A stretch of DNA of 64,000 nt from an uncultured bacterium (GTDB lineage Bacteria > Edwardsbacteria > AC1 > EtOH8), in the NCBI GenBank assembly GCA_937863685.1, contig CALMGM010000010.1, forward strand, positions 1 to 64,000. Direction: 5' to 3'. Position 1 is the first letter of the stretch. Every line of letters begins with the position of its first letter. A model generated the notes under the pieces. The model had not been told where the DNA came from. It did no database searches and worked only from the letters and a program-made list of their open reading frames with translations. This document shows, one piece after another, positions 1 to 64,000 of the stretch. The translations under genes and the position numbers were made by a program.

Positions 1-166
1 CAATGACTGTAATGATTCAAGTTAAAATCTTTGTGCCCTTTGTGGTTAAACCAGTAATAAAGTAATAAAGATTTCGTGTAATTTAGTGTATTTAGTGGGA
101 AAGGGTTCAGCGCCCTTGGCGTCTTTGCGGTGTAATAACAAGCTCACATCATTTTAAGGAAACAAC
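1..166. repeat. Non-coding spacer with degenerate repeat phrases
   Basis: No gene is visible. Positions about 30-110 hold a run of GT-rich phrases (TTTGTGCCCTTTGTGG, then TAATAAAGTAATAAAG, then ATTTCGTGTAATTTAGTG) that recurs in a closely similar order at 1574-1668. Positions 115-133 carry a TTGGCGTCTTTGCGG phrase whose complement style reappears near 4540. An AAGGAAAC ribosome binding site for the next gene lies at about 156-163. The sequence before position 1 is unknown, so the spacer is probably longer. Confidence 0.6.
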
Positions 167-1273
167 ATGATCAAGCTGGCTCATCCCGACATCACATCAA
201 AAGAGATCAACGCCGTGGTCAAGGTCCTCAAGTCCGGCACCCTGAGCCTGGGTCCTGAGCTGGCGGCCTTCGAGGCCGATTTCGCCCGCTACGTGGGCCG
301 CAAACACGCCCTGGCGGTGTCCTCGGGCACGGCCGGGCTGCACCTGGCGGCCATGGCCCTGGGCCTGAAGCCCGGACACCAGGTGATCACCTCGCCCTAT
401 TCCTTCATCGCTTCGGCCAACTGCATCCTGTACCAGGGGGCCGCCCCGGTGCTGGCCGACATCGATCCCGTCACCCTGAACCTTGACCCGGGGCAGGCGG
501 CCCAAAAGATCACCCGCAGGACCAGGGCCCTGCTGGCGGTGGACGTTTTCGGGCTGCCGGCCGATTATAAAAGGCTGGAGGCCTTGTGCCGCAAGCACGG
601 CCTGGACCTGATAGAGGATTCCTGCGAGGCCTTGGGGGCCAGGCATCACGGCCGGATGGCCGGCTCCTTCGGCAAGATCGCGGCCTTCGGGTTCTACCCC
701 AACAAGCAGATCACCACCGGCGAGGGGGGGATGGTGCTGTGCGACGACCGGAGACTGCATCAAAAAATGACGGCCCTGCGCAACCAGGGGCGCAGCTCCA
801 TGGGCGGCTGGCTGGCCCATCATATTTTGGGCTACAATTACCGGATGTCGGACGTCAGCGCTGCTTTGGGGAGGGCCCAGCTGGCCCGCCTGCCGGCCAT
901 GCTGGAGCGGAGAAGAATGGTGGCCCAAAGCTATAAAGAACTGTTCGCCCGGCGCCTGCCGGAGTTCACTCTGCTGCAGGACGTCCCGGGCCTCAAGCGC
1001 AGCTGGTTCGTGTTCGCGGTGCTGGTCCCGGGACCGATGAAGGGCAAAAAGCGCGACCGGCTGATCAAGGAGCTGCAGAAGAGCGGCATCCAGTGCGCCC
1101 ATTATTTCCCGGCCCTGCACCTCCAGCCGGCATTGAGGTCGCTGGGATACCAAAGGGGAGACTTTCCGGTGACCGAGGATGCGGCCGACCGCAGCCTGGC
1201 CCTGCCGTTCCATCACAAACTCTCCCTGCGGGACCAGGAGAAGGTGGTGGAGACCATCGGGCGGATCGTCTAG
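167..1273 (+). CDS. DegT/DnrJ/EryC1/StrS family sugar aminotransferase
   Basis: A PLP-dependent aminotransferase of the DegT/EryC1 family, which normally transfers an amino group to a keto-sugar nucleotide for surface polysaccharide or a modified sugar. The 368-residue length is typical. The N-terminus shows the family's substrate/cofactor region (SSGTAGLHLAAMALGL, about residues 52-67), an EDSCEALGA segment and the lysine motif FYPNKQITTGEGG, with Lys180 the expected Schiff-base residue. The ATG follows an AAGGAAAC ribosome binding site. It stands alone between two repeat-rich spacers, so its exact substrate cannot be read from context. The wecB and glycosyltransferase genes at 47-51 kb make a polysaccharide role plausible. 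The family call is firm and the substrate unknown. Confidence 0.9.
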   Translation: MIKLAHPDITSKEINAVVKVLKSGTLSLGPELAAFEADFARYVGRKHALAVSSGTAGLHLAAMALGLKPGHQVITSPYSFIASANCILYQGAAPVLADIDPVTLNLDPGQAAQKITRRTRALLAVDVFGLPADYKRLEALCRKHGLDLIEDSCEALGARHHGRMAGSFGKIAAFGFYPNKQITTGEGGMVLCDDRRLHQKMTALRNQGRSSMGGWLAHHILGYNYRMSDVSAALGRAQLARLPAMLERRRMVAQSYKELFARRLPEFTLLQDVPGLKRSWFVFAVLVPGPMKGKKRDRLIKELQKSGIQCAHYFPALHLQPALRSLGYQRGDFPVTEDAADRSLALPFHHKLSLRDQEKVVETIGRIV

Positions 1274-1895
1274 CCGGTTCATGAAGTTTAAAGCTAAAAG
1301 CTGAAAGCCGGCGTACAGATTACAGTGGACAGGCGACAATACCCAGTTTAAAGTTGAAAGAAAAAAGCGCGTCATCCTGAAACGGTCATTAAGTCTGACG
1401 AATGAAGGATCTGCGCCGATAGACCAGAGATTCTTCGATTTGACGTGCAGGGGTGCCGGGCTCAGAATGACGATATATCAGTTTAAAGTTCGTAAAGTGA
1501 AAAGTCTTTGTGCACTTGGTGTGAGAAAACCCTGGATTCCCGCCTGCGCGGGAATGACAAAAGGAATAAAGTCCTTTGTGTCTCTTTGTGTGCTTTGTGG
1601 TGAAACAGTAGTAAAGTAATAAAGAAGTTAAGATTTCGTGAAATTTCGTGTATTGTGTGGCAAAAGGTCTCTGTGCCCCCTTCGGCTGGGCTCAGGGCAT
1701 GCTTTGTGATAAAATTGATTGCTTCGTCAGTGTGAAGTTAAAGTCTTCTCGCAATGACATTCCCTTTAAAAAGCAACCCACTGTGTGCTTGAGAACCACT
1801 GTTAAAAATAAGATACGTGAACCCCGAAAAAACGGGGGTATCTTTGTGGCTAGGGTCCCCAAATAACATCAATCATCAACCAACAACGGCAGTCA
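1274..1895. repeat. 622-base non-coding spacer built from repeat phrases
   Basis: No convincing gene is present. The DNA is a mosaic of short recurring phrases. TTTAAAG/TGAAAG purine tracts lie at 1285-1310 and 1345-1365. A CGTCATCCTGA...CTCAGAATGACG unit spans about 1372-1472. A perfect palindrome of the form ATTCCC-N8-GGGAAT lies at 1536-1555. A TTTGTG...GTAATAAAG...ATTTCGTG block at 1574-1668 matches positions 30-110. A 72-codon open frame at 1648-1866 runs through this material and has no recognisable protein features. The next gene starts without a visible Shine-Dalgarno sequence, so a promoter may sit inside the repeats. Confidence 0.7.
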
Positions 1896-3035
1896 ATGAA
1901 ACGCATACTGATCATCTCGGCCTCGGCCGGCTCCGGCCACACCACCGCCGCCCGGGCCATCGAACTGTGGATGGAGAAGGTCCAGCGCTATCCCGGCGAG
2001 TTCCAGGTGACCCATATCGACATCCTGCAGTTCTCCACCATGCTCTACAAGAAGGTCTACCGGGACGTCTACCTGTACCTGGCCAGCAAGCAGCCCCTGC
2101 TGTACGGCTACATCTTCTCCACCTCGGACCGCCTGAAGCGGGAGAACAAGCCGGACTTTCTGCGCCGCTTCATGGACAACATCAACGCCCTGAAGTTCAC
2201 CGAATTCATCAAGGACACCCCTTGGGACGTGATCGTCACCACCCACTTTTTGTCCTCCCAGCTGCTGGCCGGACTGAAGGTTAAGAAGAAGATATTCTGC
2301 CCCCTGGTGACGGTGGTCACCGATTACGGCCTGCATTCCTACTGGATCAACCCGGCGTGCGATTACTACATCGTGGCCGATTCGGCCAGCCAGCACCACC
2401 TGGCGGCCATGGGCATCCCGCCGGAGCGGGTCCATAATTTCGGGATCCCGGTGCTGCCGGCCTTCTCCCAGAAAAAGAACCGCCAGGAATTGAAAAAGGA
2501 GCTGGGCCTGGTGCCGGCCCTGCCCGCCGTCCTGCTGCTGTCCGGCGGGTTCGGGGTCAGACCCATCGAGCATATCGTGGCCGACCTGGCGCGGGTCAAG
2601 AGCAAATTCCAGCTGGTGGCGGTGGCCGGACACAACCGCAAGATGCTGCAGAAGCTCCAGGCGCTGTCTCTGCCGTTCCATCTTCTGCCGGTGGGCTACA
2701 CCGACCGCATGGACCAGTACATGGCGGCCTGCGACCTGGTGATCAGCAAGCCCGGCGGGCTGACCACCGCCGAGGCCATGTCTATGGGGCTGCCGATGAT
2801 CGTGATCAACCCCATACCGGGACAGGAGGACATGAACAGCGACATGCTGCTGGAGGGCGGGGCGGGGGTCAAGGCCAGGCACCCGGTGGAGGTCAGCTAC
2901 AAACTGGAGATGGTGCTGGGCACCCCGGGGCGCCTGCAGCAGATGAAGAAAGCGGCCCAAAAGCTGGCCAAGCCCAAGGCCGGATATATGGCGGCGGATT
3001 TCATCGCCCGGCTGGCCCGGGAGCAGAATTTTTAG
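1896..3035 (+). CDS. MGDG synthase-like processive diacylglycerol glycosyltransferase
   Basis: A GT28-type glycosyltransferase of the monogalactosyldiacylglycerol synthase / UgtP group, which adds sugar from a UDP-sugar to diacylglycerol at the membrane to make glycolipids. The N-terminus ILIISASAGSGHTTAARAIE carries the SAGSGH acceptor-side motif of the MGDG synthase N-domain. The C-terminal half shows the nucleotide-sugar fold: a GGFGVRP turn near residue 215 and VISKPGGLTTAEAMSMGLP near residue 285, the sugar-nucleotide signature. The length (379) matches UgtP-like enzymes. The start ATG lacks a clear ribosome binding site. The gene stands alone between repeat spacers. UDP-glucose, -galactose or -glucuronate are all possible donors. 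Confidence 0.85.
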   Translation: MKRILIISASAGSGHTTAARAIELWMEKVQRYPGEFQVTHIDILQFSTMLYKKVYRDVYLYLASKQPLLYGYIFSTSDRLKRENKPDFLRRFMDNINALKFTEFIKDTPWDVIVTTHFLSSQLLAGLKVKKKIFCPLVTVVTDYGLHSYWINPACDYYIVADSASQHHLAAMGIPPERVHNFGIPVLPAFSQKKNRQELKKELGLVPALPAVLLLSGGFGVRPIEHIVADLARVKSKFQLVAVAGHNRKMLQKLQALSLPFHLLPVGYTDRMDQYMAACDLVISKPGGLTTAEAMSMGLPMIVINPIPGQEDMNSDMLLEGGAGVKARHPVEVSYKLEMVLGTPGRLQQMKKAAQKLAKPKAGYMAADFIARLAREQNF

Positions 3036-3436
3036 GGGCGGGCATAAAGGTCGGGCATAAGTTCAAAGCTTAAAGTCTAAAGTTGAAAGCAGGTTTCGGG
3101 TTTACAGTTTACAGGGGACAGTATTCAGTATAAAGTATCAAGTTTATAAAGAACCCCCCTTTGTGTCTTAGTGTCTTTGTGGTAAAAAGGCCTGGATTCC
3201 CAACCCCACCCTCACTCCCTCCCCGCAGCGGAGAGAGCCTGCACTGAGCAAGGCATTTATTATTGCCAACCGAAGTGGAAGCCAGCAGGCAGGGAGAGGT
3301 CGGGAATGACAGGATGGGGTCGCTTCATTCGTCCGGCGGGGGTGCCTTTTCGCAATGACTGTTCCCCATAAAGTAAAACCATTTGTGCCTTGGTGTCCCG
3401 GTGGTTAACTATCAATCAACTGATCGGAAAAATATC
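3036..3436. repeat. 401-base non-coding spacer with nested repeats
   Basis: No gene is supported. The spacer holds AAGTTCAAAGCTTAAAG-type purine tracts (3060-3090), TTTACAGTTTACAGG and CAGTATAAAGTATCAAG runs (3100-3145), a TTTGTGTCTTAGTG phrase (3160-3185) and a looser TTTGTGCCTTGGTG copy (3382-3408). The two ends of a TGGATTCCC...GGGAATGAC unit (3193-3201 and 3304-3312), contiguous at 1533-1558, are here separated by about 100 bases of different sequence. An open frame entering the next gene begins at 3383 inside a repeat copy and is not taken as coding. Confidence 0.7.
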
Positions 3437-4531
3437 ATGAACAAGATCAAGCGCATCGGTCTGCTGACCGCCGGGGGCGACTGTCCCGGGCTTAACGCGG
3501 TGATAAGGGCGGTCACCAAGGCCGCGGTCAACGACCACGGCATGGAGGTGATCGGCATCGAGGACGGCTATGCCGGGCTGATCGAGGGCCGGTTCCACCA
3601 GCTTAAATGGAACGATGTCTCCGGCATCCTGCACACCGGCGGCACCATCCTGGGCACCTCCAACCGGGACAATCCCTTCAAATATCCGGTGCACAAGCCC
3701 AACGGCGACCTGGAGTTCATAGAGGTCTTCGACCGGGTGGCCGCAAATATCAAAAAGCTCCACATAGAGGCCATCATCGCGGTGGGCGGGGACGGCACCA
3801 TGGCCATCACCTCCCAGATGATGGAGCGGGGCGTCAAGGTGGTGGGGGTGCCCAAGACCATCGACAACGATCTGGCCGCCACCGACGTCACCTTCGGCTT
3901 CGACACCGCGCTGGTCACCGCCACCGAGGCCCTGGACAAGCTGCACACCACCGCCATGTCCCACCACCGGGTGATGATCATGGAGACCATGGGGCGCTAC
4001 GCCGGGTGGATCGCCCTGTACTCCGGGGTGGCCGGCGGCGGCGACATCATCCTGATCCCGGAGATACCGTTCAAGCTGGACAGCATCTGCCGCACCGTGC
4101 TGGAGCGGGGCAGCAAGGGCAAGAGATTCTCCATCATCGTGGCGGCCGAGGGGGCCAAGCCGGAGGGCGGCCAGATGGTGGTCCAGAAGATCATCAAGGA
4201 ATCCACCGACCAGCTGAGGCTGGGCGGCATCGGGCAGCAGCTGGCCGGCCAGATAGAGGACCGGACCGGAATCGAATGCCGGGTGACGGTGCTGGGGCAT
4301 CTGCAGCGGGGCGGCAGCCCCTCGGCCTTCGACCGGATACTGGGCACCCGTTTCGGGGTCAAGGCGGTGGAACTGGCGGCCTCGGGGCAGTTCGGCCGGA
4401 TGGTGGCCCTCAAGGGGCTCAATGTGGAATCGGTCCCATTGCAGGAGGCGGTGGGAGCCTTAAGGCTGGTCAGCCCGGACTCCGAGGTGATCAAGGCCGC
4501 CCGCTCGGTGGGGGTCAGCTTCGGGGATTGA
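3437..4531 (+). CDS. pfkA: 6-phosphofructokinase
   Basis: Phosphorylates fructose-6-phosphate to fructose-1,6-bisphosphate in glycolysis. The start at 3437 (MNKIKRIGLLTAGGDCPG) is chosen because the family's N-terminal GGDCPGLN begins right there; the longer frame from 3383 runs into a repeat. The protein is 364 residues. Motifs seen: GGDGTM (nucleotide/phosphate site), PKTIDND with the catalytic Asp, MGRYAGWIAL, and LGHLQRGGSPSAFDR. The donor-specificity positions are Gly in GGDG (ATP-like) and Lys in PKTIDND (found in PPi-dependent and some ATP-dependent enzymes), so ATP use is likely but not certain. The pgi gene lies about 1.3 kb downstream with an outer-membrane protein gene between. Confidence 0.93.
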   Translation: MNKIKRIGLLTAGGDCPGLNAVIRAVTKAAVNDHGMEVIGIEDGYAGLIEGRFHQLKWNDVSGILHTGGTILGTSNRDNPFKYPVHKPNGDLEFIEVFDRVAANIKKLHIEAIIAVGGDGTMAITSQMMERGVKVVGVPKTIDNDLAATDVTFGFDTALVTATEALDKLHTTAMSHHRVMIMETMGRYAGWIALYSGVAGGGDIILIPEIPFKLDSICRTVLERGSKGKRFSIIVAAEGAKPEGGQMVVQKIIKESTDQLRLGGIGQQLAGQIEDRTGIECRVTVLGHLQRGGSPSAFDRILGTRFGVKAVELAASGQFGRMVALKGLNVESVPLQEAVGALRLVSPDSEVIKAARSVGVSFGD

Positions 4532-4692
4532 ACTTTTTCCCCGCAGAGGCGCGGAAAACGCAAAGGCAAACCCCAAAACATAAAACTCAATAAATTGCAT
4601 TCAGCGCCCGGGATGTTGCGCTCAGCGGCGGCCATTGCAATGGCGGCTGGAGGCCGTCAAACATTATGAATTTTAAAAAGGAATGATCCAAC
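4532..4692. other. Spacer with repeat phrase and short palindrome
   Basis: This 161-base gap holds a CCGCAGAGGCGCGGAAAACGC phrase split around 4541-4562, of the same style as the inverted phrase at 115-133. GCCATTGCAATGGC, a perfect palindrome, lies at about 4630-4643. An AAAAAGGA ribosome binding site for the next gene is at 4675-4682. No promoter consensus was recognised. Confidence 0.5.
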
Positions 4693-5793
4693 ATGCACCG
4701 ATCGGTAAAAATCGCACTGATCATCGCCGCCGTCCTGCCCGGTCCGGCCCTGGCCGCCGACAGCGGGGAATCATACGACTATCTGCTGGTCCTGCCCTTT
4801 CAGCATAATTACTACCAGCCGATAGACGCCGGGGTCCTGGGACAGGGCAACGGACTGGATTTTGCGCAGGGGGCGGCGGCCCTGTTCGGCAACCCGGCCG
4901 GGATCGCCGGCCGGGGCAGATATCAGCTGGCAATGTCGGCCTCCAATCTCTCCGCCGGGCGCAGTTCATTGTCGGTATCCACCGGCGGCTCCCCGGCCCT
5001 GCCCTCGACCGCCGCCGGCCGGTTCCAGTGGGGAGCCCACAATTTCGCCCTGGGCTGGCGGAGGGCCATGAAGACCGACCTCAGCTTTCCCGACGTGCTG
5101 GATCCGGATGCGGTGGACCAGGCCCAATTGTCGCTGGAACAATATTCCGCCGGCTGGTCGCTGTCGGCCATAAAGAATTTCAGCCTGGGCCTGTCGGTCA
5201 GCCTGACCAGGTTCGCTTTGGTATGGGACGGCCCGGACGGCAGGCTGGCCGAGGGCCGGGGAACGGCCCCGGGCTTTTCGGCCGGCATTTCGTCCGATCT
5301 GGGGCAGGATTTCTTTTTCTCGGCCGGATTGAAGAGCAAGACCGAAATGTCATGCTATACCGCTTTTGCCGGGGATACGGCCAGCAACCGGTTGAAGCTG
5401 TCCGGCGCCGTCCCCCAGACAGGCTGGCTGTCGATCGCCTATACCCCGGAGCCGGGCTTCGAAGCTCATGGAGGGCTGGAACTGACCGGCTGGCACCTGG
5501 TGTCATCGGGGTATCTGGAGCAGATGGACTACCACCTGGGCTGCCGGATCGAACTGATCGAAGGCCGGCTGGATGCCATGGCCGGAAGCTACAGCCTGCG
5601 GCATCCGCTGGATCCTTACCTGCGGCGGTACGATCCCTACCTGCAGGACATGTATTTCTTAAGCGGGGGCCTGGCCTGCCGCCTGGGCCCGCTGAAGCTG
5701 GTCTGTTCGGGGGCCACCAGCCGGCCGCTTTCCGGGAAGGGAATGAACCAGAATGTCATATCGGCCGGCATAGAATATCAGGCGCAGCCTTAA
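4693..5793 (+). CDS. PorV/UPF0164-like outer-membrane beta-barrel protein
   Basis: An exported protein of 366 residues. The N-terminus has a short basic stretch, a hydrophobic core (IALIIAAVLPGPALA) and an AxA-type signal peptidase site. After it comes GAAALFGNPAGIAG (about residues 58-71), the motif shared by PorV-type and UPF0164/FadL-like barrels. The rest alternates aromatic and small residues as in membrane strands and ends in a strand with terminal hydrophobics. In T9SS organisms PorV-like proteins shuttle cargo at the outer membrane; that role is inference here, since PorV, PorQ and orphan paralogues cannot be separated by eye. It lies between pfk and pgi and is followed by pgi after 23 bases, so the two are probably co-transcribed. 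Confidence 0.7.
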   Translation: MHRSVKIALIIAAVLPGPALAADSGESYDYLLVLPFQHNYYQPIDAGVLGQGNGLDFAQGAAALFGNPAGIAGRGRYQLAMSASNLSAGRSSLSVSTGGSPALPSTAAGRFQWGAHNFALGWRRAMKTDLSFPDVLDPDAVDQAQLSLEQYSAGWSLSAIKNFSLGLSVSLTRFALVWDGPDGRLAEGRGTAPGFSAGISSDLGQDFFFSAGLKSKTEMSCYTAFAGDTASNRLKLSGAVPQTGWLSIAYTPEPGFEAHGGLELTGWHLVSSGYLEQMDYHLGCRIELIEGRLDAMAGSYSLRHPLDPYLRRYDPYLQDMYFLSGGLACRLGPLKLVCSGATSRPLSGKGMNQNVISAGIEYQAQP

Positions 5794-5816
5794 TAAAAAA
5801 TATCGGGAGGATTGCC

Positions 5817-7220
5817 ATGAACAGCCGGATAAGACTGGATTATAACAACCTGATGACCGACAGGCTGGGGGCTTACGGCATCAGCCAGGCCGGACTGGAG
5901 GCGGCCGGGAAAGCGGCGGTCCAGGCCAGCCAGTGGTTCCATGCCAGAAGGGCGGCCGGGAAGATGGATTTCTTCGATCTGCCGGATACCCCGGAACATT
6001 TGAACTCCTGCCTGAAGCTGGCGGCGAAATACAAAGGAAAATTCGACGACCTGGTGGTGCTGGGAATAGGAGGCTCGGCCCTGGGCACCACCGCCATCCA
6101 TTCGGCCCTCAATCCATCCACCTACAACCTGCAGGACAAAAAGGCCCGCCGGGGACGGCCCCGGCTGTGGGTGCTGGACAATGTGGACCCGGAGAAACTG
6201 AAGGCGGTGCTGGCCCTGCTCAAGGCCAAAAGGACCCTGGTCAATCTGATCAGCAAATCCGGCGCCACCGCCGAGACCAGCGCCCAGTTCCTGTGGATCA
6301 GACAGTGGCTGATGAAGGACGCGGGCAAGAACTGGTCAAAGAATATGGTGGTCACCACCGATCCGGCCGGAGGGATCCTGCGGCAGATAGTGGACCGGGA
6401 GAAGCTGTCCAGCCTGGATGTGCCCTCGGGGGTGGGCGGGCGGTTCTCGGTGCTGACCCCGGTGGGGCTGTTCCCCCTGGCCATGGCCGGGGTGGACATC
6501 AAGTCTCTGCTGGAGGGCGCCAATCAGATGCGGAAGATGACCCTGAATGAGAACCCCTGGAAAAATCCGGCCCGGCTGTATGCCCTGACCCAGTTTTTGC
6601 TTTACCAGAAAGGGTGCCGGATCAACGTGATGATGTCCTATTCCGACAGTCTGTATCCGATGACCGACTGGTTCCGGCAGTTGTGGGCCGAGAGCCTGGG
6701 CAAGAGGGTCAACAACCAGAATCAGACGGTGGAGACCGGGCCCACCCCCGTCAAGGCCCTGGGGGCCACCGACCAGCACTCCCAGCTGCAGCTGTATATC
6801 GAAGGCCCCCGGGACAAGGCGATCACCTTTTTGATGGTTGAGAAATTCCGCAGCGATATCACCATCCCCCGGGCCTATCCCAAGATCGCCGACATCTCCT
6901 ACCTGGGCGGCAAGAGCTTCGGGCAGCTGCTCAACTCGGAGGCCCGGGCCACCGCCCTGGCCCTGTCCAAGAACGGCCGGCCCAACTGCAGTTTCCTGAT
7001 CCCGGAGATAAGCCCCCGGACCGTGGGCCAGCTGGTATTCCTGCTGGAGACCGCCACCGCCTACGCCGGCGGCCTGTTCGGGATCAATCCCATGGACCAG
7101 CCGGGGGTGGAGGAGGGCAAGCGCTACACCTACGGGCTGATGGGCCGGGCGGGGTTCGAGAACCGCAAGGCCGAGGCGGAGAAATTCGAGGCGGGGAATT
7201 CCAGCCGGTATGTTGTCTGA
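5817..7220 (+). CDS. pgi: Glucose-6-phosphate isomerase
   Basis: Interconverts glucose-6-phosphate and fructose-6-phosphate in glycolysis/gluconeogenesis. ATG 5817 is chosen over the long upstream open frame because a GGGAGG ribosome binding site ends 7 bases before it and the upstream part overlaps the barrel gene. The product is 467 residues, the size of the shorter Bacillus-type enzymes. Motifs: VVLGIGGSALGTTA (about residue 80), NLISKSGATAETSAQ (about 143), GVGGRFSVLTPVGLFP (PGI signature 1 region), and a C-terminal region with NPMDQPGVEEGK. The pfk gene upstream makes a glycolytic neighbourhood. Identification is firm. Confidence 0.95.
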   Translation: MNSRIRLDYNNLMTDRLGAYGISQAGLEAAGKAAVQASQWFHARRAAGKMDFFDLPDTPEHLNSCLKLAAKYKGKFDDLVVLGIGGSALGTTAIHSALNPSTYNLQDKKARRGRPRLWVLDNVDPEKLKAVLALLKAKRTLVNLISKSGATAETSAQFLWIRQWLMKDAGKNWSKNMVVTTDPAGGILRQIVDREKLSSLDVPSGVGGRFSVLTPVGLFPLAMAGVDIKSLLEGANQMRKMTLNENPWKNPARLYALTQFLLYQKGCRINVMMSYSDSLYPMTDWFRQLWAESLGKRVNNQNQTVETGPTPVKALGATDQHSQLQLYIEGPRDKAITFLMVEKFRSDITIPRAYPKIADISYLGGKSFGQLLNSEARATALALSKNGRPNCSFLIPEISPRTVGQLVFLLETATAYAGGLFGINPMDQPGVEEGKRYTYGLMGRAGFENRKAEAEKFEAGNSSRYVV

Positions 7221-7308
7221 CAAAATTCAGGAGAAAGGGAATAGCGTCAGCAGTACATGGAAAAGCATTTAAAAATCCAGCAGCCAATACCAGACAGGAA
7301 AGGCAACG

Positions 7309-8817
7309 ATGCCGGTGAATAAAAAAAATATCATCAGATTGGCTGGTGCCACGATTCTGGGGGTGGCGCTGTCGGCCGGATGCGCCCACCGGGGCCGGCC
7401 GGAAGCTTCGATCCCAGCCATCCCGGCTGTTGCTCCCGACAGCTTTCAGCTGAAGCGGGAGGTCCTGCGGCAGGCCATAGATTCCGTCCTGTCCGACACC
7501 CTGCTGTACCAGGCCAACCGGGCGGTGTACATCATCTCCCTGGACCCGGAGCGGGAGATCTATTCCCTGAACCAGTCCAGCCTGATGATGCCGGCCTCGG
7601 TCAACAAGCTGTTCGTCAGCGCCGCGGCCTTCCGCCTGCTGGGCGTCAATTTCCGCTTCCGCACCGCGGTCCATGGCGACAGCATCGACGGACTGGGAAG
7701 GATAAATGGGGACCTGTACCTGAAGGGCTTCGGCGACCCGGAGCTGAAGACCGCCGACCTGGAGGCCCTGGCCTATCGGTTGAGGGCCATGGGGCTGAAA
7801 CAGGTGAACGGAGATCTTATTGCCGATGCCGGGTATTTCGACACCACCAGCTTCGGCTACGGATGGATGTGGGACGAGGGGCCTTACGCCTACAATGCCC
7901 CGGTGTCGGCCCTGTCCCTGAACCGCAACACTTTTGAGATAGGCCTGCGTCCGGGGACCAGGCCGGGCCGGAGGCCGCGGGCCGAACTCAATCCCCGCAC
8001 CGCCTACTTGACCTTGGACAACAATGCGGTTACAATCAAGGCCGGGAACAAAGCCAGGATCAAGGCTGACCGTTCTTTCGGCGGCAGGGGCGATGCGGTC
8101 AGCCTTAGCGGGACCATGGCGGCCGATGAGGGCACCAGCTACCTGGTCCGGACGGTCACCAATCCCGCCCTGTACTGCGGCACCGTCTTCAGGGAGGCGC
8201 TGGCCGCCAACGGCATCAAGATATCCGGAGAGGTCAGGACCGGCGCCACGCCGCCGGAAAAGCCGGAATTGACCTGGCATGCCTCGCCGCCCCTGTACCA
8301 GATCATCCGGGGAATGAACAAGGACAGCGACAACTTCACCGCCGAGATGCTGTTCCGCCAGCTGGGCACCAGGCAGGATCCCCTCGCCCCCGACTCGGCC
8401 AGGAACAACCGGCTGGCCCAAATGCTCAAGAACATGGGCTTCGGGGAGGAAAGCTTCCGGATAGCCGACGGCTCGGGGCTGTCGCGCTACAACCTGTGCA
8501 CTGCGGAGCAGCTGGTCAAAGTGCTGACCGATAGCTACCGCGATCCGGCCCTCCGTCCGGAGCTGCTGACCTCGCTGCCCATCGCCGGCACCGACGGCAC
8601 CCTGGCCCGGCGGCTGATGGAGGACGAGTTCAGGGGGATCATCAGGGCCAAGACCGGGACCCTGACCGGGGTCTCATCGCTGGCCGGCTTCGTGTCCGGC
8701 CCCGGCAGTAAAACCTACTGCTTTGCCTTCATGTTCAATAATTACACCTCCAAGGCCAACTCCGTCCGGGCTCTGCAGGACTCCATCGTGGCCCGGCTGA
8801 TAAGGGCCGCGCCCTGA
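7309..8817 (+). CDS. dacB: D-alanyl-D-alanine carboxypeptidase/endopeptidase (PBP4 type), lipoprotein
   Basis: A class C low-molecular-weight penicillin-binding protein (502 residues) that trims or cleaves peptidoglycan peptides. All three active-site motifs are visible: Ser97-Val-Asn-Lys100 (PASVNKLF), Ser340-Asp-Asn342 (KDSDNFTAEMLF) and Lys448-Thr-Gly (RAKTGTLTGVSSLAGF). The N-terminus is basic, then hydrophobic, ending LSAGC at about residue 25, a lipobox, so it should be lipid-anchored, probably in the periplasm. AGGAAAGG precedes the ATG. It follows pgi after 88 bases with no terminator seen. Carboxypeptidase versus endopeptidase activity cannot be told from sequence. Confidence 0.92.
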   Translation: MPVNKKNIIRLAGATILGVALSAGCAHRGRPEASIPAIPAVAPDSFQLKREVLRQAIDSVLSDTLLYQANRAVYIISLDPEREIYSLNQSSLMMPASVNKLFVSAAAFRLLGVNFRFRTAVHGDSIDGLGRINGDLYLKGFGDPELKTADLEALAYRLRAMGLKQVNGDLIADAGYFDTTSFGYGWMWDEGPYAYNAPVSALSLNRNTFEIGLRPGTRPGRRPRAELNPRTAYLTLDNNAVTIKAGNKARIKADRSFGGRGDAVSLSGTMAADEGTSYLVRTVTNPALYCGTVFREALAANGIKISGEVRTGATPPEKPELTWHASPPLYQIIRGMNKDSDNFTAEMLFRQLGTRQDPLAPDSARNNRLAQMLKNMGFGEESFRIADGSGLSRYNLCTAEQLVKVLTDSYRDPALRPELLTSLPIAGTDGTLARRLMEDEFRGIIRAKTGTLTGVSSLAGFVSGPGSKTYCFAFMFNNYTSKANSVRALQDSIVARLIRAAP

Positions 8818-8855
8818 ATTGAAGATTCATCAAGCAACCGAAAGGTGATGGTAGA

Positions 8856-10250
8856 ATGAACTGCGAAAAATCATACCGGTCCGGCAACATGATCCTGATC
8901 GGCCTGATCGGGACCGTGGTATTCTGGATCATGGACACGTTCATCGACACCTTCCTGTTTAAGGAGGGCGGCCTGATCCAGCAGATACTGCACCCCGAGC
9001 CGATGGAGATATATTTCCGGGGAGCCATCGGGGCGCTGTTCGTCATATTCGGGATACTGGGCCAGCGGCTTTTAAACCAGCGGAAAAGGGCCGAATGCCT
9101 GCTGGAGCGGACCAACCGGGAACTGGAGGAGAAAATATCGCAAAGGACCATCTTGCTGGAGGAGGCCAATAAAAAACTCAAGGACGAGCTGGCGGACCGC
9201 CGCCGGAACGACGAGAGGATCAACTATCTGAGCTTTCACGACAAGCTGACCGGGCTGTACAACCGGGCCTACTTCGAGGAGGAGCTGAGCCGGCTGGACA
9301 ACGAAAGGTTTTTGCCCATCAGCCTGATAGTCGGGGACGTCAACGGCCTGAAGCTGATCAACGACGCCTTCGGGCACCACCAGGGCGACAAATTCCTGGT
9401 CCGGACCGCCGAGATCATCAAGAAACAGTGCCGCAGAAGCGACGTGGTGGCCCGCTGGGGGGGCGACGAGTTCGCGGTGCTGCTGCCCAAGACCGGGGTC
9501 GAGACCGCCATCCGGATCTGCGAAAAGATAAGGCAGTCCTGCAGCCGGAGCCCCAAAAAACCCATCCAGCTGAGCGTGGCTCTGGGCACCGCCACCAAGC
9601 AGGACAAGAACCAGGACATCAGCCGGGTGCTCAAAAAGGCCGAGGACTGGATGTACCAGTACAAGATGATGGAGGGGAAGACCGTTCGCAGCCGGATACT
9701 GAGTTCTTTAGAGAAAACATTGTGGGAGTCGGCTTACGAGACCGAGGAACACACCAAACATCTGCAGAAATATCTGCTGAAGATGGCCCTGGAGCTGAAA
9801 CTGCAGGATTCCGAGATAGACGATCTGATGCTGCTGGCCTCGTTTCATGATGTGGGAAAGATCGCCATATCCAACGCCATCCTTTCCAAGCCCGGCCAGC
9901 TGAACCCCAAGGAGTGGGAGGCGGTCAAGAAGCATTCCGATATCGGCTACCGGATCGCCCTGGCCACCCCGGAGATATCGGCCGTGGCCGACCAGATCCT
10001 GCATCATCACGAATGGTGGGACGGCACCGGATATCCCCGGGGGCTCAAGGGCGAGAAGATCCCGCTGGCCTCGCGGCTGCTGAGCATCGCCGACGCCTAC
10101 GATGTCAAGCGGAACATCCGCCCCTATAAAACGGCCAAGACCAGGCCCCAGGCCCTCAGGGAGATCAGGGAGGGAGCCGGCAAACAGTTCGATCCCCGGC
10201 TGATAAAATTATTCCTCAAACTGGAATCGGCCGAAAAGGGAAAGAGCTGA
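8856..10250 (+). CDS. Membrane GGDEF plus HD-GYP protein (c-di-GMP turnover)
   Basis: 464 residues carrying both a diguanylate cyclase and a c-di-GMP phosphodiesterase domain. Two membrane segments (about residues 11-33 and 50-72) are followed by a coiled coil (about 75-115). The GGDEF domain (about 120-285) has an intact GGDEF motif at 202-206 and an RRSD inhibitory-site motif five residues upstream. The HD-GYP domain (about 290-455) has His331-Asp332 (FHDVGKIAI) and HHEWWDGTGYP near 382-392. Both active sites look intact, so the net direction of c-di-GMP turnover is open. No separate sensor domain is seen. It starts 38 bases after dacB behind AAGGTG. Confidence 0.92.
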   Translation: MNCEKSYRSGNMILIGLIGTVVFWIMDTFIDTFLFKEGGLIQQILHPEPMEIYFRGAIGALFVIFGILGQRLLNQRKRAECLLERTNRELEEKISQRTILLEEANKKLKDELADRRRNDERINYLSFHDKLTGLYNRAYFEEELSRLDNERFLPISLIVGDVNGLKLINDAFGHHQGDKFLVRTAEIIKKQCRRSDVVARWGGDEFAVLLPKTGVETAIRICEKIRQSCSRSPKKPIQLSVALGTATKQDKNQDISRVLKKAEDWMYQYKMMEGKTVRSRILSSLEKTLWESAYETEEHTKHLQKYLLKMALELKLQDSEIDDLMLLASFHDVGKIAISNAILSKPGQLNPKEWEAVKKHSDIGYRIALATPEISAVADQILHHHEWWDGTGYPRGLKGEKIPLASRLLSIADAYDVKRNIRPYKTAKTRPQALREIREGAGKQFDPRLIKLFLKLESAEKGKS

Positions 10251-10331
10251 AGCTGGTCCCGGCCAAAAGCCCGAGTTTAAAAGGCGGTCCGAGATGTTCC
10301 GGGTAAATCTTCTAAGATGGTGGAGCGCGTT

Positions 10332-13244
10332 ATGGAAAGATTAAAAGACAAGATCAGATCGGCCTGGCAGCCGCTGCTGATATTCTTTCTGCTTTCGATC
10401 AGCATCATAGCGGCTGGCTGGCTGTATTCTTTCTATCATCTCCGGGACCATAGGCAGGAGATCTCCCGGGACCTGGAATCGGTGGCCAGCCTTAAGGAGA
10501 ACCAGATCGACAGCTGGCTGTCAGAAAGAATGTCCGACGCCCAGAATATTGTGGACAATCCGTATATCGGCGAACGGGTCAGCCATCTGTTCAAGGAAAC
10601 TTACTCCGAAAATATGGAACTGGACCGGCTTAAATGGATGCGGTCCCTGCAAAATCTTAAACAGTACCAGAACGTACTGTTGCTGGATATAAAAGGCCGG
10701 ATCAGGATGCAGACCGGGAAAACGGTGCATAAGATAGGTCCGGAAACCAGCACCCTGGCCAGGAAAGTGGCGGCCACCGGGCGGACCAGCTTCAGCGATT
10801 TCTATTACTGCACCGAATGCCGGACGGTGCACCTGGACGTTTTGGCCCCGGTGGTCCAGTACAACCGCCAAAGGGACTCGGTGGTGGGGGTGATCATCCT
10901 GCGGATCGAGCCCGAGCAATTGCTTTATCCCCTCATCCAGCAATGGCCGGTGCCCAGCAAAAGCGCCGAGACCTACCTGGTCAAACGGGAAGGACAGGAA
11001 GTGTTCTACCTGACAGAACTGAGGTTCCAGAAGGGCTCGGCGGCCAAATTAAGATACCCCCTAAGCCGGAGCGAACTGCCCGAGGTGATGGCCATCAACG
11101 GCAGCACCGGCAATGTTACGGCGGTGGATTACCGGGGCAAAAAAGTGTACGCCTATCTGCATAACATACCAGGCAACCCCTGGTATATGATCGCCAAGAC
11201 CGATCGGCGGGAGGCGGAGGCCATCGCCTATACCCATGTCTGGTTCATCGGGCTGATCGTGATAGCAATGATCTTCGCGGCCGGGGGGATAATCGGATCT
11301 CTGTGGAACCGCCAGCAAAAGAGCTACTTTCAAAACCTATTGGAACAGGAGAGGGAGAGGCAGGCCCTGTCCAAGCACTACGAATATCTTACCAAGTATG
11401 CCAACGACATCATCCTGCTGTTGGACGAGGACCTGAACATCCGGGAGGCCAATGACAAGGCGGTATCCGTCTACGGTTATCCCCGGGAGAAGATGCTGAC
11501 CCTGGATATCCACCGCCTGAGAAAATCGGACTCCCGGCCCTCGGTGGACGACCAGTACCGCAAGGTGGTGGACGAGAACGGCCTGCTGTTCGAGACCGTT
11601 CACAAGCGCAGCGACGGCTCCACTTTCCCGGTGGAGGTCAGCGCCCGGAGGATGGAGGTGGAAAGAAAGAAATATTTCCAGACCATCATCCGGGACATCA
11701 CCGAGAGGAAACGCGACCAGGAGGTACTGCAGTCACAAAAGGAGGAGTTGGAGGCGGCCAATGAGGAACTGGTGATGGCCAATCAAAAACTGCTGTCCTC
11801 CGAGCAGGAGCTCAGGCTGGCTGACGAGGAATTAAGGAACCAGCTGGCGGCGGTACAGGAGAGCCGGGATGCCCTGGAGAGGAGCCAGGCCTCCCTGAAG
11901 CAGATGGAGGAGATGTTCGACCAGTTCCTCAAGTACAGCCCGGTCTACGTGTTCTTCAAGGACGAGAATATCAAGTCCTTAAAGCTGAGCAGGAACTACG
12001 AGCGGATGCTGGGCCGGCCGTTGGAGGAACTGCTGGGCAGGAACATGGACGAACTGTTCCCCTCGGACCTGGCCAAGGGCATGGTGGAGGACGACAAGCG
12101 GATCCTGCGGGAGGGCAAGGTGGTCGAGGTGGAGGAGGAATTCGGCGGCCGGCATTACCGGACCATCAAATTCCCCATCCTGCAGGAGGGCCGGCCCAGA
12201 ATGCTGGCCGGATTCACCCTGGATGTCACCGAGCGTCGCAAGGCGGAGCAGAACCTGCAGGAGTTGAACCAACGCTTTGAGTACGTGCTGGGCGCCACCA
12301 AGACCGGCTTCGATATCATCGATTCGGATTACAACGTGATCTATATCGATCCCTACTGGCAGAAGTCGTACGGAGAGGCGGCCGGAAAGAAATGTTACCG
12401 CTATTTCATGAACCAGGACTCGGTCTGTCCCAGCTGCGGGATCAAAACCGCCCTGGAAATGAAACAGGTGGTGGTGACCCAGGAGTTCCTGAAGCGGGAG
12501 AACCGATGGGTGGAGGTCCACACCATCCCCTTCCAGGATGCTTCGGGGGCCTGGATGGCGGCCGAATTCAACATCGACATCACCGAACATAAAAAATCCC
12601 AGGAAAACATAACCGCGGCGCTCAAGGAAAAGGAGGTGCTGCTGCGGGAGGTGCATCACCGGGTGAAGAACAACCTGCAGGTGATATCCAGCCTGCTCAA
12701 CCTGCAGTCCGGATATATAACCGACCAGCGGTCGCTGGAGCTTTTCAAGGAGTGCCAGACCCGGGTGCGTTCCATGTCCCTGATCCATGAAAGACTTTAT
12801 CAGTCGGAGTCTCTCTCCCGCCTGAGCTTCTCCGGCTACGCCCGGGCCCTGGTGGAGGACCTTTTCCACAGCTATGGCATCGACCGGGAGCTGGTATCCT
12901 ATTCCATGGATATCATCGATCAGCCGATGAAGATAGATACCGCCATTCCCTGCGGGCTGATCGTCAACGAGCTGGTATCCAACAGCCTGAAGTACGCCTT
13001 CCCCAGTTATCACCAGATAGGCAGAAAGGGGGACATCAGTATCATCATGACCCGGGAGGATGAAGGCCGTCTGGTCCTGAGCGTAAGCGATAATGGGATC
13101 GGCCTGCCGGAAGGCTTCGACATTGAAAAGGTGGGGTCGCTGGGCCTGCAACTGGTGACCACCCTGGTCCAACAGCTGGATGGCCGGCTGGAGATAAATA
13201 ACGACCACGGGGCTTGCTTCAGGGTGGTTTTTAAGGCCGAATGA
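10332..13244 (+). CDS. Multi-PAS hybrid-length sensor histidine kinase (HisKA_2 type)
   Basis: A membrane sensor kinase of 970 residues. ATG 10332 follows GGTGGAG at good spacing; an in-frame ATG five codons earlier is the alternative. Order: membrane helix (about 15-37), a 250-residue extracytoplasmic sensor region that is Cache-like in size, a second helix (about 295-318), PAS (about 350-460), coiled coil, PAS (about 525-635), a Cys-containing PAS (about 645-755, with CPSCGIK), then a HisKA_2 phosphoacceptor region with EVHHRVKNNLQ (His775/776) and a HATPase with SDNGIGLP and GSLGLQLV. HisKA_2 kinases normally pass phosphate to stand-alone receivers. The gene at 13341 is such a receiver but has its own promoter. 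Confidence 0.9.
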   Translation: MERLKDKIRSAWQPLLIFFLLSISIIAAGWLYSFYHLRDHRQEISRDLESVASLKENQIDSWLSERMSDAQNIVDNPYIGERVSHLFKETYSENMELDRLKWMRSLQNLKQYQNVLLLDIKGRIRMQTGKTVHKIGPETSTLARKVAATGRTSFSDFYYCTECRTVHLDVLAPVVQYNRQRDSVVGVIILRIEPEQLLYPLIQQWPVPSKSAETYLVKREGQEVFYLTELRFQKGSAAKLRYPLSRSELPEVMAINGSTGNVTAVDYRGKKVYAYLHNIPGNPWYMIAKTDRREAEAIAYTHVWFIGLIVIAMIFAAGGIIGSLWNRQQKSYFQNLLEQERERQALSKHYEYLTKYANDIILLLDEDLNIREANDKAVSVYGYPREKMLTLDIHRLRKSDSRPSVDDQYRKVVDENGLLFETVHKRSDGSTFPVEVSARRMEVERKKYFQTIIRDITERKRDQEVLQSQKEELEAANEELVMANQKLLSSEQELRLADEELRNQLAAVQESRDALERSQASLKQMEEMFDQFLKYSPVYVFFKDENIKSLKLSRNYERMLGRPLEELLGRNMDELFPSDLAKGMVEDDKRILREGKVVEVEEEFGGRHYRTIKFPILQEGRPRMLAGFTLDVTERRKAEQNLQELNQRFEYVLGATKTGFDIIDSDYNVIYIDPYWQKSYGEAAGKKCYRYFMNQDSVCPSCGIKTALEMKQVVVTQEFLKRENRWVEVHTIPFQDASGAWMAAEFNIDITEHKKSQENITAALKEKEVLLREVHHRVKNNLQVISSLLNLQSGYITDQRSLELFKECQTRVRSMSLIHERLYQSESLSRLSFSGYARALVEDLFHSYGIDRELVSYSMDIIDQPMKIDTAIPCGLIVNELVSNSLKYAFPSYHQIGRKGDISIIMTREDEGRLVLSVSDNGIGLPEGFDIEKVGSLGLQLVTTLVQQLDGRLEINNDHGACFRVVFKAE

Positions 13245-13282
13245 CCCGATCTTCGGAGAGGATCAGCCGGGATAAAAAATGC

Positions 13283-13311
13283 TTAACATTCGGCCGGAAA
13301 TCGGTTATAAT
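13283..13311 (+). promoter_or_regulatory. Sigma-70 type promoter for the receiver gene
   Basis: TTAACA (13283-13288), a 17-base spacer and TATAAT (13306-13311). The expected start near 13318 leaves a leader of about 23 bases that contains AAGGAAAC before ATG 13341. Confidence 0.75.
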
Positions 13312-13340
13312 TGTACAGTTTTATACAAGGAAACAATAGC

Positions 13341-13724
13341 ATGGAAAACCGGACCGATAAGGCCAAAAGGATCCTGGTGGCAGACGATGACGGCAATATG
13401 CTGTTCATGGTCTCCGAGATACTGGCCCGACAGGGTTACGAGGTCTTTCAGGCCATAAACGGAGACCAGGCGCTTAAGGACGCCAGATCCTTTCATCCAG
13501 ACCTGATGGTGCTGGATATTATGATGCCGGTGATAGATGGGATCGAGGTCTGCCGCAGGGTGAAGGCCGCCCCCGAAACCAGCGATATCAAAGTGATAAT
13601 GCTTACCGCCAAGACCAGCGGCAGGGACCTGGAGGCCGGCCTGGCTGCCGGGGCCGACCATTACATGACCAAGCCCTTCAAGATAGCTGAACTCTCGGGA
13701 AAGATAAAAGAGTTGATAGGATAA
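13341..13724 (+). CDS. Stand-alone response regulator receiver protein
   Basis: A 127-residue CheY-like receiver with no output domain. The start at 13341 (MENRTDKAKRILVADDD) is preferred to an upstream in-frame codon at 13311, which lies in the promoter -10 region. Key residues: acidic pair in VADDDGNM, phosphoacceptor Asp59 in LMVLDIMMPVIDG, Thr in MLTAKTSG and Lys111 in MTKPFK. Its position just after the HisKA_2 kinase suggests it is that kinase's phosphate partner. It has its own promoter, so it can be made independently. Its downstream target is unknown. Confidence 0.9.
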   Translation: MENRTDKAKRILVADDDGNMLFMVSEILARQGYEVFQAINGDQALKDARSFHPDLMVLDIMMPVIDGIEVCRRVKAAPETSDIKVIMLTAKTSGRDLEAGLAAGADHYMTKPFKIAELSGKIKELIG

Positions 13725-13777
13725 CAGTTTTATTTAGTTCATTAAAATCCGCAATATATTTTCTTAACAGGAGAAAA

Positions 13778-14878
13778 ATGGAAAAGAAAACGCCCTTCTA
13801 CGATCAACATGTTGCCGCTGGCGGGAAAATGGTCCCCTTTGCCGGTTTTTTAATGCCGGTGCAGTATGTCGGGATAATAGAGGAACACCGTCATGTCCGG
13901 TCCAAGGTCGGTTTATTTGATGTCTCCCACATGGGCGAGATCGAAGTATGGGGGCCGGAGGCCCTGAAATTCGTCTCCTATGTGACGGTCAACGACCCGG
14001 CCGCCCTGGAGGTTGACCAGGTGCAGTACTCGGCCATGTGCTATCCGGACGGCGGCATTGTGGACGACCTGCTGGTCTACCGCTTTCCCGACCATTATTT
14101 TCTGGTGGTCAATGCCTCCAATCTGGACAAGGATTTTGCCTGGCTCCAGGAACAGGCCAAGAAATTCAACGTTACGTTGAAGAACACCAGCGATGACGTG
14201 GCCCAGCTGGCCCTGCAGGGCCCCCAGGCCGAGCCCCTGCTTGCCAAGATCTGCGATCTCAAACTGTCGGATATGAAATTCTACTGGTTCAAGATCGGCA
14301 AAGTTGACGGGGTGGAGATGATCGTCTCCCGCACCGGCTACACCGGCGAGGACGGCTTCGAGCTGTATTTCGACAAAAAGTACGCCGGGCAGATATGGGA
14401 GGCTTTATTCAAAGCCGGTCAGGAATTCGACCTCAAGCCCAGCGGCCTGGGCGCCAGGGATTCTCTCCGATTGGAAATGAAATACTGCCTTTACGGCAAC
14501 GACATCGATAAGACGACCTCTCCGCTGGAGGCCGGGCTGGGCTGGATCACCAAGCTCAAAAAGGAAGGCGATTTTATTGCCAAAGATGTTCTGTTAAAAC
14601 AGAAGGCCGAGGGCGTCAAGCGAAAATTGGTGGGTTTCGAGGTGGAGGGAAACGCCTTTCCCCGCCAGCATTACAAGGTTTTCAAGGATGGTTCTCAAGT
14701 GGGCGAGGTGGTCAGCGGGGTGTTCTCCCCGTCGGTGGCTAAGGGCATCGGCACCGCCTATGTCCAGAGCGAATTCGCCAAGACCGGCACCGATATTCAG
14801 GTGGAGATCCGGGGCAAGATGGTTCCGGCCAAGGTGGCCGAGACCCCGTTCTGGAAGCACAGTTCCATAAAAAAATGA
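13778..14878 (+). CDS. gcvT: Aminomethyltransferase (glycine cleavage T protein)
   Basis: The T protein of the glycine cleavage system, which moves the aminomethyl group from lipoylated H protein to tetrahydrofolate and releases ammonia. The 366 residues match the family. Motifs: VGLFDVSHMGEIEV near residue 45, SRTGYTGEDGFELY near residue 187 and GARDSLRLEMKYCLYGNDID near 225, the last holding the substrate-side Arg/Glu pattern. AGGAG precedes the ATG. It heads a gcvT-gcvH-gcvPA cluster with gaps of 41 and 65 bases. No glycine riboswitch fits in the 53 bases upstream. Confidence 0.95.
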   Translation: MEKKTPFYDQHVAAGGKMVPFAGFLMPVQYVGIIEEHRHVRSKVGLFDVSHMGEIEVWGPEALKFVSYVTVNDPAALEVDQVQYSAMCYPDGGIVDDLLVYRFPDHYFLVVNASNLDKDFAWLQEQAKKFNVTLKNTSDDVAQLALQGPQAEPLLAKICDLKLSDMKFYWFKIGKVDGVEMIVSRTGYTGEDGFELYFDKKYAGQIWEALFKAGQEFDLKPSGLGARDSLRLEMKYCLYGNDIDKTTSPLEAGLGWITKLKKEGDFIAKDVLLKQKAEGVKRKLVGFEVEGNAFPRQHYKVFKDGSQVGEVVSGVFSPSVAKGIGTAYVQSEFAKTGTDIQVEIRGKMVPAKVAETPFWKHSSIKK

Positions 14879-14919
14879 ATAACTAAAAATTAAAAATATA
14901 CAATATTTGGAGAAACAAA

Positions 14920-15306
14920 ATGAACTTTCCCAAGGACCTCAAATATTCCGCCACCCACGAGTGGGCCCGGATCGAAGGCGGCATCGCCACCATCGGCATC
15001 ACCGATTTCGCCCAGGGCGAACTGGGCGACATAGTCTTCGTGGAGATGCCGGCCATCGGCTCCAAGGTGGAGATGGCCAAGCCCTTCGGGACCGTCGAGG
15101 CCGTCAAGGCGGTGTCCGACCTGAACGCCCCGCTGTCCGGCGAGGTGGCTGAGATAAACGGAGAACTGGAAGGCACCCCCGACCTGGTCAACAAAGATGC
15201 CTACGGCAAAGGATGGATGGTCAAGGTCAAGCTCTCGAATCCCGGCGAATCCGCCAAGCTTATGGATGCCGAGGCCTATGAAAAGATGGAAAAACACGGA
15301 CATTAA
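14920..15306 (+). CDS. gcvH: Glycine cleavage system H protein
   Basis: The lipoyl carrier of the glycine cleavage system, 128 residues, of normal size. It begins NFPKDLKYSATHEWA, the usual H-protein opening. The lipoylation motif GTVEAVKAVSDLNAP places Lys63 as the lipoyl-lysine. The C-terminal helix (LMDAEAYEKMEK) is typical. It lies between gcvT and gcvPA and is clearly part of the same transcription unit. Confidence 0.96.
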   Translation: MNFPKDLKYSATHEWARIEGGIATIGITDFAQGELGDIVFVEMPAIGSKVEMAKPFGTVEAVKAVSDLNAPLSGEVAEINGELEGTPDLVNKDAYGKGWMVKVKLSNPGESAKLMDAEAYEKMEKHGH

Positions 15307-15324
15307 TGATGAGCAAGGGGCCCG

Positions 15325-15365
15325 GTAGGGTTCAAGAGGTTAAAGAAGTTCAAAATGTTTGAAAG
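15325..15365. repeat. Purine-rich repeat phrase before gcvPA
   Basis: The gcvH-gcvPA gap contains a loose tandem of GGTTCAAGAGGTTAAAG / AAGTTCAAAATGTTTG units with a period of about 10-11 bases. It resembles the phrases at 1285-1365 and 3060-3090 and the stretch inside the SpoIID gene at 56925-56973. Confidence 0.45.
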
Positions 15366-15371
15366 TGAGTT

Positions 15372-16688
15372 ATGCCATATATTGCTAATACCCCGGAAAA
15401 CATTCAGGATATGCTGGCCCGGATAGGGGTCAAGGATTTCAATGAATTGATAGCGGACATTCCGCGGGACATTCTTTTAAAATCCAAACTGGACCTGCCG
15501 GCTCCGCTATCCGAGATGGAAGCGGCCAAAGAGATCTCAGGGATCTCCAAAACCAATAGGCCGGCCGGGGAGATGATATCCTTCCTGGGCGGGGGGGCTT
15601 ACGATCATTATATCCCGGCGGCGGTGGACCATATCCTGTCCCGCCCCGAGTTCTATACCGCTTACACCCCTTACCAGGCAGAGGTCAGCCAGGGCACCCT
15701 GCAGGTGATCTGGGAATTCCAGAGCCTGATAGCGGCCCTGACCGGGATGGATGTGGCCAATGCCTCAATGTACGACGGAGCCACCGCCCTGACCGAGGCC
15801 GGGCTGATGGCCTGCAGCCACACCAAGCGTAAAAAACTGATCATATCCAGCACCGTCCATCCGGATTACCGTGAAGTGCTAAAAACCTACTGCCGGGGGC
15901 TGAACATAGAGATAATTGAGATTCCCTGGAAAGACGGGGCCACCAGCCTGGAGGAACTGGAAAAAACCATCGACGATAAAACCGCGGCCGTCCTGATCCA
16001 GCAGCCCAATTTCCTGGGCGCGCTGGAACCGGTTGAAGAAATATCGGACATCGCCCATAATAAAGGCGCGCTGCTGTTGGTCTCGGCCGATCCGATCTCA
16101 CTGGGCCTTTTAAAGACACCCGGCAGCTACGGCGCCGATATTGTCACCGGCGAGGGGCAGCCGTTGGGAATTCCCATGGGGCTGGGCGGACCGTATCTGG
16201 GATTGCTGGCCGCCAAGAATAATCTGCTACGCCTGATGCCCGGCAGGATAGTCGGCCTGACCACCGATCAACAGGGCCGCGAAGGCCTGGTGCTGACCAT
16301 GCAGGCCAGGGAGCAGCATATCCGCCGGGAAAAAGCTTCCTCCAATATTTGCTCCAACCAGGCGTTGTGCGCTCTGGCCGCCACAGTCTACCTGTCCCTG
16401 ATGGGTCGCGACGGCATCAAACAGGTGGCCGAGCTCTGCCTGCAGAAAAGCCATTACCTGGCGGAGCAGCTGGGGCCGGCTTTTAAGGCGCCGTTCTTCA
16501 AAGAATTCGTATACAAGACCAAAAGGCCGGCTTCTCAGGTTCTGGCAGAACTTAAGCAGAAAGGTATCCTGGCCGGGCTGGACTTGGGCCGGTTCTATAA
16601 ACAATTGGAAGGGCATCTGCTGATCTCGGTCACCGAGAAGAGGACCCGGCAGGAACTGGACCTGCTGATCCAGGCCCTTTTAAAGTAA
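15372..16688 (+). CDS. gcvPA: Glycine dehydrogenase (decarboxylating) subunit 1
   Basis: The N-terminal half of the split P protein that decarboxylates glycine and loads the aminomethyl group onto lipoyl-GcvH. The 438 residues match GcvPA. It shows the PLP-enzyme fold with FLGGGAYDHYIPAAVD near residue 72, YTPYQAEVSQGTLQ near 97 and the conserved GEGQPLGIPMGLGGPYLG near 260. The PLP-binding lysine resides in the other subunit, GcvPB, so this subunit needs GcvPB. GcvPB does not follow here: the next gene is a membrane transferase. The ribosome binding site is weak (GTGAG). Confidence 0.94.
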   Translation: MPYIANTPENIQDMLARIGVKDFNELIADIPRDILLKSKLDLPAPLSEMEAAKEISGISKTNRPAGEMISFLGGGAYDHYIPAAVDHILSRPEFYTAYTPYQAEVSQGTLQVIWEFQSLIAALTGMDVANASMYDGATALTEAGLMACSHTKRKKLIISSTVHPDYREVLKTYCRGLNIEIIEIPWKDGATSLEELEKTIDDKTAAVLIQQPNFLGALEPVEEISDIAHNKGALLLVSADPISLGLLKTPGSYGADIVTGEGQPLGIPMGLGGPYLGLLAAKNNLLRLMPGRIVGLTTDQQGREGLVLTMQAREQHIRREKASSNICSNQALCALAATVYLSLMGRDGIKQVAELCLQKSHYLAEQLGPAFKAPFFKEFVYKTKRPASQVLAELKQKGILAGLDLGRFYKQLEGHLLISVTEKRTRQELDLLIQALLK

Positions 16689-16698
16689 CCTAACTTTC

Positions 16699-16723
16699 GC
16701 CGTTCTTTTAAAAGGAGAACGGC
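16699..16723 (+). terminator. Hairpin after gcvPA, possible weak terminator
   Basis: GCCGTTCT (16699-16706) and AGAACGGC (16716-16723) form a perfect 8-bp stem with a nine-base loop. Only a short T-poor tail follows, so it may act as a weak terminator or an mRNA 3'-end stabiliser. Confidence 0.4.
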
Positions 16724-16745
16724 TTCTAAATCCAAGGAAACAATA

Positions 16746-17774
16746 TTGCATTACCTGACAGCATTTTTCGTGTCCGCGGTGCTGGGCCTGCTGCTTACTC
16801 CGCTGGCGCTGTACGTTTCCATCAAGGGCAAGGCATTCGACCGGCCCGGCCTGAGAAAGATTCACCAGAAGGCTACTCCCTGCCTGGGAGGAGCGGCAGT
16901 GGCCGTGGCGGTGCTGATAACCATCTGGCTGACAGGTTCATTATGGCCCGATATATTCAACGGACTGACCGGGAAATTCACGGCCATAACTTTCGGGGGT
17001 CTGCTGATCCTGGGGGTGGGCTTATACGACGACCTGAAGAACGCCTCGGTGGCCCTGCGGCTGGTCTTTCAATTCGCCGCCGCCGGCATCCTGATCGCCG
17101 GGGGATTTTGCGTGACCATTCTGCCCAGCCCGCTGGGCGGTGTCTTTCAATTGGGCATCTTCAGCATACCGTTCTCGGCCCTGTGGATAGTGTTCATGAT
17201 CAACGCCATCAATTTCATCGACGGATTGGACGGACTGGCGGCCGGGATAGCCATAATCGTGGCCGTCACCATATTCGTCTCGGCCGAGGCCTCAGGGGAG
17301 GGGCTGATCGGACTGCTGGCGATCGTCACCGTCGGCGCGTTGCTGGGTTTCCTGCCGTTCAATTTCCACCCGGCCCGTATCTTTCTGGGGGATTCGGGGG
17401 CCACTTTCGTCGGATTCATCCTGGCGGCCATGACCACTCTGGGAACCATGAAAAGCATCGCCACAGTGGCCATGCTGATACCAATAGCCGCCCTGGGGGT
17501 GCCTATTGTGGACACCTTCAGCGCCGTCCTGCGCCGGACCTGGCGGGGCCAGATGTTCTACCAGGCCGACAAAGAGCACGTGCACCATACTCTGCTGACC
17601 ATAGGGTTCAGCCACCAGGGAGCGGTGATGTTCCTTTACGGGATCACGGTATTCCTGGCGATCCTGGCCATGCTGTTGTCGCTGGCCGACCGCCGGCTGA
17701 TATCGATACTGGTTGGCCTGTTTTTGATTCTGGTATGGATATTCTTCAAAAAATGGCAAAAGGACCGGGATTAA
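16746..17774 (+). CDS. WecA/TagO-type undecaprenyl-phosphate sugar-1-phosphate transferase
   Basis: A polytopic MraY-family enzyme (342 residues, about ten or eleven membrane helices) that transfers a HexNAc-1-phosphate from a UDP-sugar to undecaprenyl phosphate, the first step of many surface glycans. Seen motifs: LGVGLYDDLKNAS (Asp pair, near residue 95), NAINFIDGLDGLAAG (near 156), FLGDSGATFVGF and HVHHTLL (near 280), the HxHH group that distinguishes WecA/TagO relatives from MraY. The start is TTG, 12 bases after AAGGAAAC. It may feed the polysaccharide genes at 47-51 kb; that link is inference. Confidence 0.88.
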   Translation: MHYLTAFFVSAVLGLLLTPLALYVSIKGKAFDRPGLRKIHQKATPCLGGAAVAVAVLITIWLTGSLWPDIFNGLTGKFTAITFGGLLILGVGLYDDLKNASVALRLVFQFAAAGILIAGGFCVTILPSPLGGVFQLGIFSIPFSALWIVFMINAINFIDGLDGLAAGIAIIVAVTIFVSAEASGEGLIGLLAIVTVGALLGFLPFNFHPARIFLGDSGATFVGFILAAMTTLGTMKSIATVAMLIPIAALGVPIVDTFSAVLRRTWRGQMFYQADKEHVHHTLLTIGFSHQGAVMFLYGITVFLAILAMLLSLADRRLISILVGLFLILVWIFFKKWQKDRD

Positions 17775-17793
17775 ATTTTAGCGGAAAATGTAA

Positions 17794-18792
17794 TTGACCA
17801 AAACATTCGATCCAACTTTTTTGAAGGGCCGGGCGGTGCTGGCCCCCATGGCGGGGATCACCGATTCGGCCTTTCGCCTTATCTGCCGCCGCTTCGGCGC
17901 GGCCCTGGTCTATTCCGAGATGATCTCGGCCGAAGCATTGTCCCGCAGGCATTCCAAGACCATCAAGATGACATCATTCCGGGAGGCGGAGCGGCCCATC
18001 GCCGTTCAGCTGTTCGGGACCCGGCCGGCGGCCTTTGCCGAGTCGGTGGAAAGGCTGGAGAATGAAATCCGGCCGGATTATTATGACCTTAATTTCGGCT
18101 GCCCCGCCCCGAAGATCGTGAAAAACGGCGGCGGATCGGCCTTGCTAAAATTTCCGGAAAGGATCGCCGAGATAGCCCGGACGGTAGTGAAGGCTTCCGG
18201 CCGGCCGGTGCTGGCCAAGATCCGCAGCGGCTGGGAAGTGGGATCGGAGAACGCTTTGGAGGTGGCCAAACTTCTGGAAGAGTGCGGCATATCTGCCATC
18301 GCAATCCACGGCCGGACCAGAAGCCAGATGTTCTCGGGGAAGGCCGACTGGGAGGTCATCGCAAAAATAAAACAGCAGCTTAAGATACCGGTGATCGGCA
18401 ACGGCGACGTGGCTTCGGGTTTGGATGCCAGGAGGATGATCGGACAGACCGGATGCGATCTGGTGATGGTGGGCCGGGCGGCCCTGGGAAATCCCTTTTT
18501 GTTTTCCGAAATAAACGCTACGCTGAATTCGGAGTTAAGAATTCAGAATTCTGAGGCGCCGGCGGTAAGCTGGCTGGAACGGATGGAGGTCATCAAAGAA
18601 CACATGGCAATGTCGGTGGCCGACAAAGGGGAGGCCCGGGGGATCCGGGAGATGCGCAAACATCTGAGCTGGTATATAAAGGGGATCCCCGGGGCGGCGG
18701 CATTGCGCCAGGAATTGATGCATGCCGAGACCGAGGAGGGGACGTTAAAACTATTGGAAAAAATAGATCCGGAAAAGGGAAATGATGAATAA
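17794..18792 (+). CDS. dusB: tRNA-dihydrouridine synthase (DusB type)
   Basis: An FMN enzyme reducing uridines in tRNA D-loops, 332 residues. Visible: LAPMAGITDSAFR (FMN phosphate region near residue 17), YYDLNFGCPAPKIVKNGGGSAL with the catalytic Cys near residue 107, AIAIHGRTRSQMFSG near 169 and GNGDVASG plus MVGRAALGNP near 205-230. The start is TTG, since no ATG precedes the conserved region. Around residues 246-254 it contains LNSELRIQNSE, encoded by a repeat-like DNA stretch (see 18527-18556) lying in a family-variable linker. The stop overlaps the next gene's start by 11 bases. Confidence 0.93.
   Translation: MTKTFDPTFLKGRAVLAPMAGITDSAFRLICRRFGAALVYSEMISAEALSRRHSKTIKMTSFREAERPIAVQLFGTRPAAFAESVERLENEIRPDYYDLNFGCPAPKIVKNGGGSALLKFPERIAEIARTVVKASGRPVLAKIRSGWEVGSENALEVAKLLEECGISAIAIHGRTRSQMFSGKADWEVIAKIKQQLKIPVIGNGDVASGLDARRMIGQTGCDLVMVGRAALGNPFLFSEINATLNSELRIQNSEAPAVSWLERMEVIKEHMAMSVADKGEARGIREMRKHLSWYIKGIPGAAALRQELMHAETEEGTLKLLEKIDPEKGNDE
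18527..18556. repeat. Repeat-like insertion inside dusB
   Basis: The DNA reads as GAATTCGGAGTTAAG followed by AATTCAGAATTCTGAG, with an internal palindrome CAGAATTCTG. This low-complexity style resembles filler repeats, not the GC-rich codon use around it. It stays in frame and encodes NSELRIQNSE. Confidence 0.45.
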
Positions 18793-19489
18793 GGCTCTTT
18801 TGGTAAAAAACAAAAGGGACCTATCTTTTTTGCTGGCGGCCCTCACCCTGACACCGGCTTTGGTGAACTGGCTGGCCCTGTGGATGCTGAACGACGCCTG
18901 GCTGGCCATCATTCTTTCCTCGGTGGTTTTTTACGGCGGGGCCTTTTGGCAGATAAGAGCCTACGGCCTGGAGGATAGAGTGAAACTTTCGGCCGCCGGA
19001 ATTATCAAAAGCCTGGGCTTGGGTCTGCTCTCGGCAGGGACGGTGGCAGCGCTCAGCATATATGTGGGGAACTTCTATTTTGGGAAAGCCGTTCCGGAAA
19101 ACATGCTGAGAGTTTGCTCCCAGAAACTGTATCACAGCAATGCCTTTCCCGCCGGTCTGTTGCAGTTCTTTTTGTTCGTGGCGGTGATCCTTCCGCTGGG
19201 CGAGGAACTGTATTGGCGGGCCGGGCTTCAGGGATTGCTGGCCCGGCGGGCGGGTTTCAAGAGGCACATCCTGGTCTCGGCAATGCTGTTCACCGTCTAT
19301 CACCTGATTACCATCAGTTTCCTGATGTCGGGCTGGGCCGGGATGCCATTGATGGCAATCGTCTTTGCCGGCGGCCTGATGCTGGCCTGGCTGACCGAGT
19401 ATACCGGGAATATTTGGGCGGCGGTACTATGCCACGGGCCTGGGGCTTGGGGGGCCACCATATACCTGATCTGGAAATTCCTGAAGTGA
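18782..19489 (+). CDS. CPBP family intramembrane glutamic protease
   Basis: A 235-residue membrane protein of about six or seven helices. The CPBP/Rce1 core is visible: LPLGEELYWRAGLQGLL (EExxxR-type motif, with the Glu pair near residue 140), then MLFTVYHLIT (His) and a terminal LCHGPGAWGA. CPBP proteases cleave within or near membranes; bacterial substrates are mostly unknown. The start overlaps dusB by 11 bases, indicating translational coupling. A second ATG one codon later (18785) is equally possible. The substrate cannot be inferred. Confidence 0.8.
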   Translation: MMNKALLVKNKRDLSFLLAALTLTPALVNWLALWMLNDAWLAIILSSVVFYGGAFWQIRAYGLEDRVKLSAAGIIKSLGLGLLSAGTVAALSIYVGNFYFGKAVPENMLRVCSQKLYHSNAFPAGLLQFFLFVAVILPLGEELYWRAGLQGLLARRAGFKRHILVSAMLFTVYHLITISFLMSGWAGMPLMAIVFAGGLMLAWLTEYTGNIWAAVLCHGPGAWGATIYLIWKFLK

Positions 19490-19496
19490 AAAATAG

Positions 19497-19526
19497 TTGA
19501 CTTGTCTGTAATGTATAAAATAGGAT
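19497..19526 (+). promoter_or_regulatory. Promoter of SIR2-like gene, near-leaderless
   Basis: TTGACT (19497-19502), an 18-base spacer and TAGGAT (19521-19526). Only eight bases separate the -10 box from ATG 19535, so a start 6-7 bases past the -10 would leave a leader of about two bases. No Shine-Dalgarno sequence is present. Confidence 0.6.
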
Positions 19527-19534
19527 AGCTGTAT

Positions 19535-20716
19535 ATGGATAAATTAAAACGTATTTCTTTTTTATTCGGTTCCGGTATATCGATCCCGCTGGGTTTGCCG
19601 AATGTTAACGAAATAACAGAAAAGATTTTAGCCGATAAGAATCTTACCCCAAATTATGTTATAAGAAATCTTGAGGGAAATTACACTTTTGCTCGGATCG
19701 ATGATTGGAAAAGAGACGAAGATACTAATATTTATGTAAAGAACATTCTTTGTTTAATAAGAACAGTAAAAGATTACTTGGAAATAAACAGCGGGTTAAA
19801 TCCAAATTATGAAGATATATTCTATATTTTATCCCAAATAAAAGGTCATTTAAACGATAACAATAACCCTGCCATGATACCTTTTATAAAGGAAATAAGC
19901 GATAAATATTGCCTTGGTTCAGAAAATATATTTGATTTTAAAAAGATAGTAATAGAGGCATATTATTATATTCATGATCTCACGGAAGAAATGTTAAGGG
20001 TTCCGGGAAAACCGGATGAAACAAATAAATTAAGACTAATAAAGGAAATAATAGATAAAGCGCAAGATAGACATATTGACATCTTTACTTTAAATCACGA
20101 TCTTGTTTTGGAGGAGTATCTAAAACAATCTAAAATACAGTTTATTGACGGGTTTCACAAAGATAATAATAAAACATATGACTCTAACCTACTATATGAG
20201 GAGGAGACGCCAAGGCAAGTGCGGCTGGTGAAATTACATGGTTCGGTTGATTGGTATAGAATGATGTCGCTAAAAATAGAGTATCCACTTTTTGAATATA
20301 ACAAATGGGACAGGATAGGAGAACCCTGTCGTTATAATCAATCGACTAAAATAACAATTAGGCCTTTATTTTTAGTCGGGGCTGGTAATAAGTTGGCAGA
20401 TTATACATTGGATATATTTTTAGAGCTATACCGTTACTTTAAAACGTCATTGAAATATACCTACCGGATGGTTGTTTCGGGATACGGTTTTCGGGATACA
20501 GGCATAAATGATAAAATATATGATTGGCTTTTAGAATCAAAAGAACGTAAGTTGATTATAATTGATCCGAGCCCGGAAAAAATATATCGTAATGCACCAC
20601 AAAACATGATAGATTTATACAATTTTATTAAACAGGAAAAGAAAGGAAGGGTTAAAATTATAAAAAAGGGGTTTGAGGAAACTGATTATAGTGACGTAAA
20701 AATGTATTTATCGTAA
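19535..20716 (+). CDS. SIR2-like domain protein, possible defence NADase
   Basis: A 393-residue protein with SIR2-fold motifs: FLFGSGISIPLG (NAD phosphate loop, residues 10-20), FTLNHDLVLEE (Asn near residue 187), VKLHGSVDWYRM (His near residue 235) and VSGYGFRDTGINDKIYDWL near 312. This pattern fits the SIR2_2-type branch seen in bacterial defence proteins such as ThsA-like NADases rather than protein deacetylases. No zinc-binding Cys cluster is evident. It spans the SIR2 region with no obvious second effector domain. The DNA is visibly AT-rich against GC-rich neighbours, with a promoter of its own and a terminator after it, so it looks like an acquired single-gene unit. The defence role is inference. 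Confidence 0.75.
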   Translation: MDKLKRISFLFGSGISIPLGLPNVNEITEKILADKNLTPNYVIRNLEGNYTFARIDDWKRDEDTNIYVKNILCLIRTVKDYLEINSGLNPNYEDIFYILSQIKGHLNDNNNPAMIPFIKEISDKYCLGSENIFDFKKIVIEAYYYIHDLTEEMLRVPGKPDETNKLRLIKEIIDKAQDRHIDIFTLNHDLVLEEYLKQSKIQFIDGFHKDNNKTYDSNLLYEEETPRQVRLVKLHGSVDWYRMMSLKIEYPLFEYNKWDRIGEPCRYNQSTKITIRPLFLVGAGNKLADYTLDIFLELYRYFKTSLKYTYRMVVSGYGFRDTGINDKIYDWLLESKERKLIIIDPSPEKIYRNAPQNMIDLYNFIKQEKKGRVKIIKKGFEETDYSDVKMYLS

Positions 20717-20736
20717 GCAATCAAATCGTTTAATAA

Positions 20737-20766
20737 AAAAAGGGAGAGCCTCGGCTCTCCCTTTTC
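20737..20766. terminator. Bidirectional intrinsic terminator
   Basis: GGGAGAGCC (20742-20750) pairs with GGCTCTCCC (20753-20761), flanked by an A-run on the left and TTTT on the right. It lies between convergent genes and can end transcription from both. Confidence 0.9.
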
Positions 20767-20783
20767 TGTTTTGCTGGATGATC

Positions 20784-23426
20784 CTACCTGATGACCATCA
20801 TTCTTTTGGTTGCCTTGAATGCTCCGGCGTCAATCTGATAAAAATAGATGCCGTTGGGCAAAGCAGCGGTGTTGTATCTTATGGAATATGCCCCGGCCGA
20901 TTGGTGTCCCTGGTCAAAACACTTCACCAGTTGCCCGGCAATATTATAGATATTCAGCCTGACATTGGCCGGGCCGGAAAGTTGGTAGCTCAGGCTGACC
21001 TGTTTGCCGGCCGGATTGGGGTAGGCATTGGCCAGGGAGAAAGACCTTATCTTTGGCTGCTCATCCGGCCGTCCGGCCACCCCGGCCCACCCGGCGCTGG
21101 AGGTCAGTATACCCCAGGTGACTGTCCCGACCGAGTCGGAGGAGGCCGGCCAGCGGCCGTAAATCCCTCCATCGCCATCGGCCAAAATAGCGAACCCGAT
21201 AGTGTCGGCATTTCCTACCGAGAGGCCGAGCCGGTCGAAGGGAACGGCATAGAAGGTTATAAAATGATCCTTGACCGAAAAATTATAACTCCATCCGGAG
21301 GGCGTCACTTTATCCCACTGATCCATGAGGCCGGTGAATTCCACCTGCTCCCCTTCGAAAGTGACCAGGAACCGGAAGTCGTCATCCTGTACTGCCGGGG
21401 TGCGGTCGAATTTTGTATCGAACATCAGGGAATGGCTGGTTATTTTGTAATCAGCATAATTAGGAGTTATCAATGCCAGATAAAGGGTATCGGCATTATA
21501 CTTGACCCAGAAGGTATCCACATTGTGGTATTTTTTGGCCTTGTCCCCCAATTCAAAGCTGTCGCGATAGGCATCGGCCCATTCTGCCGGCTCGATGTTT
21601 CCTTCAAAGTTAGGCACCGTGCCCCAGGGTACATCTATGATATATGCCCCGTTTCCGGCTAGGGATATTCTGTCCGGATTGTTGAGCGGGTCATTGGAGT
21701 AAATGCGCAGAGTGTCCAGATACTCCCCGGAGGAATTCGGTTTGAACCAAACGGCGACCGCAACGCTGTCGCCGGGGGCCAGTAATGAATCTGTCAAGGG
21801 ATCGATCCTAAAATAACCGGAACCGAAACGCAGGCTGTCTAGATCAAGGTCCAGGCTGCCGGTATTTTTTATATAAAGAGACGTCCAGGAAAGCGAGTCA
21901 TCCGGCTTGATATAACCGAAATCGTGCTGGTTCTCATTTGCCGCAATGGCGGCCACGCCCCATTTTTGGCTGGATTTCATCATTCCCCAGGTGCTGGGAT
22001 TCTCCCAATTGAAGGCGGAGGGCCAATAATTGCCGCCGGCTCCGGGGGCGAATGAATAGACAACGGCAGACATTCCGACGCTGTCCGTCGTGCCAGGTAC
22101 AATATCCAGCTTGGACAGGGCTATCTTCCATTCGGAGCACCACATTCCGGGCGAAGCCCCGTCAATGGCATTCCAGCCTGATATCGAGGCTGTCACCCAC
22201 CCAAACCCCGCCCCGATTCCTTCGGCTTGGTATCCGTCTATTTGAATGCGCAGCCTGTGATCGTCTTCTATTGGAAGAGTGGCCCGGTCATAATCGTTGT
22301 CGAAATACAATTGCTGCTGATTGCCGGCGAAACTGTCGGCTCCCTTGAACCCGGCGTAAAGGGTATCCCTATTGTATTTGAACCAGACGGTATCATTTAG
22401 AGTGGTAGTGTGCGGGGTGATGAAGGCGGCGTCCGTCCACTCTCCGGCCGACAGGACACCGTCAAAGGCCGGCTTGCTGCCGTAGGGAACGTCAACCACG
22501 GCGGCCGGCTCGACTCCGGTTCCGGACAAAATACATTGCCTGACGGAATTTACCGGATCATTGGTGGTCACGGTAAGGGTATCGGTATAAGATACGAACT
22601 GGTCGGGCTTGAATTTTATATTCACCACCTGGCTGTCGTTGGGATCCACATTGAAAGGCACCGAAGTCAGCAGGGTGAAGGGTTCGGATGAAACAGCCAG
22701 ACCACTGACGGTGAGGGTATAGCTACCGGTATTTTTCAGATAGATAGAGTTGCTAACGGCAGAATCCCCGGTATACACCGGCCCGAAATCAAAGACAGTA
22801 TCATTTATCGAAGCAGCGGGCATTCCCCACTTTGTAATAGAAGTGACCGCTTCCCAGCTTGAGGGTATGTTATAATTAACGCTGGCTGGCCACCAATATC
22901 CGGTGCCATCGACGTAGTTCGAAACGGCGAAGCCGAAGGTATCGGCTGTTCCCGGCGTCAACCCCAGTTTGGAATAGAATATTTTCCATTCCGCTGTCCA
23001 ATATCCCGTCCCGGTGCTGACCGAATCCACCCATCCGATGGGCTGGATCGGTACCGATTCCCAGGCCGTGCCGTTTCCGACCTTCTCATATCTTCCGCCG
23101 TCAATGAAACAAGATAATATATGGTCGTCGGTCTGGGGGGCGGTCAGGCGATCGTAATTGATGTCCAAAAGGATCCAGTTCAGACTGGTGGCGACGGTAT
23201 TGGGATTCTTTATCGCCATGAATATAGTGTCCTGGAAATATTTCAGCCATACCGAATCGGTCCCCCCGGAAGTAGTGAAGGTCTTGAGCGTGGCATCCTG
23301 CCATTCTCCCGGAGAGACCACTCCGTCAAAGACCGGCTTGCTGCCAAAACTTATGCTGGTTGCCGCCTGGGCCGGGTATTCGGCGAACAACAGGACAGCC
23401 AGGGTGATTAACAAATTAAGTCTCAT
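20784..23426 (-). CDS. Large secreted T9SS cargo with three CBM9-like and two anchor-D-like domains
   Basis: An 880-residue exported protein. It has a signal peptide (MRLNLLITLAVLLFAEYPAQAA), then three copies of a CBM9/DOMON-like unit opening with FGSKPVFDGVVSPGEW (about residue 27), YGSKPAFDGVLSAGEW (about 315) and WGTVPNFEGNIEPAEW (about 605). Between them are two Ig-like 'choice-of-anchor D' units (DFGPVYTGDSAVSNSIYLKN and DFGYIKPDDSLSWTSLYIKN). The C-terminus (NAYPNPAGKQVSL, IYNIAGQLVK, GIYFYQIDAG, final RMMVIR) is a type A T9SS sorting domain. AAGGAGG precedes the ATG. The ligand is unknown; CBM9-like folds often bind sugars. The preceding 124-residue gene, 18 bases away, may share its mRNA. 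Confidence 0.85.
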   Translation of the reverse strand: MRLNLLITLAVLLFAEYPAQAATSISFGSKPVFDGVVSPGEWQDATLKTFTTSGGTDSVWLKYFQDTIFMAIKNPNTVATSLNWILLDINYDRLTAPQTDDHILSCFIDGGRYEKVGNGTAWESVPIQPIGWVDSVSTGTGYWTAEWKIFYSKLGLTPGTADTFGFAVSNYVDGTGYWWPASVNYNIPSSWEAVTSITKWGMPAASINDTVFDFGPVYTGDSAVSNSIYLKNTGSYTLTVSGLAVSSEPFTLLTSVPFNVDPNDSQVVNIKFKPDQFVSYTDTLTVTTNDPVNSVRQCILSGTGVEPAAVVDVPYGSKPAFDGVLSAGEWTDAAFITPHTTTLNDTVWFKYNRDTLYAGFKGADSFAGNQQQLYFDNDYDRATLPIEDDHRLRIQIDGYQAEGIGAGFGWVTASISGWNAIDGASPGMWCSEWKIALSKLDIVPGTTDSVGMSAVVYSFAPGAGGNYWPSAFNWENPSTWGMMKSSQKWGVAAIAANENQHDFGYIKPDDSLSWTSLYIKNTGSLDLDLDSLRFGSGYFRIDPLTDSLLAPGDSVAVAVWFKPNSSGEYLDTLRIYSNDPLNNPDRISLAGNGAYIIDVPWGTVPNFEGNIEPAEWADAYRDSFELGDKAKKYHNVDTFWVKYNADTLYLALITPNYADYKITSHSLMFDTKFDRTPAVQDDDFRFLVTFEGEQVEFTGLMDQWDKVTPSGWSYNFSVKDHFITFYAVPFDRLGLSVGNADTIGFAILADGDGGIYGRWPASSDSVGTVTWGILTSSAGWAGVAGRPDEQPKIRSFSLANAYPNPAGKQVSLSYQLSGPANVRLNIYNIAGQLVKCFDQGHQSAGAYSIRYNTAALPNGIYFYQIDAGAFKATKRMMVIR

Positions 23427-23444
23427 GAGGGTAACCTCCTTGAA

Positions 23445-23819
23445 TCAGTTTATTAATATTTTGTGAACAGCCTTGAAAATATTCCGCGACACCTTGCACT
23501 GCCAAAGGCCGCTTTCACCGATGCGTCCGGGTCTTATGATGTTCAGTATGGTATTTTGGTGGTCAAGCAAATAGGCTTTAATGGGCATTTCTGAAACGGA
23601 ATTGATCAGAAAGCCGTCCGGCTCCAATATCACGTTCCGGACGAAAGGCGGAATGTAAGCCAGGATCACCTCCGATCCTTGACCATCCACCACAAGCGGC
23701 TTGCCGTTGTTTTTTCCGAAATCAACATCCAGACACCCGCCCCAGACCCCATGGATGGTCAATTTATTGGGATCGCCATTTTTAAATGCGTTGATCCTTA
23801 TTATTTTTATGCTTTTCAT
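23445..23819 (-). CDS. Hypothetical protein
   Basis: A 124-residue product not recognised. It is soluble-looking, mixed beta and small helical, with a basic C-terminal helix (VSRNIFKAVHKILIN) and no signal peptide or membrane segment. The segment GVWGGCLDVDFGKNNG resembles a beta-sandwich turn, but no family is evident. It sits between the BTAD regulator and the 880-residue cargo on the same strand, ending 18 bases before the cargo start, so it is likely transcribed with it. TTAACA-16-TACTAT upstream puts the -10 box only four bases before the ATG, a possible further leaderless start. It could be a local regulator of the cargo gene, but nothing shows that. Confidence 0.5.
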   Translation of the reverse strand: MKSIKIIRINAFKNGDPNKLTIHGVWGGCLDVDFGKNNGKPLVVDGQGSEVILAYIPPFVRNVILEPDGFLINSVSEMPIKAYLLDHQNTILNIIRPGRIGESGLWQCKVSRNIFKAVHKILIN

Positions 23820-23904
23820 GCTGATAGTAAAATAAAAACGGCTGTTTGTTAAACTTATTTTAACAAAAGTCGCTTACAAATGGCTTACAAGATATCCGAT
23901 TCCC

Positions 23905-26076
23905 TTAACTGGAACACTCCTTGTATAAGGCAATGGTCTCGGGACTGACATCCAATCCCAGATCCCTGCGCAAGGAGGTCCGGCAGTTTTGAAACTGTTT
24001 GGCTATAAGCTCCTTTCTGCCCAAGCGATGAAAGGCTGCCATCAATATACGGTGGGCTTCTTCCAGGCAGCGTTCCCGGGAAACGGCCAGCGATGCGTAT
24101 TTTACGGCATCATCCAGGCTGTTTTGTTTCAGAGACAACCCGGCCAGTGAGAGTAAAGCCTGAAAATACAGCTGCCGGAGCTGCTCCCGCGGACCTTCCA
24201 TCTCCACCGATCTGATATCCGGCAGGAAATCTCCCCGGTATATTTCCGTCGCTCGGCGGTAAAACTCTATGGCAGCATTCTGCTGACCGGTGATTTCGGC
24301 CTGTTTGCCCTTTCGCACATGCGTGCTCAGGTCGAGGAAGTCGATGGCAATGTCCTTTATATCCAAACGGTAGCAGCCACCCCTGAACTCCACGTATCTT
24401 GAATATTTCCCGTCCTTGATCCCCGGTTCAAAGACCCTGCGCAGCTCGGCCACCGCCACCTGAAGATTCAGCGCTGCCGCACTCAGACCTTTCTGGGGCC
24501 ACAGCATCAGGCTGATGACCTCGGCCGGGATGAACTGTTCGGAATCGTTCTGTGGGTTTTCTGATGCGGAAATATGACGCGATAACAGAATACCCAATAC
24601 CTGCCGGGAGGCGGTCCTCTTCCAGCGCTCAACCGTCCGTCCATTTATCGAGATACCCAAAGATCCCAGGGTGGTGATCTCCAGTCTGGTGCTGCCAATT
24701 GACCCGCCTGAATCAGCCGTGTCATCGCTAAATTTTTGACCCAGCTTGCTCAAGTACTTCGAGGAGCTTCTCGCTTTCTGATACCCTGCCAGTAGGTGCC
24801 TGAAATTATCGGGATGCTGCCCGTCGAAAAGGAAATCATAACCGTGTTTCTGGCAGAGCCTCAGGGTTTTAGAGAATGTCCGGCAGAACGAGGACTGTCT
24901 TTTTTGAGCCAGATATATCTCCGCCAGATTCAACAGAGCCAGTGCCTGCTTATACGACATGCCGTTCTTGGCGTAGACCTTAAGTAATTTCGAAGCGCAA
25001 TGCAGGGCCCCAGGCAGGTCCCTTCTGGCAAGGTGCACCCGGGAAAGAGTATATTCCGCTTGGGCGGCATCCAGCGGCCGCTCTGAAGATATCTTCTCCT
25101 CGGCCTGCCGGGCATATTTCAGGGAGAGGGAGAGGCTGCCCTGCAGCCGGTGGAGAGTGCTCAGGGCCGTAAGGCAGGAGAAATAATATGAGGTTTCATC
25201 TGAACTGTCGGCATTCTCCAAAGCGAATTTAAGGGTCTTTTCCGCTTCCGGGAACCGTCTTTGGTACATCTGGCATTCGCCTAGGTATATCCTGGCAGGT
25301 CCCAGAGCCATCCCCAGGCCGATCTTCTCGATCTCGGGTATGACCGAGGTCAATAAAAGCTCGGCTTTCTCCAGTTCGAACATCTCCAGATAAAGCGATG
25401 AAAGGTTCACCGCCGCCAGGCAGTAACTGCGCCGATTGTCGGAATCACGGTAAAAACGAAGGACCTCCTCTTTTTCCTTCCGGGCTTTCTCCAGCTCACC
25501 CAGCGTTTTGGTGATGGCCGAGGCATTGGCCAGGGTGCGGATCTGCCCTTCCTTCTCCCCGGCCCGGATATAGATATTCATCACCCGGGCGTAGATCTGC
25601 GATGCTTTCTTATGATCCAGCAGCCTCCAGTAGCTCCCGGCCATGGCGGCCAGAAGTCCGGCCCGGCCCCGGTAATCATTTTTGTCCAGGTATTTCAGGC
25701 CCTGCTGGCAGTCAGATATGGCTTTTTGGTTCTGCCCCATGTCCTGATGGATGTAAGAAAGGTAACGGTAGGCGGCGGAAAGGGATGATTGGTCCCGGGC
25801 TTTTTTTAAAACGGGTATGGCTGTGGTAAGATAGCGCAGGGCTGATTTGAGTTCTCCACTCTGGTAATCGGCATTGGCCGTGATAAGGATAAGCTTGGGA
25901 TGGCTGAAAAAATACTCTTTGGGGATCTGTGCCAAAAGCTTCTTAAGCTCCGCAAGCCTCCCCGGCTGAAGCAGGTCCCGGCTGTGTTCCATGAGCAATT
26001 TTACGGCTGGGTCAAACTGCTTTTGGCAAAGGTTTTCGTCGATCTGACAAAAGATATCAATTTTGCTTTTCAACAT
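23905..26076 (-). CDS. TPR-rich transcriptional activator with C-terminal winged helix and BTAD
   Basis: A 723-residue cytoplasmic regulator. Residues about 15-440 are helical tetratricopeptide-like repeats (e.g. QSGELKSALRYLTTAIPVL, YRYLSYIHQDMGQNQKAI). About 465-570 is an OmpR/SARP-type winged helix (LEITTLGSLGISINGRTV ... NLQVAVAELRRVFEP ... GGCYRLD). About 580-720 is a bacterial transcriptional activator domain (DFLDLSTHVRKGKQ ... RCLEEAHRILMAAFHRLG ... ELGLD-like RRDLGLDVSPET). In SARP proteins the DNA-binding part is N-terminal; here it follows the TPR region. It is divergent from the TetR gene and upstream of the cargo gene, so it may control that cargo. Its own promoter predicts a leaderless start. 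Confidence 0.85.
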   Translation of the reverse strand: MLKSKIDIFCQIDENLCQKQFDPAVKLLMEHSRDLLQPGRLAELKKLLAQIPKEYFFSHPKLILITANADYQSGELKSALRYLTTAIPVLKKARDQSSLSAAYRYLSYIHQDMGQNQKAISDCQQGLKYLDKNDYRGRAGLLAAMAGSYWRLLDHKKASQIYARVMNIYIRAGEKEGQIRTLANASAITKTLGELEKARKEKEEVLRFYRDSDNRRSYCLAAVNLSSLYLEMFELEKAELLLTSVIPEIEKIGLGMALGPARIYLGECQMYQRRFPEAEKTLKFALENADSSDETSYYFSCLTALSTLHRLQGSLSLSLKYARQAEEKISSERPLDAAQAEYTLSRVHLARRDLPGALHCASKLLKVYAKNGMSYKQALALLNLAEIYLAQKRQSSFCRTFSKTLRLCQKHGYDFLFDGQHPDNFRHLLAGYQKARSSSKYLSKLGQKFSDDTADSGGSIGSTRLEITTLGSLGISINGRTVERWKRTASRQVLGILLSRHISASENPQNDSEQFIPAEVISLMLWPQKGLSAAALNLQVAVAELRRVFEPGIKDGKYSRYVEFRGGCYRLDIKDIAIDFLDLSTHVRKGKQAEITGQQNAAIEFYRRATEIYRGDFLPDIRSVEMEGPREQLRQLYFQALLSLAGLSLKQNSLDDAVKYASLAVSRERCLEEAHRILMAAFHRLGRKELIAKQFQNCRTSLRRDLGLDVSPETIALYKECSS

Positions 26077-26082
26077 AGCTTA

Positions 26083-26112
26083 ATAGTAACTATTATTGCA
26101 CCGGGATGTCAA
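26083..26112 (-). promoter_or_regulatory. Promoter of the BTAD regulator, predicted leaderless
   Basis: On the reverse strand TTGACA (26112-26107), an 18-base spacer, TACTAT (26088-26083), then exactly six bases before the ATG at 26076. The expected +1 coincides with the A of the start codon. No Shine-Dalgarno is present. Confidence 0.65.
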
Positions 26113-26171
26113 GAAAATTGTTGCTAAACATAAAATGACAGGAAATAGATGTCGCATTGCTTCAATATCTA

Positions 26172-26209
26172 TTGACAATAAGACCCAATGATAGTATACT
26201 GTAAGTATA
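26172..26209 (+). promoter_or_regulatory. Promoter and candidate operator of the TetR gene
   Basis: TTGACA (26172-26177), a 17-base spacer and TATACT (26195-26200). The -10 box forms one arm of a perfect inverted repeat TATACT-GTA-AGTATA (26195-26209), well placed for autorepression by the TetR protein encoded next. A second inverted repeat, AATAGAT (26144-26150) with ATCTATT (26167-26173), touches the -35 box. Confidence 0.65.
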
Positions 26210-26231
26210 TAATATAATACAAAGAGTATAT

Positions 26232-26885
26232 ATGAGCAAACAGTCACGAAAAGATCAAACAAGGGTTCTCCGCCAAAGCGAAATCATTGAGGTTGCAACA
26301 CGGTTGTTTGAGACCAGAGGCATTGAGAATACAACAATGGACGATATCGCACGTGAAGCCGAATATACAAAATGCACCTTGTATGCCTATTTTGCCAGCA
26401 AAGAGGACCTGTGCATTGCCGTATTCCTTGAAAGCATCCACAAACGCTGGCAACTACAGCAGGCAACAATGGACGCATGCTCCACCGGCCTGGCCAAGCT
26501 GCGTGCCTTTGGCCAGACCTATTACACGTTCTTCAGAAATCATGGGATGTATCTGCGACTTATGTTCTATCTGGATTATCTGGGAATAGATATCAAAAAT
26601 ACGGACCAGGCCATCTTTGCCAGATACCGAGCTCGTAATAACGAGATGGTCAATTATCTCAGAGATGTCTTTCGTCAAGCTATGGTCGAGGGTTCTGTGC
26701 GCAAAGATATTGATGTGGATCTGACAATAAGCCAATGGGTATATTCACTTAGAGCCATATTGCACCGGGCCACTCAAAATTCTTATACTTTTGCCAAGTT
26801 CAAACCCGAAAAATATTATTACAGTTTTTTCGACGTACTGATAAATTCAGTAGCAATCGATAAAGCCAAAAGCCTGAAAAGATAA
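26232..26885 (+). CDS. TetR family transcriptional regulator
   Basis: A 217-residue regulator. The N-terminal helix-turn-helix is clear: EIIEVATRLFETRGIENTT then MDDIAREAEYTKCTLYAYFASKEDL (about residues 18-64), with the usual YxYFxSKEDL end. The C-terminal ligand-binding region (about 75-205) is all-helical and not assigned. It is read divergently from the BTAD regulator across a 155-base region that holds promoters for both and an inverted repeat over its own -10 box, so autoregulation and possibly control of the divergent gene are likely. The inducing ligand is unknown. Confidence 0.9.
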   Translation: MSKQSRKDQTRVLRQSEIIEVATRLFETRGIENTTMDDIAREAEYTKCTLYAYFASKEDLCIAVFLESIHKRWQLQQATMDACSTGLAKLRAFGQTYYTFFRNHGMYLRLMFYLDYLGIDIKNTDQAIFARYRARNNEMVNYLRDVFRQAMVEGSVRKDIDVDLTISQWVYSLRAILHRATQNSYTFAKFKPEKYYYSFFDVLINSVAIDKAKSLKR

Positions 26886-26956
26886 AAACCCCTTCGGTCC
26901 GGTCCTTTTAGCTGTCGAAACTGTGAGAAATGGAAGTAAAACGAAAGGATTTCATC

Positions 26957-28468
26957 ATGACAAGGATTTTATGGGTATTCATGTTGTGCGGCTCGATCGT
27001 AGATCTGACCGTATTGCCCGCTGCCGGGCAAACGACTTGGGCAATGATTTATGGTGGCTCATATGATGACGTGTGCTATTCCGCCCGGCAAATTTCTGAA
27101 GGAGGGTTCGTAGGTACAGGGGTGACCTATTCTTATGGCAATCAGGGTCAGGTATATCTGTTCCGAACCGATTCACTGGGAAACCAGCTATGGGCGCGGG
27201 CGTTAGGAGGAGGCAGTGATGATGCTGGGCAATCAGTGCTGCAGACGAATGACGGAGGATTCCTGGTTGCCGGATGGACCAAATCATACGGACCAGGAAC
27301 GCCGACCTATGCTAATATTTATCTGATTAAGACGAATATTTCCGGCGATACTCTTTGGACAAAACGTTACGGTGGCGCGGAGGAAGACTGCGGTTACTCC
27401 TTGCAAACGACTACAGACGGTGGTTTCATCATTGCTGGCAGCACAAAATCGACCGGTGCCGGGGAGGAAGATATGTACTGCATCAAGACGGATTCCGCAG
27501 GTGATACGGCCTGGACCGGGGCATACGGCGGTGCGGCAACGGACAAGGCTCAAGCGATTGCTGGCGCTACAACCGGCGGATACCTGCTGGCGGGCAATAC
27601 CTTCTCCTTCGGGCCGGGAACTTCCGACAGCTCCAATGGATATCTTGTTCGAATTGATGATAATGGGGATACCCTGTGGACCCGGTTCTTTGGCGGAATC
27701 GGCAATGACGGTTTCCACGGGGTCTGTGCTGTGCCGGGCGGAGGCTTCGTCGCAGTTGGCTGGTCTTCGGGCAGCGGGGTTTCGGTGGATATGTTCCTCG
27801 TTCGAGTCAACGATAACGGCGACTCTCTGTGGACGAAACTTATCGGCGGAGCAGGGCATGATGACGGTTTCGGCGTCGAACCGACCTCTGACGGCGGGTT
27901 TGTTATTGGAGGTTTTACCGATTCATATGGCGCAGGCGGGGCCGATATTTATCTTGTTAAAATCGATTCGACAGGAGAGGTTCAGTGGACCAAGACCTTT
28001 GGCGGAGAAGAGTGGGATTTGGGACAATCAATCGAAACTACTGCAGATGGCAGGTTCATAATCGGGGGATTCACCTACTCCTTCGGGACAGGAACGCCAA
28101 CCCATTGCAATGCATATTTGATAAAAACCGACGGGGATGGAAACGTTGGCGTATCAGACCAGCCGCCCACAGCCGGAACCAGTGGCAGCAAAGACCAAAT
28201 AAAGATACAGACACGGCCAAATCCCTTTAAGCAAAACACAGAGATACAGTATCATCTACTCAACCGGGGAAATGTGACGTTAACTGTCTATAATATTTGC
28301 GGGCATTTGGTGAAAAGGCTGGTCAATCAGTTCCAGGAAGCAGGTGTCCATACGAGTAAATGGGACGGGAAGGATCAATACAATCGTTCGGTTGCTTCCG
28401 GCGTGTATCATATCCGATTGCAGGCCGGAAGGAGGTATGTGGCCAAGAAGGTGATTGTGGCACGATAA
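26957..28468 (+). CDS. Secreted repeat protein with T9SS sorting domain
   Basis: A 503-residue exported protein. The start at 26957 (MTRILWVFMLCGSIVD) is chosen for its GAAAGGA ribosome binding site and for placing the signal peptide at the N-terminus; a codon at 26930 is in frame upstream. After the signal peptide come about seven repeats of roughly 50-55 residues with the pattern GGFxxxGxTxSxGxGxxDxYLxKxDxxGDTLWTKxxGG (split here), a beta-propeller-like family common in T9SS cargo. The C-terminus (TRPNPFKQNTEIQYHL, VYNICGHLVKRL, GVYHIRLQAG, KKVIVAR) is a type A sorting domain. The ligand or partner is unknown. Confidence 0.82.
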   Translation: MTRILWVFMLCGSIVDLTVLPAAGQTTWAMIYGGSYDDVCYSARQISEGGFVGTGVTYSYGNQGQVYLFRTDSLGNQLWARALGGGSDDAGQSVLQTNDGGFLVAGWTKSYGPGTPTYANIYLIKTNISGDTLWTKRYGGAEEDCGYSLQTTTDGGFIIAGSTKSTGAGEEDMYCIKTDSAGDTAWTGAYGGAATDKAQAIAGATTGGYLLAGNTFSFGPGTSDSSNGYLVRIDDNGDTLWTRFFGGIGNDGFHGVCAVPGGGFVAVGWSSGSGVSVDMFLVRVNDNGDSLWTKLIGGAGHDDGFGVEPTSDGGFVIGGFTDSYGAGGADIYLVKIDSTGEVQWTKTFGGEEWDLGQSIETTADGRFIIGGFTYSFGTGTPTHCNAYLIKTDGDGNVGVSDQPPTAGTSGSKDQIKIQTRPNPFKQNTEIQYHLLNRGNVTLTVYNICGHLVKRLVNQFQEAGVHTSKWDGKDQYNRSVASGVYHIRLQAGRRYVAKKVIVAR

Positions 28469-28554
28469 TCAATTATATAACAGGGAAAGAGGAGGCACAA
28501 GGATATAACCGTGGGCCTCCGTTGTCTGTCATTACAGATGTAAAAAAAGGCCAT

Positions 28555-28590
28555 AAAAAAGAAGCCATTTTAGTGAATGGCTTCTTTTTT
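28555..28590. terminator. Bidirectional terminator between cargo gene and tRNA-Val
   Basis: AAAAAAGAAGCCATT (28555-28569) pairs with AATGGCTTCTTTTTT (28576-28590) around a six-base loop. A and T runs at both ends let it serve the forward cargo gene and the reverse tRNA. Confidence 0.9.
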
Positions 28591-28666
28591 GGTGGGCGGT
28601 ACAAGATTCGAACTTGTGACCTCTGGTATGTGAGACCAGCGCTCTAACCAGCTGAGCTAACCGCCC
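28590..28666 (-). tRNA. tRNA-Val (anticodon CAC)
   Basis: A complete cloverleaf on the reverse strand. The acceptor stem GGGCGGT/ACCGCCC has discriminator A and an encoded CCA (28592-28590). The D arm reads TAGCTCAGCTGGTTAGAGC. The anticodon stem is CTGGT/ACCAG with loop CTCACAT, giving anticodon CAC (Val, GUG). The T arm carries GTTCGAAT. It ends directly on the shared terminator. No clear promoter was recognised upstream, where a fragment of the CATCCTGAG repeat phrase lies. Confidence 0.97.
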
Positions 28667-28995
28667 GACTTATGTTGTAACCTCGTCATCCTGAGACCAG
28701 CTTCTTGCATTGCTTTCGAAGGACGCCCGAATATTTAGATTAATAATTAATCAACAAACAAGTAAGTATATCAGTAATACGATTATTTTTCAAGGTAATT
28801 TTAGTTGGATCATTTCAAGTTTTCAAAAATCAGGCAAAATTATAATAGACATGATTGTTGTTGCATATAACATATTATAATGCAAGGCCTTATATGCTAA
28901 AAAATGAATAAAAAACCTTTGCATTTTATCTATATGTTGTGGTATAATTAATCAATAAACACATCACTTTGGGTATTAGAAAACAGGAAAGTAAA
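28667..28995. other. AT-rich intergenic region upstream of recF
   Basis: 329 bases without a gene. Positions 28683-28725 hold a CGTCATCCTGAGACC...CGAAGGACG phrase like the unit at 1372. From 28735 the DNA is strongly AT-rich and includes an inverted repeat GCATATAA/TTATATGC (about 28863-28902). I looked for DnaA boxes because recF, gyrB and gyrA follow, but found no clear TTATNCACA copies. Confidence 0.5.
28919..28948 (+). promoter_or_regulatory. Promoter of the recF-gyrA cluster
   Basis: TTGCAT (28919-28924), an 18-base spacer and consensus TATAAT (28943-28948). The predicted leader of about 40 bases contains AGGAAAG before ATG 28996. Confidence 0.65.
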
Positions 28996-30096
28996 ATGTT
29001 CATTAGAACGGTAAAAGGAAGTAATTTTAGGAATCTATCTACTTTTGATCTGGAGTTTGATCCGGGAAAGAATCTTTTATTGGGTATCAATGGATCGGGC
29101 AAGACCAACCTATTGGAGGCCGTCCATTATCTGTGCATCGGGCGGTCCATGAGGGGCGTGGCCGAGGATGAACAACTGATAGGGTTTACCCGGGAATGGT
29201 TCCGGCTGGAGGGCATCGCCCAAACCTCCGAAGGCGAGATCAATGTTGAGGCTGCCTATAATAAAGAAGAGAAGCGGCTGAAGATCAATGGCGAACTGCA
29301 GCAGAAGCTATCGGAGCTGATCGGCCGGATGCCGGTGGTCAGCCTGTCGCCGGAGGACGACGACCTCTGCAAGTCCGGCCCCGGGGTGCGGCGCCGTTTC
29401 ATGGATCTGGCCATCTCCCAGTTCTCTAAAACCTATCTGGCCGATCTGCAGGATTACACCCGGATACTTAAGCAGCGAAACCATCTGTTGTTTGCCATCA
29501 AGGAGGGGCGCAGCAATGCCGCCTCGTTGGAGGTGTGGAACCAGCAATTGGTGGAATGCGGGATGAAGCTGGTCCGAAAGCGGATGGAGGTCATCGACGA
29601 TCTGAAGGAAATGGCGGGCAGCAGGTATGTGGGTATCTCCGGCGGACGGGAGCGGCTGGGGCTGCGGTATCACCTGTCCTACAAATACGAACCGGGCCAG
29701 CCGATAGAGGAGGCCTTCGCCAAGGCCTTGACCACCGGTTTCGAGTTCGAGCGAAGGCGGGGGATAACCATGTTCGGTCCGCACCGCGACGATCTGGAGA
29801 TATCGCTGGCCGGGATGCGCATCCGCCAGTTCGGCTCGCAGGGCCAGCAGCGGACGGCGGCCATTGCCTTAAAACTGGCAGTGGCCGAGATCATGGCCTT
29901 TCAATTGAAGGAAAAGCCGGTGATCCTGCTGGATGAGATCTTCGCCGAGCTGGACAGCGGCCGGTCGGGTCTGTTGATTCAGCAGCTGGACCCGGAGTGC
30001 CAGGTGTTCATTGCTTCGGCCCACGAGAACGACGTCACCCGCCAGGACGGCTTTAAAAAATTTCGGCTGGAAGAGGGCAGGATAGAAGTAATTTGA
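28996..30096 (+). CDS. recF: DNA replication and repair protein RecF
   Basis: An SMC-like ATPase that helps load RecA at single-strand gaps. ATG 28996 (MFIRTVKGSNFRNLS) is used rather than an upstream TTG because RecF proteins start just before the strand that leads to Walker A, and AGGAAAG fits. The protein is 366 residues. Walker A GINGSGKTNLLEAVHYL is at residues 30-46, the signature FGSQGQQRTAAIALKLA near 283 and Walker B PVILLDEIFAELD near 312. It opens a replication-linked cluster with dciA, gyrB and gyrA. dnaA and dnaN are not alongside. Confidence 0.96.
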   Translation: MFIRTVKGSNFRNLSTFDLEFDPGKNLLLGINGSGKTNLLEAVHYLCIGRSMRGVAEDEQLIGFTREWFRLEGIAQTSEGEINVEAAYNKEEKRLKINGELQQKLSELIGRMPVVSLSPEDDDLCKSGPGVRRRFMDLAISQFSKTYLADLQDYTRILKQRNHLLFAIKEGRSNAASLEVWNQQLVECGMKLVRKRMEVIDDLKEMAGSRYVGISGGRERLGLRYHLSYKYEPGQPIEEAFAKALTTGFEFERRRGITMFGPHRDDLEISLAGMRIRQFGSQGQQRTAAIALKLAVAEIMAFQLKEKPVILLDEIFAELDSGRSGLLIQQLDPECQVFIASAHENDVTRQDGFKKFRLEEGRIEVI

Positions 30097-30215
30097 TCTG
30101 CCACAAAGAGGGGTTGCATCTTTCCAGCCCATTCGTTCGCAAGGCACGATGCTCCTGCTCGGGGCAGGTCATCTTGAACTTTTAAACAAATTTATCATCA
30201 GATTGATAGGCTTTT
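30097..30215. other. Spacer with repeat fragment
   Basis: The recF-Nudix gap contains CCATTCGTTCGCAAGG and CTGCTCGGGGCAGGTCATC pieces in the style of the intergenic repeat phrases near 1372-1472. The first genes of the cluster are otherwise tightly spaced. No promoter was recognised. Confidence 0.4.
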
Positions 30216-30674
30216 ATGAAATTAGCCACACTGTGTTATATCCGGAAGGACGGGCGGACCCTGATGATGCACCGCATCAAACGCAAAGACGACCTGCACT
30301 ACGGCAAATGGAATGGTCTGGGCGGCAAGATGCAGCCGGGAGAAACCCCCGAGGAATGCGTCATCCGGGAGGTGAAGGAGGAAAGCGGCCTGCTGGCAAA
30401 AGATCCCCATCTGAACGGGTTTCTCACTTTTCCTTCTTTTGACGAATGGGACGACTGGTATGTGTTCGTCTTCACCGTGGAGAGGTTCCGGGGTAAATTG
30501 CTGGATTCGTCCGAGGGTTATTTGAAATGGGTCGAGAACAGGGATCTGTTAAAGCTGGACCTGTGGGAGGGCGACCATATCTTTTTGCCCTGGCTGGATG
30601 ATAAAAAATTCTTCTCGGCCAAGTTCAACTACCAGAGCGGCCAGCTGAAGGACCATTCGGTCAATTTCTACTGA
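30216..30674 (+). CDS. Nudix hydrolase (MutT/8-oxo-dGTP diphosphatase-like)
   Basis: A 152-residue Nudix enzyme that hydrolyses a nucleoside diphosphate linked to another group. The Nudix box is complete: GKMQPGETPEECVIREVKEE followed by SGL (about residues 37-59), with the REVKEE metal ligands. The opening KLATLCYIRKDGRTLMMHRIK and the later WDDWYVFVFTVERF and WLDDKKFFSAKF parts resemble MutT/MTH1-type 8-oxo-dGTP diphosphatases, but substrate is not fixed by sequence. It lies inside the recF-gyrB cluster, five bases before a nucleoside phosphorylase gene, which fits nucleotide-pool cleaning. Confidence 0.87.
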   Translation: MKLATLCYIRKDGRTLMMHRIKRKDDLHYGKWNGLGGKMQPGETPEECVIREVKEESGLLAKDPHLNGFLTFPSFDEWDDWYVFVFTVERFRGKLLDSSEGYLKWVENRDLLKLDLWEGDHIFLPWLDDKKFFSAKFNYQSGQLKDHSVNFY

Positions 30675-30679
30675 TCGAC

Positions 30680-31420
30680 ATGCAACTCTCCATTACATCG
30701 GCCAGGGCCTTTATAGAGGAAAGCATCTCCAAGGACGGATTGACAATCGAAGATGTCATGTTGGAATACCCGGCGGTGCTGTCATTTCGATATCTGTGGC
30801 ATCAGGTCAAGGACCAGACGGGCCTTCAGGAGTTCGGCCACCAGGTGCTGAAGGGTGCTTATATCCACCATGACAGCCTTTTCGTCGAGAGCCGGATATC
30901 GTCGCCGGCCATGGCCATACAGGTGGAAACCCTGCTGGCCTTGGGGGTGAAAAAGATAGTCTACATAGGCATCGCCGGCTCCATATCCCCGGAGCTGAGC
31001 ATCGGAGATGTGGTGGTCTCGACCGGGGCCATCAACGAGACCGGCACCGGAATTTGCTACGGATACGACCTGAAGACGGTGATCCCGCCCGACCAGGATT
31101 TTACCCGTTACATCCACGGCCGTTTGAAGAGCCGGGGACTGGAGCCTCGCCTGGCGGTCCACTGGGCCACCGATGCTCCCTATCAGGAGACCAGGGACAA
31201 GGTCAATGAATACCGCAAAATGGGAGCGGCCTGCGTGGAGATGGAGGGGGCCGGTCTTTTTGCCGTGGCCCGCCGATATGTCATTCCGGCGGCGGCAGTA
31301 TTCGTGATCTCCGACGAGCTTAAAGAGACCGGCTGGATCCAGGGCTGGGGGGACCCGAATTTCAAAGATGCCATGTCAAACCTGACCGGGGCCATGATCC
31401 ATCTGTCCCGCGATCTGTGA
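30680..31420 (+). CDS. Nucleoside phosphorylase (uridine/purine phosphorylase family)
   Basis: A 246-residue member of the PNP/UDP phosphorylase superfamily, which splits nucleosides with phosphate into base and ribose-1-phosphate. Seen: a phosphate/ribose-site region KKIVYIGIAGSISPELSIGD (split, about residues 90-110), then a base-site region AACVEMEGAGLFAVARRY near 185 with the conserved Met-Glu that binds ribose, and VFVISDELKE with the catalytic Asp region. Uridine phosphorylase-like and purine-type enzymes share these, so the base is uncertain. It is five bases after the Nudix gene and seven before dciA, so it belongs to the same operon. Confidence 0.85.
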   Translation: MQLSITSARAFIEESISKDGLTIEDVMLEYPAVLSFRYLWHQVKDQTGLQEFGHQVLKGAYIHHDSLFVESRISSPAMAIQVETLLALGVKKIVYIGIAGSISPELSIGDVVVSTGAINETGTGICYGYDLKTVIPPDQDFTRYIHGRLKSRGLEPRLAVHWATDAPYQETRDKVNEYRKMGAACVEMEGAGLFAVARRYVIPAAAVFVISDELKETGWIQGWGDPNFKDAMSNLTGAMIHLSRDL

Positions 31421-31427
31421 GGCAAGA

Positions 31428-31724
31428 ATGAAAAAACCGGAAGCGGTGGGGGATATCTTAAGCCGGGTCCTGAAATCACTGGAGATAGACCAGAAGATGG
31501 ACGAAGCCAGGGCCCTGGCGGCCTGGCCGGAGGCGGCCGGCCCCAAGATCGCAGCCAACACCCGGGCGGTCTCGGTGATCCGGGGCAGGCTGCTGGTAGA
31601 GGCCAAAAGCCCGTCCTGGGTGCAGGAATGCACCCTGTTGCGGGTCAGACTCAGGGAAAAGATCAATGAACTGACAGGGTCCCGGGCCGTCAAGGACATC
31701 ACCTTCAAGGCCGGGCCTTTCTAA
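31428..31724 (+). CDS. dciA: DUF721/DciA-like replicative helicase loader
   Basis: A 98-residue DUF721 protein. The family's compact domain is visible: AVGDILSRVLKSLEIDQK then LAAWPEAAGPKIAANTRAV, and LLVEAKSPSWVQECTLLR. DciA proteins recruit the DnaB helicase in bacteria lacking DnaC/DnaI. Its place before gyrB in a recF cluster is the classic location. The size is minimal, essentially the core domain. It sits seven bases after the phosphorylase gene. Confidence 0.88.
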   Translation: MKKPEAVGDILSRVLKSLEIDQKMDEARALAAWPEAAGPKIAANTRAVSVIRGRLLVEAKSPSWVQECTLLRVRLREKINELTGSRAVKDITFKAGPF

Positions 31725-31738
31725 CAGAACGAAAATAA

Positions 31739-33667
<1,929 letters not shown>

Positions 33668-33749
33668 TTTACCGCTGAGATACAGGGGCTCAAATAATTT
33701 TCCGGATTCCTGTCATTGGAAAGATAAATAAATCGTATTTGGAGGCGCC

Positions 33750-34085
33750 ATGGCCGCCAGATATTACGCGGTTAAAAAGGTTTTGGAGCAGGCCGAAAGG
33801 ATCGGCCCGGCCACCGAGAAGATGTTCTATGTGATGAACGACGAGGTGCTGATCGGGGTGGTCCGGGGAAGCAAATACGCCATTGCTGCCGATCTGACCG
33901 ACAAAAAGGAATACCTGGCCTTTTACCAGGCCTGCCAGAAGGGACATTGGGTGGATATCGAACTGTACCGGATGTCCCGGGAACAGGCCGAGAGTTGCCC
34001 GGACCAGGGACGAGTGACCATCGCGGACCTGAAGGCCCTCGATAAAAAAACCCGGACCAAGAAAAATAATATAAAGGATATATAG
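33750..34085 (+). CDS. Small uncharacterised protein between gyrB and gyrA
   Basis: A 111-residue product not recognised. GGAGG sits eight bases before the ATG, and the stop codon abuts the gyrA ATG, so it is almost certainly translated. It looks like a small alpha/beta protein: helix (YYAVKKVLEQAERI), strands (KMFYVMNDEVLIGVVRG, KYAIAADLTD), then WVDIELYRMSREQAESCP and a very basic tail (KKTRTKKNNIKDI). There is no signal or membrane segment. Its position suggests a role tied to gyrase or topology, but only by association. Confidence 0.7.
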   Translation: MAARYYAVKKVLEQAERIGPATEKMFYVMNDEVLIGVVRGSKYAIAADLTDKKEYLAFYQACQKGHWVDIELYRMSREQAESCPDQGRVTIADLKALDKKTRTKKNNIKDI

Positions 34086-36554
34086 ATGGCACTTGAAAGA
34101 GAGAGAATAATCGGCTGCGAGATCGAGGAGGAGATGAAAACCTCCTTCCTGAACTATTCCATGTCGGTGATAGTGGCCAGGGCCCTGCCGGACGTCAGGG
34201 ACGGCCTGAAGCCGGTGCATCGCCGGATACTGTATGCCATGAGCGAACTGGGCATGGCCCACAACAAGCCCTTCAAGAAGAGCGCCCGCATCGTGGGTGA
34301 GGTGATGGGTAAATATCATCCCCACGGCGACCAGGCCATCTACGACTCCATGGTGCGGATGGCCCAGGATTTCTCGCTGCGCTACATGCTGGTGGACGGC
34401 CAGGGCAACTTCGGTTCGGTGGACGGCGATCCGCCGGCCGCCCAGCGCTACACCGAGGCCAGGCTGTCCCGCATATCGGCCGAAGTCTTAAAGGACATCG
34501 ACAAGGAGACCGTCAAGTTCGTGGACAATTACGACGGTTCGCTGCAGGAGCCTTCGGTGCTGCCATCGTTGCTGCCCGGGCTGCTGGTCAACGGCTCCTC
34601 CGGCATCGCGGTGGGGATGGCCACCAATATTCCGCCGCACAATCTGGGCGAGGTCTGCGATGCCATCACCGCCATGATAGACGAACCGGAACTGAAGCCG
34701 GAGAAACTGCTGAAGATAGTCAAGGGGCCGGATTTCCCCACTGGTGGCATGATCATGGGAGTCTCTGGGATCCGGGACGCCTACCAGACCGGCCGGGGCA
34801 AGGTGGTCATCAGGGGCAAGGTGAACGTTGAGACCGCCAAGAGCGGCAAGGAGGCCATCATCATCTCCGAGCTGCCCTACGAGGTCAACAAGGCCAGTTT
34901 GATTGAGAAGGTGGCCGAGCTGGTGCGGGACAAAAAGCTGGACGGGATCGCCGACATCAATGACGAGTCCGACCGGGACGGTATGCGGGTGGTGATCACC
35001 ATGAAGCGGGACAGCGATCCCCGGGTGACCATCAACCAGCTGTACCAGCACACCCAGCTGCAGAACAGCTTCGGGGTGATCATGCTGGCCCTGGTGGACG
35101 GGGTCCCCAGGGTGCTGAACCTGCACCAGGTGCTGAACCATTTCATCGATTTCCGGGTGGATGTGGTCACCCGGCGCACCCGGTACGAACTGGCCCAGGC
35201 CGAGAAACGGGCCCATATCCTGGAGGGCCTGAAGATAGCTATCGAGAACATCGACGAGGTGGTCAGGATCATCAAAAAATCGGCCAATGCCGAGGCGGCC
35301 AAGGAATCATTGAAGAAGAAATTCAAGCTCTCCGAAGAACAGGCCCAGGCCATATTGGACATGACCCTCAAGCGGCTGACCAGCCTGGAGACCAAGAAGA
35401 TAGAGGAGGAATACGAGGAACTGATCAAATTGATATCCAAACTGAAAGGGATACTGGAAAGCAAGCGCCGGCTGATGGCGGTGATCCGGGAGGAGATCGC
35501 CGAGCTCAAGAAAAAGTACGGTGATGAGCGGCGCACCGAGATCCATGCCGCCGCCGAGGAGAAGTTCTCCATCGAGGACCTGATAGCCGAAGAGGAGATG
35601 GTGATCACCATCAGCCACGCCGGGTACATCAAGCGCCTTTCTGTGACGGCCTACAAGCGGCAGGGCCGGGGCGGCAAGGGGGTGACCGGCATGAAGACCA
35701 AGGACGAGGATTTCGTGGAGGGGATGTTCATCGCCTCCACCCACCACTACATCCTGTTCTTCACTGACAAGGGCCGCTGCTACTGGCTGAAGGTCTACGA
35801 GGTCCCGGAAGGAGGCCGGGCCACCAAGGGCCGGCAGATCAGCAATATCCTGGAACTGAAGGCCGACGAGAAGATCGCCGCCTATATAGCGGTCAAGGAA
35901 TTCGACGACCAGCATTTCGTGGTGATGGCCACCAGCAGCGGTGTGATCAAGAAGACAGCCCTGTCAGTGTTCTCCAATCCCCGCAAGGCTGGCATCATCG
36001 CCGCCTCGGTGGATGACAAGGATCATCTGATAGAGGCCAAGCTGACCGACGGGACCGAGGATATAATCCTGGTCACCCGCCAGGGGCAGGCCTGCCGCTT
36101 CCACGAGTCGGACGTCCGCTCCATGGGCCGGACCGCCGGCGGGGTGCGGGGCATCACCCTGGAGAAGAAGGACTTTGTGATCGGGATGGTGGTGGTCAAG
36201 CGGGAGGGCAGCCTGCTTACCATCTGCGACCGGGGCTACGGCAAACGGAGCGACATCGCCGATTACCGGGTGACCCGGCGGGGCGGCAAGGGGGTCATCA
36301 GCATGAAGCTTACCGACAAGACCGGGGAACTGGTGGCGGTCAAGGAGGTGGTGGACAGCGACGAGCTGATGATCATCTCGACCGAGGGCCAGGTGATCAG
36401 GCTGACCCTGAAGAACGTCAGGGTGATGGGCCGGGCCACCCAGGGGGTGCGTCTGATAAACCTGGACGGCAAGGACAAGGTGGTGGACGTGGCCCGTCTG
36501 GCGGCCAAGGAGGACGAGGAGAACGGCAACGGGGAGGCCGAAACCCAGGAATAA
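34086..36554 (+). CDS. gyrA: DNA gyrase subunit A
   Basis: The breakage-reunion subunit of gyrase, 822 residues. Catalytic Tyr122 lies in [10 protein letters not shown], at the same number as in E. coli GyrA. The quinolone-region segment [17 protein letters not shown] is present with Asp where many sensitive proteins have Ser or Asp. A long coiled coil runs about 430-480. The C-terminal beta-pinwheel carries a GyrA-box variant [10 protein letters not shown] near residue 525 and a second RRGGKG-type element near 730. This box supports gyrase rather than topoisomerase IV. AAGGA precedes the ATG, and the upstream gene's stop abuts it. Confidence 0.96.
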
Positions 36555-36560
36555 GAAACA

Positions 36561-36595
36561 GGGCCGCTCCTTCACGGGAGCGGCCCGCAAATTTT
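36561..36595 (+). terminator. Intrinsic terminator after gyrA
   Basis: GGGCCGCTCC (36561-36570) pairs with GGAGCGGCCC (36577-36586) around a six-base loop, followed by GCAAATTTTT. Confidence 0.92.
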
Positions 36596-36608
36596 TATCC
36601 GGCGGATT

Positions 36609-37301
36609 ATGAAGGATATTTTCAAGCATCTGGAGGAAAAACTGGAGCTGCTGAGGCACCAGGACCGGGGGTCGATAGACCGGCTGGACCTGATCGATGA
36701 GCTGGCCCAAGCCTACCAGGAGCTGCAACACCTGAACCGCTCGCTGGCCGAGGCCAACCAGCAGAAGACAATACTGCTGGAGGAGCTGAAGATCAAGACC
36801 GCCGCCTTGGAACAGCAGACCAAGGAGGACGTCCTGACCGGCCTCTACAACCGCCGTTATCTGGACCTCCGGCTGGAGAACGAGTTCGCCCGGGCCAAAA
36901 GGTACCGCCGCAATCTGACGGTGATAATGGCCGACATCGATCATTTTAAAAGGATCAACGATTCCTTCTCCCATCAGACGGGGGACCAGGTTCTGAAGAA
37001 AGTGGCCGGGATATTCGTCGAAAACTGCCGGGGGGTGGATATCATCGCCCGCTACGGCGGGGAGGAGTTCGTGCTGGTGCTGCCGGAGACCCCCTCCAGC
37101 GGCGGGATCCTGGTCTGCGAGAGGATCAGAAGGACCATAGAGGAATACCGGTGGTCGGAGATCGGAGAGGGCCTTAAGGTTACCGTGAGCTTCGGGCTGT
37201 GTTATGATGCCAGCCTTTCCAGCCACCGGGAGATGCTGGCCAGCGCCGACGCCAAGATGTACCAGGCCAAGAACGACGGCCGCAACCAGGTGAAATTTTG
37301 A
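36609..37301 (+). CDS. Diguanylate cyclase (GGDEF), cytoplasmic
   Basis: A 230-residue diguanylate cyclase making c-di-GMP. An N-terminal coiled coil (about residues 1-70) likely drives dimerisation; no sensor or membrane segment is present. The GGDEF domain (about 73-230) has DVLTGLYNRRYLD, MADIDHFKRINDSF with the metal Asp, and an active GGEEF at 150-154. An RGVD inhibitory-site motif lies five residues upstream, so product feedback is likely. It starts 55 bases after gyrA, behind a terminator. The PAS gene 22 bases downstream may supply sensing. Confidence 0.92.
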   Translation: MKDIFKHLEEKLELLRHQDRGSIDRLDLIDELAQAYQELQHLNRSLAEANQQKTILLEELKIKTAALEQQTKEDVLTGLYNRRYLDLRLENEFARAKRYRRNLTVIMADIDHFKRINDSFSHQTGDQVLKKVAGIFVENCRGVDIIARYGGEEFVLVLPETPSSGGILVCERIRRTIEEYRWSEIGEGLKVTVSFGLCYDASLSSHREMLASADAKMYQAKNDGRNQVKF

Positions 37302-37323
37302 ACACAAGGGATCGGATATAAAG

Positions 37324-37662
37324 ATGGCCGGGGAATGGTTGGAAAATTTCTGCGGGGCGGTGACGGTCTGCGACAAGGAGGGGATCATCCTTTACATGAA
37401 CGATAAGGCCGTTGTCACCTTTGCCAAGTACGGCGGACGGGAGCTGATCGGCCGGAATCTTTTCGACTGCCATCCGGAACCGGCCCGGTCAAAACTCAAG
37501 GCCATGATGGATGAGCAGCGGGCCAATACCTACACCATCGAGAAGAACGGGATCAAAAAGCTGATCCACCAGAGCCCCTGGTTCAGTGACGGGGAATATC
37601 GGGGATTTGTGGAATTATCCCTGGAGATCCCCTTTGACCTGCCGCATCATGTAAGAGAATGA
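37324..37662 (+). CDS. Stand-alone PAS domain protein
   Basis: A 112-residue PAS protein with no output domain. Typical features: WLENFCGAVTVCDKEGIILYMND (first strands), ELIGRNLFDCHPEPARSKL and ANTYTIEKNGIKKLIHQSPWF (later strands). It follows the diguanylate cyclase by 22 bases, so it may sense a small ligand for that enzyme in trans. No haem- or flavin-specific residues can be claimed. Confidence 0.8.
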   Translation: MAGEWLENFCGAVTVCDKEGIILYMNDKAVVTFAKYGGRELIGRNLFDCHPEPARSKLKAMMDEQRANTYTIEKNGIKKLIHQSPWFSDGEYRGFVELSLEIPFDLPHHVRE

Positions 37663-37671
37663 TTTTTCCGC

Positions 37672-37700
37672 TTGCTTTTTAGATGTCATCGTAGTATAGT
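37672..37700 (+). promoter_or_regulatory. Sigma-70 type promoter
   Basis: TTGCTT (37672-37677), a 17-base spacer and TATAGT (37695-37700). The leader of about 30 bases contains TGGAGG before the first ATG of the next gene. Confidence 0.6.
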
Positions 37701-37736
37701 TCTGATATAAGTAACCCCCAAAACATAACTGGAGGT

Positions 37737-38147
37737 ATGATGATGGAAGATCAAATCGGCACCGGTTTGCTGGCTGCGATGGGCGTGGTCTGGATGTTTG
37801 TGGGCCTGGCGGCCTACCTGTTCTCGGCCTTTGCTTTGATGGCCCTGGCCAAGAAGACCAACACCCCCAACGGGTGGCTGGGCTTCATTCCCATTGGCAA
37901 CGTCTATCTGATGACCCAGATCGCCAAGCTGCCTTGGTGGTGGACCTTATCGATACTGCTGGCCGTCATTCCCGTTCTGGGAGCAATTGTGATGATGGGG
38001 GCCATGATCTACATCTGGTGGAAAATAGCCGAGAACATCGGCAAGCCCGGCTGGTGGAGCCTGCTGCTGCTGATACCTATCGTCAATATAGTGATAATCG
38101 CCATCATGGCCTGGGGCAAGGATACACCGGCCCCGGCCCAGGTTTAA
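37737..38147 (+). CDS. Small four-helix membrane protein (DUF5684-like)
   Basis: A 136-residue integral membrane protein. Helices lie at about residues 8-37, 61-78, 83-98 and 109-127. Between them are NTPNGWLGFIPIGN and ENIGKPGWWSLLLLIPIVN, the paired Gly-Trp / Pro-Ile-Asn repeats typical of DUF5684-type proteins of unknown function. Three consecutive ATG codons follow GGAGG (37731-37735), so the true start may be the second or third (37740 or 37743). It is flanked by its own promoter and terminator. Confidence 0.75.
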   Translation: MMMEDQIGTGLLAAMGVVWMFVGLAAYLFSAFALMALAKKTNTPNGWLGFIPIGNVYLMTQIAKLPWWWTLSILLAVIPVLGAIVMMGAMIYIWWKIAENIGKPGWWSLLLLIPIVNIVIIAIMAWGKDTPAPAQV

Positions 38148-38175
38148 ATCATTTCCCGTCAGCTAGCTTGATCTC

Positions 38176-38210
38176 AAGCCGCCCCGTCAATAAGACAGGG
38201 TGGCTTTTTT
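38176..38210 (+). terminator. Intrinsic terminator
   Basis: AAGCCGCCCCGTC (38176-38188) pairs, with one wobble and one mismatch, with GACAGGGTGGCTT (38194-38206), followed by a T-run. It ends the small membrane protein gene. Confidence 0.88.
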
Positions 38211-38231
38211 CTTTCCGGGAGCTTTCTTTTA

Positions 38232-38261
38232 TTGACATTATCGGCGCATAAAAAGTATAAT
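38232..38261 (+). promoter_or_regulatory. Consensus promoter placed for leaderless transcription
   Basis: TTGACA (38232-38237), an 18-base spacer and TATAAT (38256-38261), both perfect consensus. Six bases later is the ATG at 38268, so the expected +1 is the start codon itself. No Shine-Dalgarno is present. Confidence 0.8.
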
Positions 38262-38267
38262 CCATTC

Positions 38268-40325
38268 ATGAAATTGATCCTGATAATCATCATAGCGTCC
38301 CTGTCCTTTTGGTCGCTGGTAAGCGAAAAGGAAAGGATCGAACGCAAGCTGTGGCTGGGCTTTGCCGGAATACGGCTTTTGGTCATCATCTTGTTCACCT
38401 TGGTCCTATGGGGAAACCCCCGCGGCCTTAATATTTTTGCCAGGCAGGAGAACAGCATAGCCCTGGTGGTGGATGCCAGCAGAAGCATGGTCCAGCGTGA
38501 TGGGGCGCCGGAAAGCCGTTTTCAACGGGCCATGGAACTGATCGACATGATCCCGACCGGCTCCGGCATAAAAAAATATCTACACGACAGCAACGGCCTG
38601 CGGGAGATCTTGCCTGGTCTGCCGGTTGAGCATTCCGACAATACCGATTTGATAAAGATGATCAAAGCGGCGGTCTCATCAAAGCAGAGAGCGGTAGTGC
38701 TCTTTTCGGACGGCAATCATAATGCGGCGGGAAATCCAACGTCCGAGATCGCCGGCGGGGATGTCCCGATATACACCGTCGGCATCGGCCCGGAGGCGGA
38801 TAATCAATATCCCTCGATATCACGGATAAATTCACCCGAAGATGTATCACCGGGGCAGAAGGCTTCAATAGAACTGCAGTTGGACAATGTCAAGGATAGG
38901 GGCAGGCTGGTCTTGAGCGATAACCGGGAAAGAACCCTGCAACAGAAGGAATACTCCTCCGATAAAAAAATAATCGACCTGGAGGCGAGTCCCTCTGCAT
39001 TGGGGCTCAACCGCTATACGGTCAGCATGTTATCCGGGGGGGATACCATCGACCGGAAAAATGTGGCGATAAACGTCAAGAAAGACCGGATCAATGTTCT
39101 CTGCCTGTCGGGCGATCCGGGGTGGGATCTGCGGTTCATGCAGCAGACGGCGGCCGGTGCCAAAAATATCGAAATGGATCCGTATATTTGGAAAAACAAT
39201 AAATGGGAAAGCATCGGCGGTAAGGAGAAAAACCAGCAGGATCTGACAGATAAAATTAAAACCGCCGACGTGATCATTCTGCAGGATATCAAGGAAAGCA
39301 TGCTGGACAGGGAATTGGAGGGCGATATCGCCGCCCGGGCGCAGAACGGAGGGTGCGGGCTTTTAATAATGGGATTGGATTGGCTCTGGGCATTCCGCAG
39401 CCGCCAGCTGTTTGCCATTGCACCCATAATGCCTTCGTCTAATGGCGGAACCACCGAGGGAAGTGTTTTGCTGTCCAAATATTTTCCGGCCTCCGGCCTG
39501 TTCGATCGGCCCCTGGCCGAACAGATCGCTAAACGGATCGTAAAATATCCTCCATTGAGCATAAAGGGGAAATTCAAACAATTGACCGCCGATGCGGTGT
39601 TATTGGGAAGTATTGAAAACAAAAAAGAGAACATTCCTTTTTGGAGCCGTCGCTATTTTGGCCGGGGACGGGTGATGCAGATAACGGCATCAGCACTGTG
39701 GCCATGGGAAATGACCGCCCAGGGGATGCTGGGAGACAGCCTGGTATATTCCGCATTGATCACCGGGAGCTTTGGCTGGCTGGCCGGCATGGAGGACCAG
39801 AACATAACCCTGTCCACCGACCGCAGTTTTTATTATCCCGACGAAAAGATAATTTTCCAGGGGACCCTGCCGGAGGAAAACGGCCGGGCCCAGGGCCTGT
39901 ACTGGTCGGTTGAGATCAAAGGGAAAAAGGGCGTCCGGCAAAAACGGAGAATGTCCCAATGGGGACCGGGGAGTTATATATGCGACGTCGGGGCCCTGCC
40001 GCCGGACGAGTATAGCTATGGATCTACTCTTTTTTCAGATGGCAAGAAAATGACGGATCTTTCCGGTCGATTCTGGGTGGAGCCCTTCCCTTATCAGGAA
40101 AGGGAACGCTTCCAGAACCGGGAGTTGTTAAGGGAGATATCCCGGGTCACCCGGGGAAGATACTGGGATATCGATTCCTTGGCCGGCAATAATGATTGGC
40201 TGGATCAAATCAAGCCGCAGCCGGCGGCCAAGGGAAAAACTCCGGCCCCCTGGCTGCCCCTGCTGCTGATGGCCCTTCTGCTGGCCGGGGAATGGTACTG
40301 GCGGCGGCGCTCCGGCCTGAGCTGA
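38268..40325 (+). CDS. Membrane-anchored VWA / glutamine-amidotransferase-like protein
   Basis: A 685-residue membrane protein. ATG 38268 is used because the longer frame begins inside the -35 box. Two N-terminal helices (about residues 1-18 and 32-52) precede a von Willebrand A domain with an intact MIDAS-type motif (VVDASRSMVQRD, about 66-77, and VVLFSDGNHN near 145). The middle (about 265-470) resembles the class I amidotransferase-like fold of this family (LCLSGDPGWDLRFMQ). A C-terminal helix (about 655-675) ends in a basic tail. Such proteins usually sit beside MoxR ATPase, DUF58 and BatA/B genes; none are here, which is unusual. Confidence 0.75.
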   Translation: MKLILIIIIASLSFWSLVSEKERIERKLWLGFAGIRLLVIILFTLVLWGNPRGLNIFARQENSIALVVDASRSMVQRDGAPESRFQRAMELIDMIPTGSGIKKYLHDSNGLREILPGLPVEHSDNTDLIKMIKAAVSSKQRAVVLFSDGNHNAAGNPTSEIAGGDVPIYTVGIGPEADNQYPSISRINSPEDVSPGQKASIELQLDNVKDRGRLVLSDNRERTLQQKEYSSDKKIIDLEASPSALGLNRYTVSMLSGGDTIDRKNVAINVKKDRINVLCLSGDPGWDLRFMQQTAAGAKNIEMDPYIWKNNKWESIGGKEKNQQDLTDKIKTADVIILQDIKESMLDRELEGDIAARAQNGGCGLLIMGLDWLWAFRSRQLFAIAPIMPSSNGGTTEGSVLLSKYFPASGLFDRPLAEQIAKRIVKYPPLSIKGKFKQLTADAVLLGSIENKKENIPFWSRRYFGRGRVMQITASALWPWEMTAQGMLGDSLVYSALITGSFGWLAGMEDQNITLSTDRSFYYPDEKIIFQGTLPEENGRAQGLYWSVEIKGKKGVRQKRRMSQWGPGSYICDVGALPPDEYSYGSTLFSDGKKMTDLSGRFWVEPFPYQERERFQNRELLREISRVTRGRYWDIDSLAGNNDWLDQIKPQPAAKGKTPAPWLPLLLMALLLAGEWYWRRRSGLS

Positions 40326-40341
40326 ACATGAAAGGCAAACC

Positions 40342-41013
40342 ATGATACCCCTCAAGGACGACATACCCTCTTCCAGCTTTCCGGCGGTCAACACCCTGCT
40401 GATCGCCCTCAACGGGCTGGTCTTTCTCTATGAGGTCGGCTTGGGTCAAGATGTTTCGCAATTTATCCAACACTTCGGTTTGGTTCCCGCCAGCGCTCTG
40501 AGTCTGGGAATTGCAGGATGGGGAAATATCTTTTCCTCAATGTTCATCCACGGCGGGTGGGAACACATCATCGGCAACATGCTGTATCTTTTCATCTTCG
40601 GAGACAACGTGGAGGATGCCTTGGGGCATGTCAAATACCTGTTCTTTTACCTGTTGTGCGGCCTGGCCGCCGCCTGGGGGCATATATTGTTCAATCCTCA
40701 TTCGGCCATCCCCACGGTGGGGGCCTCCGGAGCCGTGGCCGGAGTGCTGGGGGCCTATCTGCTGCTGTATCCCCGGGCCGGAGTGCTGACGGTGATCCCC
40801 ATCGGAATATTCATCCGGATAATAAAGGTCCCGGCGGTGCTGGTGCTGGGGTTCTGGATAGTGCTGCAGCTGCTGTTCGGGCTGATCAGCCTGCCATTGC
40901 CGGGCGAGCAGTCCGGAGGGATCGCCTGGTTCGCCCATATCGGTGGCTTCTTTGCCGGGATGCTGCTGGCCGGCCCGTTTGTCCGCCGGAGAAATAAAGG
41001 GTCTTTTATTTAA
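40342..41013 (+). CDS. Rhomboid family intramembrane serine protease
   Basis: A 223-residue rhomboid with six predicted helices. The catalytic dyad is visible: Ser129 in VGASGAVAGVLGAYLL and His199 in FAHIGGFFAGMLL. WGNIFSSMFIHGGWEHIIGN (about residues 57-76) is the L1-loop/helix-2 signature with the HGGW-xH-xxN pattern. Rhomboids cleave membrane proteins within the bilayer; the substrate is unknown. It starts 16 bases after the VWA gene behind AAAGGC, so co-expression is likely. Confidence 0.92.
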   Translation: MIPLKDDIPSSSFPAVNTLLIALNGLVFLYEVGLGQDVSQFIQHFGLVPASALSLGIAGWGNIFSSMFIHGGWEHIIGNMLYLFIFGDNVEDALGHVKYLFFYLLCGLAAAWGHILFNPHSAIPTVGASGAVAGVLGAYLLLYPRAGVLTVIPIGIFIRIIKVPAVLVLGFWIVLQLLFGLISLPLPGEQSGGIAWFAHIGGFFAGMLLAGPFVRRRNKGSFI

Positions 41014-41020
41014 AAAAATG

Positions 41021-41049
41021 TTGCAAAAGTGCCCGGTTTCTGACATAAT
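41021..41049 (+). promoter_or_regulatory. Promoter of the creatininase-cyclase operon
   Basis: TTGCAA (41021-41026), a 17-base spacer and CATAAT (41044-41049). The leader of about 48 bases contains CAAGGAAC before ATG 41104. Confidence 0.65.
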
Positions 41050-41103
41050 TAAAATTCAGACCTGCGGTCAACCCCTATCTTACATCATATCAAGGAACTA
41101 GCG

Positions 41104-41832
41104 ATGGAATACCGATTGGAAAGATTGAACTGGAAGCAGTTCAAAAAGACGGTCCCCGGCAAGACCGACATCGTCCTGCTGCCGGTGGGGACCATCGAGG
41201 CTCACGGGCCGGGGGCCCTGGGCACCGATGCCATAATACCCACTTATCTGGCAGAACGGCTTTCAATAAAGTTAAACGCCCTGGTGGCCCCGTCCATCAA
41301 CTACGGCGTCACCAATTCCCTGATCGGCTTTCCGGGGTCGCTGACCGTCAGCCCCCAGACACTCAGGGCCTATGTCCGGGAGGCGGCCTTCAGCCTGGCC
41401 GACGCCGGCTTCAGAAAGATCATCGTGCTCAACGGCCACGGCGGAAACATCGACAGCCTGGAGGATCTGGGGGCCGGGCTGTGGAGGGAGAAGAAGGCCG
41501 GCTGCCTGGTGATCAATTGGTGGATGGCGACCGAAGAAGTAACCGCCAAATATTTCGACGGCTCGGGCCATGCCGGGGCCGACGAGCTGGCGGCCCTGAT
41601 GGCCGTCGACCCGACCCTGGTCTCCAGGGCCGACTACCGCCGGGAGGAGGTCGGGCACCGTTTTGAGGGCATCAGCATGCATCCCTTCTACCGGAGCATG
41701 ATATTGAACCAGCCGGGCAAGGGCTATCCGGTGTTCAATCCCGGCCGGGCCAGGAAATACATGGAGGCGGTGGTGGCGAAACTAACCTCGGACATCAAGC
41801 AGATACTGGCCGGCTGGGAGAAGATCATCTGA
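41104..41832 (+). CDS. Creatininase family metal-dependent amidohydrolase
   Basis: A 242-residue creatininase-fold protein. The metal ligands are visible: Glu and His in PVGTIEAHGPGALGTDAII with the Asp of GTDA, His in LNGHGGNIDSL and Glu in HAGADELAALM. The family includes creatinine amidohydrolase, riboflavin-pathway and mycofactocin-type enzymes, so the substrate is open. Its stop overlaps the next ATG (TGATG), coupling it to the large cyclase. Creatinine metabolism is not indicated by any neighbour. Confidence 0.87.
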   Translation: MEYRLERLNWKQFKKTVPGKTDIVLLPVGTIEAHGPGALGTDAIIPTYLAERLSIKLNALVAPSINYGVTNSLIGFPGSLTVSPQTLRAYVREAAFSLADAGFRKIIVLNGHGGNIDSLEDLGAGLWREKKAGCLVINWWMATEEVTAKYFDGSGHAGADELAALMAVDPTLVSRADYRREEVGHRFEGISMHPFYRSMILNQPGKGYPVFNPGRARKYMEAVVAKLTSDIKQILAGWEKII

Positions 41833-44624
41833 TGGATAACGGAAATTTCAAGATATCGGAATTTGAGAAGATCATCAGGACCAGCAGCCGCTATATCTCC
41901 CGGACCGATGAAACGCTGGGGCAGCCGGAACAGGCCCGGGAGAAGATAACCCTGGTGTCCCGGTTCCTCAAGGAGCGAAGGCTGAGCGGCGAGATCCTGT
42001 CGGTGTTCGGGGAGGTCAAGAGCCCCGGGATGGTCTATGTGGAACTTCCCCAGGGCACCAGGGAATTCCACGGGCAGGCGGCCCAGATGCTGCTGGAGTG
42101 CTGCATTTACGATGCCGAGGGGCAGCCCAACGAAAGAGCTTGGGACCGGTGGCGGGATTTCGGGAGGAACATCTATTACGGCACGGTGGAGGAGATATAC
42201 CTCAATTTCACTTCGGCCCGGCCGGAGCTGGCCCTGATCTTTGAGCTGGCCTACCGCCAGCTGATGTCCGATGCTTCGATATCGTGGTGGGAACAACAGC
42301 CGGAGGCGGTCAGGGGCAAGGAACCCCAGGTGATGCGGAGATTCAATCTGGAGCTTACCGCCCTGCTCCGCCCCATCAGGGACAAGGCGCTGCAGAAGCA
42401 TTCCGTCGACACTGAACTGTTCGAAAAACTGCTGGACCACGGATGGAACGTGAATTTCGAACTGGAGAATCCCCAGGCCGGGAATTTTGCCCCGCTGCTC
42501 AGAGAGCTGAGCCTATCCCCCTGGATGATCTCGGAGATATTCCATCTGCTGTACACCGAACAGTTGAAGGCCAATGAAGAGGCCCTTTGGGAGAAACTGA
42601 GCAGCAGCAGCTTTGCCAAACCCGAGGAGATAACCAGCCTGGCTTCCGGCAGCCTGGCCCAGGTCACCGAACTGGCCGCCCGTGAGATCCAGAAGGTCCT
42701 GATCAAGAGGGCCTCCGAACTGGAGTTAAAGCTGAACCAGGAACTGGTAGATCTTCAGAAATATACCAGCCGGGTCAAAAAGCAGACCCAGGAAATGGTG
42801 ATGCTTAACAACAGCGACATGTCCAAGGTGGTGGATGCCAAACTCTATTCGGAGAACCTGCTGAACCTTTCGGCCAAGGTGACCGATTCGCTGATGCAGT
42901 TCCAAAGAAATCTCACCGGACAGCTGTGGTATCTGCAGGATCTGGAACGCAAGGAAAGGATCCTCCAAACATCCATCGAAAGGTGCCAATCGCTGCAGAG
43001 GATGCCGCTGAAGGACCTGATGTCGACGCTCACCTCACAGTCCGGCGAGATCAGCACCGATATTCTGAAGCATCTGGAGTTCTTTCACAATCTGGACCAG
43101 TCGATAAAACACGACTGGGAAGGTCTCACCAAGAATCTGGCCAAAACCCTGGTGGAATTGATCCGCCAGGGCCTGGAGCAATCCAACAACAAGGTCAAGG
43201 CCCTGGACCGGGAAGCCGCCAGGCGCAATCCCAACGATTCCCATGCCGCCGCCATCCTGCTGGAGATGGAGCAGGCTCAGGCTGACGGCCGGGCCGTAGC
43301 CGGGCTGATAGAGGAGCAGGGGGGCAACCGGGCCTACCATGTGGAGCTGCTGATAGAGAACTACCGGAAGTTCCTCAAGGAGGTGGCCGAGCCCATACTC
43401 AATTTTCGCAGGCTGTCCTCGCTGGTAAGGCTGTGGCCGCCTCTGATGGTAAAAGAACCGCCGGTCCTGAGGCAGCAGGAATTATGCGACGAGGTCTTTT
43501 ATCTTTCGGAAAGACTCAAAAGATATAACCGCTGCTATTCCTTTGTGGCACAGGGATCGGTGATGCCCCAGGCGGCGGGGACCATGAAAAATGACACCGA
43601 GATCCGGGAGCGGGTATATCAGCATTTCTCCCGGACAGTCACCGTGATGGTCTACGATATCCGGGGTTCCAGCTTTATGAGCTCCAAGCTTTTGAACGCC
43701 GACAAGGAAAGGGAGATCAAGAACAAGCTGGGCTACATGATCGCCCAGACCATACGACAGCACGGCGGATTCATCATCAAGGACACCGGAGACGGCGGGT
43801 TGGCTTGGTTCGGTGACAACGCCCACGAAACCTATGAAAAATGCTACAAGGAGGTCTTCACCGGCAAGGGCCTAAAACTGAGGCATTCCATCAGCTCGGG
43901 AACCGAGCTGAACATCCTACCGGCCACCGAATCCACCAAACAGGCGGTGGACTGCGCCAACGAGATGCTGAAGGTGGCCGAGAAATTCATTCAGGATAAT
44001 TTCAGCAATTACCGCGATTGGTTCCGCGACGCCAAGGAACGGGAGATATTATACGAGGGAATAAACTACGCGGTGCTCCCCCCGGCCTTCAAATCCCTGT
44101 TTCGGATCGGAGTGGGCATCGCCTCAGGTTCCTCCGGCAAGGAGGTCAACCTGTCTCTCAATTCATTCGGCGACACCGATCTGTGCGGGGCGGCAGTGAA
44201 CAATGCCAGCCTGTACGCCACCGGCAAGGATCCCACCCGTTCGGTGATACTGCTGGACCATGCCTCTTTTGCCAATATGATGCTGAACACCGAACGATTC
44301 ACTTCGCTGCATCAAGAACAATTATGGAATACCAAGGCCAGCGGGCTGGACGGTTGGGAAGGCAAGCTCCGGGAAAGCCTCAAGCTTTGTGACCATGCTG
44401 CCGATGACGGCAGTTATTTCATCCCGGGAAGGAACTATTCGGTCAAAAGGACCGGCTACCAGCTGGTCGGATTGTCCAATGCATCCAAGGAGGCCATTCT
44501 TAGGATGGAGGCCGGAGACAAGGAGGTTGCCATACAGGAGGACGGCAGGTTCATCGATCCCCAAACCAGGACCGAGATAAAATTCATATATGAAATTCAG
44601 CCCCAGGAGAAGGGGGGAAAATAA
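41832..44624 (+). CDS. Very large class III nucleotide cyclase-like protein
   Basis: A 930-residue cytoplasmic protein. Residues about 1-595 are mostly helical, with coiled-coil stretches (about 290-370 and 395-480) and no recognised domain. From about 600 a class III cyclase-like catalytic domain begins: VMVYDIRGSSFM with metal Asp609, KDTGDGGLAWFG with second metal Asp654, then FRIGVGIASG (about 757-766) and SFGDTDLCGAAVNNASLYATG (split, about 775-795). The gap between Asp654 and RIGVG is about 100 residues, larger than usual, implying an insert. The substrate residues cannot be assigned by eye, so cAMP, cGMP or loss of activity remain open. It is translationally coupled to the creatininase upstream, and a REC-GAF-GGDEF gene follows after two bases. 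Confidence 0.78.
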   Translation: MDNGNFKISEFEKIIRTSSRYISRTDETLGQPEQAREKITLVSRFLKERRLSGEILSVFGEVKSPGMVYVELPQGTREFHGQAAQMLLECCIYDAEGQPNERAWDRWRDFGRNIYYGTVEEIYLNFTSARPELALIFELAYRQLMSDASISWWEQQPEAVRGKEPQVMRRFNLELTALLRPIRDKALQKHSVDTELFEKLLDHGWNVNFELENPQAGNFAPLLRELSLSPWMISEIFHLLYTEQLKANEEALWEKLSSSSFAKPEEITSLASGSLAQVTELAAREIQKVLIKRASELELKLNQELVDLQKYTSRVKKQTQEMVMLNNSDMSKVVDAKLYSENLLNLSAKVTDSLMQFQRNLTGQLWYLQDLERKERILQTSIERCQSLQRMPLKDLMSTLTSQSGEISTDILKHLEFFHNLDQSIKHDWEGLTKNLAKTLVELIRQGLEQSNNKVKALDREAARRNPNDSHAAAILLEMEQAQADGRAVAGLIEEQGGNRAYHVELLIENYRKFLKEVAEPILNFRRLSSLVRLWPPLMVKEPPVLRQQELCDEVFYLSERLKRYNRCYSFVAQGSVMPQAAGTMKNDTEIRERVYQHFSRTVTVMVYDIRGSSFMSSKLLNADKEREIKNKLGYMIAQTIRQHGGFIIKDTGDGGLAWFGDNAHETYEKCYKEVFTGKGLKLRHSISSGTELNILPATESTKQAVDCANEMLKVAEKFIQDNFSNYRDWFRDAKEREILYEGINYAVLPPAFKSLFRIGVGIASGSSGKEVNLSLNSFGDTDLCGAAVNNASLYATGKDPTRSVILLDHASFANMMLNTERFTSLHQEQLWNTKASGLDGWEGKLRESLKLCDHAADDGSYFIPGRNYSVKRTGYQLVGLSNASKEAILRMEAGDKEVAIQEDGRFIDPQTRTEIKFIYEIQPQEKGGK

Positions 44625-44626
44625 CC

Positions 44627-46042
44627 ATGGCGCAGATACTGATCATCGACCAGGACCGGCTTTTTGCCCTGACCCTGGTCCATGTCCTGAGCGGCCACAA
44701 TCACCAGACGGTTCTGGCCTCCGATGAAAAAGAGGTGGCCGGCATCATAGAAGAGCGGGATATAGAACTGATCCTGGTGGATGCCGAGCTGGCCAGCCGG
44801 AAGGACCTCCGCTTGCTGAAACGCTTGAGGCAAGCCAATCCCGATATTCCGGTGGTGCTTTCGGTATCAAAGAAAGTGGATAAGGACGCCAGGGAACAGC
44901 TGCGGCGGGGGCTTTACGACTATATCAATAAACCGTTCGGGCATGAGGAGCTGCTGATGGCGGTGGAGCGCGGATTGGAGAGGCGGCGCCTGCAGAACGA
45001 GAATCGCCAGCTGCTGGGGGACCTGAAGCAGCGGATCCGGGAGCTGTCCACCTTCAATACCATAGCCCAAACACTCAACTCCTCCCTCAACCTCAAGGAG
45101 GTGCTGGATATCGTGATGGGCAAGATCAAGGAGCTGGTCAAAGCCGAGGCCTGGTCCATACTGATGCTGGATGAGAAGACCAGCGAGCTGGTCTTCGAGG
45201 TGGCCACCGGAGAAAAGGGCCAGCAGGTGAAGGAGATGAGACTGGGCATGGGACAGGGGGTGGCCGGCTGGGTGGCCCAGAACCAGCGTCCGGTGATAGT
45301 GCCGGATACCTCAAAGGACCAGCGGTTCTTCAGGGGGCTGGACCAGAAGACCGGATTCCGGACCAAATCCATCATCGCTACGCCCCTGGTATCGCGGGGC
45401 CGTTTGATCGGCGTGGTGGAGATAATAAACAAACTGGGGGAGGCTCCCTTTGACCAGAGGGACTTGGACCTGCTGCAGACCCTTACCGATCATGCCGCCA
45501 TCGCCATAGAGAATGCCAGACTGTACGAGAAGGCCCGGCGGCTGGCGATAACCGATGATTTGACCGGCCTGTTCAACTCCCGGCATTGTGACATGTTCCT
45601 GAAGAAGGCCCTGGACGAAGCGGTCAAAAAGGCAAGGCCATTGTCCTTGGTATTCCTCGATCTGGACCACATGAAGGAAGTGGATGATACATACGGCCAT
45701 CTGATGGGCGGGCACGCCCTGAAAGAGGTGGCCGACAGGATCGCCCGGGAGGTTTCTCCGCCGGATATGGCCTCGCGCTATGGCGGGGATGAATATGTGA
45801 TCGTCCTTCCCCGCAAGAACTCCCAGCAGGCCATGGAGCTGGCCGAGACCATCAGGAAAAAGATCGAGGCCGAACCTTTCCTGACAGACCATAAACTGTC
45901 CTGCCGGATCACGGCCAGCATCGGCATTGCCAATTATCCGGAACACGCCCAAAGCGTAGACCAGTTGTTCGCCAAGGCCGACCAGGCAATGTACCAGGTC
46001 AAGGAATCGGGAAAGAACCGGGTCAAATCAGCCGATAAATAA
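44627..46042 (+). CDS. REC-GAF-GGDEF response regulator diguanylate cyclase
   Basis: A 471-residue signalling protein. REC (about 1-120) has phosphoacceptor Asp52 (ILVDAELASR) and the NKPF Lys. After a coiled coil, a GAF domain (about 150-300) shows WSILMLDEKTSELVFEVATG and GVAGWVAQNQRPVIVPDT. GGDEF (about 305-465) has DDLTGLFNSRHCD, LDLDHMKEVDDTYGH and YGGDEYVIVLP, with the active motif at 386-390. The residues five before it are SPPD, not RxxD, so the inhibitory site seen in the window's other two GGDEF proteins is absent here. It follows the class III cyclase by two bases, which ties cyclic-mononucleotide-type and c-di-GMP signalling into one operon. Confidence 0.93.
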   Translation: MAQILIIDQDRLFALTLVHVLSGHNHQTVLASDEKEVAGIIEERDIELILVDAELASRKDLRLLKRLRQANPDIPVVLSVSKKVDKDAREQLRRGLYDYINKPFGHEELLMAVERGLERRRLQNENRQLLGDLKQRIRELSTFNTIAQTLNSSLNLKEVLDIVMGKIKELVKAEAWSILMLDEKTSELVFEVATGEKGQQVKEMRLGMGQGVAGWVAQNQRPVIVPDTSKDQRFFRGLDQKTGFRTKSIIATPLVSRGRLIGVVEIINKLGEAPFDQRDLDLLQTLTDHAAIAIENARLYEKARRLAITDDLTGLFNSRHCDMFLKKALDEAVKKARPLSLVFLDLDHMKEVDDTYGHLMGGHALKEVADRIAREVSPPDMASRYGGDEYVIVLPRKNSQQAMELAETIRKKIEAEPFLTDHKLSCRITASIGIANYPEHAQSVDQLFAKADQAMYQVKESGKNRVKSADK

Positions 46043-46061
46043 CCGCTAAACGGATAACGCC

Positions 46062-46439
46062 ATGGCGCCTTTTTGCCTACAATGCCGCACCGAATACCGG
46101 GAGGGGTTCCGAAGATGTTCCGATTGCGGATCAGAACTGGTGGATTCCCTGCCGCCGGAAGCGGACAACCGGGAGGAGATCGATTCTGACATGCTGCCGG
46201 TGTATGATGCCCCGGACCAGATGTCGGCCCTGGTTCTGTCGACATTTTTGAATGATAGCGGGATCCGGGCAGTGATAAAGTCGGAACAGATTCCCATGTA
46301 TGATGGGGTGGCCATGATGCTGTTTCCCCGGTGGGGCCAGGTGATGGTTCTGGAAGACCAGTATGAAAAAGCCAAGATTCTGATAGATGAATATATGGCC
46401 GGAGAATCGCTGGAAGAAGAGGAACCGCAGCAAGAATAG
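46062..46439 (+). CDS. Zinc-ribbon plus DUF2007-like protein
   Basis: A 125-residue protein. Residues 5-25 form a zinc ribbon: FCLQCRTEY then RRCSDCGSEL, four Cys in two CxxC pairs. The rest (about 45-115) has the DUF2007-type fold: ALVLSTFLNDSGIRAVIKSE and WGQVMVLEDQYEKAKILIDEY. DUF2007 proteins are proposed signal transducers of unknown partner. It lies 19 bases after the REC-GAF-GGDEF gene and ends the operon at a terminator. Confidence 0.82.
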   Translation: MAPFCLQCRTEYREGFRRCSDCGSELVDSLPPEADNREEIDSDMLPVYDAPDQMSALVLSTFLNDSGIRAVIKSEQIPMYDGVAMMLFPRWGQVMVLEDQYEKAKILIDEYMAGESLEEEEPQQE

Positions 46440-46442
46440 AAA

Positions 46443-46473
46443 AAGCCGCAAACATCAGTTTGCGGCTTAAAAA
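46443..46473. terminator. Bidirectional intrinsic terminator
   Basis: AAGCCGCAAAC (46443-46453) and GTTTGCGGCTT (46458-46468) form a perfect 11-bp stem with a four-base loop, followed by AAAAAT; the A-run at the other end provides T's for the reverse-strand tRNA-Leu. Confidence 0.88.
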
Positions 46474-46484
46474 TACCGATAATA

Positions 46485-46571
46485 TGGTGCCGAGGGGGGG
46501 AGTCGAACCCCCATGTCCTTGCGAACACTAAGTCCTGAGCCTAGCGCGTCTGCCAATTCCGCCACCTCGGC
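46485..46571 (-). tRNA. tRNA-Leu (anticodon CAG)
   Basis: A reverse-strand cloverleaf of 87 bases including encoded CCA. The acceptor stem is GCCGAGG/CCTCGGC with discriminator A. The anticodon stem CTAGG/CTTAG (one G-T pair) bounds loop CTCAGGA, giving anticodon CAG. A long variable arm (TGTTCGCAAGGACA region) marks it as class II, and the T arm carries GGTTCGACT. It is preceded by a perfect-consensus promoter and followed by a terminator, so it is an independent unit. Confidence 0.97.
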
Positions 46572-46587
46572 ATGGTCACAAAAGATA

Positions 46588-46617
46588 ATTATAATATAAA
46601 ATACATACAACTGTCAA
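46588..46617 (-). promoter_or_regulatory. Consensus promoter of tRNA-Leu
   Basis: On the reverse strand TTGACA (46617-46612), an 18-base spacer and TATAAT (46593-46588). The tRNA 5' end is 16 bases further on. Confidence 0.85.
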
Positions 46618-46625
46618 GAACATAG

Positions 46626-47078
46626 ATGATAGAAAGCATTCTAAATAAAAAAGCCCGTTATGACTACGAAATACTTGATCGTTTGGAGACCGGGATCGTC
46701 CTCCGGGGCACGGAGGTCAAATCCATCCGCCAGGGGCAGGCCAATCTGAGGGACAGCTTTGCCTTGCTGAAGGGGCGTGAACTTTTCATCTATAACATGC
46801 ATATCTCCCCCTATGACCACGGGAACCGCTACAACCTGGAGGCCACCCGGCCCCGCAAGCTATTGCTTCACCGGGAACAGATCAGAAAATTGACCGCCCA
46901 GCAACAGGAGAAGCGCCTGGCACTTATACCACTGTCTTTATATTTTAAAAAAGGGAAGGTCAAGATCGAACTGGCCCTGGCCAAAGGCAAGAAACAGTAT
47001 GATCGGAGGGATGATATAAAGAAACGCGACGTGGACCGGGAGATGAGGGGCGCCAACAAGGGGAGATTCAAGGGATAG
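46626..47078 (+). CDS. smpB: SsrA-binding protein SmpB
   Basis: The tmRNA-binding partner for trans-translation, which rescues stalled ribosomes. The 150-residue length is typical. Motifs: NKKARYDYEILDRLETGIVL, GTEVKSIRQGQANLRDSFA and a basic tail (KKQYDRRDDIKKRDVDREM then GKFKG-like RFKG) that enters the ribosome. No tmRNA gene is visible in this window. It ends two bases before the convergent radical SAM gene, with no terminator between. Confidence 0.97.
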   Translation: MIESILNKKARYDYEILDRLETGIVLRGTEVKSIRQGQANLRDSFALLKGRELFIYNMHISPYDHGNRYNLEATRPRKLLLHREQIRKLTAQQQEKRLALIPLSLYFKKGKVKIELALAKGKKQYDRRDDIKKRDVDREMRGANKGRFKG

Positions 47079-47080
47079 CA

Positions 47081-48079
47081 TCACCACCAGACAGAAAAAT
47101 AACGGCATTGCCGGCAGAGGGAGAGCTGATCCCTTTGGCCGGCATTATGTTTTTGCCGCAGATCCTTTAAAACCGGTCCCTGCCATATATCAACCAGGGC
47201 CTGGCCGGCGGCATTTCCCAGCGGCTGCCGGGCCTCGTAATCCAGGCAGCAGGACGGCACAGTCCCGTCCCAATAGATGTTCATCTGGTCCCAGAGATAT
47301 AGGCAGGGAGGCCAAAGTTTCCGCGCCATCAGGTGCGGACTGTCCTGCCGATCCGGAAGAGGCACCTGCCCGGCCCAATCTTGGGCCTGTCTGAATATCA
47401 GGCGATCGGCTTTGGGCCCCCAGATTTTTTGCAGGGTTGTTGTTTCCTCGGCGTTGGCATCAAGGGTGACCACCTGGATAAAAATCCTGGGCCTGGGTGA
47501 TAACGACAAGATATGGTCGATATTTTGGATAACGGTACGATGATCCAATCCCGGCCGCAGTTTGTGGAAGGTTTCCGGCGTGGCTCCGTCCAGGCTGATA
47601 TGCATCAGATCCAGCCCGGCCGAGATCAGCTTTGCGGCCTTTTCCGGGTAAAGCAAAGAGGCATTGCTGACCAGGCCGATGTTTCCGAATCCCCTGGCCT
47701 TCGCCAGCGCGATGCGTTCCTCCAGGCGGGGGTCCAGCAGGGGCTCCCCGAACCCTGACAGCAGAAGGCTTTCCAGGCGCCAATCTTTCAACTGTTCCAA
47801 AATCCGGGCATACAACTCCATCGGCATCACTCCCTGTGCCCGAGTCATGCCCTTATGCCCGCACATGATGCAGGCCGAATTGCAGGCATTGGTGCCTTCG
47901 ATGGCCACCGTCTTGGGATAGGCCAGTCTTCTTTCCTGCATTCCTTTTATCCGCCGGGAATAGATATGCCGGTACAACGGATTGCGGCTGAGCCTGTCCG
48001 CGGAAAGCATACGGTATGCCAGAGGCCTTAAGAAAGGAGAGTCTGACAAAAAGTGAAGGTATTTAAAACTTCCCGTCAT
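47081..48079 (-). CDS. Radical SAM/SPASM domain protein
   Basis: A 332-residue radical SAM enzyme. The 4Fe-4S cluster motif ACNSACIMCG places Cys66, Cys70 and Cys73. SAM-binding GFGEPLLDPRLEE follows near residue 110. The C-terminal part has SPASM-like cysteines (PPCLYLWDQ, VPSCCLDYE, LSLCRQCRYF), which would hold an auxiliary cluster. It overlaps the upstream glycosyltransferase gene by 17 bases and is the last gene of a reverse operon of a T9SS cargo, an epimerase and two glycosyltransferases. It could modify a sugar, lipid or peptide; SPASM enzymes often act on peptides. The product is unknown. Confidence 0.85.
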   Translation of the reverse strand: MTGSFKYLHFLSDSPFLRPLAYRMLSADRLSRNPLYRHIYSRRIKGMQERRLAYPKTVAIEGTNACNSACIMCGHKGMTRAQGVMPMELYARILEQLKDWRLESLLLSGFGEPLLDPRLEERIALAKARGFGNIGLVSNASLLYPEKAAKLISAGLDLMHISLDGATPETFHKLRPGLDHRTVIQNIDHILSLSPRPRIFIQVVTLDANAEETTTLQKIWGPKADRLIFRQAQDWAGQVPLPDRQDSPHLMARKLWPPCLYLWDQMNIYWDGTVPSCCLDYEARQPLGNAAGQALVDIWQGPVLKDLRQKHNAGQRDQLSLCRQCRYFSVWW

Positions 48080-49181
48080 TCAATATCCGCGATAATTCTT
48101 CTTGTGAACGGAGCCAAAGAAAATACTTTGATGTAATAATTCCCTGGGCGGAAATATGCCTTCGGATCTTCTTGTCATTCACCAGGCGCATGATATGCTT
48201 GGCCAGTGATCTGCTGTCCCCGGGCCGATAGGTCAGGCAGTTATGTCCCGGGCGGGCATATTCTGAACATCCGCCATTCTCGCTTAGGATAACGGCACAA
48301 CCGCAGGCCATGGCTTCCAGGGCTGGCAAACCGAAGCCTTCGCTTAAACTGGTGGATACAAATAAATCGCTACAGTTAAGTATTCCAGCCAGGGCGGTGT
48401 CATTTGGAGGGCTTTCCAAATGCCATTCCCGGGGGATATCATAATCATCAAGATTATCCGGGGTTACTAATGTGACAGATATCTGGCGTCTTATATTTTC
48501 CGGCAGAAGATCAAAGGCCGTTATCATGGTTTGAAGTCCTTTTACGGGATGAAACCTGGCCAGATAAGCCAAATGGACCTTATTCTTACGTGTCTTGTTT
48601 TGGCCCGGAGGATGATTGAAAACTCCGGGGTTTACGCCGGGGCGGACCAGCGCCGGAGGTATGCAATCCCTTTTGGAATTGAACAGAAACCGGCGATAGG
48701 TGTGACGGGAATTGAAGATATAGCGGACGTTTGGATATCTATAGCTTAAAAAGGTCAGGATTTTATAAAGGCCATAGAAAAAGTTATTTCGCAACAGCGC
48801 CAGATCGCTGAATATTTGAAAGTCATCCGCCTGAATAAAGTTGTAAATAGGCTCCCTGCGAATGAAAAGTAAAAGAGGACCGAACATCTGTCCGGTGGAA
48901 ATTATATGCTTGAATCTGTTGGCAGACAGGTTGATTAATAAAAACAGCAGTATTACATTTACAGCACGAATGATAAGACCACCACCGGAAAGGCCAATGG
49001 CCCGGACCTGCAGCCCGGAGGCAGTTTTATAATAGCATTCACCGGACCCCCGGGGGTACCATATTTCTACAGGATATTTTTCAATCAAGCCATTGGCCAA
49101 TTCAAAGACAACCCTATTGCCTCCGCCGATCTTGACGGATGGCAATAAAAAGAGGATCGAATTTTGTGGATATCGTTTCAT
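48063..49181 (-). CDS. GT4 family glycosyltransferase
   Basis: A GT-B glycosyltransferase of 372 residues. ATG 49181 (MKRYPQNSILFLLPS) is preferred; a TTG five codons earlier (49196) overlaps the preceding stop and is the alternative. N-terminal PSVKIGGGNRVVFELANGL and C-terminal STSLSEGFGLPALEAMACG plus VILSENGGCSEY are the GT4 donor-site motifs. The HLAYLARFHPVKGLQTMI region is typical. It is coupled to the upstream glycosyltransferase and overlaps the radical SAM gene. The sugar and acceptor are unknown, but the nearby wecB suggests ManNAc-type glycan chemistry. Confidence 0.88.
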   Translation of the reverse strand: MKRYPQNSILFLLPSVKIGGGNRVVFELANGLIEKYPVEIWYPRGSGECYYKTASGLQVRAIGLSGGGLIIRAVNVILLFLLINLSANRFKHIISTGQMFGPLLLFIRREPIYNFIQADDFQIFSDLALLRNNFFYGLYKILTFLSYRYPNVRYIFNSRHTYRRFLFNSKRDCIPPALVRPGVNPGVFNHPPGQNKTRKNKVHLAYLARFHPVKGLQTMITAFDLLPENIRRQISVTLVTPDNLDDYDIPREWHLESPPNDTALAGILNCSDLFVSTSLSEGFGLPALEAMACGCAVILSENGGCSEYARPGHNCLTYRPGDSRSLAKHIMRLVNDKKIRRHISAQGIITSKYFLWLRSQEELSRILNDGKF

Positions 49182-49192
49182 GATAAACAAAA

Positions 49193-50470
49193 TCAAATGA
49201 CCGGGGCATCATCTTCGGCTGTCAGTCTATCAAGATGGGCAGCCAGCCGGCTGGTGATCAGTCGGCGATCATATTTCTGCAGAGCTTTTGCATCGGGACG
49301 AAAGACTGTCCGATTTGCCTGCCACTGATGGAAAAACCGCTCGATCAAATCTGCCAGCCCCAGATAATCATCGGGGTCCACTACCGTTCCGGTGCTTGTT
49401 TCACGGATCAATTGGGCGGCCGGACTGAAACCCGGAACCGATGCCAGGATCGGTTTTCTGGCTCCCAAATATTCGTAGACTTTGCTGGTGGAGACGGTCG
49501 GGCCCTCTTCCCGTCCTATTGTAAACCATAGGATCGTAGCTTCTTCCAGTATTTCGATCGTTCGGTCATGAGCCAGATGCCCCTTGAATTCAAAATAATC
49601 AGAAACCCCCAAATGCCTGGCAATCGCCAAATCTTCCGATTTATACACTCCGGCCACAATTATTTTGATTTTTTGGGTCAGCTGCTGTTTTCTTTGGAGC
49701 AATTCACGAAGGGCTTGGGCCAAAACATCTATCCGACGGTATTTGGTCAAAGAACCGGTGTAGGCTATGGTGAACTTGTCCGATCTTGGCCGGGTATTGT
49801 TCAATGGAAAATCCAGGGGATCAAACCCCTGGGGCAGGATGACTTTAGCCGCGCTTTTTTTAAGGCCGATATTTTTCAGGCCCTCAAGGATGGGAGCATT
49901 GATGGCCGTTATCATATCGGCCTGCCTGACGACCGACCCCTCGATGCTACGGTTAAGATGCAACCGGAAAGAAGAATACCCCCGGTTAAGGGTGTTGGGC
50001 TGGGACCAGGCATCCCGAAAGTCGCAGATCAGAGGCCGGGAGACCAGTCGTTTGATATACAGACCGGCCAGGTGCGAGGAAAAAGGCGGGGCGGACGAGA
50101 AGATGGCGTCGAAGGGATTTTGCCGGAAGATTTTCAGAGCGGCCTGAACGGCGAATGGGACCCAGCCGATCTTATTGTCGGGGATAAAGAAGTTGTTGAT
50201 CAGACCGATGAAGCCGCGATGGCGGCTGACCGTTTGAGGATCGATCCTGGAAAAAGAAAGATGCATGGGGTCCAATGAAGGGGTGCGGAATACCTGAGAT
50301 TGCTGCAGATCTTTAGAAAGGGAATCATCATAGCGGTATATGCCCCGGGGATAGGGGGCTATCACAATGGGCTGCCAGTTGTTGTCGGGCAGATATTTTA
50401 TGAATTTTACTATCCTATGAACGCCGCCCTGGGGTGGGTGATAGTAATTGAGTATCAGCAGGCGTTTCAT
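49193..50470 (-). CDS. Glycosyltransferase (GT4-like)
   Basis: A 425-residue GT-B glycosyltransferase. The opening LLILNYYHPPQGGVHRIVKF, the FDAIFSSAPPFSSHLAG and DFRDAW segments and the donor-side TIAYTGSLTKYRRIDVLAQAL and VSTSKVYEYLGARKPIL fit GT4-like enzymes of capsule or O-antigen clusters. The EGPTVSTSKVYEY stretch takes the place of the usual EGFGLP motif. It overlaps the wecB gene upstream by four bases (ATGA) and leads into the next glycosyltransferase, so all are translationally coupled. Specificity is unknown. Confidence 0.85.
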   Translation of the reverse strand: MKRLLILNYYHPPQGGVHRIVKFIKYLPDNNWQPIVIAPYPRGIYRYDDSLSKDLQQSQVFRTPSLDPMHLSFSRIDPQTVSRHRGFIGLINNFFIPDNKIGWVPFAVQAALKIFRQNPFDAIFSSAPPFSSHLAGLYIKRLVSRPLICDFRDAWSQPNTLNRGYSSFRLHLNRSIEGSVVRQADMITAINAPILEGLKNIGLKKSAAKVILPQGFDPLDFPLNNTRPRSDKFTIAYTGSLTKYRRIDVLAQALRELLQRKQQLTQKIKIIVAGVYKSEDLAIARHLGVSDYFEFKGHLAHDRTIEILEEATILWFTIGREEGPTVSTSKVYEYLGARKPILASVPGFSPAAQLIRETSTGTVVDPDDYLGLADLIERFFHQWQANRTVFRPDAKALQKYDRRLITSRLAAHLDRLTAEDDAPVI

Positions 50471-51543
50471 CTGCCCAGGTGCCTTTCCAGATGTCCCACT
50501 ATCAGCCGGGCGGCCTGACCCTGGCCGTAAAGATTTGGATGGGCGGACGGCAGCTTCAATTTGGCCAGGGTTTTTAAGAGGCGTTTTTTATCCGGTCCCA
50601 CCAGATGATTCCATCCGGTTTTGACCGTCTCCACCCATTCGGTCTCGTGGCGCACGGTCAAACAGGGGGTTTTCAGCAGGTAGGCTTCCTTCTGAATGCC
50701 GCCGGAATCGGTGATCACCGCATAGGCGTCTGACTGCAGGGCCAGTGACTCCCGGTATCCCTGGGGCGGGATCAAGAGAATGTTCTCCGATCGTTTCAAT
50801 TCATTCCAAAGCGATACTTCCTTCAACTTCTTCTCGGTGCGGGGATGGACCGGGAAGACCACCTTTTTGTCGGATGAGATCAGGGCCTCCATTATAGACG
50901 ATAGATTATCCGGGTTGTCGGTATTCTCCGCCCGGTGAATGGTCACAAATAAGTATTGCTTTGCCACTAGATCCATCTTTTTGATCATCTTTGCCGTCTG
51001 ATCTTTGCTAGGGAGAATATCCTTCATGGCATCGTACATGATGTCGCCCACCAGGTAGAGACCACTGGTTATCCCCTCTTTCTTCAGATTCTTCACCGCA
51101 GTGTCAGTTGGGCAGAAATGTATATTCGACAGGTGGTCGGCCACCACCCGGTTGACCTCCTCCGGCATCATCCTGTTGAAGCTGCGCATGCCGGCCTCGA
51201 TATGGGCCAGCGGGATGTGCAGCTTGGCGGCTATCAGCGCCCCGGCCAGGGTGGAGTTGGTGTCACCAAAGATTATGACGGCATCGGGCTTTTGCTTGAG
51301 GACCACCGGCTCCAGTTTGGCCAGCATGGCAGCGGTCTGGGCCCCGTGCAGGCCTGAGCCGACCTCCAGGTTAAAATCGGGCCGGGGAATGTGCAGTTCA
51401 TTAAAAAACTGCCGGGACATGCCATAATCATAATGCTGACCGGTATGGACCAATATCTCCCTATGCCTCTTCCGGATCTCTTTGGAAAGCGGGGCGGCCT
51501 TGATGAATTGAGGGCGGGCGCCGATGACGGTCAGAAATTTCAT
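50467..51543 (-). CDS. wecB: UDP-N-acetylglucosamine 2-epimerase (non-hydrolysing)
   Basis: Interconverts UDP-GlcNAc and UDP-ManNAc for surface glycans. The 358 residues match WecB/MnaA. Motifs: LTVIGARPQFIKAAPLSKEI, VHTGQHYDYGMSRQFF, VIIFGDTNSTLAGALIAAK, HIEAGMRSFNRMMPEEVNR and TIHRAENTDN. All key regions are intact. It overlaps the T9SS cargo gene upstream and the glycosyltransferase downstream by four bases each, so cargo and glycan genes form one coupled unit. Confidence 0.94.
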   Translation of the reverse strand: MKFLTVIGARPQFIKAAPLSKEIRKRHREILVHTGQHYDYGMSRQFFNELHIPRPDFNLEVGSGLHGAQTAAMLAKLEPVVLKQKPDAVIIFGDTNSTLAGALIAAKLHIPLAHIEAGMRSFNRMMPEEVNRVVADHLSNIHFCPTDTAVKNLKKEGITSGLYLVGDIMYDAMKDILPSKDQTAKMIKKMDLVAKQYLFVTIHRAENTDNPDNLSSIMEALISSDKKVVFPVHPRTEKKLKEVSLWNELKRSENILLIPPQGYRESLALQSDAYAVITDSGGIQKEAYLLKTPCLTVRHETEWVETVKTGWNHLVGPDKKRLLKTLAKLKLPSAHPNLYGQGQAARLIVGHLERHLGR

Positions 51544-53705
51544 CTTACTATCACCAATTTGCAGATATAAGATTTTTGTCCGGACGACTGGATGCGGCAG
51601 AGGTAGATACCGGAGACCGGCCGCCGGGAAAATTCACTATCCGGACGGATGCTTAGGGTGTGGGCCGGGGCTGGCGGTCCGTAAAAAGTGCCGCAGGACC
51701 GTCCGTCCAGGGTATAGATGTCAATCCGGGCCTCGGTCGGCAGGTTGCTGAAATATATATAACTGTCTTTTGCCAAATTGAACGGATTGGGGGCGATATA
51801 AGATTGCTCAGGATTTACTTGGGTAACATCCATATGGCAGAAGAGGCTTAAGCCTTTGGCCGTGGCAATGTAAATATCATCGCCGGATCGATCGTGAGGA
51901 CAGGCGACAATTTGCTGGATATCATTGCTGATCAAAAAACTGTAATGTTGGTCGTAATTCGACCACTTCCCATCCCAGGTCAGCAAGGACAGTCCGTTCT
52001 CGGTCCCGATCCATTTATTGTCAGAGCGGTCTATGACTATCGATCGAATATCATTTCCCAGTATCGGGGAATTATTTGTTTGGAACACATCTGACCTGAG
52101 AATGCCGGCAACCGGGTCATACTCGGATCGGCAAAGGCCGTTCCCAGTTGCCAGCCAGACAATATTGCTGTTGTCAACCGCGATCTGGCGGATATTGATG
52201 TCCGGGATGCCGGACTCGACACCAAAATGCTCCCAGGTATTGCTTTGTGGCCTAAAGTATGTGAGGTCGTTGTAATACGACCCCAGCCACAGCCCGCCGG
52301 ACAGCTCCTTGGCGATGGAGATGATCCACATGGCATTAATATAGGCCCCGCGGGGCGAGGGGTCGACGTAGGTGGTCCATACGGAATCGTTCGGGGAGAC
52401 GGAAAATATGGCAAAATTATAGGCCGTGAAATATTTGGTGTTGTCCTTGTCAACCATGCCGGTCCAGACGCCGCAGCCGTAAGGCACCTGAGGCGTGGAG
52501 AAAATATTGGTAAGGCTGTCCTCGCTGTATTTCAGGACGTAAGAATTATTAAATCCGTCCCACCAGCCCAGGCCGATCCAGGCATTATTATTCTGATCCA
52601 CCGTTATGGAGGTCAACGGGATCCCCGATATGGGGTTTGTAAAAGTACGCCAGGTATTGTTTTTATAATTGCAGGCCAGCCGATTGCCGTCGATGGCCCA
52701 AAAGGCGCCGGTTTTTGAAACTGATATCTGTTTCACATAATTGCTGGCAATGCCGGGAAAGGTGTAATTATTCCAGCTTCCGCCGGCATAACGGCAGAGA
52801 CCGCCGGCACTGCCGGCCCATAACCTTCGATCTCCATCAATCATCAATGAAAATACATTGTAGTTCAACAGCCCGGGGCTGATGTCGCTCAGGACATTCT
52901 GATGCCAGAGTTTTACTCCGTTATTGGTGGCAAAGAACAGCGAGTCTCCGACCTGGGCAATAGCTCTTACCTGATTGCTTAATCCCGGGATCCTCTGCCA
53001 AGCCCCGCCCACCAGTCTGGCCGCACCGTTGGCGGTGCCTATAATTGACAATGTATCTGTCAGCAGGATGCATCTGATATCCGATGACAAGCCATCATAG
53101 TAACTGAAAGTGAACCAGTTACTGATATTGCCGATCGAGCTCAAAGAAGGTATTTTTACAATGCTTAAACCCTGGTCGGTCGCGATCCAAAGCGAATCGT
53201 TTCTTGTTCCCAGCGCCTGAGTGCTGTTGCCCAACGGCCAACCCTGCTGGGTCATCAAGGAAAACCAAGAGGATTGATTGCCGTAGGAAATAGAACCGTT
53301 TCCCCCGGCGTAAATGTTCTGCCCGTTGGCGGCCACGCACAAGGCGGTATCCGAGGCCAGGCCGTCATTTGATGTGAAAACAGAAAAATTCGTGCCGGCC
53401 GAATCCAGTCTGGCCAGCCCTCCGCCCAGGGTGCCGATCCACTTATTGTGACGGGAATCCAATATCACCGAGGAGGCCTCAATATACGGCAGGCCGTCCA
53501 CATTGGTATAGTGCTTGATCAAAACAGTATCAGTTGATGAAAAGGAGAATATCCCGCCGGGCGTGGCTCCCCAGATGATATTGCCTCCCGGCTGGAAAGC
53601 CATCTGGGAAACATTATTGAAATTGGTATAACTTATCCACTGCTGGGCCTGGGATGCCAGGCAGATGATAAGCAGGTATGATATTGAAAGGAAAATCTTT
53701 TTCAT
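51540..53705 (-). CDS. Secreted beta-propeller protein with T9SS sorting domain
   Basis: A 721-residue exported protein. It has a signal peptide (KKIFLSISYLLIICLASQAQ), then about ten propeller blades with two-component-regulator-propeller character (e.g. GLPYIEASSVILDSRHNKWI, GTLGGGLARLD, DGLASDTALCVAANG, DRSDNKWIGTENGLSLLTW). The tail (IAPNPFNLAKDSYIYF, DIYTLDGRSCG, GIYLCRIQSSG, ending VIVR) is a sorting domain. There is no kinase domain, so this is a propeller cargo and not a hybrid sensor. It is the first gene of the five-gene reverse operon and appears to start at its own +1 (see promoter). Confidence 0.82.
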   Translation of the reverse strand: MKKIFLSISYLLIICLASQAQQWISYTNFNNVSQMAFQPGGNIIWGATPGGIFSFSSTDTVLIKHYTNVDGLPYIEASSVILDSRHNKWIGTLGGGLARLDSAGTNFSVFTSNDGLASDTALCVAANGQNIYAGGNGSISYGNQSSWFSLMTQQGWPLGNSTQALGTRNDSLWIATDQGLSIVKIPSLSSIGNISNWFTFSYYDGLSSDIRCILLTDTLSIIGTANGAARLVGGAWQRIPGLSNQVRAIAQVGDSLFFATNNGVKLWHQNVLSDISPGLLNYNVFSLMIDGDRRLWAGSAGGLCRYAGGSWNNYTFPGIASNYVKQISVSKTGAFWAIDGNRLACNYKNNTWRTFTNPISGIPLTSITVDQNNNAWIGLGWWDGFNNSYVLKYSEDSLTNIFSTPQVPYGCGVWTGMVDKDNTKYFTAYNFAIFSVSPNDSVWTTYVDPSPRGAYINAMWIISIAKELSGGLWLGSYYNDLTYFRPQSNTWEHFGVESGIPDINIRQIAVDNSNIVWLATGNGLCRSEYDPVAGILRSDVFQTNNSPILGNDIRSIVIDRSDNKWIGTENGLSLLTWDGKWSNYDQHYSFLISNDIQQIVACPHDRSGDDIYIATAKGLSLFCHMDVTQVNPEQSYIAPNPFNLAKDSYIYFSNLPTEARIDIYTLDGRSCGTFYGPPAPAHTLSIRPDSEFSRRPVSGIYLCRIQSSGQKSYICKLVIVR

Positions 53706-53711
53706 GACTGA

Positions 53712-53741
53712 ATATTACCTTAAGTGGGCCTTTAAAGTCAA
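53712..53741 (-). promoter_or_regulatory. Promoter of the reverse operon, predicted leaderless
   Basis: On the reverse strand TTGACT (53741-53736), an 18-base spacer, TAATAT (53717-53712), then exactly six bases before ATG 53705. No Shine-Dalgarno is present. Confidence 0.7.
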
Positions 53742-53801
53742 TGGTTTTGGAGCAGTTTAACTGAAGCAACCATTTTTATCAATGCGACTTTATATTCTCT
53801 A

Positions 53802-53831
53802 TTGAAATACTAAAGCCACCTGTGATAACAT
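53802..53831 (+). promoter_or_regulatory. Promoter of the FAD reductase operon, near-leaderless
   Basis: TTGAAA (53802-53807), an 18-base spacer and TAACAT (53826-53831), followed by nine bases before ATG 53841. A TG extension (TGTG) sits just before the -10 box. There is no Shine-Dalgarno. Confidence 0.5.
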
Positions 53832-53840
53832 AGCAATACT

Positions 53841-55019
53841 ATGTTCAAATCAGATTCTTACGACGTTATAGTGGTGGGGGGCGGGCCGGCCGGGTCCATG
53901 GCCGCCAAAGAGATAGCCCAAGCCGGGCATTCCGTCCTGATGGTGGAAAAGCACCGGGAGATCGGCATCCCCCTGTGCTGCGCCGAGGCCACCAGCCTGC
54001 GGAGCCTGGGGCTGTTCATGAAGCCCGATCCCAAATGGGTGGCGGCACCCATCAACGGGGCCGTCCTCTATTCCCCGGACGGGACCGAGGTGGCGGTTCC
54101 CTGGGCCGGGGTGGGGGTGGTGCTGGAGCGCAAGATCTTCGACCGCCACCTGGCCGGGCTGGCCGGAGCCGCCGGGGCAGAGGTGATGGTCAACACCGAG
54201 GCGGCATCGGTCAAAATGAACGGCGAATCTGCAGAATCGGTAACATTAATATCCGGCAATGAAACCAAACAGATAAAATGCCGGGTGGTTATAGGCGCCG
54301 ACGGGGTGGAATCCCTGATCGGGGCCTGGGCCGGGATGGATACCCGGCTGGAGCCTGGGCAATTTCACAGCTGCGCCCAATACCTGATGTCCAATGTGGG
54401 CGGTTCCCAGGACATGGTCCGCTTCTGGGTGGGCCGGGATATTGCGCCGGGAGGCTATCTGTGGATATTTCCCAAGGGTGGCGGACTGGCCAACGTGGGG
54501 CTGGGTATCGTAGCATCGCTGGCCGGACAGAAAAAGCCTGTTCAGTATCTTGATGAATTCATCGCCAAAAATCTGCCCGGGGCCAAAGTGATCGAAACCA
54601 TGGTGGGAGGCACGCCGGCCCTGGGATCCGATCACCCGATGGTCAGGGGCAATGTCCTGCTGGCCGGTGATGCCGCCCGGCTGACAGATCCTCTTTCTGG
54701 CGCCGGCATCGCCATCGCCATGGCTTCGGGGACTCTGGCCGGAAGGCTGACCGTCGAATATCTTGAGACCAACGACATTTCACAACTTAAGAGATACCCC
54801 AAGGAATGGTGGTCCGGCCCCTGGAAGGACCTTAAATTTCACCACCTGGTGCGGGAGGTGTTTTTAAAACTGTCCGACCAGGAGATGGACCGGATCGCCA
54901 GACTGCTGGTCAATATCCTGGTGGGAAAGGACCCGGCCCAGATAAATCCCATCGACGTGGCCAAGACGGTCATCAAATCCGATCCGGGAATTTTATTATT
55001 GGGAAGGCACCTGTTGTGA
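53841..55019 (+). CDS. Geranylgeranyl reductase family FAD-dependent oxidoreductase
   Basis: A 392-residue flavoprotein. The FAD-binding motif DVIVVGGGPAGSMAAKEIA is at residues 8-26, GREIG-like HREIGIPLCCAE follows near residue 45, a mid-chain VVIGADGVESLIGAW near 150 and GDAARLTDPLSGAGIAIAM near 280 bind the rest of FAD. The family includes geranylgeranyl reductases (archaeal lipids, chlorophyll) and related isoprenoid reductases; in a bacterium the substrate may be a quinone or polyprenyl lipid. The TPR gene begins inside its stop (GTGA), so the two are translationally coupled. Confidence 0.85.
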   Translation: MFKSDSYDVIVVGGGPAGSMAAKEIAQAGHSVLMVEKHREIGIPLCCAEATSLRSLGLFMKPDPKWVAAPINGAVLYSPDGTEVAVPWAGVGVVLERKIFDRHLAGLAGAAGAEVMVNTEAASVKMNGESAESVTLISGNETKQIKCRVVIGADGVESLIGAWAGMDTRLEPGQFHSCAQYLMSNVGGSQDMVRFWVGRDIAPGGYLWIFPKGGGLANVGLGIVASLAGQKKPVQYLDEFIAKNLPGAKVIETMVGGTPALGSDHPMVRGNVLLAGDAARLTDPLSGAGIAIAMASGTLAGRLTVEYLETNDISQLKRYPKEWWSGPWKDLKFHHLVREVFLKLSDQEMDRIARLLVNILVGKDPAQINPIDVAKTVIKSDPGILLLGRHLL

Positions 55020-56056
55020 GCAAAATAAAAATCATTTTCATTGCATTTCTGACATATCTGTTGTTGATGGCGGCTGACCTGAGGGCCGGCATCTCCCAGA
55101 ATTTCGACGGACGGATAGACCAGGGCCTGGAGGTCCTCTATCAGGGCGATTACGACAGCGCTTTGGTGATATTCGATTCCTTCATCCGGGACAACCCCAA
55201 GAACCCGGCCGGATATTTCTTCAAGGCCGGGCTTTACCAGACCAGGATGTCGGCCTATGAGAGCGATTTCTGGCACAAGTATTACAAAAATTCCGTGGAC
55301 AGCGCCATAATGCTCTGCGACCTGGCCCTGACCGGTGATCCCGGGGACGCGTGGGCATATTTCATAAAGGGTGGAAGCTTTTCCTATATTGCGGCCTGGG
55401 ATGCCAGGCAGGGAAAATACCTGGCGGCCTTCAGAAACGGACTGAAGGCGGTTTCCGATTTCAAAAAAGCCAAGGAGATTGATCCCTCCCTGTATGATGC
55501 CTACATCGGGATAGGATCATATCATTATTTCCGGACCAAAGCCACCAGCTTTTTGAAATGGCTGCCTTTTATCGGAGATGGCCGGGATCAGGGGATCTCC
55601 GAGATAATAACCGCCATTGAGAAGGGCCGCTATTCCCGGGTGATGGGGCAGAACGCCCTGCTGTGGATCTACACCGATTACGGCCGGGATAAAAAAGCCC
55701 TGGAGCTGGGCGGACTGCTGGAGAAGCAGTATCCCAACAACCCCTTTTTCCACTGGGCGGTGCCGGAAGTATTGTGGAGACAGAAACGATGGAAGGAAGC
55801 CGAGAAGGCATATAGCAAACTGTTGGGTCTGCTGGAACAGCAGAATCCGCTGAACAATTACAACAAGGTGGTGGTCTCTTATAAACTGGCCAAATGTTTT
55901 TTGGAGAACCAGAAATACCAGGACGCTTTTCGCACCGCCCAGCAGGCCATCAACTATCCGCTGGACAAGGAGACTGCCGTCCGCCTGGTGAACGAGCGAC
56001 GCCGGGCCCAGGAGGTGATGAACCAGGCCGAAAAGAAAATTAATGATAATCAGTGA
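55016..56056 (+). CDS. Exported TPR-like protein
   Basis: A 346-residue protein starting at GTG, which overlaps the preceding stop by four bases. A signal peptide (IKIIFIAFLTYLLLMAADLRAG) leads to tetratricopeptide-like helices (GLEVLYQGDYDSALVIFDSF, PAGYFFKAGLY, WAYFIKGGSFSYIAAWDA, PFFHWAVPEVLWRQKRWKEA). The segment YIGIGSYHYFRTKATSFLKW resembles members found in FCB bacteria with no known function. It probably acts in the periplasm or at the outer membrane. Its end overlaps the SpoIID gene by 14 bases. Confidence 0.8.
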   Translation: MSKIKIIFIAFLTYLLLMAADLRAGISQNFDGRIDQGLEVLYQGDYDSALVIFDSFIRDNPKNPAGYFFKAGLYQTRMSAYESDFWHKYYKNSVDSAIMLCDLALTGDPGDAWAYFIKGGSFSYIAAWDARQGKYLAAFRNGLKAVSDFKKAKEIDPSLYDAYIGIGSYHYFRTKATSFLKWLPFIGDGRDQGISEIITAIEKGRYSRVMGQNALLWIYTDYGRDKKALELGGLLEKQYPNNPFFHWAVPEVLWRQKRWKEAEKAYSKLLGLLEQQNPLNNYNKVVVSYKLAKCFLENQKYQDAFRTAQQAINYPLDKETAVRLVNERRRAQEVMNQAEKKINDNQ

Positions 56057-57263
56057 GTTGCAGGAGCGCGCTTTAACATATCTCCTGATATATTTGTGCA
56101 GTATTGCTTTTTTGAGCTGCGCTCCGGTCTATTTCAGCCACAAGCCGCCGCCGGGCGAGGTGCTGATAAGGATCGCCCTGCAGAGACGCCAGCCGAAAGT
56201 GGTGGTCTATGGGTCATATAATATTTCGATTTCGGACAGGGGTCATAACGGCAATATTCCTCCGGGTGAAAGCTGGAACATCCTGCCGGCGGGCTCCGGA
56301 TTGACGGCCGAAACAAACAGGGGCACTGTCATAGAAAACATTGAAGGGCGGATCCGGCTGTGGTCGGCCGATGAATATTTTATCAACCAAAAACGGGTGA
56401 AGGGCGCGATTGAGATCCGCCGGGAAATTGACCAAGGGTTGCTGATCATTGCCGAGATGCCGCTGGAGGAATATCTGCCGGGGGTATTAGCCGGTGAGAT
56501 CGGCGGTTTGGCCGACAAAACGCCGGAGGCGGCCATGGCCCAGGCCATAATATCCCGCAGTTATGCCTTCGCCAGGATCGGCTCCAGCCCGCAAAGTTAT
56601 TACGATATAGAAGCCGGGACCGCGCACCAATGTTTTGATCTGGACAATATGGCTTCGCCCACCATCAAACGGGCGGTAATGGACACCAAAGGAAAGGTAC
56701 TGGCCTTTCAAGGCAAAGTTATATCACCCAACTTTCACTCCACCTGCGGGGGAAGGACCGTCCGGCCTTCCGAGGTCTGGAACGCCAGAGACGAGGATTT
56801 TCCCTATCTGGAATCGGTGGAGGATAAATGGTGCAGCAACTCACCGAAATATTCCTGGAGCGATACCATCATGGCAGAGGAGCTGGCAGCCAAGTTATTT
56901 CCAGGGAGGCGGGAGGTTGTAAAAGAAGTAAAGGTTCTAAAGGTTGGAAAGGGTCTAAAGGCAGGACTGCCAGGCAGGGTGGTCTCTTTGATGGTCTCCA
57001 CCGGCGCCGGGGATACCGTGCTGACCAAATCAGCGGTGCGCAACGGGCTGAGGGACAAGCCCCTGCTCAGCGCCTGGTTCGAGATGGAGAACCGGAGGAA
57101 TGCCCAGGGGTATATCGAAAAGATCATCTTGACCGGCCGGGGTTTCGGCCATGGAGTGGGGCTGTGCCAGTGGGGGGCCATCGGAATGGCCCGGGCCGGC
57201 AAAAGCTATAAAAGAATTTTAAAACATTATTACAAAGGGGTGGAGATAGAGAGGGTATATTGA
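56043..57263 (+). CDS. SpoIID/LytB domain protein
   Basis: A 406-residue exported protein with the SpoIID fold, which in sporulating bacteria cleaves peptidoglycan glycan strands stripped of peptides. The N-terminus is hydrophobic (ALTYLLIYLCSIAFLSC), with a possible lipobox. The core shows MPLEEYLPGVLAGEIGGL, EAAMAQAIISRSYAFARI, HSTCGGRTVRPSEVW and GRGFGHGVGLCQWGAIGMAR. Catalytic Glu is in the LEEYLPGV region. The middle contains VLKVGKGLKAG encoded by repeat-like DNA (56925-56973). The organism shows no other sporulation genes here, so a cell-wall role outside sporulation is likely. It overlaps the TPR gene. Confidence 0.88.
   Translation: MIISELQERALTYLLIYLCSIAFLSCAPVYFSHKPPPGEVLIRIALQRRQPKVVVYGSYNISISDRGHNGNIPPGESWNILPAGSGLTAETNRGTVIENIEGRIRLWSADEYFINQKRVKGAIEIRREIDQGLLIIAEMPLEEYLPGVLAGEIGGLADKTPEAAMAQAIISRSYAFARIGSSPQSYYDIEAGTAHQCFDLDNMASPTIKRAVMDTKGKVLAFQGKVISPNFHSTCGGRTVRPSEVWNARDEDFPYLESVEDKWCSNSPKYSWSDTIMAEELAAKLFPGRREVVKEVKVLKVGKGLKAGLPGRVVSLMVSTGAGDTVLTKSAVRNGLRDKPLLSAWFEMENRRNAQGYIEKIILTGRGFGHGVGLCQWGAIGMARAGKSYKRILKHYYKGVEIERVY
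56925..56973. repeat. Repeat-like purine tract inside the SpoIID gene
   Basis: AAAAGAAGTAAAGGTTCTAAAG and GGAAAGGGTCTAAAGG units (split here) form a loose tandem of about 10-11 bases, in the style of the tracts at 1285-1365 and 15325-15365. It is in frame and encodes a lysine/glycine-rich loop. Confidence 0.45.
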
Positions 57264-57288
57264 TCTTGCCGCGATGTGAAAATAATCC

Positions 57289-57316
57289 TTGACAAGTGTT
57301 AATTCCGTGCTATACT
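57289..57316 (+). promoter_or_regulatory. Promoter ahead of the T9SS cargo pair
   Basis: TTGACA (57289-57294), a 16-base spacer and TATACT (57311-57316). Expected transcription start is near 57323, giving a leader of about 130 bases before the first cargo gene. Confidence 0.75.
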
Positions 57317-57348
57317 AACCAAGTAAATAGAACAAGGGGTCATTTCAA

Positions 57349-57414
57349 ATGGCAGTTATTATGGATGTCATTTATGGAGTGACGGAAAAAGTAAAAAGCC
57401 AAGCCCAACCGTAA
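57349..57414 (+). CDS. Possible 21-codon leader peptide
   Basis: A short frame with AAGGGGT about ten bases before its ATG. It encodes MAVIMDVIYGVTEKVKSQAQ plus Pro and then TAA, whose stop lies within the loop of the downstream hairpin. No run of a single amino acid is seen, so classical amino-acid attenuation is not indicated. It may be a leader peptide or chance. Confidence 0.35.
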   Translation: MAVIMDVIYGVTEKVKSQAQP

Positions 57415-57444
57415 ATAAATTGCGGGCGCCGGGCTTTTTATTTT
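57393..57444 (+). terminator. Terminator-like hairpin in the leader of the cargo gene
   Basis: AAAAAGCC (57393-57400) pairs with GGCTTTTT (57432-57439); an inner GCCC/GGGC pairing (57403-57406 with 57424-57427) is possible, and AAGCCC (57401-57406) could instead pair with GGGCTT (57431-57436). A T-run follows. It lies between the promoter and the AGGAGG of the gene at 57455, so readthrough must be allowed for expression from this promoter. Confidence 0.55.
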
Positions 57445-57454
57445 AGGAGGCGGT

Positions 57455-58621
57455 ATGAGAATTGTTTTATTGTCGGTTTTAGTCGTAGTGACCGCAAATG
57501 CTGTTTTTGCCGATAGCTGGACAACGCCGGGGGAATTGCCGACACTGGATGATCATAACTGGGAGTGGTCTATGCCATCCATCTCGGGGAACGGCAATCG
57601 CCTTTATTTTGCATCGGATAGCGATGGAATAGCAGATGGGCCTAAGCAATTATATTATGTTGAATGGCTCGACACTATGTGGTCAAATAAGATATGGTTG
57701 AGCGATAATATAAATACGCCGGAAAGATATACCTTTTCACCCTGCATAGGCTATGATGATACAACTTTATATTTTACGCGGGATTATCATGACACCATCT
57801 ATATTTCATATTTTACAGCCGGTATATGGCAGATACCTGTCCCTTTGGATAGTGCAATAAATAAATATGGCGCAGGGGGGCCGGCAATTTCCAAAGATGG
57901 CAAGAAATTATATTTTTCTTCCGACCGACCCGGCGGATATGGCGGTCTAGATATTTGGTGTTCTTTCAATAATGTCGGCGTTTGGGAAGAACCGGAAAAT
58001 CTTGGACCTGGCGTGAATACTTCGTTTAATGAGAACTCCCCCAGCATATCCGGAAATGATTCGGATTTTGTATTTTATCGCAATTCAGGTGCCATTGAAG
58101 ATACAATGAACATATGGTTCATAAAGCTTGGGGCAATTGATAGTGCAATATGTCTGTTTTGTGGCCATTCCGGACCGTACCCTTATTTTGATTCATACTG
58201 GTACGGGGATCCATGCATAAGTTGGGATGGGCAGAGAATCTACCTGACCTATGCCCCATTCAATACCGAGCCGGCTAATTATATCTATGTCTCCAGCCGT
58301 GTGACGGGCGTTACGGGAAGGCCGGAGAACAGCAGTTCCAAAACAACCTTGAGTCTATTCCCGAATTTCCCTAATCCGTTCAATCAGTTTACGAGCATCA
58401 GTTATCAGTTGCCGGTATCGGGGCATGTCAATCTATCCGTATACAACATAGCCGGGCAATTAGTAAGAACCCTGGCAAATGAGGAAAAGACTACCGGAAA
58501 ATACCAGGCGACATGGAATGGCCAAGATAATAACAATCGAAAGGCAGCCCAAGGGGTCTATTTCTGTAAATTGGAATCAGGTAATGGCCAGTTAATACAA
58601 AAAATAGTGCTGATAAAATAG
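57455..58621 (+). CDS. Secreted PD40/WD40-like repeat protein with T9SS sorting domain
   Basis: A 388-residue exported protein with signal peptide RIVLLSVLVVVTANAVFA. The middle has WD40-like PD40 repeats (MPSISGNGNRLYFASDSDG, PAISKDGKKLYFSSDRPGG, GGLDIWCSF, SPSISGNDSDFVFYRNSG, ISWDGQRIYLTYA), a blade type seen in TolB-like and T9SS cargo proteins. The tail (FPNFPNPFNQFTSISYQL, VYNIAGQLVRTL, NGQDNNNRKAAQGVYFCKLE) is a sorting domain. AGGAGG precedes the ATG. Its 3' end is nearly identical in DNA to that of the next gene. Confidence 0.83.
   Translation: MRIVLLSVLVVVTANAVFADSWTTPGELPTLDDHNWEWSMPSISGNGNRLYFASDSDGIADGPKQLYYVEWLDTMWSNKIWLSDNINTPERYTFSPCIGYDDTTLYFTRDYHDTIYISYFTAGIWQIPVPLDSAINKYGAGGPAISKDGKKLYFSSDRPGGYGGLDIWCSFNNVGVWEEPENLGPGVNTSFNENSPSISGNDSDFVFYRNSGAIEDTMNIWFIKLGAIDSAICLFCGHSGPYPYFDSYWYGDPCISWDGQRIYLTYAPFNTEPANYIYVSSRVTGVTGRPENSSSKTTLSLFPNFPNPFNQFTSISYQLPVSGHVNLSVYNIAGQLVRTLANEEKTTGKYQATWNGQDNNNRKAAQGVYFCKLESGNGQLIQKIVLIK
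58441..58586 (+). repeat. Direct repeat copy 1 encoding the sorting domain
   Basis: By hand alignment this 146-base stretch matches 59783-59928 at 133 positions with no gaps, including a run of about 57 identical bases. The identity is limited to the sorting-domain end; the rest of the two proteins are unrelated. Confidence 0.85.
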
Positions 58622-58631
58622 AGGTGGTAAA

Positions 58632-59963
58632 ATGAAAATAAGAATAATTTTAATTACATTGTCATTGTCATTGCTTTTCTGTGGCAGGGCTTTTGCTGTT
58701 GGCAGCTGGACGGCGCAGGACAGCACAACCAAAAGATCGCTGTTTTCGATCTTTTTCCATGATGAACAGCACGGTTGGGCCTTGTCGATGGATACGTTGC
58801 TAAGGACTACAAATGGCGGACAAAATTGGACGGCCTCCCCAACCGTATTTTCATCGGATATACCGCACTCTATGGATATTTGGTTCACTGGCACCGATAC
58901 CGGATACATGATAAAAAATAATAAAATCTACTACACTATAAACAGTGGTTTGAATTGGAGCATACAAGACACCGGTTACAAGTATTCTGCTTTAAGAAAG
59001 GTCTTTTTTATCAACCATCAAAAAGGCTGGGCCGTGGGGGGGACACATATATACACAATACCTATTTACCCTGGCGATACCAGCTTTATGACACGACAAA
59101 TTATGAAAACCGTTGATGGTATTAATTGGACAACAGTTCTTTTTAATTCTTCAAACAATCCGAACATGTCCCCATTAAATAGCATAGCTTTTATGGATTC
59201 AAACAACGGAGTGGCGGTGGGAGATTACGGCAATGTAATTGTAACTACGGACGGGGGGAGCAGTTGGAAGGACGGCAATGGTGGAACTACTCAAGGTTTA
59301 TACAAGGTTGCAGTGGTTGGTCCCGGGAAATATTATGCCGTAGGTTATAACGGAACGATTATAAGCTCAGTGGATTCTGGCAAAACCTGGATACAATATC
59401 CAAGCGGCACTGGTGCTTGGCTTAATGACGTTAAATTTGTTGATTCCTTAAACGGTTGGATTGTCGGTGATAGCGGTAAAATATTCTACACTTCCGATGG
59501 GGGGAACAATTGGCTACCGCAAAGTGCCGGAACAAATGCAGATATTAATTCTATAGCAGCTCTTGCATTAGATAAAGCTTGGGCGGTTGCCGGGAACTGG
59601 CCGGGCAGCCATGTTGATAACGGGAAAATATATTATTATTCTGAATCCGTAGGCGTTTCAATAAATAACCCGGTTATAACCGAACCAAGCAATTTTAGTG
59701 TTTCAAACTTTCCCAATCCATTTATTAATAAAACAGTTATTTCATATTCCTTGCCATGTAAAGGTAAAACCTCTTTAATAATATACAACATTGCCGGGCA
59801 ATTGGTAAGAACCCTGGTAAATGAGGAAAAGATGACCGGAAAATACCATACGGTCTGGAATGGCCAAGATAATAACAATCGAAAGGCAGCCCAAGGGGTC
59901 TATTTCTGTAAACTGGAATCGGGCAATGTCAAAATCGTTAACAAAATGATACTGGCAAAATAG
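58632..59963 (+). CDS. Secreted Ycf48/BNR-like propeller protein with T9SS sorting domain
   Basis: A 443-residue exported protein. It has a signal peptide (MKIRIILITLSLSLLFCGRAFA), then propeller repeats of the Ycf48/sialidase-BNR type (SLFSIFFHDEQHGWALS, LLRTTNGGQNWTASP, KVFFINHQKGWAVGGTH, VTTDGGSSWKDG, VKFVDSLNGWIVGDSGK). The tail (FPNPFINKTVISYSL, IYNIAGQLVRTLVNEEK, AAQGVYFCKLE) is a sorting domain closely matching the previous gene. It starts ten bases after that gene behind AGGTGG, so both are co-transcribed. The ligand is unknown. Confidence 0.83.
   Translation: MKIRIILITLSLSLLFCGRAFAVGSWTAQDSTTKRSLFSIFFHDEQHGWALSMDTLLRTTNGGQNWTASPTVFSSDIPHSMDIWFTGTDTGYMIKNNKIYYTINSGLNWSIQDTGYKYSALRKVFFINHQKGWAVGGTHIYTIPIYPGDTSFMTRQIMKTVDGINWTTVLFNSSNNPNMSPLNSIAFMDSNNGVAVGDYGNVIVTTDGGSSWKDGNGGTTQGLYKVAVVGPGKYYAVGYNGTIISSVDSGKTWIQYPSGTGAWLNDVKFVDSLNGWIVGDSGKIFYTSDGGNNWLPQSAGTNADINSIAALALDKAWAVAGNWPGSHVDNGKIYYYSESVGVSINNPVITEPSNFSVSNFPNPFINKTVISYSLPCKGKTSLIIYNIAGQLVRTLVNEEKMTGKYHTVWNGQDNNNRKAAQGVYFCKLESGNVKIVNKMILAK
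59783..59928 (+). repeat. Direct repeat copy 2 encoding the sorting domain
   Basis: The partner of 58441-58586. High identity confined to the C-terminal module suggests recent module duplication or gene conversion between tandem cargo genes. Confidence 0.85.
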
Positions 59964-59991
59964 ACTTATTTCAGTCAAATATCACAATTAC

Positions 59992-60020
59992 AAGGGCGGT
60001 GTTTAACCGCCCTTTTTTCT
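59992..60020 (+). terminator. Intrinsic terminator after the cargo pair
   Basis: AAGGGCGGT (59992-60000) pairs with ACCGCCCTT (60006-60014) around a five-base loop, then a T-run. Confidence 0.92.
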
Positions 60021-60042
60021 TTAAAAATGCTTAATTTTAAGC

Positions 60043-60071
60043 TTGCAAATATCTGTTATTTCAGTTAATAT
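60043..60071 (+). promoter_or_regulatory. Promoter of the ExeA-like ATPase gene
   Basis: TTGCAA (60043-60048), a 17-base spacer and TAATAT (60066-60071); an overlapping TATAGT at 60072-60077 is an alternative -10. CAAGGAG precedes ATG 60110. Confidence 0.55.
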
Positions 60072-60109
60072 TATAGTCTAATTGGATTATTTTTCAAGGA
60101 GTTAATATA

Positions 60110-60967
60110 ATGGACTATCTGAAGTTCTACGGCCTGACCGATCAGCCGTTCTCCAACGCGCCGGACAACCGATTCTACTACGACAGCCCCCAGCATTCCA
60201 AGGCCATCCTCAAGCTGTCGCATGCTGCCGAGATGATGAAGGGCCTGGCGGTGGTTTTGGGAGATATCGGCACCGGAAAGACCACCATCTCCCGGCGGAT
60301 GCTGGAGATCCTGCCGGACGACCAGTTTGAGACCGGTCTGCTGGTGATCGTTCATTCCGAGGTGACCCCGGGCTGGCTGATCTCCAAGATCGCCCTGCAG
60401 ATGGGCGTGGAGAAACCGGCCGATACCAAGGCCGGAATGGTGGGCCAGTTGTACGAGCAGTTGATGAAGATCTACAACGAGGGCCGCAGAGCGGTGATCA
60501 TCATCGACGAGGCCAACATGCTCAAGAGCAAGGAGATCATGGAGGAGATGCGGGGGCTGCTGAACATGGAGATCTCCGGCAGCATGCTGATAACCTTCCT
60601 GCTGTTCGGACTGCCGGACCTGGAGCAGTGCCTGGCCATGGACCCGCCCTTGAGGGAGCGGATAGCGGTCAAGCACAAGCTGGAGCCGCTGACCTCGGAG
60701 TCCACCCGGGGCTACATCCAATACCGCCTGGCGGTGGTGGGCTGCCAGCGTGAGCTGTTCACCGATTCGGCTTATGAGTTCATCCATTTCTATTCCGACG
60801 GGAAGCCCCGCCTGATAAACACCATCTGCGACAACGCCCTGCTGGAAGGCTCCATGAGCGGCATTCAGCAGATAGACGAATCTCTGATCGAGACGGTGGT
60901 GAGCGACCTGGGGCTGAAGAGCGAGGCCGATGAATCGGGCGGCAAGAACAAGCAGCCGGTGTTTTGA
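60110..60967 (+). CDS. ExeA/GspA-like AAA ATPase
   Basis: A 285-residue AAA ATPase. It opens YLKFYGLTDQPFSNAPDNRF then YYDSPQHSKAILKL, the ExeA/MshM N-terminal signature. Walker A GDIGTGKTT is at about residues 51-59, Walker B VIIIDEANML near 128 and sensor residues in FLLFGLPDLEQCL; IAVKHKLEPLT fits the arginine-finger region. ExeA proteins help assemble secretins in type II secretion and pili; no secretin gene is in the window and no peptidoglycan-binding domain follows, so its partner is unknown. The PHP gene starts three bases later. Confidence 0.85.
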   Translation: MDYLKFYGLTDQPFSNAPDNRFYYDSPQHSKAILKLSHAAEMMKGLAVVLGDIGTGKTTISRRMLEILPDDQFETGLLVIVHSEVTPGWLISKIALQMGVEKPADTKAGMVGQLYEQLMKIYNEGRRAVIIIDEANMLKSKEIMEEMRGLLNMEISGSMLITFLLFGLPDLEQCLAMDPPLRERIAVKHKLEPLTSESTRGYIQYRLAVVGCQRELFTDSAYEFIHFYSDGKPRLINTICDNALLEGSMSGIQQIDESLIETVVSDLGLKSEADESGGKNKQPVF

Positions 60968-60970
60968 TCC

Positions 60971-61819
60971 ATGACCAGCAATCAATATTTTGTAGACCTG
61001 CATATTCACACCGCCGCCTCGGACGGGATATTCACCCCTGAGGAGCTGGTAAAACAGGCGTCCTTGAAAGGCCTCAAGGCCATCGCCATCACCGACCACG
61101 ATGCCTGGGACGCCATCGAACCGATCTCCAATCTGGCCTTTAAAGTGGGTATCGAGGTCATCCCCGGGATAGAGTTGTCCACCACCATCGAGGGGGCCGA
61201 GATCCACATACTGGGATATTTCATCGATTACACCCAGAGCCAATTTCAGGAAAGAGTGCTGCATTTCAAGAATGCCCGGATCGAACGGGCCCACCGGATG
61301 GTGGAGAAACTGGCCGAGCTGGGGGTGCGGATAGAGATCACCCGCGTTTTGGGGATAGCCGGTTCGGGCTCGGTGGGTCGTCCCCATGTGGCCCGGGCCC
61401 TGGCCGAGGAGGGTTACGTGGGCGGCACCGACGAGGCCTTCACCAGATATTTGGGCAACGGCTGTCCGGCCTACGTCCCCAAGAATTTTCTGACCCCCCG
61501 GGAGTCCTTCGACCTGGTCCATTCGGTGGGCGGGCTGGCCTTCTTTGCCCACCCCGGGATCGAGAACCGGGACGAGATGATTGACCAGTTCGCCTCCCAG
61601 GGCCTGGACGGGCTGGAGGTCTGGCACTCCAAGCACTCCAACAGCCAGGTCAAGAACTACCTGGAGATGGCCCGGCAGAAGAACCTTCTGGTGTGCGGCG
61701 GTTCCGACTGCCACAGCGACAACCTGATGAACAACGGCGGAGGCTCGGTCAAGGTGCCATATAGCGTGGTGGAAGAAATGAAGCAATATCTGGCGAACAA
61801 AAAAGCCAGGCAAGTTTAG
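60971..61819 (+). CDS. PHP domain phosphoesterase
   Basis: A 282-residue PHP-fold metal enzyme. DLHIHTAASDGIFTPEEL (residues about 9-26) carries the HxH and Asp ligands, AIAITDHDAWDAIEP (about 37) the DHD ligands; EVIPGIELSTTIEGAEIHIL has the Glu and His, and later FFAHPGIENRDEM and GGSDCHSDN supply the remaining metal ligands. The layout matches 3',5'-nucleoside bisphosphate phosphatases/RNase AM (YciV-like). The insertion between about 95 and 150 is normal for that group. It is three bases after the ATPase gene, so the two are co-transcribed. Confidence 0.87.
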   Translation: MTSNQYFVDLHIHTAASDGIFTPEELVKQASLKGLKAIAITDHDAWDAIEPISNLAFKVGIEVIPGIELSTTIEGAEIHILGYFIDYTQSQFQERVLHFKNARIERAHRMVEKLAELGVRIEITRVLGIAGSGSVGRPHVARALAEEGYVGGTDEAFTRYLGNGCPAYVPKNFLTPRESFDLVHSVGGLAFFAHPGIENRDEMIDQFASQGLDGLEVWHSKHSNSQVKNYLEMARQKNLLVCGGSDCHSDNLMNNGGGSVKVPYSVVEEMKQYLANKKARQV

Positions 61820-61834
61820 CCGAGGAAACGATAT

Positions 61835-63046
61835 ATGCTGGACGACTCATTATTGCAGGAACTGCTGGTCAGCAACGACCGAAAGATCGTTCTGATCGTG
61901 GCCGACGGCTTGGGCGGTCTCCCCCGGGAGAGGGACGGGCAGACCGAACTGGAGGCGGCCGCCAAACCACACATAGATGCCTTGACCATAAAATCGGTCT
62001 GCGGGCTGACGACCCCGATATCTTACGGCATCACTCCGGGCAGCGGGCCGGCCCATCTGGCGCTGTTCGGATACGACCCCATAAAATACCAGATAGGCCG
62101 GGGGGTGCTGGAGGCCCTGGGCATCGGCCTGGAAATGACCCCCCGGGACGTGGCGGCCCGGGCCAACTTTGCCACCATGGACCAGACCGGGCTGATTACC
62201 GACCGGCGGGCCGGACGGATCCCCACCGAGAAGAACATGGAGCTGTGCGCCAAGCTGCAGTCGGCCATCCCGGCCATCGACGGGGTGGAGGTGATGATCC
62301 GGCACGGCAAGGAACACCGCTTTGTGGTGCTGTTCCGGGGAGACGGGCTCTCCGGCAACCTGCATGACACCGATCCCCAACGGGAAGGTCTGGCGGCCAT
62401 AGAGCCCAAGGCCTTCTTTGAGGAGGATATCAAATTGGCCGAGGTGACAAAAAAGTTCATCGCCCAGGCCAACCAGGTGCTGAAGAACCAGCACCCGGCC
62501 AACAGTATTTTGATGCGCGGCTTTGCCAAGCATCCCGACATTCCCCCCATGAGCAAGAGGTTCGGCCTGAAGGCGGCAGCCATCGCCGCCTATCCCATGT
62601 ACAAGGGGCTGGCCAAGCTGGTGGGGATGACCGAGCTGGACACCGGCCAGACCATCGAGGACGAGTTCGAGACCTTAAGGCTCTATTACAACGATTTCGA
62701 TTTCTTTTACATTCACGTCAAGAAGACCGATTCCTACGGCGAGGACGGCAATTTCAACGCCAAGGTCCAGGTGATCACCGAACTGGACGACGCCATGCCG
62801 ATGGTCAGCAAGCTGAATCCCGATGTGCTGGTGATAACCGGAGATCATTCCACCCCGGCCAAGCTTAAGGGCCACAGCTGGCATCCCAACCCCTTCATGC
62901 TGTATTCGCTGTATGTCCGGCCGGACGGCCTGGACAGCTTCAACGAGCGGAACTGCGCCTACGGCAGCCTGGGCTGCTTCCCGGCGGTGGAGGCCATGCC
63001 CCTGATGCTGGCCAACGCCCTGAAGCTGGGCAAATTCGGGGCATAG
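61835..63046 (+). CDS. apgM: 2,3-bisphosphoglycerate-independent phosphoglycerate mutase, archaeal type
   Basis: Interconverts 3- and 2-phosphoglycerate. The 403-residue length and the motifs fit ApgM rather than the larger Gpm[20 protein letters not shown] with the metal Asp, [21 protein letters not shown] near residue 70 with the Ser nucleophile region, [13 protein letters not shown] near 293, and [24 protein letters not shown] near 330 with metal His/Asp (split). The start is 16 bases after the PHP gene behind GAGGAAAC. It adds a third glycolytic enzyme to the window. Confidence 0.94.
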
Positions 63047-63058
63047 AATATCAAAGCA

Positions 63059-63757
63059 ATGATTCAAAAAACGACCCTGATAGTTTTGGTCATCATAACC
63101 ATAACGCTGGCATTTACGCCCTATTCCGGATCGGCCCAAACTTTGTCCTTCGGCCTGTGGGGCAATCTGAACGGGGCCAAGTTCGTATGGAACGAGAACA
63201 CCAACGCCTCGATCAATGAAAAGGTCGGGCTGGGAGGCGGCGGATATATAAATTACCGGATCAACCGGCTGGTCTCCTTCCGGTCCGGGATTCTGCTCAA
63301 CCAGAAGGGGGCCGAGGTGGTGCAGATCCTCCGGCAGACCGATCCGGCCACCGGCATCACCTACGATCATTACAACACCTCGGACACCAGACTGAACTAT
63401 GCCGAAGTCCCGATTGCGATGTGCTTCAGCCTGCCGAGGTCTTACCATCCCTTGCTTAATTTATATTTCGGGTTTTACGGAGCCATGCTTACCTCCGGCC
63501 GGCAGGTCACTATCAACAGCGCTTCAGCCGGGATCATCCGGATGGACAGCGTTTACGTGACCCCGGAATCTGCCTTCAGGAAGGATGATTACGGACTGAT
63601 GCTGGGCGGAAACATCCCCATGGGCCGGATCGAGCTGGGCGGCAGCTACAGCCTGGGATTTCCCAAGATCTTAAGATCGGACATCGCCGATATCAACCGG
63701 TATGTGGATCACCGCAACCGAGTGCTGTCTTTCACCGTGGGCTACCGGATAAGATAA
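63059..63757 (+). CDS. PorT-like outer-membrane beta-barrel protein
   Basis: A 232-residue exported protein with signal peptide (KTTLIVLVIITITLAFTPYSGSAQ). The rest is strand-rich: GLWGNLNGAKFVWN, VGLGGGGYINYRINRLVSFR, SGILLNQKGAEV, MCFSLPRSYHPLLNLYFGF and the terminal SFTVGYRIR typical of an eight-stranded barrel (OMP_b-brl_2/PorT type). In Bacteroidota PorT is linked to T9SS, but many relatives are not. It follows apgM after 12 bases with no clear ribosome binding site. The T9SS role is inference. Confidence 0.75.
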   Translation: MIQKTTLIVLVIITITLAFTPYSGSAQTLSFGLWGNLNGAKFVWNENTNASINEKVGLGGGGYINYRINRLVSFRSGILLNQKGAEVVQILRQTDPATGITYDHYNTSDTRLNYAEVPIAMCFSLPRSYHPLLNLYFGFYGAMLTSGRQVTINSASAGIIRMDSVYVTPESAFRKDDYGLMLGGNIPMGRIELGGSYSLGFPKILRSDIADINRYVDHRNRVLSFTVGYRIR

Positions 63758-63790
63758 ATCAAGCGAAAATAAATATAAAGGAACCTGATC

Positions 63791-64000
63791 ATGGCCAAGA
63801 ACATCATCATCAACGCCGAGACCCTGTTCGACGGGAAGAAAAAACTGAACAACGTCTCAGTAGTCATTGAGAACGATAAAATAGTGGAGATCGGCAAGAA
63901 GAAACAGAAGGCCGATTTCACCGGGGTGGTCACCCCGGCCTTCATCGACGCCCACTCCCACATCGGGATGGCCCGCTTCGGCGAGCCGGGGGCCGAGGAC
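63791..64000 (+). CDS. Amidohydrolase family protein, 5' part
   Basis: The first 70 codons of a gene cut by the window end, behind AAAGGAACC. It reads MAKNIIINAETLFDGKKKLN then strands of the amidohydrolase beta-sandwich, and VVTPAFIDAHSHIGMAR, whose HxH metal motif opens the amidohydrolase barrel. This fits imidazolonepropionase-like or related amidohydrolases; the specific reaction needs the missing part. The gene follows the barrel protein by 33 bases. Confidence 0.82.
   Translation, partial: MAKNIIINAETLFDGKKKLNNVSVVIENDKIVEIGKKKQKADFTGVVTPAFIDAHSHIGMARFGEPGAED

Follow-up and report, generated by a model that had tools for sequence, protein, structure and literature searches.

Leaderless genes have been recognized in many bacterial groups, where they make up a few percent of genes or more, from a TANNNT element some 12 bp before the start codon together with the lack of a Shine-Dalgarno (SD) sequence (Zheng 2011, PMC3160421). 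That survey was based on the RefSeq genomes of 2010, and Edwardsbacteria are absent from its table of groups (PMC3160421). In Mycobacterium tuberculosis, TANNNT lies 7–12 bp before the start, C is favoured at −1 of mapped transcription starts, a −35 consensus is lacking, and 26% of the genes with a primary start are leaderless (PMC3898074). In Deinococcus-Thermus, a −10 element a few bp before the open reading frame (ORF) drives leaderless expression, with spacing requirements demonstrated experimentally, and in Deinococcus this element alone suffices while the −35 only enhances (PMC12340547). No report of leaderless initiation in Edwardsbacteria was found in the literature searched.

The Edwardsbacteria gene starts described here resemble the TA-led genes of the RefSeq survey (PMC3160421) in having a −10 box at −12 to −7 in excess over controls, but the class is small (about 2%) and becomes visible only with the −35 element. 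They share with M. tuberculosis the preference for C at −1, differing from it in the small size of the class, in the need for the −35 to see the class and in the frequent TG before the −10. Compared with Deinococcus, the Edwardsbacteria cases are bipartite promoters.

The sequence analysed, referred to below as the window, is a stretch of 64,000 nucleotides with 54% G+C (C10:1-64000) from a 2.72-Mb genome in 14 contigs; judged by GyrA, its nearest relative with a name is Candidatus Edwardsbacteria isolate DeMMO3_1, at 96% identity. An earlier sequence-only reading of the window had listed five gene starts with a −35/−10 pair, an 18-base spacer and a start codon placed where transcription should begin, and every letter of these five sequences was found as written. 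The promoters and genes concerned are as follows.

19497..19526, + strand: doubtful promoter TTGACT-18-TAGGAT of the 19535 gene, 8 bases before the ATG
19535..20716, + strand: the 19535 gene behind this doubtful promoter, encoding a SIR2_2-domain protein (Pfam SIR2_2, 2e-9)
23905..26076, − strand: the 26076 gene, with a predicted leaderless mRNA, encoding a 723-aa TPR/BTAD (bacterial transcriptional activator domain) protein (Pfam BTAD, 3e-20) whose ortholog aligns from residue 1
26083..26088, − strand: −10 TACTAT of the 26076 gene, at distance 6 from the ATG; G001 has TATCAT here, the 18-6 spacing being unchanged and the flanks diverged
26107..26112, − strand: −35 TTGACA of the 26076 gene; identical in G001
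38232..38237, + strand: −35 TTGACA of the 38268 gene; the congeners G001, G002 and G003 have TTGAC[A/T] here, as do G006, G007 and G008 of another genus
38256..38261, + strand: −10 TATAAT of the 38268 gene, 18 bp past the −35 and 6 bases before the ATG; identical, at distance 6, in seven relatives
38268..40325, + strand: the 38268 gene, with a predicted leaderless mRNA, encoding a 685-aa protein behind TTGACA-18-TATAAT-6-ATG
51540..53705, − strand: the 53705 gene, with a predicted leaderless mRNA, encoding a 721-aa protein with a two-component-regulator propeller repeat (Pfam Reg_prop, 5e-10)
53712..53717, − strand: −10 TAATAT of the 53705 gene, 6 bases before the ATG with an 18-bp spacer; identical, with spacing unchanged, in three congeners
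53736..53741, − strand: −35 TTGACT of the 53705 gene; identical in three congeners
53802..53831, + strand: promoter TTGAAA-18-TAACAT of the 53841 gene, 9 bases before the ATG, with a TG one base before the −10 (extended −10)
53841..55019, + strand: the 53841 gene, predicted to be near-leaderless, encoding a geranylgeranyl-reductase-type FAD oxidoreductase (Pfam GGR_cat, 2e-26)

The three exact sites (26076, 38268 and 53705) and the other two, which the earlier reading had called looser, are not of equal quality. The promoter of the 53841 gene is conserved, with the −10 and the 9-base distance kept in three congeners and the weaker −35 appearing as TTGAAA in two of them and TTGCAA in one, and its mRNA probably has a leader of 2–3 nt. 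The 19535 site is ambiguous, as the TAGGAT read as its −10 contains AGGA and may instead be an SD site 9 bases from the ATG; no ortholog of this gene was found within the congener stretches that were read. The reported lack of SD sequences accordingly stands for four of the five starts, 19535 being the one that carries AGGA.

Orthologs of the 38268 gene occur in all ten Edwardsbacteria genomes, and a Pfam search with its protein returned no family; from a general impression of the N terminus and a DASRSM stretch, we presume a resemblance to VWA-type membrane proteins. The 53705 and 53841 genes are divergent, and the 135 bp that they share hold both promoters back to back, one for a predicted leaderless and the other for a near-leaderless mRNA; both promoters are kept in three congeners. 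Several proteins encoded in the window carry type IX secretion C-terminal sorting domains (20784-23426, 26930-28468, 57455-58621 and 58632-59963).

A genome-wide scan without an excess of the geometry was one of two results that, by the sequence-only reading, would refute it; the scan was run and the excess is present. The strict pattern was defined as TTGACN-17/18-TANNNT-6-ATG and the reversed motif served as control. In the genome of the window, the exact 18-6 geometry has 9 matches against 0 for the reversed motif, and with spacers of 17–18 and distances of 0–12 there are 116 matches against 20. Alongside these genome-wide pattern searches, we examined an 864-kb sample (20 kb per 30 kb of contig C5, together with the window), starting from promoters instead of gene calls and requiring that the ATG open an ORF of at least 60 codons. 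Of 146 TTGACN-17/18-TANNNT strings in this sample, 12 have an ORF-opening ATG exactly 6 bases downstream (7 with a 17-bp and 5 with an 18-bp spacer), compared with about 0.9 at each other distance under the same ORF requirement (Poisson P for 12 at distance 6 about 3e-10) and none at distance 6 for the reversed motif with spacers of 17 or 18. An excess of raw matches at distance 4 was gone once an ORF of 60 codons was demanded.

A gene-based test, in which a scored promoter model was applied to 607 called genes with approximate start calls, gave a peak of 9–14 genes at distance 6 over a background of 0.9–4.3 per distance at score thresholds of 8–13. The excess over distances 5–8 amounts to about 10–12 of the 607 genes, or 2%, and lowering the promoter-score threshold left it at no more than about 12. 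When TANNNT alone was aligned to start codons, distance 6 did not stand out, and the −10 is therefore not enough to reveal the class; TANNNT is common because the noncoding DNA here has about 41% G+C.

With spacers of 17 and 18 taken together, the genome has 21 strict matches, about 16 of which lie at real gene starts as judged by reading. The class comes to roughly 2% of genes and about 16 strict cases. Three of these fall in one window (P about 0.006), a window chosen on account of these cases. About 5 of the 21 are false, C4:1656 and C9:185839 among them; each lies ahead of a gene that has an SD of its own. We rejected C9:185839 as a leaderless start, as it precedes a gene with an AGGAGG site, and C4:1656, a match kept between genera, as a leaderless leader peptide, as this promoter belongs to a gene 25 bases on with a GGAGAG site. 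The promoter at C4:1656-1740 has a palindrome, AGCATATGCT, over the start site, 25 bases before the SD-led gene that starts MPRPSKFRKVHHRPEAVYF, with similar matches in G002, G003 and G005; the AGCATATGCT palindrome is possibly the operator of a self-regulated gene.

The same excess is found throughout the phylum. Ten Edwardsbacteria genomes have 11–24 matches each, 190 in total, versus 9 for the reversed motif and 45 for a second control in which the same promoter lies 14 bases from the ATG, and the excess is present in all ten. The promoters are of the sigma-70 type, with a TTGACA-like −35, a TATAAT-like −10 and a spacer of 17 ± 1, and in strict matches pooled from four genomes the positions left free in the search pattern recover TATAAT, the extended −10 TG and a pyrimidine, mostly C, at −1. 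C occupies −1 in 49% of strict matches versus 24% of other called starts, a figure pooled over four genomes, two of them apparently richer in G+C, so that C may be inflated. GTG at distance 6 gave 32 matches against 9 reversed, 8 of the 32 being ATGTG; AUG dominates among the distance-6 starts, and GUG would also be possible.

The median excess is 7.2 matches per Mb in Edwardsbacteria and about 1.1 in a set of 135 other genomes, 9 of which reach 6 excess matches per Mb. As the geometry is present in other genomes, few of them as dense, it is not peculiar to Edwardsbacteria. Other lineages with a strong 17/18-6 excess are represented by G029, G038, G049, G095 and G140; G038 has 32 matches versus 1 reversed and 4 at 14 bases.

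The geometry is also conserved between species and, for some genes, between genera. In three congeneric species, the −35, the −10, the spacer length and the 6-base distance are kept for both 38268 and 53705. In three species of another genus, where the 38268 protein is about 30% identical, TTGACT-17/18-TATAAT-6-ATG is kept before this gene. A radical-SAM gene has TATAAT-6-ATG in each of four genera, its flanks differing considerably between them and its −35 being degenerate in one genus. RlmN has the geometry in one genus only, an instance of turnover. The start codons are credible because protein similarity begins at Met1.

Leaderless transcription at the three exact sites is very likely. We hold with good confidence that these sites are sigma-70-type promoters transcribed from the A of the ATG, that their leaderless mRNAs are translated without an SD, and that they belong to a small genome-wide class. 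RNA polymerase would start at the A of the start codon by ordinary sigma-70-type initiation, and the mRNA would be read from its 5′-terminal AUG, without an SD, by the leaderless (70S) route. The −35/−10 pairs, the sharp 6-base distance and its conservation are features of the DNA, and it is from these that the position of the 5′ end and 70S translation are predicted.

It is very improbable that the sites instead reflect −35/−10-like strings falling randomly before start codons in AT-rich intergenic DNA. Such an explanation gains something from the way in which the sites were picked by eye, from the abundance of TANNNT and its missing peak, and from the false strict matches; however, the excess over reversed and distance-shifted controls in ten of ten genomes and the conservation across species and genera stand against it, and for the three exact sites as a class chance is already refuted. 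The promoters could be real and the transcripts begin with leaders of 1–5 nt or at several start points, which we consider unlikely. RNA polymerase can shift its start point by a few bases relative to the −10, which counts for such short leaders, and the 53841 (9 bases) and 19535 (8 bases) sites would fit, as would some matches at 7–9. Against this, the ORF-filtered peak is at 6 only, with 0–2 cases at 5, 7 and 8, and the base before the ATG favours C or T, as at a −1 position. The 5′ end may also lie a few bases up- or downstream, or a second upstream promoter may give a leadered mRNA.

The sequence-only reading had further hinted that accessory or surface genes have a mode of expression of their own, marked by an 18-base spacer, a suggestion to which we give very little credence. 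It was drawn from the window, where all three exact sites have 18-bp spacers and the genes encode a propeller protein, a BTAD protein and an orphan protein. The 17-bp spacer is nevertheless the commoner one, with 54 of the 76 strict matches pooled from four genomes (22 have 18 bp) and 7 of the 12 in the ORF-filtered sample. Judged from the gene list, core enzymes carry the geometry too: the set in this genome includes RlmN, a PgsA-like CDP-alcohol phosphatidyltransferase, a PP-loop ATPase, PilM, an ECF-type sigma factor, a zinc-ribbon protein, a lytic transglycosylase, a radical-SAM protein, DUF502, a 4Fe-4S protein and two BTAD proteins. The leaderless-type genes do not look specially accessory or surface. 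What does carry over from the earlier reading, besides the three exact sites, is its central claim of a recurring geometry from which leaderless mRNAs are predicted, as the geometry recurs across the genome and the phylum far above controls.

The absence of an SD at these starts is largely forced, because a −10 box at −12 to −7 occupies the SD site. The contrast drawn earlier with leadered genes, said to have mostly AGGAG-type sites, was overstated: GGAG, GAGG or AGGA occurs at about −16 to −4 in 16 of the 47 called genes of the window, and in 225 of the 607 sampled genes versus 54 of 607 at a control position, counts that rest on approximate start calls and miss sites closer to the ATG. SD motifs peak 5–8 bases before called starts, and relatives have the normal anti-SD CACCTCCTTTC at the 3′ end of their 16S, the 16S of this genome being cut by a contig end. 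The anti-SD in relatives and the SD peak together indicate that SD-led and leaderless routes coexist.

A conserved, apparently noncoding stretch outside the window (G000 C10:204499-204809) contains GTTGGAATCGGAAGTAATCGCC and is scored as part of a bacterial 16S rRNA (model positions 926-1370, in 152 nt). Copies with 80–86% identical DNA are present in this genome (G000), in G003 and in G006, just before a small gene starting MSRNTENTGFRCAHCGN. When 601 bases of this stretch were searched alone, no RNA family reached its threshold. The stretch looks like a structured RNA that mimics rRNA.

The mechanism proposed for these genes is already known; what would be new is the lineage and the apparent dependence on a full bipartite promoter. 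These predictions extend leaderless initiation to the candidate phylum Edwardsbacteria. They also offer, in TTGAC-17/18-TANNNT-6-ATG, a simple rule to fix start codons where SD- or coding-based callers may misplace them; a rough start caller had set the start of the 26076 gene 84 bases too far in. More tentatively, and with somewhat less than even confidence, we suggest that the leaderless genes of Edwardsbacteria form a small retained set, ancient in part, that unlike those of Actinobacteria and Deinococcota they need a full bipartite promoter, often with an extended −10, and that for some of these genes the geometry is older than the split between the genera of the phylum.
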